Shown here piece after piece: positions 1 to 37,736 of a stretch of 37,736 nucleotides of DNA (position 1 is its first letter; every line of letters starts with the position of its first letter). Origin of the DNA: a virus; the IMG/VR virus record IMGVR_UViG_3300003894_000483, positions 1 to 37,736 of that record, one strand, 5' to 3'. The position numbers and the translations under genes were made by a program. The notes under the pieces are model-generated. The model ran no database searches and was not told the DNA's origin. It saw only the letters and a program-made list of their open reading frames with translations.

Positions 1-1941
1 TTCTTCATTTGAAGCCGTCACTTCCTCAGAATCTTCTTGTGTGGTATTCTCCATCGTCTTGCGGGCACTAGCCATCTCTTCGTCTCTCTCCTCTTTTCGC
101 TTTGCTGCGTCTTCCTGCATTTTCAAAATACTTGTGTACTCCAACGGTTTCACATTGGTCAAAAATTCCTGAACATTCTCTTCAATTTCTTTGAAATCTG
201 TATCCTTGGAAAGCCGCTCACTTGAATACTGCTGTAACTCATTAATGTAGCGTCGAATGTTACCGACCGGTGTGTAGGAGATTGGTGAAATCGCTTTCCA
301 AGGAAGCGCATTTTCTAAAGTGGATTCCCCAAGATCACGAGCATTATTAATGGATGGCAAGATCATGTCTGTTTCCACACCACGATTTTGAGTGGACCAC
401 CCAGAGACCCTATAAAATTGAGCAATGGTCACTTTCAGTGCCCCATAGCCCTCAGGAAGTTGCACAATGTTTTGTACAGTACCTTTACCAAATGTTGTTC
501 GGTCACCCACTAAAATAGCTCGTTGATAGTCATGCATTGCTCCTGCAAGAATTTCGGAGGCAGATGCACTGAAGCGATTTAGCATGACCAATAGTGGGCC
601 TTCGTAAATAGCTTCTTCTCGACTGCGATGGACTGTAATCCGAGCACCACTGGCCTGACGCACAATGACGATTGGCTTACGTCCGACAAACAATCCAGCC
701 ATCGTGATAGCTTCGTCAAGACCACCCCCGCCATTGTTTCTAAGATCTAAAATCACTCCATCCACACCGTCCCGCTTAAATTGCTCCAAATGAGCTCGAA
801 CATCGCGGGATGAACTCTTGTAGTTGTTTGGATTCTGGCGTCGGTCATTGAAATCAACATAGAACGAAGGAAGTTCAATAACACCTATTCTGTAGGCTGA
901 GGGACTTTCCTCCGTTGATGCGGTCGGTTCAAAAATTTCTGCTTTGGCTTCACCGTCCTTCAGAATAATTTTATCGCGAACAATCGCAAAATTGAGGGTA
1001 TCAAATCCGTTTTCATTCTTGCGCATAACTTGAAGACGAACCGTGGTCCCACGCTGTCCACGGATCAGTTCAACGACGTCATTCAAGCGCATATCAATGA
1101 CGCTTTCGAATGGCTCTGTCCCTTGTGCCACTGCAATGATTCGATCATCGACAGCCAATTTCCCATGCCGTGCGGCTGCACCACCGGGAATAATCGAGTT
1201 CACAACGGTATAGCCATCTTCCCAGCGCAACACCGCACCGATACCATCCAAAGAGAGTTTGATCGAAATATCAAAGTTCCTCAGATCCTCTGCAGCCATG
1301 TAAGTCGAATGAGGATCATAGGCGCGTGTAAGGGCATTTAGATAAAGCGCTATTACATCGTCGTCAGTGTACTGAGAATAATCCTTCCATATGGATCGAA
1401 TACGCTTTAGTAAGCGGTCCTTGGCCTCTTGATCCGTATTGCCTGCCAACTTGAGCGTCAGTAGGTCAAACTTTGTTTTCAGCCTCCAAGTCTCTTTCGC
1501 TTCATCTTCATTCTTAGGATAGGGCTCATCTTTCCGATCAATTCTCCATTGACCATCTTTGTCGAAGTCAAACTCGTCTTCCAGAAAAGATTCCAGCATC
1601 GCTTGACGTTGACTGAGCCTGGTTAGGAAACGTGTGAAGACGTCCATTGCCCAAGTGACATCACCACGCCGAAGCATGTCATCCAAACTGGTCTCTTTAG
1701 CTCGAAACTCTTTCACATCAGATTCCAGGAAGTAGTAATGTCCAGAATCCAAGGAATCTAGGTAGAGCTGAAAAATCCTTTTGGACAATTCATCATTTAA
1801 AGGCTCCTGTGCATAGTGCAACGATGTAAATCGCTCCACAATCCCTCGAACAACCGCCTGATTGAGCTTGTCTTCCTCAGCCACTCCAGTATTTCCTCCC
1901 AGAAATACAAAAAGCAGCAGGATGGCTATAAGTTTTTTCAT
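1..1941 (-). CDS. prc: Tail-specific C-terminal processing protease Prc (S41A), 3' end cut by window edge
   Basis: Periplasmic serine protease that degrades or trims proteins from their C-terminus. The frame is open from the ATG at 1941 to base 1 (647 residues visible); family members are about 680 residues, so roughly the last 35 are missing. Residues 1-21 look like a signal peptide (MKK, then a Leu/Ile/Phe-rich core). A PDZ domain lies near residues 230-310 (DGIGAVL, IPGGAA, DRIIAV). The peptidase core has the Ser/Lys dyad pattern: NRFSASASE, with the nucleophile near Ser460, and TFGKGTVQ, with Lys near 486. The C-terminal part is rich in charged residues, as in E. coli Prc. The gene diverges from the Hsp70 gene at 2091 across 149 bases in which I could not assign a convincing promoter. 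Confidence 0.93.
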   Translation of the reverse strand, partial: MKKLIAILLLFVFLGGNTGVAEEDKLNQAVVRGIVERFTSLHYAQEPLNDELSKRIFQLYLDSLDSGHYYFLESDVKEFRAKETSLDDMLRRGDVTWAMDVFTRFLTRLSQRQAMLESFLEDEFDFDKDGQWRIDRKDEPYPKNEDEAKETWRLKTKFDLLTLKLAGNTDQEAKDRLLKRIRSIWKDYSQYTDDDVIALYLNALTRAYDPHSTYMAAEDLRNFDISIKLSLDGIGAVLRWEDGYTVVNSIIPGGAAARHGKLAVDDRIIAVAQGTEPFESVIDMRLNDVVELIRGQRGTTVRLQVMRKNENGFDTLNFAIVRDKIILKDGEAKAEIFEPTASTEESPSAYRIGVIELPSFYVDFNDRRQNPNNYKSSSRDVRAHLEQFKRDGVDGVILDLRNNGGGGLDEAITMAGLFVGRKPIVIVRQASGARITVHRSREEAIYEGPLLVMLNRFSASASEILAGAMHDYQRAILVGDRTTFGKGTVQNIVQLPEGYGALKVTIAQFYRVSGWSTQNRGVETDMILPSINNARDLGESTLENALPWKAISPISYTPVGNIRRYINELQQYSSERLSKDTDFKEIEENVQEFLTNVKPLEYTSILKMQEDAAKRKEERDEEMASARKTMENTTQEDSEEVTASNEE

Positions 1942-2090
1942 GTTGATTTGAAATTTAAGCTTTGGTTACTTGAAGAGGATCAACCTTATTCCATGATTGC
2001 CCCAAAAGTTCAAACGAATTGCCAGAATTACCATGACCACTCAAGTATCTAAACATATCATGAGATCCAGCCTCCTTTGAAGAAAACATC

Positions 2091-4994
2091 ATGAAATTGC
2101 CTACATCGAGATTTAGAATCGGGATTGATCTTGGTACCAGCAACAGTGCTCTTTGCTATTTAGACCAGGAAGATCTTACAAATCAACTGCACTGTTTTGA
2201 AATTCCACAGTGGATTGGCAATGGTGAGTGGTATGATCTGAAGACCTTACCTTCTCATGCATTTTTATTGACCCAAGAAGAAAAACTTTCTGGCCGCTTT
2301 CAATTGCCTTGGTCCGAGGATTCTGCACCTGATTTAGCTACTGGAGAATGGGCTCGGCAACAGCAGGCGCTCCGACCTGGGCGAAATATTCATTCTGCGA
2401 AATCTTGGCTATGTTACCACAATTTAAATCCAGAAGCAGAGATTCTCCCTCAGAGTGACCAACCAGATCTCAAACGATATTCGCCACTTGCTGCGAGTTC
2501 GCTCTTTCTTCAGCATCTTAGAGATTCGTGGAATCACAAAATTGCCAAAGACAGAACCGAACTACGGCTGGAAGACCAAGAAATTGTGCTTACAGTTCCT
2601 GCCTCTTTTGATGAAATAGCCCGAGAGTTCACACTGCGTTCGGTCAAAATGGCAGGACTAAAAACCGTCACTCTGCTGGAAGAACCTCAAGCAGCCTTTT
2701 ACTCGTGGATTGCTGAAAATTTAGAGGACCGTGATTCCCCAAAAACATTATCAGATTATTTCAAAAACTCCGAAAATATTGTCTTAGTTGTTGATATCGG
2801 TGGTGGAACAAGCGATTTCAGCCTCGTCAAAGTAAAGATACCTGAAGATCCCAAAGAGAATCCTGAAATGGAACGTCTGGCTGTCAGTGATCACATCTTA
2901 CTGGGCGGGGATAATTTGGATTTAGCCCTAGCAGCACATGTTGAACAGCAACTGACAGGACAACAGAGAAAACTATCCCCCCGTCTTTGGGAGGCACTCA
3001 CAGCCCAATGCAGAAGGGCAAAGGAAATTCTTTGGACAACTGAACAGGATCAGTTTCCGATAACGATTGCTGAACAAGGGAGCAGACTGATTGGAAAGAC
3101 AAAGAACTATATTCTTTCTCAAAATGAATTCGAACAAATCATCTTGGATGGCTTTTTCCCTGAACTGGACTGGGATGCTGATTTACCAGCCAAGAAGATT
3201 CAGGGATTGCGAACCCTTGGACTCCCATACGCCAGTGACACCGCAATTACTCGACATCTGCTCAGATTTTTAAGAAATCACTGCTCCCAAATTGAACCAG
3301 AACGCTTTCCTACTCACGTACTTTTCAACGGTGGAACACTCGAGCCTTCTTTGCTTCAGAAGAAAATCCGGCGTCTACTGGAAAAATGGGGATCTCAACT
3401 AGGAGAAACTGAGAAAAGTGTTCAGGTGCTTCCTCAAGAGCAAATGCAGTTGGCTGTTGCCAAAGGGGCAACTTATTACCATCTTGTTCGTGAGGGGAAA
3501 GGTCTGCAAATCAAAGGAGGGAGCGCTCGAAGCTACTATGTCTCACTGCTGGTTGATGGAATGGAGCCGGGTTCACAAAACCTAGCTTGGTTGTGCATCT
3601 TGCCCCAACAAGCCTCTGTCGAGGAATATCAGGAAGTACAGGGACACACCCTTGAAATTGCTATAAATCAACCTGTTCAATTTGAGATGAGGGCCTCCAG
3701 TATCCGAACGCAGGACCACTTGGGTGATATAATCCAAATTGAACAAGAAGAATTGGAACGTGATTTTACTGAACTTCCACCGATTCAGACATTTCTGGGA
3801 ATAGACCGCAATCGGCTTCCCAAAAAAGCCACAACACTGGGAATCCAACTCCGAGCAAAGTTGAATGAGATAGGGACCCTTAGCCTAGAGTGTGTTAACC
3901 ACCACTTAAGTGAGGAGTGGCGCCTTGAATTCCGTATCCGAGAATCTGCACCAGAGGTAATTCAATCAGATCACAGCATCACTGTTGATAATCAATGGGA
4001 ACCTCCTAGCAATTGGGATGATGTTCAGAGGACTCTGCAAAGCTGGTTTGGTAAGAGAAGCCGCCAAGAAAATCTGCCCTTGAGCCTAAACAAACAACTG
4101 GAGGCATTACTGGGCCCACGATCTGGTTGGCCACTCCCACTTTTGCGAGAAATTGCTGATCAATTACTCAGTGGAATGGGAACTAGAGTTCGTTCTGTAA
4201 ACCATGAAATGAATTGGCTGAAAATCTGTGGATTCTGCCTGCGTCCAGGATTTGGATTTCCAAATGATGAGCTACGAATCAAGCAACTAACAGAATGGAT
4301 TGCTCGTGGACCACAGTTTCGAAAAGAGAGAAACGTAGAAGTTGAGTGGTGGATTTTTTGTCGCCGTGTAGCCGCAGGGCTACCTTCACAAACCCAAGAA
4401 GCCATCTTCAAATCTTTGGAAGACCGATTGGTCGAAGGGAATCGTAAGCCAAGGTCCTCGAAACTCCCAAAAGGGAAAAGACCCCCATCTATTTCTCCCA
4501 GCGCTCTCAACGAATTGTGGTTGTTACTTAGCAACCTAGAATCAGTACCACACGAGAAGAAGAGAACTTATAGTAAACAGTTACTCGATCGCTTGGAAAA
4601 GGGGCAAAGCACAGGGATTGAGGCACTCTGTCTAGCCCGCTTTGGTTCACGTGAATTAGTGCATGCAGGTTCTTTGTATGTGATTCCTCCAAAAGAAGTT
4701 GAATCTTGGATACAAAGTTTGCTTGAAATCCATCATCAAAAACCGATTCAAGAGCTACCATTGGTTTTGACTAAGCTGGGGCAGTTTACTGGAGACCGAC
4801 ACAGAGATATTTCTCCAGATCTTCGAAAAGAACTGATTGCTTTCGTAGAATCCTATGATGAAGATGGTAGCCTTGTACGATTACTTACCGAAGAAGCAAA
4901 GAGAGATACTGTGGAGATTCTAGAAAGCAACTTGCAGAACTGGTTGTTTGGTGATGAACTACCGATAGGTTTGAAATTAGCAAAATCATCCTGA
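2091..4994 (+). CDS. Hsp70/DnaK-related protein with DUF3731-type C-terminal extension
   Basis: Hsp70-family ATPase, 967 residues, much longer than DnaK (about 640). The N-terminal half has the actin-fold nucleotide motifs: phosphate-1 IGIDLGTSNSA (residues 10-20), phosphate-2 VVDIGGGTSDFS (about 233-244) and an adenosine motif VLFNGGTLEP (about 410-419). The C-terminal half has no DnaK substrate-binding domain or EEVD-like tail. It resembles the long helical extension of bacterial DnaK-related proteins described as DUF3731, whose role is unknown. No DnaJ or GrpE gene is adjacent. The ATG at 2091 has only a weak purine-rich tract upstream. It is followed after 29 bases by the acetyltransferase gene on the same strand. 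A chaperone-like function is inferred from the ATPase domain only. Confidence 0.88.
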   Translation: MKLPTSRFRIGIDLGTSNSALCYLDQEDLTNQLHCFEIPQWIGNGEWYDLKTLPSHAFLLTQEEKLSGRFQLPWSEDSAPDLATGEWARQQQALRPGRNIHSAKSWLCYHNLNPEAEILPQSDQPDLKRYSPLAASSLFLQHLRDSWNHKIAKDRTELRLEDQEIVLTVPASFDEIAREFTLRSVKMAGLKTVTLLEEPQAAFYSWIAENLEDRDSPKTLSDYFKNSENIVLVVDIGGGTSDFSLVKVKIPEDPKENPEMERLAVSDHILLGGDNLDLALAAHVEQQLTGQQRKLSPRLWEALTAQCRRAKEILWTTEQDQFPITIAEQGSRLIGKTKNYILSQNEFEQIILDGFFPELDWDADLPAKKIQGLRTLGLPYASDTAITRHLLRFLRNHCSQIEPERFPTHVLFNGGTLEPSLLQKKIRRLLEKWGSQLGETEKSVQVLPQEQMQLAVAKGATYYHLVREGKGLQIKGGSARSYYVSLLVDGMEPGSQNLAWLCILPQQASVEEYQEVQGHTLEIAINQPVQFEMRASSIRTQDHLGDIIQIEQEELERDFTELPPIQTFLGIDRNRLPKKATTLGIQLRAKLNEIGTLSLECVNHHLSEEWRLEFRIRESAPEVIQSDHSITVDNQWEPPSNWDDVQRTLQSWFGKRSRQENLPLSLNKQLEALLGPRSGWPLPLLREIADQLLSGMGTRVRSVNHEMNWLKICGFCLRPGFGFPNDELRIKQLTEWIARGPQFRKERNVEVEWWIFCRRVAAGLPSQTQEAIFKSLEDRLVEGNRKPRSSKLPKGKRPPSISPSALNELWLLLSNLESVPHEKKRTYSKQLLDRLEKGQSTGIEALCLARFGSRELVHAGSLYVIPPKEVESWIQSLLEIHHQKPIQELPLVLTKLGQFTGDRHRDISPDLRKELIAFVESYDEDGSLVRLLTEEAKRDTVEILESNLQNWLFGDELPIGLKLAKSS

Positions 4995-5023
4995 AAAACA
5001 GTCATGATTCTTCTCAGTTAGTT

Positions 5024-5959
5024 ATGCAAACAGAGTTACGACTTCGGAAGGCAGTGGATGCCTTACTGGACTCCTATCATAGTCATCCCGAAATTCAGAG
5101 CATTGGCTGCTCTGGCTTGCCTGCTCGAGAGAGCATCGTCCAGTTGGCCAATGATCTACAGGTTTTGCTGTTCCCGGGTTTGCTCAGGCAAGAACAACTT
5201 GATGCCATCAGTTTACCTTATTGGTTAGGTCAAAAAAGCGCCTCAATCTTCTACAGACTACGTGACTACCTGGAGCAAGTGATCTGCTGGCAAAGCAGAC
5301 AGGAGGGATTACCCCAGCCACCAGCAGGCGCCTGTAGTGAAAGAGCAGAAGAAATTTCTCTCAACTTGCTCGAAACACTTCCGGAAATGAGAGAAGTTTT
5401 GGCTGAAGACGTCGAAGCCACCTTTGCAGGTGACCCGGCCGCCAATGATCGTAAGGAAATCGTTCTGGCCTACCCAGGAATACACGCCCTCAGCATTTAC
5501 CGGATTGCCCACTTCCTCCACAACTACCAAATCCCGCTAATGCCACGGATTCTCAGTGAGCATGTCCACTCATTGACTGGAATTGATATCAATCCAGGTG
5601 CCCGGATTGGACGTGGTGTGATGATTGACCACGGAACTGGCATCGTTATTGGTGGTACCGCGGTGATTCACGACCAAGTGCGTATTTACCAAGGGGTAAC
5701 ACTTGGTGCATTCAGTCCAATACAGCATAAGAATGAACCACACCTCAAACGACACCCAACTATTGAGCGTGAAACCATTATCTACGCTGGCGCTACGATT
5801 CTAGGGGGCAATACTGTTGTGGGGGCCCGTTCAATCATTGGTGGTAATGTATGGCTAACTCATAGTGTACCTCCAGATAGCCGAGTCTATATTCAAGAAC
5901 CTGGTCAGCAGCGTACTGAAGTTCGTGCTGGGTTAGAGATGAGACCTACAGGAACCTGA
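5024..5959 (+). CDS. cysE: Serine O-acetyltransferase (CysE/EpsC type)
   Basis: Makes O-acetylserine from serine and acetyl-CoA, the precursor for cysteine synthesis. Protein of 311 residues: a helical N-terminal half of about 180 residues, then a left-handed parallel beta-helix of hexapeptide repeats. The catalytic region reads MIDHGTGIVIGGTAVI, matching the Asp-His signature of the family, and it is followed by the VTLGA and ILGGNTVVGA coils. The length and the extended N-terminus fit the longer EpsC/SrpH-like branch rather than enteric CysE (273 residues). The gene follows the Hsp70-like gene after 29 bases and precedes clpS by 110 bases. No strong Shine-Dalgarno sequence is visible before the ATG. 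Confidence 0.9.
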   Translation: MQTELRLRKAVDALLDSYHSHPEIQSIGCSGLPARESIVQLANDLQVLLFPGLLRQEQLDAISLPYWLGQKSASIFYRLRDYLEQVICWQSRQEGLPQPPAGACSERAEEISLNLLETLPEMREVLAEDVEATFAGDPAANDRKEIVLAYPGIHALSIYRIAHFLHNYQIPLMPRILSEHVHSLTGIDINPGARIGRGVMIDHGTGIVIGGTAVIHDQVRIYQGVTLGAFSPIQHKNEPHLKRHPTIERETIIYAGATILGGNTVVGARSIIGGNVWLTHSVPPDSRVYIQEPGQQRTEVRAGLEMRPTGT

Positions 5960-6069
5960 ACGACAAATCCCTCAGCTTTAAACAGTATACTATTGAATTT
6001 ATTTAGGAATTCATCTGCATATTTCTGGGATTATCACAAAGGAAATTTCCCGGTAAGCCAAGAACAAGA

Positions 6070-6378
6070 ATGAGTCAGTTTAAGCCCCAGGAAGACCTCG
6101 TCACACTGACGAAACAGAAACTCAAACCACCGGTTCAGTTTAAAGTCCTACTACATAACGATGACTACACCACAATGGATTTTGTGGTACGTGTTTTAGA
6201 GGCGGTCTTCCACAAAACGGCTGACGAAGCGATTCAGATTATGTTACAGGTCCACAAGACTGGTGTCGGTATCTGCGGCGTCTACTCCTATGAGGTTGCA
6301 GAAACCAAAGTTGAAGCTGTTCATGAGATGGCTCGTCAAAACGAGTTTCCTCTCAAAGCAAGTATGGAAGAAGTTTGA
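6070..6378 (+). CDS. clpS: ClpS, N-degron adaptor of ClpAP
   Basis: Adaptor that recognises N-degron substrates and delivers them to the ClpA unfoldase. Protein of 102 residues, the normal family length. A flexible N-terminal tail of about 24 residues precedes the conserved core: FKVLLHNDDYTTMDFVV, a degron-pocket signature, then the long helix with MLQVHKTGVGICGVYSYEVAETKV. It lies 17 bases upstream of clpA, the usual clpS-clpA pair. Here the partner clpA is broken, so an intact ClpAP cannot be encoded by this locus as assembled. Confidence 0.96.
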   Translation: MSQFKPQEDLVTLTKQKLKPPVQFKVLLHNDDYTTMDFVVRVLEAVFHKTADEAIQIMLQVHKTGVGICGVYSYEVAETKVEAVHEMARQNEFPLKASMEEV

Positions 6379-6395
6379 TCTGACAGGAATCCCAT

Positions 6396-7517
6396 ATGTT
6401 CACGAGAGATTTAGAAATGTGCTTGATGGCTGCACAAAGTGAAGCCAAGGATCGACGCCATGAGTACCTTTGCGTGGAGCACATTCTTTATGCCCTATTG
6501 CACAATGACAATGGGGTAAGAATTATTAGAAGTTGTGGAGGCAACGTTGATCGAATCAAAGAAGATCTGGAAGAATTTTTTGATCAACAAGAAACCATGC
6601 GAGAAGAGGGATCCAATCCTCAACAAACCAGAGCCGTTCAACGTGTTCTCCATTTAGCAATCATGCACGTTAATAGTTCTGGGAAGGCATCTGCCGACGT
6701 TGGGGACATCCTTGTGGCAATTCATCGAGAATCCCAATCATATGCTTCCTATTTTCTGCAGAAAGAGGGCATCACGAGGCTCGATTTGCTGAATTACATC
6801 TCACATGGAATTGCTAAGGTAGCTGTTGAGGATGAAGAAGAGAACCACAATTTTGACAGTACAGACGAAGAAGAAAGCTCCCAGGGACGTGGGGAGCAGG
6901 ATGCCCTCAAACACTACACCACAAACCTAACAAAGCTTGCTGAAGAAGATCGCATTGACCCCTTGATTGGACGCGATGCGGAGTTAGACCGAACAATCCA
7001 GATTCTCTGTAGACGTCGGAAAAATAATCCTATCTACGTAGGTGATCCTGGGGTTGGTAAAACCGCCATTGCGGAAGGTCTTGCCTTACGCATATTCCGT
7101 CAAGAGGTTCCTGAACTTCTGGAAGGATCTGAGATTTATGCGCTTGATATCGGGGCACTCTTAGCTGGTACAAAATTTCGTGGGGACTTTGAGCAACGCA
7201 TCAAAGCAGTTCTTAAATCTTTGCAGCAGAAGCCAAAATCTATCCTATTCATCGATGAGATTCACACGATCATTGGAGCTGGAGCAACTAGTGGGGGATC
7301 AATGGATGTCTCGAACTTGCTCAAGCCAGCTCTAGCGAAGGGTGAAATTCGATGCATAGGTTCTACAACCTATGATGAATACAAAAAACTTTTCGAAAAA
7401 GACCGAGCTCTATCCAGACGCTTTCAGAAGATAGACATCGATGAGCCCTCAATTGAGGAGACCTTCTTAATTCTCAAGGGACTAAAAAATCCGTACTCGT
7501 CCCGACCCTTAGTTTAA
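6396..7517 (+). pseudogene. clpA: clpA, truncated: N-domain and first half of D1 only
   Basis: ATPase subunit of the ClpAP protease. The open frame runs 373 residues, but ClpA homology ends at about residue 364 (base 7487), while intact ClpA has about 750. Visible are the N-terminal double-repeat domain (residues 1-145), an acidic linker, and D1 with Walker A GDPGVGKT (about 216-223), Walker B ILFIDEIH (about 283-290), and the sensor and arginine-finger region GSTTYDEY and LSRRFQ. After EETFLILKGLK the expected D1 C-domain and the whole of D2 are missing; the last nine codons are phage sequence read antisense. This is either a real interruption by phage DNA or a false join in assembly. The start is the ATG 17 bases after clpS. 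Confidence 0.93.
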
Positions 7518-8205
7518 ATTTGTCAGAGTCTCCACCATCTATAAAAGCCTGGCCTCGAACGACATTATCCTCTTTAAAGCGTAGTATGGTATTGCCCGAA
7601 CCTGTGCCCCTGTCTATGTCTATAACTGCTGAAGTAGAGCCGTAGACATAAAGCAATTGCCCTGTTGATACAGCGCCTATTCCAACTTTACCAGAAGAGT
7701 CTATGTGCATCGCGGACGCCGTTGCGGTCTTATCGGCGCCCGTATAAAAGTCTAAAGTGTTACCCTCTAGTCTTATCGCTTGATTCGTGTTAGTCGCATA
7801 GTCGGCGCTCTTAATGATGAAATCTTGATTTCCCAGGATTTCACGCATAGATCCGTCAAAAGCATCAATGGCAAATGCAGAGCGGTTAGTGTCTGTCGAT
7901 ATGCTCCTTTGGGCGCTTAATAGCAGTTCACACCCGTCTGAACTCGCGTTCCCGTACAGATGTAACCCCTTACCGCTTCCAGAGGCAGAGAAATAAGTAT
8001 TACCCTGGTTTTCCAATGTGTTCATCGTGCCGAAAGACGCAATACTAACAGCGCCTAAAATCTTGGCGTATGTCGGCGCGTTGTTTAGCGTGTGCTCCGT
8101 GGTGTCTAACCACTCCGCAAGCGCCTTTGCATCGTCGCGCACATCTTCAAGAACATCCACCGCGCTTGTGCTTGCGTCTGGTTTGTTAAAATCTATCGTT
8201 GCCAT
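7474..8205 (-). CDS. Phage tail fibre protein, C-terminus missing at junction
   Basis: Probable distal tail fibre or receptor-contacting protein, 243 residues as it stands. The N-terminal 40 residues are helical (acidic, VLEDVRDDAKALAEWL), followed by repetitive beta-rich sequence with recurring DSSGKVGIG-like turns, as in trimeric phage fibres. The sequence stops at FKLRVGTSTDFLVP. Fibres of this kind normally continue with further repeats and often a C-terminal intramolecular chaperone domain, so I consider it truncated. It begins in a TAATG overlap with the stop of the tail-tip gene, and is the last gene of the late operon. Confidence 0.75.
   Translation of the reverse strand: MATIDFNKPDASTSAVDVLEDVRDDAKALAEWLDTTEHTLNNAPTYAKILGAVSIASFGTMNTLENQGNTYFSASGSGKGLHLYGNASSDGCELLLSAQRSISTDTNRSAFAIDAFDGSMREILGNQDFIIKSADYATNTNQAIRLEGNTLDFYTGADKTATASAMHIDSSGKVGIGAVSTGQLLYVYGSTSAVIDIDRGTGSGNTILRFKEDNVVRGQAFIDGGDSDKFKLRVGTSTDFLVP
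7482..7493. other. Host-phage junction inside clpA
   Basis: ClpA-like coding ends around 7487 and phage tail-fibre coding (minus strand) begins by about 7491. The shared bases read GACTAAAAAAT on the plus strand and could belong to either side. The tail fibre loses its C-terminus here: its stop codon, at 7474-7476, is supplied by clpA sequence. No duplicated target site, tRNA gene or integrase is visible next to it. Confidence 0.8.
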
Positions 8206-11200
8206 TAGTAACCCCTCGCTTGCCAGTCTACTTTCCTGACCACCTGTGTGCCGTTTGAGTCAAACGCCCGGACAGTGAAAAGATCGTATGCCACATTTGT
8301 TCTCACCTTTAAAGTGTCCCCCGTATTTCCCCCAATAATATTAGCCGTAACAGAAGGCCACTCAGAAAAAGAGCCCCCGGTATCTAAGTTGCCTGTTACC
8401 GGAGTTGTTGATGTTGTTAATGTGCCCGAAGTTTGCTTTTTTATAGCGCTCACCTCATAACGGACAGTGTCTAAATACGTTAGCGCGTTAGCATCTCCAT
8501 AAAACTCGATATAAAAATAGTAGCTAAAAACATTGTCGGCAAAATAAATATTGTCCGGCTGGTTTTGGTAAATTATACCCTGGTCAGTGACAAATCGAAC
8601 CCGTAAATCGAGATTACCGCTATCCACCGCCGTTTGATTGAATGTAATCTGAGCGGCTAAGTTTTTTGTTCCTACGGCGCCGTGTATTGTTGTGGGGAAT
8701 GTGAGCTTTCCCGCGACAACCGCATTGCTCACCAGGGGCTCAATAAAATAAGTATTCCCAGAATCAATCTGATCTTGAACGGAATTCCATCCATTTGCTG
8801 CATGAACATCTACCCAGGATGTTGAGTCGGCCCCAAGGTAATATCTTTCTGGACTGTGCCAATCTTCAATAAACGCCGTCCCTGATACCGTGGGTGGAAC
8901 CGGGGCGCTGGAAATTAGCGTATACTCAAATGGGGAATCGGAATAAAACTCAGTAGACCCGCTTGTGCCTTCGTTTCCACCAAAGTCTACAGCAGTTATA
9001 AAAACCTTATGAACTTCACTTGATTTCTCTAAATATTCGTATTCCAAGCCCTCAATAGTCCCTATTCTCGTGGCGTCAGAAAAACTTGACCCCTCCGTCC
9101 CCCGGTATATAACGTAATACCTGACCCCGTGCTCTGTTCGCGGGCTAGAAAACGCGGGCGCTTCCCAAGACAGCCGGACTCTCCCCAATGCGCTTTGGGC
9201 GCTCACTTCCCCCGGTGCACCTAAAGCGGCAATGGTAACACTTTCACTATCTTCGGTATTCGAATAGTTCCCTGTTGTGTCTATCGCCTTTATGTAATAC
9301 GTATAGCTCCCCGCCGTAAGTGCATCAATCGTTAATGTTGTAGTGTCTACAATATCAACAACAGTACCCGCTGCCCATGAAGCGCCTTGACGTATCTCAT
9401 ACTTCCATAAATCCGGCACTGTCACTTTGTCCCAGGAAAGCAATAAGCCGCGATCCCGCACAGTCGCGGTCAAGTTCGCAACATCTGGAGGAGGATTCTG
9501 CTTGCCCTGCACTGTGTGCGTGGTTGATACCCAACCGGAAACCTCGCCAACTTTTGATATATAGCGCACTTGGAAATCGTACTCGACGCCATCCTCTAAA
9601 CCCGCAATCCGTATCTGGTTCTGTTCTGCGCTAACAGGCGCCGTGTGTTGATGTGGCCCATTGGTGCTGTCTGTCCTGCGGTGTCGCGCGCCTATGGTCG
9701 CAGGTGCTACGCCCTGAGTTACAAACGGCTTTAGATACAGTATCGCGCCGGAGTCAAGTGAACCGTCGCCGTTGCGCTCTAATGCGAACTCGTCAGATAC
9801 AATAGAGTCTATTGTCGGGTCGTCTGGTATCTGCCGTATCTGTTCCGGTGTTAATGTGATCGTTGTTGTATATGATGGTATTGCTTCGGTGTCTGCCGTA
9901 TATACCCCGCTATCATAAGGTACACACGATACTTCCGCGATGAAGTCGCCCACATATCTAATTGAAGATATAACAGCGTTTACAGCTTCCGCGTTCTCCG
10001 CGCCTACTAAAACAAGATCGCCTACTTCAAAAAGCGTATCGACTGGTTTTGGTGCTGATATCGTAAAAAGGGTATTCTCTGCTGTCGACGCCACTGTCAC
10101 TGTCACTGTTGTTATAGTGCCGTCTTTGTCTCTTGCTGTTGCTGTATAGTTGGTCGACACAACAGTTGAGATAGGTCGATCAATTGTAAAATCGTCGACA
10201 TTACCTGATGAGGTATTCCTGCTTACTATCCTAGCACTCCCTAGCCCTATACTTGACGCGTCATGCTGGAGTTTTACTCTATCGCCCCTGTTAGCTGAAA
10301 GAGCGTCCAGGGTTGCTCTAAACACCCATGTTTCGGGTCGCAATACCCCAACAGCCAGAAAGTAGCGCGCTAATCTGAAAACATTGTCTGAACTGACCAC
10401 CCCGGGCATTTCCATTTCTTCAAATAGAGTCGCTGCAGTGTCCCCCCCGGATCCATCTGCGTTGTACCCGTCGCGGTATACTGTTCGGATCTCCTCCAGG
10501 TAACTTTCGTCCTCATTGCGAAAACGCACTTTCAGCGCGTGCGGAACTTCCCTATAAGTCATCCCGCCCTTGAATGATCCCGCGACAATATTACGCGGCC
10601 CAAACATCTGTACAGGGGTAGCCTGTGCCGTGTCTTGTATAACGCTGTGTAAATCATCCACCATACCCCGCGACGCCCTGCCCGTGGACGCTATCAAGTC
10701 GAGGAGGTCGGCCTGTCGCATATTCCCTTCAACGGTATAATCGAACTGGTAGCCCTTGGCGTCGCAGAAGTCGGCCCATGCTTTTATTTGTGTAATGTTC
10801 AGCCTGTTGTCATTAATCGCGTTTTTAGCGGCCCCGCCCCTTAGCACTTGAGCGTATGCCCATGCAGGGTTTCTTGTTACGTTCTGACTCCATGCTACGC
10901 CGTCGTGTGTTGGTATTTCCGTTTCCACAATACAGTTTAGTTGGTCTATCACGCCGTTGAGTTGGTCTGATGCCTTGATTCTTAGCGCCAGGGTTCTAAT
11001 GTTAGAGTTAGTCACTGCGGAGCCATTACGTACTGAGCGCAGCGCTGACCATGTTGCGTCATCGCTTACCTCAGAGGCAGAGTTGTCAGCTGTTGTTCTT
11101 CTTATGCGTATATCGTAAGTATCAGACGCTAGACCATGAAGGGAATAAGTACGCCTTACTATCTGCGTGCTTGCGCCTGTGATCGTCTTTTTAACGGAAC

Positions 11201-13196
11201 TAAAGCGTTCAATATCTGTTACTGATAACCCGCTCACTAACCCCCCTATGGGGTATACTTTGCCATCTGCGGAGGCCAGTGTTACCTCTGTTTGTGCAGA
11301 CGACAGGCTATCTAGCGCGCTTGTGTTAAACGGTGCGCGTCTTCTGATTTTATAGAATGTATCGGACGCTGCCCCGCCGGATACCCCCCCGCCTAAATAT
11401 GCAAAGCTAGGATCGGTATCATCATACCCGATAGAAAACATGGTGCGCGCCTCTGGGAGTGTGTATGCGTCTGTCGCGACCTGAAAAAGCGGGATACTGG
11501 AGGTAAATGCTATCTGGACAAACATAATGTCGTCTGTTTCCGTACCCGCTGCCGTTTCCCCGCCGACTACAGCAAGCCAAGAGGCCTGATTGTTTTGCAT
11601 CGGGTCGGGAAGAATGGAGCATCCAAAACGCTTTCTTTTTGTAGTTGCGTTTGTGCCCGTCTGGTATGTGCGCCTTCCCGTTCCCCATGTGTCTGCGCTT
11701 ACGCGGTACTCGTAAAGTGCGTCTGTTGCTGCGGATCCATCCCAGCCCCCGTATATCAATATGACCTCAGTGGAGGTTGGTTTGACGAAATACGCTGCCC
11801 CCATCTTTGATAGTGCGTCGGGCATAGCTGTGAATGTTGATGTTGTGTCGGCTACTGTGTCGTACCTTTCCACACTATCAAGAATTGTCCCGCCTGTGGT
11901 TTCCCCGCCGAAAATATAGATATACGTTCCCACTGCGACAGCGGAATGGTATCGCCTTGCTGTTGTTAATGTGGCGCTTTTAGTTGTCCATGTCTCGGCT
12001 GATGTATCAAACGCCTCGATGGTGTTAAGGTACGCCGTCCCGCCGTTTACAGTAGTTCCCCCTATCACGTACAGGGTTCCGCTGATGTTTGTGGCACTGT
12101 GCCCGTTTCTAGCTGTGCCCATCTTGTTAGATACTACCTGCGGGTCGCCCGTGTGCTTAGATAGAGGATACCAGGTGGAGCCCCCGTTGCTTTTATATTC
12201 AATCTCAAAATCTACAGAAACGCTTGATTTTGTGCCGTCTGTTGTGGAGAACTGGACAAGTGCGGGAAATGTGATATCAACTAGTATCCCTGTAGTGTTC
12301 GCCGTTGTTGTCTGCGTTTGCCATCCAGCAGCCTGTGTTAATGCCACAGCTAATGCTTGCTCGTCTATGTTGGGAAACCATCTATTCTGTTCTGCTGTAC
12401 TCATATCAGCAAAAGGTACGACGTATTCCATCTCAAAATCAGAATAGTTCGTTATCGCCGTGTTGCCGATTTTGATATCGGAGATATGTAAAGTATGGCT
12501 GGAATCCTGGAAGCCGACAGCAAAAAGCATCCTTAAATACTGCTCGTTGTCTATGATCTCCGTAAACGGTTTAGTAGCAAGCGGAGGGAACATCTTTGTT
12601 TTTCCAAACGTCACAGGTACTGCGCCGTAGGGATTGATTCTATTTTGTACCCCCGTAATGGATTGTATAGGGGTGTCCTGCGGAGTACTTGGCAGCCGCT
12701 GGTTGGGCGGTTTAACAAAATGCTTATTGGCTAAGTATCCCGCGTACCCTATAGCAAGATTTCCAGCAACTAAAGCAGCCGTACCTGATAGCCCTAGAAA
12801 CGTACCACCCGCGCCTATATGCGCTGTTAGGGCTGCCCCGGCTCCAAGGGTGAGCGCCCCTATAAGTAAGGCTGCAGGGTTCTTATCGCCCCCGCCTTGT
12901 GGTACTACGTTGATCGTTGTTATGGTTCCAGGTGATGGATACACACGCGCCCAATAGCTCTTTGGTACTTTGGCGTCGTTGATCTGTACACACACGAAAG
13001 GCCAGAAATCCTGCGGGATATTTTCCAGCACTAGATCAAGAACGCTTTTGGGCTCCGTAAATTCCCTTGTATAGTGCTCCGTTTTAAACGGTTTCGCGGA
13101 TACTGTCAGATACCTTGTGGCGCATATAAGCGCGGTTTCTTGACTTCCATTTTCCGCTGTCGAGTCTCTCAATTTTAACGCCTGATCTTTCTGCAT
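8205..13196 (-). CDS. Tail-tip protein (lambda J/TipJ-like) with inserted Kelch propeller
   Basis: Central tail-tip, host-specificity protein of 1663 residues. Residues about 30-160 resemble lambda I-type assembly proteins, with a Gly/Ala-rich hydrophobic stretch at 107-158. Residues about 165-345 begin the J-like core (QSITGVQNRINPYGAVPVTF, then QYLRMLFAVG). Residues about 355-668 are a Kelch-type beta-propeller with six Gly-Gly blade signatures (VIGG, IFGG, IYGG, VVGG, YLGGG, PIGG). The core resumes at TYDIRIRRTT and TWSALRSV, continues to about 1110, and is followed by fibronectin-III-like repeats (about 1130-1320 and 1325-1410) and a beta-rich C-terminus. The first ATG overlaps the NlpC gene by 113 bases and has a weak TAGGT-like site, so the true start may lie further in. 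Confidence 0.9.
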   Translation of the reverse strand: MQKDQALKLRDSTAENGSQETALICATRYLTVSAKPFKTEHYTREFTEPKSVLDLVLENIPQDFWPFVCVQINDAKVPKSYWARVYPSPGTITTINVVPQGGGDKNPAALLIGALTLGAGAALTAHIGAGGTFLGLSGTAALVAGNLAIGYAGYLANKHFVKPPNQRLPSTPQDTPIQSITGVQNRINPYGAVPVTFGKTKMFPPLATKPFTEIIDNEQYLRMLFAVGFQDSSHTLHISDIKIGNTAITNYSDFEMEYVVPFADMSTAEQNRWFPNIDEQALAVALTQAAGWQTQTTTANTTGILVDITFPALVQFSTTDGTKSSVSVDFEIEYKSNGGSTWYPLSKHTGDPQVVSNKMGTARNGHSATNISGTLYVIGGTTVNGGTAYLNTIEAFDTSAETWTTKSATLTTARRYHSAVAVGTYIYIFGGETTGGTILDSVERYDTVADTTSTFTAMPDALSKMGAAYFVKPTSTEVILIYGGWDGSAATDALYEYRVSADTWGTGRRTYQTGTNATTKRKRFGCSILPDPMQNNQASWLAVVGGETAAGTETDDIMFVQIAFTSSIPLFQVATDAYTLPEARTMFSIGYDDTDPSFAYLGGGVSGGAASDTFYKIRRRAPFNTSALDSLSSAQTEVTLASADGKVYPIGGLVSGLSVTDIERFSSVKKTITGASTQIVRRTYSLHGLASDTYDIRIRRTTADNSASEVSDDATWSALRSVRNGSAVTNSNIRTLALRIKASDQLNGVIDQLNCIVETEIPTHDGVAWSQNVTRNPAWAYAQVLRGGAAKNAINDNRLNITQIKAWADFCDAKGYQFDYTVEGNMRQADLLDLIASTGRASRGMVDDLHSVIQDTAQATPVQMFGPRNIVAGSFKGGMTYREVPHALKVRFRNEDESYLEEIRTVYRDGYNADGSGGDTAATLFEEMEMPGVVSSDNVFRLARYFLAVGVLRPETWVFRATLDALSANRGDRVKLQHDASSIGLGSARIVSRNTSSGNVDDFTIDRPISTVVSTNYTATARDKDGTITTVTVTVASTAENTLFTISAPKPVDTLFEVGDLVLVGAENAEAVNAVISSIRYVGDFIAEVSCVPYDSGVYTADTEAIPSYTTTITLTPEQIRQIPDDPTIDSIVSDEFALERNGDGSLDSGAILYLKPFVTQGVAPATIGARHRRTDSTNGPHQHTAPVSAEQNQIRIAGLEDGVEYDFQVRYISKVGEVSGWVSTTHTVQGKQNPPPDVANLTATVRDRGLLLSWDKVTVPDLWKYEIRQGASWAAGTVVDIVDTTTLTIDALTAGSYTYYIKAIDTTGNYSNTEDSESVTIAALGAPGEVSAQSALGRVRLSWEAPAFSSPRTEHGVRYYVIYRGTEGSSFSDATRIGTIEGLEYEYLEKSSEVHKVFITAVDFGGNEGTSGSTEFYSDSPFEYTLISSAPVPPTVSGTAFIEDWHSPERYYLGADSTSWVDVHAANGWNSVQDQIDSGNTYFIEPLVSNAVVAGKLTFPTTIHGAVGTKNLAAQITFNQTAVDSGNLDLRVRFVTDQGIIYQNQPDNIYFADNVFSYYFYIEFYGDANALTYLDTVRYEVSAIKKQTSGTLTTSTTPVTGNLDTGGSFSEWPSVTANIIGGNTGDTLKVRTNVAYDLFTVRAFDSNGTQVVRKVDWQARGY

Positions 13197-13497
13197 GAAT
13201 AAACCTACCGCTATCTATTAAAACCCCAACATGTAACGGTTTCCCGCATATATACCACACGACAACATCAAACATAGCAGGAGGATCCACCGGCACCCAC
13301 TCGCCAATATGTCGCACAATGGTATTGCTGACTGATTCCCTGTCGGTGGTGTTTTCATACCCGCCCTGGTATAGGGGTATTTTGGTCTGGAGGTAGTCAC
13401 TATAAATAAGACACACAAGACCCCAGCAATCGACGCCCCGCCTATCACGCCCGCAAGGTAGAAAAGGGATTGATAGATACCTGCTGTAATCATTCAA
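13084..13497 (-). CDS. NlpC/P60-type tail peptidase (lambda K-like)
   Basis: Probable cell-wall peptidase carried in the tail tip, helping the phage cross the peptidoglycan. Protein of 137 residues with the NlpC/P60 catalytic pattern: Cys24 in GVDCWGLVCLIY, His89 in PLHVGVLID, and a later polar residue (His101) in FIHAERSGV. It sits between the DUF1833-like protein and the J-like protein, the usual L-K-J order of lambda-type tails. The ATG at 13497 overlaps the upstream stop by four bases (ATGA). Its 3' end overlaps the J-like gene by 113 bases if that gene uses its first ATG. Confidence 0.88.
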   Translation of the reverse strand: MNDYSRYLSIPFLPCGRDRRGVDCWGLVCLIYSDYLQTKIPLYQGGYENTTDRESVSNTIVRHIGEWVPVDPPAMFDVVVWYICGKPLHVGVLIDSGRFIHAERSGVKIERLDSGKWKSRNRAYMRHKVSDSIRETV

Positions 13498-13961
13498 AAC
13501 AGCCCCGGAAAGTGGTCAGGCGTAAAGTTGATTGATGGGTAAGTGTCGGAGAGAACATCTTCAAATGCAAGTTCAGCGACGATAAAGAGTCTATCGTATT
13601 CTATCGCCTTTAGTTTAAAACTGATCGGCCCTATCTCTACTGTGTCGGGATCGCTTGCAAGAACTATGGATAGATCTACGTCCACCTCTGAGGTAAGCGC
13701 TCTTGCTGTTTGTATAATACTCTGGTCTACGTTTTGAATGACAAGCTCAGCACGCGGTATATTGCGCTCTTGCTCGGGTGGAATATCAATCATAAACGCG
13801 GACGCCGTAAAGGTATCCCCGTTCGATGTAATATTAGCGCCATTGTCTACGAACCGCAGCGGCGACCCTGACGGGTCGATAGTTACCAGGGGCAACAATA
13901 CCTCTGAGGTGCTTTCTGCGTTGATCGCTTGCTTTAGTGTCGTGCTTAGTGTTCTTGCCAT
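13494..13961 (-). CDS. Tail-tip protein, DUF1833-like
   Basis: Protein of 155 residues, beta-rich, starting MARTLSTTLKQAINAESTSE and containing FTASAFMIDIPPEQERNIPRA, which resembles phage proteins of the DUF1833 group found just before the NlpC/P60 tail peptidase. It probably occupies the distal-tail position of lambda gpL, forming part of the baseplate. Unlike lambda L I see no cysteine cluster, so an iron-sulfur role is not supported. It starts four bases after the preceding gene and ends in an ATGA overlap with the peptidase gene. Confidence 0.7.
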   Translation of the reverse strand: MARTLSTTLKQAINAESTSEVLLPLVTIDPSGSPLRFVDNGANITSNGDTFTASAFMIDIPPEQERNIPRAELVIQNVDQSIIQTARALTSEVDVDLSIVLASDPDTVEIGPISFKLKAIEYDRLFIVAELAFEDVLSDTYPSINFTPDHFPGLF

Positions 13962-13964
13962 TGC

Positions 13965-14321
13965 TCATAGTAAAAGTAAAGTTATATCGACGTATAACTT
14001 GTCAGTGTTCGGTACGGGTACAAAGCGCGGTGTATTCTGCGGGTTGAATCTCCATGTTTCCGTTGTGCCCGTGATCGGGTGCGCCCAATCGAAAGTATCC
14101 GCGCCCTGGTTGACTGTCGTTTTAAAAAATGTCTCGAAGGTTACCCGCTGCGCGGTTGTCATCAAAAAGCGGAAAGTGTAAATATCCGGCGTTGATGTCG
14201 TAAACTTGCGCACTATTGGAGGCCCATCGTCTACAGGTGTAGAAATAAGGTGATTTCCAAAGGTTTCACCGTAGGCGTTAATTAGTGGTTTTTGTGGGAG
14301 ACCCCCCGGCCATGTCGGCAT
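13965..14321 (-). CDS. Minor tail protein (lambda M position)
   Basis: Protein of 118 residues directly after the tape measure gene, where lambda-type phages encode the distal tail protein M. The sequence has WPGGLPQKPL near the start, RFLMTTAQRVTFETFF in the middle, and an aromatic- and proline-rich end (FDWAHP, WRFNPQ). This fits small tail-tip proteins of siphoviruses, though I recognise it mostly by position. It overlaps the tape measure stop by one base and is followed after three bases by the DUF1833-like gene. Confidence 0.65.
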   Translation of the reverse strand: MPTWPGGLPQKPLINAYGETFGNHLISTPVDDGPPIVRKFTTSTPDIYTFRFLMTTAQRVTFETFFKTTVNQGADTFDWAHPITGTTETWRFNPQNTPRFVPVPNTDKLYVDITLLLL

Positions 14322-16363
14322 TACATCACCCCGCCCATAGCTAGCCTCAAATCAGTGTCTAAATCGCCTGACCTAAGCGCTTTTCGTACTGTGTCGGTAA
14401 TTGTAACCTCAACTTCACGCCTACCGTTTCTCATTCTCTGCGTAGTGGACACAGGAGGAGCGCCCGCGCCTCGCATATCGTTTACAATGACAGCGGTATT
14501 CCCGCCCCCGCCTAAAGCGTGGTTGGGTACGATGTTGCCATTGGATCCGGGTACAAATAACTCCGGCCCCTTCTCCCCGACTACATACGCCTTCGAAGAA
14601 CTTACCGGCCCCCCGCCCGCCTTACCCCCGCCAAAGGCTTTTTTCAATGAAGCGCTGATGGACTCTGCCAGAGGTTGAGTTATAAGCTGCTGCGCGGATA
14701 GGCGTATGATGTCGGCTATCATGGAGTTGACCAACGAGGAAAACGACATCTTGCCAGTCGTTACAAAGCGAGTGATCGCGTCTGCCATTGAGCCGGCTAT
14801 GCGATCAAACATTCTACCCATCTCGTCTGTCGTTTCTTTTGTCTTGTCTTTTAAGTCGTCCATAGCCGATCTAATGCGCTTTGACAGCGCAGAGAACTGA
14901 GAATCTGTTAAAGCGCCCTCTTCACGTAGAAAGCCGGCTGTTTGCAGCTGATTCTGAAGGCGTTCTTCTTGTGTCTGGAAGGATTGTATTAAACGCTTTG
15001 CTTCGGCGTTTCTACGGTCTTCTTCTCTTTGGAGTTGGCGCGTTAGTTTCAGCTGTTTTGATTTTTCCTCTTTCGCTCTCTTCTCGTCTTCTGCTGCGCT
15101 TAATATGTCTTTGCCGGATCTCCCAGGTAACGGCGCGTCGGCCTTCTTTACGGCTACCGGCTTCTTAAATCGCAGCGGTAGGCGTGTGCCCTTCTCTGCG
15201 CGCTTCTCTGCAAGCCTGATTTGTATGTCGAGTTGTTCAAACTTTCTTCGCCCCTCTGGTGTCAGTGCTCCGAAGTTTTCCCGCATCAGTTCGGCCTGCT
15301 GCTTAACGCTCTTGCCCCGCATTAAGTCCCTGAAAGCGTTTTGTGGGGTGAATCCCGCCGTTTCCAGCAGAAACCCCATACGATCCCCGCCCCCCGGCAT
15401 CTTCTCCGTGGCGTGCTCTAAGAATATGCGCCTACGCTGCTCTCTGAGTGCTCGCAACTCTTGAACGCTTCGCGGTGCTGTCGGCCCCGTTCCCTCTATT
15501 CCAGAGTAATGATCTAAGGCGGTTTTAAGATAGCCCACCAAGTCCTTTGCCCACTTTGCCATCTCTTTAATACCGTCTGCTATCCCTAACCGCAACATCT
15601 GCTCCTTTAGTTCGAAAAAGGCGTTTTTAACATCGTTTATCTTACCCTGGAGCCCCTTCGCTGCGTCTTGCGCTTGATCTCCAAAAGTCTTTTCTAGTTC
15701 CTCGGCAAGCCTGGGTAATAAATCCTCAGCTGTAACCTTACCCGTGGAAACCATCTTATTTAATTCCTGTGTCGTAACCCCCATGGCTCGCGCCGCCATA
15801 ACGAACGCGCCAGGAATGCGTTCACCAAGCTGGCCCCTCAGCTCTTCCATTGAGACGGTATTTTTAGAGATAATGTCCTGAAGCGCCTTGAATGTTCCGT
15901 TCACCTGTTCATTTGAAAGCCCGAGAACGGCGGCGGCCTTTGAGACGGCGATAAAAATTTTCCTGCCCTGCTCCCCCGCAAGTGATGAGCCCTTCATAGC
16001 GGCTGTAAACTTTGCATATGATTGCGTAGTTATCTGGATCTCAAGCCCCATCTTTTTCGCGGTATCAGAGGCAAATCTATATTCCTCCATCGCCTTTTTA
16101 GCGTCACCTGTGGCAGCCTTTAGGGTTCTCTGGGTGCGCTCAATAGATAACGCAGTATCAGTGAATTCTCGAACTACCTCCCGCGCAGAAAACGCAGCCA
16201 TGGCGCTCGTAATAGTGGCGCGCATATCGTGCATATGGCGATTTATTTTAGCGGTGCCCCGCGCGACAGCATCCGCTGCGCGTTTTGTGCCGGCTATCAG
16301 CTTCACCGCATTAGCTGCGTATTCAACTGATAAAGTAACCGCTGATGTCTTTTTTCTACCCAT
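14321..16363 (-). CDS. Tail tape measure protein
   Basis: Sets the tail length and is ejected ahead of the DNA. Protein of 680 residues; at about 0.15 nm per residue this predicts a tail near 100 nm (inference). The conserved tape-measure N-terminal domain is clear around residues 60-245: MEELRGQLGERIPGAF, then AMGVTTQELNKM and AEDLLPRLAEELEKTFG. A long Lys/Glu/Arg-rich coiled-coil region follows, and the C-terminal part has the familiar KAYVVGEKGPELFVPGS segment flanked by glycine runs. The ATG at 16363 lies inside the end of the frameshifted GT frame, an overlap typical of this gene pair. Confidence 0.95.
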   Translation of the reverse strand: MGRKKTSAVTLSVEYAANAVKLIAGTKRAADAVARGTAKINRHMHDMRATITSAMAAFSAREVVREFTDTALSIERTQRTLKAATGDAKKAMEEYRFASDTAKKMGLEIQITTQSYAKFTAAMKGSSLAGEQGRKIFIAVSKAAAVLGLSNEQVNGTFKALQDIISKNTVSMEELRGQLGERIPGAFVMAARAMGVTTQELNKMVSTGKVTAEDLLPRLAEELEKTFGDQAQDAAKGLQGKINDVKNAFFELKEQMLRLGIADGIKEMAKWAKDLVGYLKTALDHYSGIEGTGPTAPRSVQELRALREQRRRIFLEHATEKMPGGGDRMGFLLETAGFTPQNAFRDLMRGKSVKQQAELMRENFGALTPEGRRKFEQLDIQIRLAEKRAEKGTRLPLRFKKPVAVKKADAPLPGRSGKDILSAAEDEKRAKEEKSKQLKLTRQLQREEDRRNAEAKRLIQSFQTQEERLQNQLQTAGFLREEGALTDSQFSALSKRIRSAMDDLKDKTKETTDEMGRMFDRIAGSMADAITRFVTTGKMSFSSLVNSMIADIIRLSAQQLITQPLAESISASLKKAFGGGKAGGGPVSSSKAYVVGEKGPELFVPGSNGNIVPNHALGGGGNTAVIVNDMRGAGAPPVSTTQRMRNGRREVEVTITDTVRKALRSGDLDTDLRLAMGGVM

Positions 16364-16903
16364 TCTTTTTAACCTCTGCCCTGGTTTTAACGCTTCTTTC
16401 TAAATCGGCCTCTTGCTGTTCGTCGTACAATATCGAGTGAAACGCCATCCACTCTGACAGCTCCGTGCTGCTCATCTGCCGGAGCATCTCGCCCCGTGTC
16501 ATGTGCAGATCTTTAGCAAGCCGGTAAGTAAAGAGTTTTAGAGGACTACTCTTTAATTTTTTTTTGCGTCGTCTACGTCATCAGCGCCTAATGCGTTTAA
16601 ACTCGACGCCTGATCAAACAGGCGAACTAACACATTAGGGTTCTTCTTCGTCAATTCTTGCAACTCTTCCGGCTTATCAAATAACCGTCTTCCGTTTTCG
16701 TCTACCATGACAAGGGATAACATGTAGGCGATTGCCTCCATGTTCTTACCCTCTTCTGATAGTGAACTAAAGCGCGACTCGAATTCATCGCGCTCTAATC
16801 CATTCATCTCTTTGAGCCGGACGCTACCGCCCCACTCTTTAACCTTAACCTCTTTTACTTTGAGGTCGTCGGCCCTTAGTATCTGGTCTTTAGTCAGTGC
16901 CAT
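16356..16903 (-). CDS. Tail assembly chaperone GT, made by -1 ribosomal frameshift
   Basis: The zero frame from 16903 reads 115 codons to an A9 run; slipping back one base there opens a second frame that runs 67 more residues to the TAG at 16356-16358, giving a 182-residue fusion. The extension contains HMTRGEMLRQMSSTELSEW, very like the T-domain of lambda-type chaperones, which binds the tape measure and recruits tail-tube subunits. The frame has no good start codon of its own before the conserved segment, and it ends inside the tape measure start (GGGTAG). This is the expected G/GT architecture; expression by slippage is inferred from sequence. Confidence 0.9.
16553..16903 (-). CDS. Tail assembly chaperone G (zero-frame product)
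   Basis: Short form of the tail chaperone, 116 residues, ending DAKKN with a TAA immediately after the slippery A run. It is acidic and helical, with VKEWGGSVRLKEMNGLERDEFE near residues 20-42, a pattern common to phage tail chaperones that resemble lambda G. Its ATG overlaps the stop of the preceding tail gene by one base. It is expected to be made in excess over the GT form. Confidence 0.88.
   Translation of the reverse strand: MALTKDQILRADDLKVKEVKVKEWGGSVRLKEMNGLERDEFESRFSSLSEEGKNMEAIAYMLSLVMVDENGRRLFDKPEELQELTKKNPNVLVRLFDQASSLNALGADDVDDAKKN
16557..16565 (-). other. Slippery site for -1 frameshift (A9)
   Basis: Read on the minus strand the sequence is GCAAAAAAAAATTAAAG. In the zero frame the codons are GCA AAA AAA AAT TAA, so the heptamer A-AAA-AAA permits tandem tRNA-Lys slippage one base backwards, two codons before the stop. 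A downstream stimulatory structure was not identified. Confidence 0.85.
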
Positions 16904-17319
16904 TAAGAGGTTGCCCTCGTAATGGTTCCCGATGTCGGACAGGTGATACTTGTGGTCGCCTTATCTCCTACGGATCCACTCAAAGGACTGTAAGAGGTTA
17001 AAATAACTGAACCACTATACGACGGGTTACTAGTACCTACCGCTGCGCTTGTCGGCTTGAGTGTCAAAGTAACCGCCGTGCCCCCGTTGAATATCCCCCA
17101 TAGGATTTCATCTAGCAGGTTGTCTGCGAAATCCTGGTTAAACTCAATGGTAGCTGTACCGGACTTAATACCCCCGCCCACTAAAGAGGTGAAGGTGTCG
17201 CCCATCGCTGTATCCTCCGGCGCGTCTGCCGAAAGATCCAAGGTGACTGATGTGGTGTATGCGCTGATGTCGTTACTATCAAGATTAACGTCAGCATCTT
17301 TAAATACAAATGTTGCCAT
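16903..17319 (-). CDS. Second tail-tube-like structural protein
   Basis: Protein of 138 residues in the tail operon between the main tail-tube candidate and the chaperone G. It is beta-rich and begins MATFVFKDADVNLDSNDIS; it includes a FNQDFADNLLDEILWGIFNG segment and ends in an Ig-like Ser/Thr-rich stretch (YSGSVILTSYSPLSGSVGDKA). This pattern matches small phage tail-tube or tail-tube-associated proteins. It is a second such gene in tandem with the 240-residue protein, and which of them builds the tube cannot be decided from sequence alone. Confidence 0.6.
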   Translation of the reverse strand: MATFVFKDADVNLDSNDISAYTTSVTLDLSADAPEDTAMGDTFTSLVGGGIKSGTATIEFNQDFADNLLDEILWGIFNGGTAVTLTLKPTSAAVGTSNPSYSGSVILTSYSPLSGSVGDKATTSITCPTSGTITRATS

Positions 17320-17328
17320 GATTTCCCC

Positions 17329-18051
17329 CTAAACGTTGATCCCTAAAGCAACGGTGAAAGTAAACGACGGAGAAGTACCGCCGATGGTGTAATTGATTCG
17401 CCAGTAATCATCCGTAATGGCCCCGGCGATGGTGATTAATTCGCTTGTTGTTGTTGTAGCCTGTGTAAATGACCCCTGCACGGTGGAACTTGTAAAACTT
17501 CCGTTGTCGTCGGACTCTACATCTACATCAAGTGTTGGGGTTGTCCCGCTTGCAGCGGTAACATGAAGTGTTGCGTACAGGTTTTGTGACGCTGTAACAG
17601 CGCCTAATTGTGAACCTGTGCTGCTTCCGTCTGTTGTGTCGGTGCTTTTAAATTCCAAAGTACCCCTTGCACCTGCACCGGATCCAGTGGCGTCGATGCT
17701 GAATTTAAGCATCTCCCCTACCTGCCCGCCAAAATTATAGTTAGACTGCAGCGCAGGGAAGAGATAAGCCACATCCCCCACAGTGCTAGTCGGTGCGATG
17801 GTGTAGGGCTTGCCGGCCAGTGCGAGGTTAGTTAAAAGATCGTCCTCTAACTCCCCCGTGGCTGCGTTAAAAAACCCCTCTGCGGTGAATGTGATTGTAA
17901 CAATACCGAAATCTATGGTTCGGAACGTATCGTTAAACGTGGTCTTATCTACTTCTGGAGCGCCAAAGTCAAGGCTTGCTGCGTTGGTATCGCCAGCAAC
18001 GTCATATTTATCCATCCATATTCCAACATTTTTTAAAACTTGTGTTGCCAT
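17329..18051 (-). CDS. Major tail (tube) protein candidate
   Basis: Protein of 240 residues following the tail-completion gene, the usual position of the siphovirus tail tube. The N-terminal part (MATQVLKNVGIWMDKYDVAGDTN, TTFNDTFRTIDFG, AEGFFNAA) looks like a tube domain. The C-terminal 90 residues (from about 150) are a separate beta-rich module with TLDVDVESDDNGSFTS and DDYWRINYTIGG, likely a surface domain on the tail. The region is very rich in Thr, Ser and Gly and poor in Cys. It is followed by a shorter tube-like gene after nine bases. Confidence 0.75.
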   Translation of the reverse strand: MATQVLKNVGIWMDKYDVAGDTNAASLDFGAPEVDKTTFNDTFRTIDFGIVTITFTAEGFFNAATGELEDDLLTNLALAGKPYTIAPTSTVGDVAYLFPALQSNYNFGGQVGEMLKFSIDATGSGAGARGTLEFKSTDTTDGSSTGSQLGAVTASQNLYATLHVTAASGTTPTLDVDVESDDNGSFTSSTVQGSFTQATTTTSELITIAGAITDDYWRINYTIGGTSPSFTFTVALGINV

Positions 18052-18060
18052 CTCTACCCC

Positions 18061-18441
18061 TTACGACTCGTTGAACCACACTACAAAATCCATATAAACG
18101 CCGTATTTATCCAGTTCCTCGTTGTATGTATCGCCTTCGTCGTCGTGAAACACTTCTTGAACATCGCCACTTGTCCACCTGTTTAGCGCGCCAAGCACTT
18201 CGTCGGCTAAGTCTTTCGCCTCTGAATACGTATCTGCCCATGAGGTAATACGCATCTCTTTAGAGCTAATAGTGGAGTCCGCTCCAAAAGTCGGGTTCTT
18301 CTCCCTGGTGTTTGTCTGATACGTAATAGCGGGAAAGGTTGTACCCTGTGGCATTACGACAGGGTATATGCGGGTGCTAACCAAATCAGACACCCCGGCG
18401 TAAGCTGTTAGGCGTGAGTATATAGAGGACTCTATTGCCAC
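18061..18441 (-). CDS. Tail completion/terminator protein (DUF3168, gp17-like)
   Basis: Caps the head-proximal end of the tail tube. Protein of 126 residues with the DUF3168 pattern: an N-terminal SIYSRLTAYAGVSDLVSTRIYP, then QGTTFPAITYQT, a central strand MRITSWADTYSEAKDLADEV and a C-terminal YGVYMDFVVWF. The length and the position directly before the tail tube match HK97/SPP1 gp17-like proteins. It starts at the base where the gp10-like gene stops. Confidence 0.85.
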   Translation of the reverse strand: MAIESSIYSRLTAYAGVSDLVSTRIYPVVMPQGTTFPAITYQTNTREKNPTFGADSTISSKEMRITSWADTYSEAKDLADEVLGALNRWTSGDVQEVFHDDEGDTYNEELDKYGVYMDFVVWFNES

Positions 18442-18941
18442 TAAGCACCCTTAACCTTTTTGATCTCATCGAACATTATGGCGTTCGCCCTTTGTATAAT
18501 GTAATCCTCATTTTTTAGAATGGAGGATGTTAGAAACGGGTTCGCCCTATATCCTGGGTGCCTAATTTTCCCCTTCTCGTAAACGGATCCACTGCCCCGC
18601 CTACTGCGCCCGCCTGGTTTACTGCGCCATATCCAATGCGGTTTTACTCCAAACTCGATCAAATGCGCTACGGGATCGCGTGTAGATACCATGCCTACAT
18701 ACTCACCCCTGGATTTTGAAAACCTACTTTTTCTCTGAATGGAGCGTTTAATATTTCCTGTGGCGTGTGGTGCGTATGCCTTAGCGTCGCGCTTGATAAT
18801 TTTAGTAGCCTCTCTTACGGATTTCTTCATGGCGGTATCTAAGCCCTTTTTAGATAGGCGCGCTAGTGTCTTGGCAAGGTTCTCCTGTCCTTTGACGTAT
18901 ACGCCCTTCTGGGACATTAACTTTTCCTTCATGAATCCCAT
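18441..18941 (-). CDS. HK97 gp10-like head-tail/tail protein
   Basis: Small structural protein at the head-tail interface, 166 residues from the ATG at 18941. I prefer this start because it overlaps the upstream stop as TAATG and has a GGAGG about ten bases before it; a start nine codons earlier is also open. The family pattern is visible: VYVKGQENLAKTLARLSKKG, KIIKRDAKAYAPHATGNIKRSI, then a basic stretch and FGVKPHWIW. The protein is strongly basic. Confidence 0.85.
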   Translation of the reverse strand: MGFMKEKLMSQKGVYVKGQENLAKTLARLSKKGLDTAMKKSVREATKIIKRDAKAYAPHATGNIKRSIQRKSRFSKSRGEYVGMVSTRDPVAHLIEFGVKPHWIWRSKPGGRSRRGSGSVYEKGKIRHPGYRANPFLTSSILKNEDYIIQRANAIMFDEIKKVKGA

Positions 18942-19267
18942 TAGCTGCGATCCTCCAGTTCTGTACAAAGTAGTTCCGTAAAGCGCCCCCGCTCCTCGAT
19001 ATTTACAACTCCGTCGATACGGTAATACCTGGATTTATAAAATACCCTGTAATCGCCTTTGAGCCCTGATGTATAGCGCATGGTTATTTTGTGCGTTACC
19101 GCCATCTGCCTCTGGTCTGCTTCAAAAAGAGTGTCGGCGCGCATGGGTTCCACAAATGCGTTTGCTACCGCGAATACTTCCCAGGAGTCGGCTTCTTCTC
19201 CGTATGCGTTCTGGGTTCTCACTAGCTTCTCAATCCTTACCCTATGGCGAAAGTTGCCCGGAGTCAT
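18941..19267 (-). CDS. Head-tail adaptor/joining protein
   Basis: Head closure protein of 108 residues that joins the DNA-filled head to the tail. The conserved pattern of the phage head-tail joining family is present: FRHRVRIEKLV at the start, AYGEEADSWEVFA, EADQRQMAVTHKITMRY in the middle and FYKSRYYRIDGVVNIEERGR near the end. It starts one base into the connector stop and ends in a TAATG overlap with the gp10-like gene. Confidence 0.88.
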   Translation of the reverse strand: MTPGNFRHRVRIEKLVRTQNAYGEEADSWEVFAVANAFVEPMRADTLFEADQRQMAVTHKITMRYTSGLKGDYRVFYKSRYYRIDGVVNIEERGRFTELLCTELEDRS

Positions 19268-20202
19268 TAGAAACGCCTCATTCGGTAGCTTGCTAGAAGG
19301 GCGTCAAAACCAAAAGGCAATTTCCCTACCCTACCCCGCATCATGTACTCACGGTTTTCGTATAAGTGGGAAATAAGTAAAAGCATAGCGTGCTTGATCG
19401 GCTCCGGTATATCGCTTGCCGTCGTGTACCCTGCGACGAAACGTATTTTAACTACATTGATATTGTCATAAGGGCTTGCGATATCGGTCGGATAAGTGCC
19501 GTTTCTCGCTTGCTGGACTATGCCAGGTTCGCTGATAGTGTCTACATCGTAGTTACTGGAGTCTACTGTCTGACTGTTTCCGTCAGTATCTGTATACGTG
19601 ATCGAAGTAATAGACTGTAGGGGTGGTCTTGGTATCTCGATTCTAAACTGTAGGTCATCAAGGTACATATCCCATGTCTGAGATAACAGCGCCGTTGAGG
19701 TATGGCTTTCTACTGTTGTGCGCGCAATAGTGATAAGGGAGTTAAGAGTTGGATCCAGTGTGCCGTTGGTTGTCGGTGCTTCTGCTCCTAATCCGCTGTC
19801 CGCAGTGTTATCTGTGTATGATGTTGTGGAGTTGTCCGCAACAGTGGCTAGAAGTTTGTAGGAACTCCCCCCGGCTTCTGTTCGGTATATCTTACGGCTT
19901 GTAACATTTGTACCGCCTACAGGTATTGTTACTGTTACCTGCCCGTCAGAGGTCTTGTCTGATACCGTAAGCGCGTCTGAGATTAGACCACCCTCGGTTT
20001 CCCCGTCTGCCGTGACAAAGGTTAATCTATAGCGATGTACCCCGTCGTCTACGTTGCCAGCTGCGCCGGCTAGTGCTACTGTCGGTTCTTCGGGCGCTGG
20101 CTCTCCGTCTGCGGAGTCTATGCGTAAGTGGCGCTTAACTTCGGCAATCGTTAGGGGTTCAGTCGCCGGAGCTGTTACCAAGTTTAGTCTTAGCTTTTCC
20201 AC
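19267..20202 (-). CDS. Head-tail connector (gp6-like) with an inserted Ig-like domain
   Basis: Connector ring protein under the portal. The N-terminal helix signature (EPLTIAEVKRHLRID, residues 15-29) and the C-terminal half (LNSLITIARTTVESHTSTAL, FVAGYT, EPIKHAMLLLISHLYENRE) match HK97 gp6-like connectors, which are usually 100-200 residues. Here the protein has 311 residues because about 115 residues (33-147) are inserted between the first and second helices. The insert is beta-rich, with YRLTFVTADGETEGG, TSRKIYRTEAGGSSYKLLA and TSYTDNTAD, and looks like an Ig/FN3-type module. It starts at a GTG with AAGGGA upstream and overlaps the preceding gene by 44 bases. Confidence 0.82.
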   Translation of the reverse strand: MEKLRLNLVTAPATEPLTIAEVKRHLRIDSADGEPAPEEPTVALAGAAGNVDDGVHRYRLTFVTADGETEGGLISDALTVSDKTSDGQVTVTIPVGGTNVTSRKIYRTEAGGSSYKLLATVADNSTTSYTDNTADSGLGAEAPTTNGTLDPTLNSLITIARTTVESHTSTALLSQTWDMYLDDLQFRIEIPRPPLQSITSITYTDTDGNSQTVDSSNYDVDTISEPGIVQQARNGTYPTDIASPYDNINVVKIRFVAGYTTASDIPEPIKHAMLLLISHLYENREYMMRGRVGKLPFGFDALLASYRMRRF

Positions 20203-20425
20203 GGCGTCCCTTCTTTATTGTCGATGCTTTTCTGGTTGAAGTTGTTTCGATGGGTTCTTGCACCGCCATCTCTACAGGTGCGCCTTTTTGCGCAGGTGTG
20301 TCGATAGCGGTAGCATATCCCCCCTCTACTAAATCCCTCGCCTGTGCGTCAGGCAGATCTATTACAGATCCCGGCCCGTACGCACCTTTCGGCGAGGCAT
20401 AAGTAGTTCTTAGCTTAATTCGCAC
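20159..20425 (-). CDS. Small phage protein between capsid and connector genes
   Basis: Protein of 88 residues from a GTG start with a GAGGC element upstream. The first 40 residues (TYASPKGAYGPGSVIDLPDAQARDLVEGGYA) resemble a small beta domain often encoded next to phage head genes; the rest is a Pro/Thr/Lys-rich tail ending in a strongly basic segment (IKKGRRGKAKTK). No enzymatic motif is visible. A structural or head-completion role is inferred only from position. It overlaps the connector gene by 44 bases. Confidence 0.65.
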   Translation of the reverse strand: MRIKLRTTYASPKGAYGPGSVIDLPDAQARDLVEGGYATAIDTPAQKGAPVEMAVQEPIETTSTRKASTIKKGRRGKAKTKLGNSSGD

Positions 20426-20429
20426 TTAA

Positions 20430-20867
20430 TTAAGCCTCTGCTGGACTATAGATACTGTTAGAGTCAACAACATCCGAGCCCTGAGTAAATGGCTTCTTGC
20501 GAGCCCCGTACCGTACAGCGGTTACACTTTCGATAACAGCGTTAGCTGTTCCAACGACAACCTGGCAGCGGATATACCGCTCCCTTGGTTCAACTACATC
20601 AAGAATGATGAGCTTGTCGTCAGCATCGGAAGCGCCAGCGGTAAAGGTAGCGGTTCCCGTTAAAGTCGCCATCGTTCCCCCGCCTGAGTCGGTGTCCTGC
20701 TGGGCTTGAAGAGTGATAACGGAAGTGTCCGTTACATCCCCAAGTTTCAGCACAAACATAACTCCGCAATGGTTAGCCATATCAAGAATATCGCCTGATG
20801 TGGTTCCGGTTCCGGCTGCCTGGGTGTTTACCACAGCGTCAATGAGTGAGTTTTTCAATAGTTCCAT
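20430..20867 (-). CDS. Probable capsid-associated (decoration) protein
   Basis: Protein of 145 residues encoded 11 bases after the major capsid gene. It is beta-rich: MFVLKLGDVTDTSVITLQAQQD, ATLTGTATFTAG, then LDVVEPRERYIRCQVVV and VESVTAVRYGARKKPF. This pattern is familiar from small proteins encoded beside HK97-fold capsid genes, thought to decorate or stabilise the shell. No signal peptide or catalytic motif is visible. The function is inferred from position and fold pattern. Confidence 0.6.
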   Translation of the reverse strand: MELLKNSLIDAVVNTQAAGTGTTSGDILDMANHCGVMFVLKLGDVTDTSVITLQAQQDTDSGGGTMATLTGTATFTAGASDADDKLIILDVVEPRERYIRCQVVVGTANAVIESVTAVRYGARKKPFTQGSDVVDSNSIYSPAEA

Positions 20868-20878
20868 TTCAATACTCC

Positions 20879-22078
20879 CTACGCTAAAGTAATCCTGGAG
20901 AAAGCCTCTTCGAGAGTAGGCATCCCGTCAAACTTAACGCGCATGATAAAACCAATCTGGTTTGTGGCTGCGTACAACTCTTCCAACCTCTGCATTTGCA
21001 GGTTAAGGCTGTCGGCGATCCAATAATGGGTGAAGTCTCCAAAGAGTCCAACATATAACCCCGTGGTGAAGGTGTTGGATACATACTCAGAAGAGCGTAC
21101 CGGATGCCCTAAGAGTCTATCGGGTTCGCCCACTTGATTAGAAGGCTGCCAGAGGTAATTATTATCTCCGTCTTTCAGCTTGCTAATCTGCTTAATACCA
21201 TCCCTGTGGAACAGCCATGAAGCAACAGCGCGGTATTGATCTTTAATGCCGTACTGCGCCTCTTTCAATCCGTCGAACTGAATGGCGGTCGTGGTGTTTC
21301 CAGTGGAGATATCCCTGCTGGTGCTGATGCCGTCGCTTGATGCGGTCAGAAGGCCAAGAGGTTCATTAAATCCGGTTCCGGTTAAGAACTTCTTTTCTTG
21401 AGTGATAGCCAACTTATAGCCGAATCTTTCCGCGACTAGCTGCTCAATAGGTCTGCGGGATCTTAGAAGTAAGTCCCTGGAAACCTTAATTTGAGCGGTT
21501 GCATGATGCGGTGTCAGTTCGCGCTTTCCGAAACTCATAGTAGAATCAGAAGTGGCAACTTCTAGTTCTGTTCCCATGGTGAAGTCGCCTGGGTCGTTAT
21601 CAAGGCTTACAGCTCCAAGAGTGTCGGCATCCGTCATAAACGTGGTGGACATCCCCCGGATATGGGTTAAGTCGTCAACGCTCTTAATCAGGATGTTTAC
21701 GAACTCTTCCGGTGGAGTCAAATAACCCCCGGCAGTGTCTGAGGTGCTCTGTAAATCACGCTTTTCCTCTACACTGAGGTTTTCCGTGCCGTGGATAATG
21801 GCGCGCCGGAATACTTCCATACGCTGCTCTTCTACGCGGTTCTCGGTGCGCTCGTTACTTGCCTGTACAGCAATCTCAGCAGAGCGCCGCTCGGCTTCAT
21901 CCTGCTTTTTCTGGTTGTCGATCTTTGCTGTAGTGTCGGCAATCTTACCGTGCATATCGTCGTATCGTTGTTGCTCGTCAGCCGCCAGGGTTCGACCCTC
22001 TTGCTCGGCCCGATCAAGCAGACCGCGTGCTTCATAAAGAAGTTTCCCGCGCTCGTCGATCAAGTCTTTAAGACTCAT
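20879..22078 (-). CDS. Major capsid protein, HK97 fold
   Basis: Shell protein of 399 residues. Residues 1-105 are a charged coiled coil (DERGKLLYEARGLLDRAEQEG onward, rich in Glu, Gln and Arg), the scaffolding delta domain normally removed by the prohead protease. The HK97 core begins about residue 115 with TAGGYLTPPEEFVNIL, continues with the E-loop region, GYKLAITQEKKFLTGTG and FNEPLGLL, and ends with the A-domain strand RVKFDGMPTLEEAFSRI. The start overlaps the protease stop by 11 bases. The order portal-protease-capsid is standard. Confidence 0.95.
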   Translation of the reverse strand: MSLKDLIDERGKLLYEARGLLDRAEQEGRTLAADEQQRYDDMHGKIADTTAKIDNQKKQDEAERRSAEIAVQASNERTENRVEEQRMEVFRRAIIHGTENLSVEEKRDLQSTSDTAGGYLTPPEEFVNILIKSVDDLTHIRGMSTTFMTDADTLGAVSLDNDPGDFTMGTELEVATSDSTMSFGKRELTPHHATAQIKVSRDLLLRSRRPIEQLVAERFGYKLAITQEKKFLTGTGFNEPLGLLTASSDGISTSRDISTGNTTTAIQFDGLKEAQYGIKDQYRAVASWLFHRDGIKQISKLKDGDNNYLWQPSNQVGEPDRLLGHPVRSSEYVSNTFTTGLYVGLFGDFTHYWIADSLNLQMQRLEELYAATNQIGFIMRVKFDGMPTLEEAFSRITLA

Positions 22079-22727
22079 TTTTTACCCCCTGTTCGGCTTC
22101 GAGTAGCTTAACCCGTCGCTTTAAGTTTTCATTTTCACGCTTCAACTCGTCAAAGAGTGCGCGAAGTTCAGAATCATCGTATTTTTCTACTTCGCTCTTC
22201 GGCTCTTCTTTTTCCATGGTTCTACCTTTCCAAGTGTCCATACTTCTTGTACTTACGTCGGCCTCTGTATACGCCGGATAAGCAACGGGTGAAACGTCCA
22301 TGAGCTTTTTAACTTTGTGAATTTCGCGGATTTCCTCGCCGTTTTGTGATCTCCATTCGTCTTTCTCAACAGAAAAGGCGAAAGAAGATTGGGAGATATC
22401 ACCGCGCTTAATGGATTCCCATAAGTCGCGCGCTTGCTGCGTGTTGGGTAAATCCACCTCGTAAGTTAGCCCGCGCTCGTCTATACCGATTTTCAGCGTA
22501 CCGCTTTTGGTTCTCCCTAGTACGATATTAGGATCGTGATTGAAAAGCGCCCTTACATCGTCTTGTAAGACCTCATCAAAAGCGCCTGGTAGGATAACCT
22601 CGCGGAACATCCCCATAATCGGCTGGGACATGGTATCGAAAACAGCAGCGTGCCCCCGCAGGGTTCGCCTGTCGTCGTTGCCGTCTGCGCGTAATTCGGA
22701 AAAGAAATGTCTTTTTTCAATGCTCAT
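22068..22727 (-). CDS. HK97-type prohead maturation protease (S78)
   Basis: Serine protease that removes the capsid delta domain and itself during head maturation. Protein of 219 residues. The core pattern is present: RTLRGHAAVFDTMS, a His in ALFNHDPNIVLGRT, a Ser in ISQSSFAFSV, and LMDVSPVAYPAYTEADV at the end of the fold. A C-terminal tail of about 50 charged residues (LFDELKRENENLKRRVKLLEAEQ) is a coiled coil that may hold the enzyme in the procapsid. I see no Shine-Dalgarno sequence before the ATG; the 45 bases upstream are AT-rich. Confidence 0.93.
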   Translation of the reverse strand: MSIEKRHFFSELRADGNDDRRTLRGHAAVFDTMSQPIMGMFREVILPGAFDEVLQDDVRALFNHDPNIVLGRTKSGTLKIGIDERGLTYEVDLPNTQQARDLWESIKRGDISQSSFAFSVEKDEWRSQNGEEIREIHKVKKLMDVSPVAYPAYTEADVSTRSMDTWKGRTMEKEEPKSEVEKYDDSELRALFDELKRENENLKRRVKLLEAEQGVKNES

Positions 22728-22772
22728 TAACTATAATTTAACGAGCAATATACAAAAATGTCTAGTATTTAT

Positions 22773-24038
22773 TTATTCTTGTATGGTTGGTGACTCTGTT
22801 TTACTTGACATATTCTCGCCGGAAACCTCTTCTGTCGAAGATGTCATATTAAGCGGAACAAAGTGACGGTCGCCCCCGTCAATAGGGTTCAGGTTCTCCC
22901 TGGCGCGTATCTCGTTCTGACTCATCGCCCCAACATGGAAAAGGCTATGGTAGAGTTTTGCGCGCCCTTCTGAGTCGCCCCGCAGGAGTCCGTCAAAGAG
23001 AAACTCAGCAAATAGGCCCTCGCGGGTTCTACCTCTGTTGGTGATAAGATCCCTTGCTATCGCCTGCTCCCATCTACGCGCCCATGGCTGCATGGTGTAT
23101 GTTACGAACTCCTGGGACTGCTGCTCAATGTTGGAAAACGTCGCTTTTTCTAAATCGTTTATCATGTGGGATGGTACGCGAAACATGGACGCAATCTCAG
23201 AGCGGGACATTTTTTGTGACTCGATCCACTGTGCATCTTCTGCGTTAATTGACAAAGGCTGAAACTCTACGCCCTCCTCTAAAATAGCTATATTGTGAGA
23301 ATTGGAAAGCCCCTTATGTGCTGCGTTCCATGACATTTTTAATCTATCGAAAGCCTCGTCGGACATCGCGTCCGGGTGTCTCAATACGCCTTTTGGGGTA
23401 GCGTTGTTTGAGAAAAACCGGCTTCCGTATTCGTTTGTCGCCAATCTAAAGCCGATGGTTTCTCTCTGGTACTTAATCGGTGACACGCCCTGGATTCCAT
23501 CCAATGACATCCCCATAATGTGGAATATCTCATGCTGGAGATACACGCTGGAGCTACCGTCTTGCTCGAAATACTCATATACCCTTGTCGGTATACCCCT
23601 GCCGTCTTTGTTGATATGTACGCGCATCCTGTCCGGGTTGAGCGGTATAAGTTGATTTACTGCGCGGACTCCGTCACTGATAATCTTAGCGTATGCGTTG
23701 CCCCGTAAGCACAAATGCGCTTGCATCATCTCCCTGAATTCAACGCTTGTTTGGAATTGGTTTGGGGTGTTGTGCAGGATGTCATATAAATAATGCGCAG
23801 ACGCGCGCTCTTTGCCGTCTTCCTGCTTACGGTACAGAATCAGAGGTAGTTGGCTGATAGTCTCAGACAGTACGCGCACACAAGCGTATACGGTTGTCTC
23901 CATCAGTGCTTTGTCGGCGTCCACATGAATCCCGGACGCACTCATAGGTTCCCCCAGCCATTGTGCTATAACAGGATCCTTTGGCTGCTTCGGGTCAATC
24001 TTCGTTGCGCGTTTTGTGAAAAAATCTAGTATTCCCAT
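22773..24038 (-). CDS. Portal protein, HK97 family
   Basis: Dodecameric DNA channel at the packaging vertex, 421 residues, usual for HK97-type portals. Diagnostic segments include TTVYACVRVLSETISQLPL, YDILHNTPNQFQTSVEFREM, HLCLRGNAYAKI, SPIKYQRETIG, and MSRSEIASMFRVPSHMINDL, followed by NIEQQSQEFVTYTMQPWARRWEQ (residue windows shown here are partial). The C-terminus is rich in Ser, Thr and Glu. It lies 19 bases after the terminase gene and 45 bases before the protease gene. Confidence 0.94.
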   Translation of the reverse strand: MGILDFFTKRATKIDPKQPKDPVIAQWLGEPMSASGIHVDADKALMETTVYACVRVLSETISQLPLILYRKQEDGKERASAHYLYDILHNTPNQFQTSVEFREMMQAHLCLRGNAYAKIISDGVRAVNQLIPLNPDRMRVHINKDGRGIPTRVYEYFEQDGSSSVYLQHEIFHIMGMSLDGIQGVSPIKYQRETIGFRLATNEYGSRFFSNNATPKGVLRHPDAMSDEAFDRLKMSWNAAHKGLSNSHNIAILEEGVEFQPLSINAEDAQWIESQKMSRSEIASMFRVPSHMINDLEKATFSNIEQQSQEFVTYTMQPWARRWEQAIARDLITNRGRTREGLFAEFLFDGLLRGDSEGRAKLYHSLFHVGAMSQNEIRARENLNPIDGGDRHFVPLNMTSSTEEVSGENMSSKTESPTIQE

Positions 24039-24057
24039 AGTTCCACCCCTCTTAAAA

Positions 24058-25743
24058 TCATAGCATACGGATTCCCCTTTGTGAGTACACGGATTTTTTC
24101 GGCTCTATATCGCCCTTGAAAATTGACATTGCCGTGACTGTCGCAGATATGCCGTCGATCTTCTGTAAACTCTTCTTTTTTGATGGTGTTATGTTGTTGT
24201 TGTCGTCATATTTCACAACTACATTATCAGCCATCCAAGTTAGTACAGGGTTGTTTCCGTGTATCACGGCCTTAGCTAAAATGAACTTTTCCAGCATCTT
24301 GCAAGGATCATTAAGTGTGTATACACCCTGGCGAACCTGCACCATGTTAAACCCTTTTTTCTCCAGGTGCTTTGTGATTTGTGAAGCGTTCCACGGATCA
24401 AACGCCACATGGGATATATTAAACTTTTCCGCGTGTGTCTCTATATCTTCCTGTACAACATCATAGTCTAATGTTCTGCCCTCTGTCGTAATGAGCCAGC
24501 CGTCGCGTACCCATCTGTCATAGAGTGAGCGCTCAATACCCGACTTTTTATAAATAGCGTCTTCTGGGAGAAAGAAACGGCAATATAGTTTCAGTTCATT
24601 CTGTTTTGTTAAAAACACATAGACACAGGCGCAAATATCCGTAGAGGTGGAAAGATCAAGCCCCAACACGCATTGCTCGTTGACTAAATCGACCATCTCT
24701 AAAGGTTCGTTGCAAGCGTTCCAAGAGTCCATATCAAGCCATCTTGATTCCTGAGATGTCCAAATATTCAAGCGCTTACATAGAAATGCGTTCTGATTCG
24801 ATGTTATCTCCTCCGCTTTCTTACATAACCGCTCCATGTCATCAGGCTTTACCGATACCCCCCAATTGGGGTTCGCCTTCTCCCAGGTGCTCTGCTTTTT
24901 CCAGTCGTCGCCCTCATCCACTGTGTAAATGATTCCAAAGTGCGTATCGTCGTCTATAGTACCGTTTAGAACTTTTCTTGTGTATTGGTGTAGCTCATAA
25001 CAATACAGTGATTTATCAAAACCCGCCGTGGTGATATTCCATATAATCGGATGCCGTCTGGATCCAGTTGCGGTTTCCATCACGGAGTATAGCCCCTCAT
25101 CCTTCCATGCGTGCAGTTCGTCATGTATGGACAACTGTACGTTTAACCCGTCTAAACTGTTGGCGTTTTTCCCAAGTGGTTGGAACTTTGACATGAAGCG
25201 CAGACAGTTAAGATTGTGCGCCAGTGGTTCGATCTCTTCCTGTAGCGCTTTGGATGCGCGCACCATGTTTTTAGCCTCGTCGAACACAATGCGCGCCTGG
25301 TCTTTTTTACTCGCTACACTGTATATCTCCGCGCCCATCTCGCCCTCTGCTACCATCTGATAAAGGCCGATAGCTGCGGTAAATGTGGTTTTTCCGTTCT
25401 TTCTCGGTACTTCGATGTAAACAACTCGAAAGCGCCTTAACCCTGTCTCTTTTGCCCTCCAACCAAACACCTGCGCAATGATGAACATCTGCCAGGGTTC
25501 CAGCTCTATTGCGTTTCCCGCCCATTCGCCCTTGGAGTGCTTGCAGTATTGGAAGAAGTCGAAAACATGATACGCCTCGTCCTCGTCGAAATAGTAGGGG
25601 TAATCATCGCCTTTGGATTTCTCCAAATCGTCTAAGTGACGCTGGAGTGCGCGGTGGACAAGATTACAGGCCAGTACTTTGTTGCTGTGTACGGCCTCGA
25701 TGTACTTATTGACTTCTTGCACGCTTCTTGATGAAAGATCCAA
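24058..25743 (-). CDS. terL: Terminase large subunit
   Basis: Packaging motor and DNA-cutting nuclease, 561 residues. N-terminal ATPase: Walker A VPRKNGKT (residues 112-119), a form typical of HK97-like terminases, and Walker B LSIHDELHAW (about 204-213) followed by motif III near TATGSRRHPIIWNITTAG. The C-terminal RNase-H-like nuclease shows acidic positions in VLGLDLSTSTDICACV and HVAFDPWNASQ. The 25743 start is a TTG that overlaps the small subunit by 38 bases; a GTG seven codons later is an alternative. The sequence resembles HK97/P27-associated terminases of cos-type phages. Confidence 0.95.
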   Translation of the reverse strand: MDLSSRSVQEVNKYIEAVHSNKVLACNLVHRALQRHLDDLEKSKGDDYPYYFDEDEAYHVFDFFQYCKHSKGEWAGNAIELEPWQMFIIAQVFGWRAKETGLRRFRVVYIEVPRKNGKTTFTAAIGLYQMVAEGEMGAEIYSVASKKDQARIVFDEAKNMVRASKALQEEIEPLAHNLNCLRFMSKFQPLGKNANSLDGLNVQLSIHDELHAWKDEGLYSVMETATGSRRHPIIWNITTAGFDKSLYCYELHQYTRKVLNGTIDDDTHFGIIYTVDEGDDWKKQSTWEKANPNWGVSVKPDDMERLCKKAEEITSNQNAFLCKRLNIWTSQESRWLDMDSWNACNEPLEMVDLVNEQCVLGLDLSTSTDICACVYVFLTKQNELKLYCRFFLPEDAIYKKSGIERSLYDRWVRDGWLITTEGRTLDYDVVQEDIETHAEKFNISHVAFDPWNASQITKHLEKKGFNMVQVRQGVYTLNDPCKMLEKFILAKAVIHGNNPVLTWMADNVVVKYDDNNNITPSKKKSLQKIDGISATVTAMSIFKGDIEPKKSVYSQRGIRML

Positions 25744-26179
25744 AGTCGGAATCTTCCTTGTTTTCCTTAATGGAGAGTTTCGCGCGCGCTGCAGGAGTAA
25801 GGCCGAATTCTGTTAAAAATTGGCGTATCTGGTCTGTTGCCTTCTCAAGGATAGGGACAGCCGGGTTTTTCTTCTTACCGTGTGGTGTTTCAATCGTTAT
25901 ACCCTCGCCGTCAATCTCTTGTTGAGCTATGCGCATCCTCGCGTATACATGGCAGTATTGTTCAACTGCGATTCTGTCGACAGTGGAGAGTAAGTTGATA
26001 CGGTTAAGATCATGGCATATTCTTTCCCATTCTTTTGCTGCAAGCGTCCCCTCTTCGATGGAGTCGGGAAACTCCGGTATACCATCCGGCGCTTTCAAGT
26101 CCCGGCGGTTTTTTGAGCGGCAATCTGGAACTCCTCTTAGTTTTACAATCTTCTCTGGAATGATTCTTTTTCCCGGCAT
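25706..26179 (-). CDS. terS: Terminase small subunit, P27 family
   Basis: DNA-recognition subunit of the packaging complex, 157 residues. P27-type pattern: a basic Gly/Pro-rich N-terminus (MPGKRIIPEKIVKLRG, then PEFPDSI), AAKEWERICHDLNRINLLSTVDRIAVEQYCHVYARM, NPAVPILEKATDQIRQFLTEFGLTPAARAKL (the last a family hallmark). The C-terminus is basic. The gene lies directly after the HNH nuclease gene, overlapping it by 37 bases, and before terL. Confidence 0.92.
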   Translation of the reverse strand: MPGKRIIPEKIVKLRGVPDCRSKNRRDLKAPDGIPEFPDSIEEGTLAAKEWERICHDLNRINLLSTVDRIAVEQYCHVYARMRIAQQEIDGEGITIETPHGKKKNPAVPILEKATDQIRQFLTEFGLTPAARAKLSIKENKEDSDFGSFIKKRARSQ

Positions 26180-26547
26180 AATTTCTCCCTCAATGCGTTC
26201 TCCGCTTGTCTCGCTTCTGCTGGCGTGTGTTCGCTTGATAATAAGTAAGCGCGCAAATCACTTACAGTTTTGAACTTATCTATGTTTACTAGATTAGCCT
26301 TTGGGTTGTTCTCTTCCCTGGTCTTCTTGCTGTGGCATGGTTTACATAGACTCTGTAAATTCTCGGATCCTTTTGAGCCGCCTTTACTTAGTGGTGTTAT
26401 GTGATCCACTTCTCTAGCTTGTGTTATATACCCGTCGGTTAGGCACTTAACACACAGTGGAGATACTGCTAATTGACGCTTTCTCTGTCGCTGCCATCTC
26501 GCAGTGGCGTAAAAAGATCCCGGCTTTCCCATATTACTATTATACAA
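26143..26547 (-). CDS. HNH endonuclease next to terminase
   Basis: HNH nuclease of 134 residues (129 if the ATG at 26532 is used rather than the TTG at 26547). Two Cys pairs frame the active site: CVKC near residue 32 and CKPC near residue 68, with the catalytic REVDHITPLSKGGSKGSENL between them. HNH proteins encoded beside terminase in cos phages such as HK97 are needed with the terminase for genome cutting, so a packaging role is likely. No Shine-Dalgarno sequence precedes either start. A TATAAT at 26539-26544 lies seven bases before the ATG, so a leaderless message is possible but unproven. Confidence 0.88.
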   Translation of the reverse strand: MYNSNMGKPGSFYATARWQRQRKRQLAVSPLCVKCLTDGYITQAREVDHITPLSKGGSKGSENLQSLCKPCHSKKTREENNPKANLVNIDKFKTVSDLRAYLLSSEHTPAEARQAENALREKLCREKESFQRRL

Positions 26548-26571
26548 AATCCGGCGATAGTCGGTATTTTT

Positions 26572-26599
26572 TGTATATGGCGGTTCGTCGTACTTGCAA
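26572..26599 (-). promoter_or_regulatory. Candidate late-operon promoter
   Basis: On the minus strand TTGCAA (26594-26599) and TATACA (26572-26577) are 16 bases apart, a plausible sigma-70-type pair just downstream of the terminator and upstream of the HNH gene. It would drive the packaging, head and tail genes down to 7.5 kb. This is a sequence match only; a phage-specific regulator may be required. Confidence 0.4.
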
Positions 26600-26604
26600 A
26601 ACTA

Positions 26605-26644
26605 CGAACAAAATAAAAGCGCCCTGAATCCCTCCAAGACGCTT
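26605..26644 (-). terminator. Rho-independent terminator of leftward early operon
   Basis: Read on the minus strand, an 11-bp stem (AAGCGTCTTGG with TCAGGGCGCTT, three G-U pairs) with a six-base loop AGGGAT is followed at once by TTATTTTGTT. It lies about 200 bases after the methylase stop and before the late promoter candidate, separating the two leftward units. Confidence 0.65.
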
Positions 26645-26758
26645 AAACCCAAGTGGTTCCACTAAGTGGAAAAAAATCACCGTTTATCCAACTGTTCCTG
26701 TCCTATGTTACTAGCGCAATTTATACGGCTTGCGCGTTTACCGATTCCATTTTTTAAA

Positions 26759-26785
26759 GCGCACCCAACACCATGCCAGGTGCGC
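26759..26785. repeat. Hairpin, 7-bp stem
   Basis: GCGCACC (26759-26765) and GGTGCGC (26779-26785) are perfect inverted repeats around a 13-base loop. On the minus strand it is followed by TTTAAAAAA, a weak terminator-like tail. It may help end transcription after the methylase gene or be part of a packaging site. Confidence 0.5.
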
Positions 26786-26811
26786 CTGTCTGAATAAGTG
26801 CTCAAATAAAT

Positions 26812-26834
26812 GCGTGATTTACACAGGCTCACGC
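26812..26834. repeat. Hairpin, 6-bp stem, just after the methylase stop
   Basis: GCGTGA (26812-26817) and TCACGC (26829-26834) form a perfect inverted repeat with an 11-base loop, seven bases beyond the methylase stop. No T-run follows on the minus strand. Confidence 0.4.
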
Positions 26835-26840
26835 TTGCCT

Positions 26841-27641
26841 TTATCTTATCAGCGGTACTTGTACCCCTTCACTTATCCTCTTCTCCGCTATCTTGAAATA
26901 CTCTGGATCTTTTTCTATGCCGATGAAATGGCGGCCCAATTGTTTACACGCTACGCCAGTCGTGCCACTTCCCATAAAAGGGTCGAGTACCATCATACGT
27001 TCATTTGTCCATGATGCGATGTGGGATTGCGCTAGAAAAAGCGGAAATGGTGCAGGATGTCCAAGTGATGGCTCCGGTGTAATATCCCATATATTAAAAC
27101 GGATTCCATAAGGATTAATAACCTTCCCGGTCGAACTCATTTTTTTAAGGCATCCATTTTTTTGTCGATTTGTGCCAGATATCGTACTTCCAGCGCACCG
27201 ATTACTTCTATCTTTTAATGGATTAAATGTAACTTTTTTTCCACGTTTTAGAATAAACATAAATTCAAAGACGGATGGATACCTAAACCCAATCGCCCCA
27301 ACATCGGTAAACCCCCCCTTGTTATAAATCATTGTATCGTGCAAAAACCCCCCAATTTCCATCCAGTAATTTACCTGCCTAAAAGATGTACCAGTCCTCG
27401 AAAACTCTACCGTGGCATCATTCACTACCCATACCACGGCGCCAGTTATTTTTATAATTCTAAAAATCTCGCGAAGGCAGTCTTTCCACTTACTCTCACC
27501 CCATTTCAAAGTCCCGTTGTAATCTCTCAAATTATCATAAGGTGGACTTGTTATAACGCAATCAATCGACCCATCAGGAATATCTTTCATAAGCTCCAGA
27601 CAATCGCCTTGCCATAGGGTTATTTTACTTTTGTGGTTCAT
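26841..27641 (-). CDS. DNA methyltransferase, N4-cytosine/N6-adenine (beta class)
   Basis: Modifies an amino group in DNA, probably protecting phage DNA from restriction. Protein of 266 residues from the ATG at 27641, preferred over the longer frame because of GGGGAAG upstream and the gene overlap. The motif order is beta-class: TSPPYDNLRDY (motif IV, near residue 31) precedes DPFMGSGTTGVAC (motif I, near residue 225) and FIGIEKDPEYFKIAEKRI. The TSPPY form occurs in both N4-C and N6-A enzymes, so the target base is undecided. There is no cognate restriction enzyme gene beside it. It ends the leftward early operon. Confidence 0.9.
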   Translation of the reverse strand: MNHKSKITLWQGDCLELMKDIPDGSIDCVITSPPYDNLRDYNGTLKWGESKWKDCLREIFRIIKITGAVVWVVNDATVEFSRTGTSFRQVNYWMEIGGFLHDTMIYNKGGFTDVGAIGFRYPSVFEFMFILKRGKKVTFNPLKDRSNRCAGSTISGTNRQKNGCLKKMSSTGKVINPYGIRFNIWDITPEPSLGHPAPFPLFLAQSHIASWTNERMMVLDPFMGSGTTGVACKQLGRHFIGIEKDPEYFKIAEKRISEGVQVPLIR

Positions 27642-27750
27642 TTTCTTCCCCGTAGTCTTTAGGGTTAAATTGGTAATTGCAGATAAAGCAGTGAATCGCA
27701 TCTGGTAAGTTCAGTGCATAACATTTAGCGCATCTTCGTTTGACTATCAA
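27625..27750 (-). CDS. Tiny zinc-ribbon protein (41 aa)
   Basis: A TTG-initiated frame that overlaps the preceding stop (TTGA) and has GAGGTG eight bases upstream. The 41 residues contain two Cys pairs, CAKC (near 7-10) and CFIC (near 23-26), spaced as in a rubredoxin-like zinc ribbon. The end overlaps the methylase start by 17 bases. The tight overlaps on both sides support a real gene. Function unknown; a small DNA- or protein-binding factor is possible. Confidence 0.65.
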   Translation of the reverse strand: MIVKRRCAKCYALNLPDAIHCFICNYQFNPKDYGEENEPQK

Positions 27751-27890
27751 ATCAACACCTCATACTCGTTCGGACATGAATTGCACTGGTATACCGCAAC
27801 TTGCCCTCTAAAATGCGTTCGCTCAACATCCGTTGATTTACAGCGCGGACACATACCATGTCCCTCTTGCTTCTTCTTTTTCTTAGACAT
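27747..27890 (-). CDS. Tiny zinc-ribbon protein (47 aa)
   Basis: Starts MSKKKKKQEGHG and carries CPRC (14-17) and CNSC (36-39), a classic zinc ribbon between a polylysine N-terminus and a short acidic tail. The ATG overlaps the lysin stop by eight bases and its own stop overlaps the next TTG start. A basic N-terminus plus a zinc ribbon suggests nucleic-acid binding (inference). Confidence 0.75.
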   Translation of the reverse strand: MSKKKKKQEGHGMCPRCKSTDVERTHFRGQVAVYQCNSCPNEYEVLI

Positions 27891-28410
27891 ATCTCATCAA
27901 TTCCTGGTACTTCTTTGAGTGGCGTACTTTCAGCACCCGGTAAACGTATTCTGTATATAACTCCTGCTGAGTGCCGTTAAACTTGGGAATCCAAGCGCAG
28001 AATCCGCAGTCTGCAATATGGGCTAAGAATGAAGTAGGGTGTCGCAGATCCTCGAAGAGAAACGGGTCGAACTTACCTTTATAGCTTGCTCTCTTGTAAA
28101 CCTCTCTGTCTAAAAACGCCATATAAACCTCTGGAAAATCCGCAGGATCATAGCATTTCAAGTATGGGTCAGTATCGCCCTTAGTGTCCTGGTGGACATG
28201 GTGTCCAACTCGTTCCCAAATGTCGCGAGGCAGGTATGGCGATAAGTCGCGGCACTTCAATCCTGAAAAGTTGTTGGATGCCCTGGCTAACAAAGAATTG
28301 CCATAATTTGACTCATAGCACCACTGGGCACTTACCACCTCAAACAAAACCGGGTGATCTTGCTTGAGTCTACGCAAGGCCGAGATAAAAGCGGGGCTGA
28401 AATCAGTCAT
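27883..28410 (-). CDS. Glucosaminidase-like lysin (GH73/FlgJ type)
   Basis: Probable peptidoglycan hydrolase, 175 residues from the ATG at 28410, chosen because GGAGG lies six bases before it and the start overlaps the upstream stop. The family pattern is visible: AQWCYESNYGNSLLARASNNFSGLK, with a candidate catalytic Glu33, then FPEVYMAFLDREVYKRA and FLAHIADCGFCAWIP. It is a likely endolysin, yet lies in the early leftward operon among DNA-processing genes rather than beside the tail genes. I see no signal peptide. No holin was recognised nearby. Confidence 0.8.
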   Translation of the reverse strand: MTDFSPAFISALRRLKQDHPVLFEVVSAQWCYESNYGNSLLARASNNFSGLKCRDLSPYLPRDIWERVGHHVHQDTKGDTDPYLKCYDPADFPEVYMAFLDREVYKRASYKGKFDPFLFEDLRHPTSFLAHIADCGFCAWIPKFNGTQQELYTEYVYRVLKVRHSKKYQELMRYV

Positions 28411-28627
28411 AGTAATCCTCCAACTGGATAAAGTTGGCCATCCCATTCAAACGCTCCTGACTATCAATCTCATACATACGCTGGAGCAGTGCGTTTTTAA
28501 GCACTTCCATCCGATCCTCCTTGGAGCCCTGGAGTACCGAAACAGTCAGCAACTCGTCTTTGATTTCCTCATCTGTCAGCGTGGAGGCTAACAGTTCGCG
28601 GATTCTGTCAATCATTGTGTGGTTCAT
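28403..28627 (-). CDS. Small acidic helical protein, unknown
   Basis: Protein of 74 residues, mostly helical and charged: MIDRIRELLASTLTDEEIKDEL, then RMEVLKNALLQRMYEIDSQE. It lacks cysteines and any motif I recognise. It follows the resolvase gene after 12 bases with a GGAGGGG sequence upstream and overlaps the lysin start by eight bases, so it is probably translated in coupling with it. Confidence 0.7.
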   Translation of the reverse strand: MNHTMIDRIRELLASTLTDEEIKDELLTVSVLQGSKEDRMEVLKNALLQRMYEIDSQERLNGMANFIQLEDYYD

Positions 28628-28639
28628 TTCCCCTCCAAA

Positions 28640-29143
28640 TTAAATAATCTTAACCTCGTTGGGTGTCACAACTTGCCAGCAATACATAGCCATTAACAGC
28701 GCATCTGCCCTGTCGTGGTCTTTCTTGTACGCCAGTCTGTCCGTTGACTCCTCCGGCCAGATGCGTAGAGCCGCAAGCCTCCCCTCGTCTTTCTTTCTCG
28801 CTGCACTGTCTGCTTTTGTAGCCCTTAAGTCCTGGGGTATCATCTTCTTTTTCCACTTCGCAGGTGATACGCGTTCGTAACGGATCCTGTTGGCTATCAA
28901 CAACCCCTCCAGAATCCCGGCTTGTTTTAGAAATTCCGTCTGCGCCTTCTGTCCGCTCATTGCGACAACATCCTCAATCATGGCATACGCCTTCATATCT
29001 GCGCCGTTTATCTCCGTGAAAAAGCGCTGTATCTTGTGCGGATCGTGTTCGTAGTCCAGGAGTTTAAAAATGTGGTGTTTATGTGTGATCGCGACCACCG
29101 CACCCCTCTTGCCAGGGTCGATTCCTATGAATAGATCATACAT
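28640..29143 (-). CDS. RuvC-like Holliday junction resolvase
   Basis: RNase-H-fold endonuclease, 167 residues, that probably resolves branched DNA before packaging. The RuvC pattern is present: the first catalytic Asp in LFIGIDPGKRGAVVAI (residue about 9), the acidic AYAMIEDVVAMSGQKAQTEF (Glu about 57), LKQAGILEGLL, and the C-terminal DHDRADALLMAMY acidic pair (about 148-152). It is in the leftward early operon with the Cas4-like nuclease and Sak4-like ATPase, consistent with a phage recombination-replication set. The ATG lies ten bases after the neighbouring zinc-finger gene. Confidence 0.88.
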   Translation of the reverse strand: MYDLFIGIDPGKRGAVVAITHKHHIFKLLDYEHDPHKIQRFFTEINGADMKAYAMIEDVVAMSGQKAQTEFLKQAGILEGLLIANRIRYERVSPAKWKKKMIPQDLRATKADSAARKKDEGRLAALRIWPEESTDRLAYKKDHDRADALLMAMYCWQVVTPNEVKII

Positions 29144-29152
29144 AGGGTTTCC

Positions 29153-29302
29153 TTAGATCGACGCTATTACTAGTGTGTCGCGCTTCTTCAACTCGCTTAC
29201 GTGATACCCGTTCGGACAATCGCAGGATAGGCGCTTTTTCCCGCACCTTGAGCAATACCGGGCTACAGCGTGTGATTCTTCCTGTTCTAATACATGCTTC
29301 AT
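29153..29302 (-). CDS. Tiny zinc-binding protein (49 aa)
   Basis: The 49-residue frame from the ATG at 29302 contains CSRC (17-20) and CDC (27-29), a compact Cys cluster, and follows GAGAGG nine bases upstream. Its start is 13 bases after the upstream stop and its end ten bases before the resolvase start, which fits the packed operon. A longer frame on the same strand (29136-29318) is a shadow of this gene. Function unknown. Confidence 0.7.
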   Translation of the reverse strand: MKHVLEQEESHAVARYCSRCGKKRLSCDCPNGYHVSELKKRDTLVIASI

Positions 29303-29314
29303 ATATTGCGCCTC

Positions 29315-29551
29315 TCATAGCTCGCTCAATTCTTTATGTGACATACCCCCCGCGTGGGTAAGTCTGCCTGGTACTGGTTCCGTATCTGTTAAAATGCGCG
29401 TCAGTCTTGAGCGCATGGAGTGGGATCCACCATCTATAGACAGCTTCCCGTCTTTGTATAGTCGTTTCGCCTCTTCTAATTCCAGTGCGGGGAGGTAGTC
29501 ATTGATAATCAAAGTCCTGCCCCCCGTTTTTAGTATTCCTGTTGCCTTCAC
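29315..29551 (-). CDS. Small protein of a three-copy family in this phage (copy 1)
   Basis: Protein of 78 residues from a GTG start with AGAGG seven bases upstream. Its central part, LELEEAKRLYKDGKLSIDGG then SMRSRLTRIL, matches in pattern two small proteins on the other arm (37255-37416 and 37413-37652): an Ala-x-x-Leu-Tyr helix, Gly-x-Leu turn and an Ile/Met-Arg-x-Arg helix. A small helix-turn-helix-like fold is possible but unproven. It lies 10 bases after the nuclease gene. Confidence 0.7.
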   Translation of the reverse strand: MKATGILKTGGRTLIINDYLPALELEEAKRLYKDGKLSIDGGSHSMRSRLTRILTDTEPVPGRLTHAGGMSHKELSEL

Positions 29552-29561
29552 TTTATTCCTC

Positions 29562-30353
29562 TCAAAACGGCAGAGTGTCTGCCATCTCTATATCCTTATG
29601 TAAATCACATACCCGCTCTGGGTGTTCTATGTCCTTCTTGTGCTGGAGACAGTGCCCCCTGCTCAAATGCTCACAGTTCAAACACGCCTTCTTCGGTATA
29701 TTCAATTCAATCGACGCATGGCAATACCGGCGGTATTCACAAAACGTGCAGAGCGGATGTGATCCAGTCTCGTCGATCTTCTCCGGTTCCCCGCAGTTTG
29801 CCAGTGCCCTTGCGCGCTCAATGGCTTGTGTCGCCTTTGCGCGGTTGTAGGGTACTGTCTCTACGTGTATCTCGGAATCATCCTTACACATCACTAAAAA
29901 GCGCCCCTGGTGTAAGAGGAGAAGGTGCATATATACCTGCATCTGTACGAAGTACTTTGGTTCTACTTCTTCAACGCCCTTGTCTTTAAAGAGTTTAAAC
30001 CGGCGCTTATTAGCTGATTTAATCTCTAAGAGTTCGCGCTTTCCGTCGATCCTCAATACCCCGTCTGCGTGCCCCCTGATGGGCGGTAGAGTGACGGGCA
30101 CCTGCTCATCCTCTACCAGTCCACCAAGTGCCCTTATAATCATCTCTTCGATATCATGGCCCTGCTGAAAGATGGCAAACACCCTTCCAGGGTGGTCATC
30201 TGACTTGTAGGGGTTCGAGGATTCCCCTTTAAACCCCCTGTAGTTGAGCCACACATACCGGCTGCACTCATGACCCATCATGGACGCGCCCATATATAAG
30301 CGCGGCTCCTGGGTCTTGTTTAAAGAGCTGAATATAACGTCACGAAGATCCAT
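29562..30353 (-). CDS. Cas4/RecB-like PD-(D/E)XK nuclease with iron-sulfur cysteines
   Basis: Single-strand DNA exonuclease of the PD-(D/E)XK superfamily, 263 residues. Nuclease motifs: GHADGVL with Asp97, LLEIKSANK with Glu110 and Lys112, and QMQVY (Gln137-Tyr141). One N-terminal Cys (Cys30 in HECSRYVW) and the C-terminal C-x2-C-x5-C set (Cys202, 205, 211) match the 4Fe-4S arrangement of Cas4 and AddB. A second Cys group follows (Cys224, 227, 235, 249). It stands next to the ssDNA-binding and Sak4-like genes, so a role in phage recombination is likely. No CRISPR array is visible, so an adaptation role is not supported. Confidence 0.88.
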   Translation of the reverse strand: MDLRDVIFSSLNKTQEPRLYMGASMMGHECSRYVWLNYRGFKGESSNPYKSDDHPGRVFAIFQQGHDIEEMIIRALGGLVEDEQVPVTLPPIRGHADGVLRIDGKRELLEIKSANKRRFKLFKDKGVEEVEPKYFVQMQVYMHLLLLHQGRFLVMCKDDSEIHVETVPYNRAKATQAIERARALANCGEPEKIDETGSHPLCTFCEYRRYCHASIELNIPKKACLNCEHLSRGHCLQHKKDIEHPERVCDLHKDIEMADTLPF

Positions 30354-30354
30354 T

Positions 30355-30807
30355 TTACTGATTCTCCCATGGCATTTTTATTTCCGCAGCCTGTTCGACA
30401 GTCAAGCCTTTCTCCTTCTTCTCTTCTACGGCGCTTACTAGCGCCCCTGTCTCCGGCTTCATGAAAGCTAAAATCCGCGACTTCGTGCCGTAGGAGTCCT
30501 CCTCAACGGAGGTTTTAATCGTAAGCTGCTTGCCTTGTAGGCGCTCAATTTCGAGTTTATCGCCCAATCCTGTAGCGTGTGCGACAGCCTTTAATCTTTC
30601 CATCGCTACCTGGAGTCCAAGAGTAAAATAGTCGCGCACCATGTAACGTTTGAAATCCGCGCCCGTTGGCTTGAAATCAACTACTACCATCTTGTTTCCA
30701 GACTTGCTTTCTTTTAATTCCACTTTCGTAATTGCCACTGGATAAGTACCCGCCGGTAACGTCGGGAACTCCTCTTGCAGTTCGTACTTTGACAGATCAA
30801 TTTCCAC
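30355..30807 (-). CDS. Probable single-strand DNA-binding protein (DUF669-like)
   Basis: Protein of 150 residues with the pattern FPTLPAGTYPVAITKVELKESKSGNKMVVVDFKPTG, an OB-fold-like start seen in phage DUF669 proteins that act as single-strand DNA-binding partners of Sak-type recombinases. The acidic C-terminal portion (VEEKKEKG, AAEIKMPWENQ) may serve for protein contacts. It starts at a GTG with GGAGG six bases upstream and overlaps the ATPase gene by 11 bases. Confidence 0.78.
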   Translation of the reverse strand: MEIDLSKYELQEEFPTLPAGTYPVAITKVELKESKSGNKMVVVDFKPTGADFKRYMVRDYFTLGLQVAMERLKAVAHATGLGDKLEIERLQGKQLTIKTSVEEDSYGTKSRILAFMKPETGALVSAVEEKKEKGLTVEQAAEIKMPWENQ

Positions 30808-31510
30808 TGTCTACCTCCATTATCTTGTTAAATACATTTTCTAAACTTGGCTTTTCAACCTGGGTCAGTTTACCAGAGCGGTCTTTTGCAACTACATGGC
30901 CCCGCGTGGTATCCGTCGGACTTGTAATAAATACCCGCACGTCTTCACCGTCTACGGGCTCGATATCCATGAAAAACACCAAATCAAATAGTGCGGGAAG
31001 GCGCTCACCTATCCTGCCTTGTAAGTCGGGCTTGATAAAACGTCGGCCCATGTCGTCGGCGTCCACTTTCGCAAGTGCGGACATGACTACGGAATACGAC
31101 GTTAAATCACGAAACGCTTTCACCATGTGAAGCATCTTATCCCCGTACTCACCCCAGAGTTTAAATGTGTCTTTCTCAGAATACCTGCCGGAGTCTTTCA
31201 ACCCCTCCACGCACCTTTGGCCGATCTCCGTTAAAGAGTCCAAAAACACCCATTGGTATCTGTCCTGGTATTCCTTTGTTCGTAGTTGTTCGAACGCTGT
31301 GCGCAGATCGTCAAAACTGGTGAGTTCGAAACCTTCCACCTGTTTGTTTGAAACAAGATCGCGAACACATAGAAGGCCGCTTTCCGCACTGAGTACACAC
31401 GCCCTCTGTTCGTTCGGGATTGTGCGCAGGAGAGATGTTTTACCTACCCCGGGTTCACCGTACACAAGCACGGCTATCCTATCTGTTGACTGTGTTGTAA
31501 TAGGCTTCAT
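30797..31510 (-). CDS. Sak4-like RecA-fold ATPase (phage recombinase)
   Basis: RecA-fold NTPase of 237 residues. Walker A GEPGVGKTS lies near residues 18-26, then ERACVLSAESGLLCVRD, Walker B WVFLDSLTEIG (near 88-98), and MVSALAKVDADDMGRRFIKPDLQG toward the end. This is the AAA_24/Sak4 pattern found in phages with a DUF669-type ssDNA-binding protein and a PD-(D/E)XK nuclease, as here. It probably promotes annealing or strand exchange during replication. The start is coupled to the upstream gene by GAGGTGGATGAATGA, the same sequence that links the two preceding genes. Confidence 0.85.
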   Translation of the reverse strand: MKPITTQSTDRIAVLVYGEPGVGKTSLLRTIPNEQRACVLSAESGLLCVRDLVSNKQVEGFELTSFDDLRTAFEQLRTKEYQDRYQWVFLDSLTEIGQRCVEGLKDSGRYSEKDTFKLWGEYGDKMLHMVKAFRDLTSYSVVMSALAKVDADDMGRRFIKPDLQGRIGERLPALFDLVFFMDIEPVDGEDVRVFITSPTDTTRGHVVAKDRSGKLTQVEKPSLENVFNKIMEVDSGN

Positions 31511-31749
31511 TCATCCACCTCTTTTCCGCGTGTAAATATCTCGTCAATAAATATACGCATTTCCTTGTAAACTATCTCAGCCGTGTCCGGGTTGTTTGCC
31601 TGGAGTGCACGGAGAACATGAAAAAGAATTCCGCTTACAACCTCCGCGCCCCCGGTTTCAGAGGCAAAGTTTATAAATGACTGTATGTCATCCGGCAGCT
31701 GCACGTTTTGCGGTAAATCGTCCATTTTATGAAATAGCGGTTGGTTCAT
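31507..31749 (-). CDS. Small acidic protein of recombination operon, unknown
   Basis: Protein of 80 residues, mostly helical (DIQSFINFASETGGAEVVSGILFHVLRALQ, then IVYKEMRIFIDEIF), ending KEVDE. No motif is recognised. Its start uses GAGGTGGATGAATGA, inside the end of the preceding gene, so the two are likely translated together. Position suggests an accessory to the Sak4-like ATPase. Confidence 0.7.
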   Translation of the reverse strand: MNQPLFHKMDDLPQNVQLPDDIQSFINFASETGGAEVVSGILFHVLRALQANNPDTAEIVYKEMRIFIDEIFTRGKEVDE

Positions 31750-32126
31750 TCATCCACCTCTACAGTGATCTGGGGTGCGCCGTCTTTCACTTCAACGACT
31801 TCCATTAATTCCGGTGTCGTGTGTAAAAACGTGTTAAATGCTTTTGCATCCACCTTGTACGCAGTTTTGAAAACCTCGCTTAGTACGTCTGCTGGTACGG
31901 ATCCTTTTAGCTCGTATGGATCCCTGCCCTTGCGTACCTGGTGAGTTCTGGAGCGCCTCATTGTCATGGTGCAGCGTGTAAACTGCTCCCTGGCACTGGG
32001 CTTTAAATTTAGGTAATATTGTGCAAGTTGGGAAGTTAGTTCCCGGCGTATTTTCGCCAGCTCCCCCTCTTTGCGTTTCAGCTCCGCTATTTGCAGGACT
32101 GCTGATTCTCTTTCGTGTACTTCCAT
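31746..32126 (-). CDS. First gene of leftward early operon, coiled-coil protein
   Basis: Protein of 126 residues from the ATG at 32126, chosen because AAAGGAGG lies six bases upstream; a longer open frame to 32300 would run through the promoter. The N-terminal 45 residues form a charged helix (AELKRKEGELAKIRRELTSQLAQYYLNLK); the middle is basic (MTMRRSRTHQVRKGRDPY) and the end is beta-rich with VEVDE. A DNA-binding or replication accessory role is possible. It is the first gene behind the leftward promoter and so probably expressed earliest on this arm. Confidence 0.78.
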   Translation of the reverse strand: MEVHERESAVLQIAELKRKEGELAKIRRELTSQLAQYYLNLKPSAREQFTRCTMTMRRSRTHQVRKGRDPYELKGSVPADVLSEVFKTAYKVDAKAFNTFLHTTPELMEVVEVKDGAPQITVEVDE

Positions 32127-32167
32127 CAAATTTCCTCCTTTGTGGGTGTACTTTTTCGATATTAGAG

Positions 32168-32196
32168 AATGTAACAAATATATATTAAAGTGACAA
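32168..32196 (-). promoter_or_regulatory. Leftward early promoter
   Basis: On the minus strand TTGTCA (32191-32196) and TACATT (32168-32173) are 17 bases apart. The -35 box lies inside the palindromic operator, so binding there would block the promoter. It would drive the recombination operon. Confidence 0.55.
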
Positions 32197-32217
32197 CAGT
32201 CTTGTCGAAAATATATA
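32190..32217 (+). promoter_or_regulatory. Rightward early promoter
   Basis: GTGACA (32190-32195) and TATATA (32212-32217) are 16 bases apart; TATAAA two bases further is an alternative -10. The -35 box overlaps the operator. It would drive the repressor-like gene and the primase-helicase. Confidence 0.5.
32192..32206. promoter_or_regulatory. Palindromic operator between divergent promoters
   Basis: GACAA-N5-TTGTC, a perfect 15-base inverted repeat in the 125-base gap between the two divergent early operons. It overlaps the -35 boxes of both promoter candidates. The gene immediately to the right encodes a small helix-turn-helix protein, the natural ligand. One copy was found. Confidence 0.65.
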
Positions 32218-32251
32218 AAAATGTTATTTTTTTTGTATGGAGGTTTGTAAT

Positions 32252-32458
32252 ATGAACATTTTGAACAGTCTGGCGAAAGAACGCGGAGCGCCGGCGACAT
32301 TTATAGCCGAAAGGTTAAATATTCCCGCTGAAACTGTGCGCCGTCATCTGCGGGGGGAAACCACCCCAAGTGCCGACGCCATTCTTGCGTATGCTAATTT
32401 TTTCGGCGTTGAGGTAAGCACCTTAATTAGTCAAATTTACAAAAACGAGAAACGGTAG
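32252..32458 (+). CDS. Cro/XRE-type helix-turn-helix regulator
   Basis: Small DNA-binding regulator, 68 residues from the ATG at 32252. This start is preferred because GGAGG lies nine bases upstream; the ATG at 32237 would place that site inside the gene. The helix-turn-helix is clear: APATFIAERLNIPAETVRRHLRG, followed by TTPSADAILAYANFFGVEV. The whole protein is one XRE domain without a dimerisation or cleavage region, more like Cro than CI. It probably binds the palindrome at 32192-32206 and balances the two early promoters. Confidence 0.85.
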   Translation: MNILNSLAKERGAPATFIAERLNIPAETVRRHLRGETTPSADAILAYANFFGVEVSTLISQIYKNEKR

Positions 32459-32465
32459 GACTTAT

Positions 32466-34340
32466 ATGGAAGTGAGTGAAAAATGCCGCAATGCTGCAAT
32501 AGAGTATATAGAGTCCGGCGTCTGTGCTGTGCCGTGCCGAAGAGACAAAAAGCAGACATCTTTACCAAAAACCACACACCTGCAGAAACGGCTGCCGACA
32601 GAAGAGGAAGTCGATACCTGGGACTGGCCCAATGTGGGAATTATCACAGGCAAGATATCGGGTTTAGTTGTTGTCGACATAGACTCCGACAAGGCCATGG
32701 CGACAATCAAAAAGCGCGGCCTGGAATTACCAGAAACCCCTATTTTCCAGCGCACAAGCAGGGGTTTTCACTTGTTTTATGCCCACCCTATGGACATGGA
32801 GTATAAGACGAAAGCTGGAATAGGCGGCGTAAGCGGTGTAGACGTTCGTGCTGATGGTGGATTTTTAGCTGTACACCCCTCTGTAATACATGAAGACGAC
32901 GGGACGTTGAAAACTTATGACATGGTGCAGGGGTGCCGATTTGATGAACTACCCCTGCCGCCTGAATGGGTTTTAGAGCCGCGCAATCCCCACCAATCGC
33001 AGGTCATTGACTTATCCGGCGTCGGTAGGGCCCCGTCCTGGTATCACGGCGAATCCGGTATGCGTAATGATTCCATGTTTCGCCTGTGCTGCTCCTTGTT
33101 CTCCAAGGGGCACAGTGCGGAGGAGGTATACGCGTTGGCGCAGGGTGTTAATACCACATCCTACACACCGCCACTTCAGATCGAAGAAGTGCGCAGGTGT
33201 ATTGAGTCTGCGTCCAAGTATCGCGAGAACCCACTGGAGGCTACACCACAGGAAGAAGAAGGAGAGGTTACGGAGGAGTGGGAATTAGATGATCTTTCCG
33301 CGTGGAGGTTTTACATTGCTGAACGAAAGCCTCGTGAATGGCTCATCCCTGGACTACTTCCCAAGGTGAGGGTCGCCATTCTCGCGGGCCCCGGTGATCG
33401 CGGAAAAGGGTGGTTTTCAATTCAAATGGGCGTCGCTATGGCGTGCGGCACTCCTTTTATGGATCTTGAGATAGAGAATAAGAGGCGCGTGTTGATCATT
33501 AACCCGGAAGAAGAGTTTGACGATTATGTGGAGCGATTCTCTCCCTGTGTTCTTCGCCAGGTGGAACAACCGCCGGAACATAAAGAGGATTTAACTAAGA
33601 ACCTACATATACCCGCGTTTGATGAAATGATAGGTGTACAGCTTTATCCTGCCGACAGTTCTAAGCTCTATAGACGCATAATGAAGGCAGTGGAAAGGTA
33701 TGGAAAATACGACTTAATCGTATTGGATCCATTCAATAAACTTTTTTCCCTGGAGGAGTCCAATTCTCAGGAGTCGGCGACGGCTATCATAAAGGCATGT
33801 GATCGCTTATCGAAAGATACCGGAGCAACAATTCTTATCACTATGCACACGAACAAAGAAGGAGCTAAAAATCAATCTTCCAGCGCCGTTTCTGTTCTTG
33901 GTTCCGTTGCCTTCACTAACGCCGCAAGGCACGTTTTACAACTGGAACAACTTACAGAACCAGAGTTGAAGCGGTTCGGGTTGGAAAAGTCTGATGGGTG
34001 GAGGTTTGGCCGCCTTGAGATTTCCAAGGGTAATTATATACCCGCGCACTCTAAGCGAATCTGGTTTCTAGAGAAATCACGCGAAGAGGCTACGGCGGGA
34101 ACCTGGGGCATTATCAGTCCTGAGTATCTGCGGGATAAAATGGAAGATGTAAAGGCAGAGGTTCTTGCGTTACCTGTGGGTGTGAAAAAGTCGCAAGCCA
34201 TGGAAACAATACGTAAGGCTAACGATCTGTCGAAAAGAGCCACAAAAGCACTCTTTGACGGGCTGGAAATAGCTGGAGATTTAACATGGGAGAGGATTGG
34301 CAATTCTAACGTGCTATCAACAAAATCCAAAGGAACCTGA
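32466..34340 (+). CDS. Primase-helicase: Prim-Pol domain fused to RepA-like ATPase
   Basis: Bifunctional replication protein, 624 residues. Residues about 8-160 are a Prim-Pol domain: VVVDIDSDKA with the metal-binding DID at 71-73, GFHLFY with His102, and VDVRADGGFLAVHPS. Residues about 190-255 resemble a primase C-terminal module (NDSMFRLCCSLFSKGHSAEEVYALA). The ATPase starts near 293 (WLIPGLLPKVRVAILAGPGDRGKG) and has Walker B LIVLDPFNKLF and a helicase-like ILITMHTNKEG. Walker A reads GPGDRGKG, with Gly where Ser/Thr is normal after Lys314. The ATG follows the regulator gene by seven bases. It should open and prime the phage origin. Confidence 0.88.
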   Translation: MEVSEKCRNAAIEYIESGVCAVPCRRDKKQTSLPKTTHLQKRLPTEEEVDTWDWPNVGIITGKISGLVVVDIDSDKAMATIKKRGLELPETPIFQRTSRGFHLFYAHPMDMEYKTKAGIGGVSGVDVRADGGFLAVHPSVIHEDDGTLKTYDMVQGCRFDELPLPPEWVLEPRNPHQSQVIDLSGVGRAPSWYHGESGMRNDSMFRLCCSLFSKGHSAEEVYALAQGVNTTSYTPPLQIEEVRRCIESASKYRENPLEATPQEEEGEVTEEWELDDLSAWRFYIAERKPREWLIPGLLPKVRVAILAGPGDRGKGWFSIQMGVAMACGTPFMDLEIENKRRVLIINPEEEFDDYVERFSPCVLRQVEQPPEHKEDLTKNLHIPAFDEMIGVQLYPADSSKLYRRIMKAVERYGKYDLIVLDPFNKLFSLEESNSQESATAIIKACDRLSKDTGATILITMHTNKEGAKNQSSSAVSVLGSVAFTNAARHVLQLEQLTEPELKRFGLEKSDGWRFGRLEISKGNYIPAHSKRIWFLEKSREEATAGTWGIISPEYLRDKMEDVKAEVLALPVGVKKSQAMETIRKANDLSKRATKALFDGLEIAGDLTWERIGNSNVLSTKSKGT

Positions 34341-34347
34341 CCGACAG

Positions 34348-34399
34348 GGTATCCCATGATTATATACCCCCTAAAGGGGGAATATATAATCTGGGTACC
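34348..34399 (+). repeat. Long hairpin (22 bp) after the primase gene
   Basis: The arms pair as GGTA/TACC, CCCA/TGGG, GATTATATA/TATATAATC and CCCCC/GGGGG around a TAAA loop, with only two single-base bulges and one AA bulge. It begins eight bases after the primase stop. No T-run follows, so it is not a standard terminator. It could be an RNA processing or attenuation element, or a replication-origin hairpin. Confidence 0.7.
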
Positions 34400-34401
34400 C
34401 T

Positions 34402-34426
34402 CCCCTTGTCCTTGAAGGGACAGGGG
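34402..34426 (+). repeat. Second hairpin next to the long one
   Basis: CCCCT-T-GTCC pairs with GGACAGGGG around a TTGAAG loop, nine pairs and one bulged base. It starts two bases after the long hairpin, so the two form a tandem structure in the 141 bases between the primase and the next gene. Confidence 0.55.
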
Positions 34427-34481
34427 CTAAAGGTCGGCTTAAGCGGTTCCGAAGGAAGACAAATTGAAAGAGAGGAGAATC

Positions 34482-34757
34482 ATGAATAACTACAATCAAA
34501 ACTACTGCGCAGCCATCTGGTCTGAAACTGTAAACGACATCGGAGAACAAAGCAGAGGAAAAGTCGGGGAACTCTTCGACACCCTCGCCCCGTTCAATAC
34601 GGAAATAGACCAGATAGAAATGAAAATCAGTACAGCAATCATAAAAGGTGATGTTGATACGACTAAGAAAAGGTGCTCTGAGTGGAAAAGAGCACACTTC
34701 TGGGCGTTATCTAAGTGCACCCCTACACAACCTACTGCAAAAAAGCAGGAGGGCTGA
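34482..34757 (+). CDS. Small unknown protein, first of rightward accessory run
   Basis: Protein of 91 residues from the ATG at 34482, with GAGGAG seven bases upstream; a TTG six codons earlier is less likely. The sequence is mixed helical (EIDQIEMKISTAIIKGDVDTTKKR, WKRAHFWALSKC). It shows no motif I recognise. The gene follows the tandem hairpins and precedes the Lar-like gene by three bases. Confidence 0.7.
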   Translation: MNNYNQNYCAAIWSETVNDIGEQSRGKVGELFDTLAPFNTEIDQIEMKISTAIIKGDVDTTKKRCSEWKRAHFWALSKCTPTQPTAKKQEG

Positions 34758-34760
34758 GAA

Positions 34761-35048
34761 ATGTATAAAAGGAAACCAATAAAACCGTGCCCAATGTGCA
34801 GAAATACGAAAAAACGGTTCACCTCGCACCAGGGTAAGCAGGGAACCAGAATCAGAATGGCGTGCGCAGGCTGCGGTGAGTTTTGGGTAGAGCACGCAGA
34901 AGGTGAGGATCTTATAGTTGTTTGGCAGAGGGTCGCGACTGATTACGAAATGAATGAAGCGAATAACAGCGGTTACAGCAAGGCCGAAGAACTTGAGGAA
35001 AGGCTGGAAGCTGTTGAAAAGGCGTTGGAAGAGAGGGGGAAGAAATGA
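34761..35048 (+). CDS. Lar-like zinc-ribbon protein with coiled-coil tail
   Basis: Protein of 95 residues. The N-terminal part has PIKPCPMCRNT and MACAGCGEFW, then AEGEDLIVVWQRVA, the layout of Lar-type restriction alleviation proteins. Residues 72-93 form a coiled coil (AEELEERLEAVEKALEER). In the Rac prophage Lar counters type I restriction by boosting methylation; a comparable role is a guess here since the similarity is only in the zinc ribbon. Its stop overlaps the next ATG. Confidence 0.65.
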   Translation: MYKRKPIKPCPMCRNTKKRFTSHQGKQGTRIRMACAGCGEFWVEHAEGEDLIVVWQRVATDYEMNEANNSGYSKAEELEERLEAVEKALEERGKK

Positions 35049-35206
35049 GCGATTACATTTACAATGCATACGGGACAGTACGCCCGGTTGAGGTACTGCG
35101 GCATTTCGGCAGCCTGGTAATGATTCGCACTATTGATGGAGATGGTGATGTGTACGTTTGCTTGCCGCACGAGTTGAGAGAGGTTAAGAGGGCGAAGGTG
35201 TTGTGA
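35045..35206 (+). CDS. Small unknown protein (53 aa)
   Basis: A 53-residue frame that starts in an ATGA overlap with the preceding stop. The sequence YNAYGTVRPVEVLRHFGSLVMIRTIDGDGDVYVCL has a short beta-strand pattern and suggests a small beta-barrel, with a basic C-terminal helix (LREVKRAKVL). Function unknown. The overlap and the position in the run support its reality. Confidence 0.65.
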   Translation: MSDYIYNAYGTVRPVEVLRHFGSLVMIRTIDGDGDVYVCLPHELREVKRAKVL

Positions 35207-35242
35207 TGAAAAGCGGGTTTTGAAGTTACTTGGAGGGTGATG

Positions 35243-35482
35243 ATGGAAGAGAAGATAATCCAACTGGAAGCTAAAGTGTCAATCCTCCTAGAGTGCGTGG
35301 ATGATTTACAGATGCGCATAGAAGCGCTGGAATCTAAGACCCTGGACGAGCGAATCAAGGAACATGGGGGGAGACCCTGTTTTCGCTGTAGTCGGTATGA
35401 GGGCCATGCAAAGGGATGTCCTATCGGCAAACACACGCTGTGTTCCGCTTCCGGTGGACGAAGAAGGAGGGGTAAATCATGA
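35243..35482 (+). CDS. Coiled-coil plus zinc-finger small protein
   Basis: Protein of 79 residues from the ATG at 35243, chosen by GGAGG six bases before it; in-frame GTG and ATG codons just upstream are alternatives. Residues 1-40 are a coiled coil (IIQLEAKVSILLECVDDLQMRIEALE). The C-terminal half has CFRC and a CPIGKHTLC pair, then a basic tail (GGRRRRGKS), a plausible nucleic-acid-binding finger. Function unknown. Confidence 0.65.
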   Translation: MEEKIIQLEAKVSILLECVDDLQMRIEALESKTLDERIKEHGGRPCFRCSRYEGHAKGCPIGKHTLCSASGGRRRRGKS

Positions 35483-35607
35483 CAAAGAACTGTCCAGACT
35501 GCAAAAAACCAATGTTCTACTGCTCAAACGAGGACGGGACAGAGAAGGGCTGGTATTGCGATGACTGTGTTTATTGGATTGAGATACCAACGGAGCAGAA
35601 GAAATGA
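35479..35607 (+). CDS. Tiny zinc-ribbon protein (42 aa)
   Basis: The 42-residue frame starts in an ATGA overlap with the previous stop and follows GGAGGGG. CPDC (5-8) and CDDC (27-30) form a zinc ribbon with an extra Cys15 between them. No other motif is visible. Confidence 0.7.
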   Translation: MTKNCPDCKKPMFYCSNEDGTEKGWYCDDCVYWIEIPTEQKK

Positions 35608-35777
35608 TAAGCAAAGAATACGACAAAATCATACAGGCGCTAACCGGCAGAATAGACGGCTTCTTCATTCACATGACCTCCGAAGAGTTGGAGGTGTTTG
35701 ATCGCGAGTGTGATGAAGTGCTGTATCAAGTTATTAAACGGCGGGTTGTTCGCCAGGTTGAGAGGGAGATGGGATGA
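35604..35777 (+). CDS. Small helical protein (57 aa), unknown
   Basis: A 57-residue frame overlapping its neighbours at both ends by four bases (ATGA). It is predicted helical and charged: EYDKIIQALTGRIDGFFIHM, then YQVIKRRVVRQVEREM, ending basic. No family is recognised; the coupled overlaps are the main evidence for a gene. Confidence 0.6.
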   Translation: MISKEYDKIIQALTGRIDGFFIHMTSEELEVFDRECDEVLYQVIKRRVVRQVEREMG

Positions 35778-35953
35778 ATAAAGAGAGATTGATAGAACAG
35801 CTGAAAAAGATGAAAGAGGACGCGGAGGAGAAATACCAATGGGCAAAAAGAACCGGGGGTAGGGACTCTTATTCAATAAGCACAATGGCTTCATATCACG
35901 GTGAGGTTCTAGGCCTGGTTAAGGCCATTGAGACGATAAAGAGGGAAGAGTGA
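35774..35953 (+). CDS. Small helical protein (59 aa), unknown
   Basis: A 59-residue frame in ATGA overlap with the preceding gene; it ends in a GTGA overlap with the methylase start. It is rich in Lys and Glu (RLIEQLKKMKEDAEEKYQWAK), then has SYSISTMASYHGEVLGLVKAIETI. No motif is recognised. Confidence 0.6.
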   Translation: MNKERLIEQLKKMKEDAEEKYQWAKRTGGRDSYSISTMASYHGEVLGLVKAIETIKREE

Positions 35954-37107
35954 AGTTTCTCTCTATCTGCTCAGGGATCGAGGCAGCCAGTGTCGCATGG
36001 TTACCACTTGGTTTTGAGTGTATAGGGCACTCAGAAATCGAACCTTTCCCATGTAGGGTATTAGAGCATCATTACCCAGGGGTTAAAAACTACGGAGATT
36101 TAACGAAATGGAGAGAATGGAATGTACCAGAAAAGCCTGACATCATTGTGGGGGGTACGCCCTGCCAGGACTTCTCAATCGCAGGAAAACGAGAAGAAGG
36201 AGAACGCGCAGACCTTACGCACCAATTTATCGAACTTTGTGGAGAGCTACGGCCTGAATGGGTCGTCTGGGAAAACGTCCCTGGCGTACTATCCATGGAC
36301 GAAGGAAGAACATTTGCCCGAATCCTTCGAGGGTTTTCGCAACGCGGGTATGGGTGGGCTTACAGGGCTCTTGACGCTCAATACTTTGGAGTACCACAGC
36401 GACGCAGAAGAATCTTTCTTGTCGGACATTCTTCAGGAGATCCAAGATGTGCCGGAGAAATATTATTTGAGCAGGAAGGCTTGCGAAGGGATATTAAGAA
36501 GAGCGGAGAAGAGGGGGAAAGAGATTCCGAAGATATTAAAAGAATCACTAATTCAGGCGATAAATCGCTCTGCTTAAACGCTCACGGACATGGCAGGCTT
36601 GATTATGAATCCGAAACATTTATTTTCGAGCCAAGATCGCACGGAGTTCCGAGAATTTACAATAATGGAAAAAGCCCAACACTGAATACAGCGCAGCAGG
36701 GGCAAAGGCAGCCTTGTATCGCCTTCACTCAAAACGATGCCGGACGCGACGCAACTAAAAATGTTTCACCAACCCTTAGAAGTGGTGCGCGCCAGTGTGT
36801 GGCTGAGTTCACGGCGAAAGCTGGCGTTAAAAGTGGTTCAACTCATTTTGCGATAGAACAAGCCCCCACTATCAAAGCAGGGCAAACAACGGAAGTCCGC
36901 GGGACAGACGGGAAAATTTATTGGGTAAGGAGGCTAACACCAACAGAGGCCCTACGCCTCCAGGGTTTCCCGGACTCATACCTCAAAGACGTACCAGGAT
37001 ACAGCGACACTCAAGCATATAGAGCAATCGGCAATTCAAAAGCTGTCTCCGTAGTGCGGTGGATTGGTGAAAGGATAAAAAATGAGCATGACAAGAGAAG
37101 AGGGTAA
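35950..37107 (+). CDS. C5-cytosine DNA methyltransferase
   Basis: Transfers a methyl group to cytosine C5, probably guarding phage DNA from host restriction. Protein of 385 residues from a GTG that overlaps the previous stop (GTGA). Motif I FLSICSGIEAASVAW (3-17), motif IV GGTPCQDFS with catalytic Cys72, motif VI WENVPG (107-112), motif VIII PQRRRRIFLVG (149-159) and motif X IGNSKAVSVVRWIGERI near the end are all visible. The variable region between them (residues about 160-330) is the target-recognition domain, here with NGKSPTLNTA. A start from GTG is unusual but well supported by overlap. Confidence 0.93.
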   Translation: MKFLSICSGIEAASVAWLPLGFECIGHSEIEPFPCRVLEHHYPGVKNYGDLTKWREWNVPEKPDIIVGGTPCQDFSIAGKREEGERADLTHQFIELCGELRPEWVVWENVPGVLSMDEGRTFARILRGFSQRGYGWAYRALDAQYFGVPQRRRRIFLVGHSSGDPRCAGEILFEQEGLRRDIKKSGEEGERDSEDIKRITNSGDKSLCLNAHGHGRLDYESETFIFEPRSHGVPRIYNNGKSPTLNTAQQGQRQPCIAFTQNDAGRDATKNVSPTLRSGARQCVAEFTAKAGVKSGSTHFAIEQAPTIKAGQTTEVRGTDGKIYWVRRLTPTEALRLQGFPDSYLKDVPGYSDTQAYRAIGNSKAVSVVRWIGERIKNEHDKRRG

Positions 37108-37258
37108 ACTCCAAGACCTTATAGACAAAGGTAAATACTGCGAAGAGTGCGAACAGCCTATCCATGTATACGGCGGCTGGGACGAGCCCAGAGAACGCTC
37201 TTGTGGTTGTGGCTATGAACTTGATGGCGCTTGGTATGGAAAGGATGAGGAAGAATGA
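37082..37258 (+). CDS. Tiny zinc-ribbon protein (58 aa)
   Basis: The 58-residue frame begins inside the end of the methylase gene with AAAGGA upstream. CEEC (20-23) and CGC (41-43), followed by Gly-Tyr, give a plausible zinc knuckle around GGWDEPRERS. The tail is acidic. It ends in an ATGA overlap with the next gene. Confidence 0.65.
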   Translation: MSMTREEGKLQDLIDKGKYCEECEQPIHVYGGWDEPRERSCGCGYELDGAWYGKDEEE

Positions 37259-37416
37259 TACACACGGATAACGGTAAAGTACCATTGAAGGAGGCGCAGC
37301 GGATCCACAAAAGAGGAGGGCTGGACTACTCCCCTATAAAAGACAACAGCATACGGCAAAAAATAATCGCGCGGGTTGTACATTACATTGCGCCTATACC
37401 TACAGGAGAATCATGA
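37255..37416 (+). CDS. Small protein of a three-copy family (copy 2)
   Basis: A 53-residue frame in ATGA overlap with both neighbours. The sequence VPLKEAQRIHKRGGLDYSP then SIRQKIIARVV matches the pattern of copy 3, directly downstream, and of copy 1 at 29315: a short helix with Ala near its start, a Gly-x-Leu turn, then an Ile-Arg-x-Lys/Arg helix. A duplicated small DNA-binding-like module is possible. Confidence 0.6.
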   Translation: MIHTDNGKVPLKEAQRIHKRGGLDYSPIKDNSIRQKIIARVVHYIAPIPTGES

Positions 37417-37652
37417 GAGTTTTAGGACTGAAAGAGACAAGACAAGGAACGCAAGTGACTACTTTTGTAGTGACGGCAGAAGGCGTATTTACTCTACAGG
37501 CGGCGCGGGAATTGTACAGTGCGGGCCAGCTTACGTTTGACGCACTTTCCAAGAAGATACGCCAGAGAGTTATTAGAAAAGTTATCGGTGTACCTAACCC
37601 GTCATCTATCGAGGAGCACAGGGACTGGAAACCAAAGTACGGTACGGAATGA
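37413..37652 (+). CDS. Small protein of a three-copy family (copy 3)
   Basis: Protein of 79 residues. After a beta-rich start (TQVTTFVVTAEGVFTL) it has QAARELYSAGQLTFDALSK then KIRQRVIRKVIG, the shared helix-turn-helix-like pattern with copies 1 and 2. It starts in an ATGA overlap with copy 2 and ends in an ATGA overlap with the last, partial gene. Function unknown. Confidence 0.65.
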   Translation: MRVLGLKETRQGTQVTTFVVTAEGVFTLQAARELYSAGQLTFDALSKKIRQRVIRKVIGVPNPSSIEEHRDWKPKYGTE

Positions 37653-37736
37653 GCACGGATTTCGGATATGTAATATACGGAATGACGCTTGCAGCAGGGA
37701 TCCTGACACTAAGCGGGAACCTCTGTATATTAGCAG
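37649..37736 (+). CDS. Small protein with hydrophobic segment, cut by window edge
   Basis: Starts MSTDFGYVIYGMT in an ATGA overlap with the preceding stop and runs into a hydrophobic stretch (LAAGILTLSGNLCILA) before the window ends after 29 codons. It may be a small membrane protein; too little is visible to say more. Confidence 0.5.
   Translation, partial: MSTDFGYVIYGMTLAAGILTLSGNLCILA

Follow-up and report, generated by a model that had tools for sequence, protein, structure and literature searches.

What is the role of the large hairpins that stand directly behind the primase-helicase gene of this phage? The window, by which we mean the whole stretch of DNA analysed here, is a complete IMG/VR virus record of 37,736 bases. 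The first-pass annotation had noticed two tandem hairpins at this place and considered an origin of replication, an RNA processing site or an attenuator. Our comparison favours the first option: with a probability of roughly 0.7, judged from the sequences, the element would be the phage's replication origin, located directly behind the rep gene and acting as DNA.

The hairpin pair and its surroundings

The tandem hairpins proved to be real, with slight corrections to their start coordinates and pair counts (Table 1). For hairpin 1, first described as 22 bp from 34348, the tip was borne out, but the RNA fold contains 24 pairs with one 2-nt bulge and begins 5 nt beyond the Prim-Pol/AAA_25 gene, whose stop codon is 34338-34340. 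Hairpin 2 exists as well; instead of nine pairs after two bases it has 10 pairs and follows hairpin 1 after one base in the RNA fold. The annotation also stated that no T-run follows, and both the sequence and a terminator check agree with this.

Table 1. Features around the proposed origin (positions in the window)
Feature	Position	Strand	Description	Basis
HTH gene	32237..32458	+	small, Cro-like; directly upstream of rep	PF01381 HTH_3, E 1.8e-5, bits above curated cut-off
rep gene	32466..34340	+	Prim-Pol + PriCT_1 + AAA_25 (RepA-like helicase), 624 aa	Pfam
Predicted junction	34332-34450		about 120 nt, enclosing both hairpins; outer closure predicted only	RNA and DNA folds
GACARGG copies	34343, 34404, 34419	+, -, +	three copies, span 34343..34425	motif search
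Hairpin 1	34346-34401		main nested palindrome, top palindrome of the window; proposed origin core	
Tip	34367-34380		CCCCC 34367-34371, TAAA 34372-34375, GGGGG 34376-34380	read from sequence
Hairpin 2	34403-34426		inverted pair of GACARGG(G)	folds and motif search
Next gene	34482..34757	+	91 aa	family searches gave no match

Hairpin 1 reaches a palindrome score of 40 against 30 for the runner-up in the whole window, and the best scores in 40 dinucleotide shuffles of the window average 27 with a maximum of 37. The RNA fold of 34330-34440 has an energy of -57.1 kcal/mol (z -5.29), and the DNA fold of 34325-34460 gives z -5.96 on the plus strand and -5.81 on the minus strand; values as low were found in 0 of 200 shuffles in each of these cases. 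A feature absent from the annotation is that both hairpins lie inside a larger predicted junction. Its closing arms, seen in folding only, pair 34337-34342 with 34432-34437 (inner) and 34332-34337 with 34445-34450 (outer).

The only PDB sequence match of the rep protein is 1g8y, REGULATORY PROTEIN REPA (E 2.2e-7), which the A3 profile hits at E 1.3e-19 and which we take to be the RSF1010 RepA helicase. An SF3 helicase domain was not found by Pfam, which reports AAA_25 instead. The HTH gene occupies the position of the annotated cro of phage ct3Oc712 (L418, MW202867), and the order of genes flanking rep in the window (29562-32458) resembles that at 9573-12555 in this phage: exonuclease and Sak4-like/AAA genes on one strand, HTH and rep genes on the other, and a methylase gene further on. 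Identity between the two rep proteins is low. A search of viral contigs with the full rep protein yielded no relative, and blastn of 32400-34900 against phages yielded no match; a plasmid search gave one 23-nt match, rejected as being at chance level. The left side of the window (2091-7517) carries bacterial-looking genes (Hsp70/DUF3731 of 967 aa, a hexapeptide-transferase-like gene and a Clp_N + AAA gene). The record probably represents a prophage that includes flanking host DNA.

Recurrence behind RepA-type genes

When the 111-base hairpin region was compared with a phage collection by blastn, 26 to 27 bases matched in three Sortsnevirus-type phages (four records). These core matches lie immediately 3' of a RepA-like gene on the same strand, with AAA_25 confirmed in L004. 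The exact 18-mer TATACCCCCTAAAGGGGG occurs in 13 IMG/VR stretches, which we sorted by eye into seven sequence families, or eight counting the window. In three of the eight (the window, Sortsnevirus and L007) it stands behind AAA_25 rep genes; the distance is 141 nt in L007, whose Prim-Pol + AAA_25 gene is independent. The same core is also present in L008 (2313-2330), a phage contig that is unrelated, where it stands between a DnaG-like primase gene and a DnaD-like/DnaB-like helicase pair. The remaining places are near an integrase (L009/10/14), a terminase small subunit (L005/12/15/17) or genes without known function (L013, L016).

The letters alone mean little, as the generic shape TATACCCC-N6-GGGGTATA is no commoner in IMG/VR than its mirror control (49 against 61 loci), and we rejected an enrichment of the palindrome shape as such. 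Some of these palindromes lie beside an apparent tRNA gene end (L027, L041, L046, L048, L052, L031) and are possibly related to attachment sites. Elsewhere TTGAC is combined with TATACCCC-N6-GGGGTATAAT so that the palindrome fills a promoter-like spacer (L020, L022, L023, L026, L044), possibly as an operator. A separate hairpin, TATAGGGG-CGCAAG-CCCCTATA, was seen in 20 viral contigs (including L065, L067, L068, L074, L086 and L099), nearly always after a fixed stretch ending CTCTGCCAACTAGGG.

Further phages were picked by protein similarity alone, after which the regions behind their AAA_25 genes were inspected. A recurring design emerged there: a nested palindrome with a pyrimidines-TWWA-purines tip, usually accompanied by iterons, with letters that differ between phages. 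It was found in Sortsnevirus/Murrayvirus, ct3Oc712-like, XX1924, CRP-831 and Serratia phages. Tips read CTCTCTCT-ATAT-AGAGAGAG or CCCCCCC-TTATA-GGGGGGG in Murrayvirus, ATATCCC-TATA-GGGATAT in MED16, CCCCCCCTC-TAGA-GAGGG in Smarc2, CCCCCCCTC-TAAA-GAGGGGGGG in Kc166B, ACACACC-TATA-GGGTGTGT in ct3Oc712, AACCC-TTTA-GGGTT in CRP-831 and GGCTCTC-TAAA-GAGAGCC in XX1924. Where L007 has CCCCC-TAAA-GGGGG, contig L423, whose protein is a 50% relative, has CTCTCTC-TAAA-GAGAGAG together with another iteron. Some phages of the first set lack such a tip: Dibbivirus (L135, L142), CRP-810 (L138) and Vibrio phage 1271 (L141).

All phages that went through the domain scan have the helicase domain. Their priming modules differ: the window, L007 and ct3Oc712 carry Prim-Pol, XX1924 carries TOPRIM, and in sortkaff, Smarc2 and CRP-831 the scan found neither of the two. 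Two annotations in this set deserve mention. A hypothetical CDS of ct3Oc712 (L418, 14428-14592) overlies the iterons and the palindrome and is probably not a gene, and the rep gene of phage IME_EC2 (L129, 1115-2802) is annotated as two overlapping CDSs, a split that is due to a frameshift or sequencing error.

To quantify the recurrence, rep ends were compared with control gene ends. Rep genes lacking a stop, 120 nt of downstream sequence or a length of 900 nt were dropped, which left 146 of 179. A strict rule, set in advance, asked for perfect arms of 5 or more, a loop of A and T only and pyrimidines in the 5' arm. Applied to 106 of the 114 listed rep ends, it caught 13 of the 72 ct3Oc712-like ends and 6 of the 34 in set A4. 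Many palindromes are asymmetric by one base at the tip, and some longer loops were skipped. The rule was replaced by a gapped stem score over the 200 nt behind the stop, with the 95th percentile of 462 control gene ends as threshold, which makes both the gapped-score test and the tip rule post hoc as far as the hairpins are concerned. The threshold is reached by 68 of 72 ct3Oc712-like ends, which are close relatives and hence not independent, and by 14 of 34 ends in A4; the other 20 fall below it.

At 45% identity, 252 rep genes form 54 clusters; a strong palindrome (score of 25 or more) is present in at least half of the members in 20 clusters, and a strong palindrome with the CT-W-AG tip in 10. 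The controls were 1227 distinct gene ends from the same loci, which had not been inspected for tips when the rule was set up; a strong palindrome is seen in 124 of them and the tip in none. A tipped palindrome in the majority of members is absent from 44 of the 54 clusters, including the large CRP-810-like and genome-derived ones. The protein-found clusters alone, without the window, L007 and the Sortsnevirus/Murrayvirus cluster that came from the DNA match, give 8 of 51 against 0 of 1227 controls; the Fisher p of 3.7e-12 is a guide only, since the tip rule was written after the hairpins had been seen and clusters share ancestry.

Pairing, iterons and competing explanations

The annotation had suggested searching for covariation in related phages, and this search found pairing that is kept while the letters change. 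In the ct3Oc712-like hairpins (A5) two-sided changes occur in 6 of 7 pairs, with 23 such cells against 7.3 in shuffles; in the Sortsnevirus/Murrayvirus hairpins (A6) they occur in 9 of 14 pairs, with 16 cells against 6.5. Both counts were equalled in 0 of 500 shuffles. A5 covers 26 of 37 distinct hairpins, derived from 72 loci with L380 removed beforehand, and the 11 outside it mostly have long asymmetric tips, a few being near copies of hairpins that were kept, so that the A5 counts are biased toward clean pairing. A6 consists of 7 hairpins of a 12-member cluster, the other 5 being mostly near copies.

One rival explanation is a palindrome that arose by chance or travels as a mobile sequence without any role. 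It would account for the exact 18-mer outside rep loci and for the lack of enrichment of the bare shape. Given that covariation exceeds at least 499 of 500 shuffles and that 10 of 54 rep clusters stand against 0 of 1227 control gene ends, we consider this explanation very improbable.

The element might also work as RNA, as a terminator, attenuator or processing hairpin ending the rep message. The stable RNA fold (z -5.29) and the position at a gene end are in line with this. However, no T-run is present, a search of Rfam 15 with the hairpin region produced no family at gathering score (only sub-threshold chance matches), and a T-rich tail follows just 7 of 44 distinct hairpins. Moreover, two closely related Sortsnevirus contigs carry the core in opposite orientations (TAAA in L382, TTTA in L383). 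The manner of change points the same way in part: RNA stems commonly pass through G-U steps during change, whereas in the A5 inner stem all 21 changed cells are two-sided, none is one-sided and there are no G-U intermediates, as would suit a DNA dyad more than an RNA stem. The A5 outer helix departs from the DNA-dyad pattern (11 one-sided cells), and A6 follows it only partly (4 in helix 2). Taken together, an RNA function appears quite unlikely, and of the three options offered by the annotation, RNA processing and attenuation found no support.

The iterons bear on a third explanation as well. A hexamer is repeated beyond shuffles (p < 0.05) at 31 of 41 rep ends, the window being included in the test, with up to 11 copies in about 200 nt. 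In all four complete genomes (ct3Oc712, sortkaff, CRP-831 and XX1924) the densest 6-mer cluster of the genome is at the palindrome. By eye, the outer arms of the palindromes resemble an inverted pair of iterons (GGTAAC, GGGACA, GAACAGAACA, GATACA, TGGTTCA, TGTATAAAA). The 200 nt of the window itself hold no significant iterons, as the maximum of 2 hexamer copies is reached by all shuffles. Its GACARGG copies, of which 3 out of 14 matches in the window fall inside these 83 bp, are possible degenerate iterons; upstream copies of AATATATAAT were dismissed as being at chance level. If iterons are essential, the initiator of the window uses other sites, perhaps the palindrome arms and hairpin 2.

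This third explanation is an operator and not an origin: a dimer-binding palindrome that the rep or HTH protein would use to repress the rep operon or the small genes that follow. Dyad symmetry and two-sided changes suit any dimer site, an HTH gene lies just upstream of rep, and other TATACCCC-N6-GGGGTATA palindromes in IMG/VR overlap promoter-like boxes. Against this, the palindrome lies behind the rep gene, at a place where no promoter for the next gene is recognisable, and its outer arms and letters vary freely while the nested hairpin shape and the AT tip stay constant. Iteron clusters are, in addition, typical of replication origins. We therefore regard an operator as unlikely.

The origin reading is preferred because of the recurrence behind the same type of gene, the two-sided arm changes, the iterons located together with the palindrome in relatives, and the precedent of plasmid pRN1 discussed below. 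Observed directly are the palindrome and where it stands, its repeated occurrence behind AAA_25/RepA-type genes, its pairing with changing letters, and the iterons of the relatives. Several observations speak against an origin, among them that clear iterons are missing from the window, that the tipped palindrome is absent from most rep clusters, and that the 18-mer also occurs at places without rep genes. Cumulative GC skew, another check put forward in the annotation, gave a divided result: its minimum lies no more than some 3 kb from the element in the window and in XX1924, and elsewhere in the three other genomes.

Related systems and a possible mechanism

The closest precedent, by analogy, is pRN1 of Sulfolobus. 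According to one study (PMC4234260), a 100-nt stem-loop behind the prim-pol-helicase gene orf904 is needed for replication and can be moved, its shape being conserved and its letters not; a stem-loop was noted by these authors in phage BIP-1 too. The window likewise has a prim-pol plus helicase gene immediately upstream with a large stem-loop directly behind it. Both systems combine a small regulator gene, a prim-pol-helicase rep gene and a stem-loop of about 100 nt within tens of nucleotides, and in both the structure outlasts the letters. They differ in that pRN1 has an SF3 helicase, a large loop and no iterons (PMC4234260), whereas our phages have an AAA_25/RepA-type helicase, a small AT tip and, in most relatives tested, iterons. 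Bordetella phage BIP-1 is similar in carrying its stem-loop 3' of a prim-pol-helicase gene (PMC4234260). The tip is not common to both, and we rejected the BIP-1-type stem-loop as the same element; in its relative BMP-1, a search within 300 nt for a compact palindrome (loop of 3-12, score of at least 16) found none.

A second parallel is oriV of RSF1010 (IncQ), for which two papers describe RepA, RepB', RepC and the ssiA/ssiB hairpins (PMC4434180, PMC4234260). The resemblance concerns a RepA-type helicase homologous to 1g8y, an AEP-type primase, short hairpins and, in relatives, iterons, the difference being a single fused protein in our case. The RepA-type helicase is present in the window; iterons of this type are found in most relatives tested and not in the window. 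The name RepA, shared by the RepA_N of satellite PLE and the RepA treated here, is presumably a coincidence. The PLE origin is described as bound at its iterons by the RepA_N initiation factor, and these iterons have inverted sub-repeats as in our phages (PMC7145576). Our literature search, which covered papers outside subscription, surfaced pRN1 and, in the text it reached, no description of the element in RepA-type phages; of four papers mentioning Sortsnevirus, two proved free of origin or hairpin terms in a term search.

If the element is an origin, replication might start as follows. An initiator, which could be the rep protein or the product of the adjacent HTH gene, would bind the repeats or the palindrome arms. 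The palindrome would then open or be extruded, so that the strands form AT-tipped hairpins at which the RepA-like hexameric helicase could be loaded. First primers may come from the phage primase domain; relatives that lack Prim-Pol may use a TOPRIM primase or one of the host. Owing to the dyad symmetry, loading on both strands would be possible.

More tentatively, and at slightly less than even odds, we propose a widespread and so far undescribed class of phage origins. In this class a RepA-type helicase would be loaded at an AT-tipped nested palindrome, in phages that prime with Prim-Pol or TOPRIM and in those that lack a priming module alike. Iterons would be swapped together with the arms, and specificity rewritten by exchange of iteron and arm letters, while the constant CT-W-AG tip would keep the hairpin geometry. 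To our knowledge, most phage origins are unmapped. With a design that is recognisable by its shape, position and tip behind RepA-type genes, one could predict the origins of many phages known from metagenomes. The design would also be a simple system in which to study the loading of a hexameric helicase at a DNA hairpin, and the co-evolution of initiator and origin by iteron swapping.
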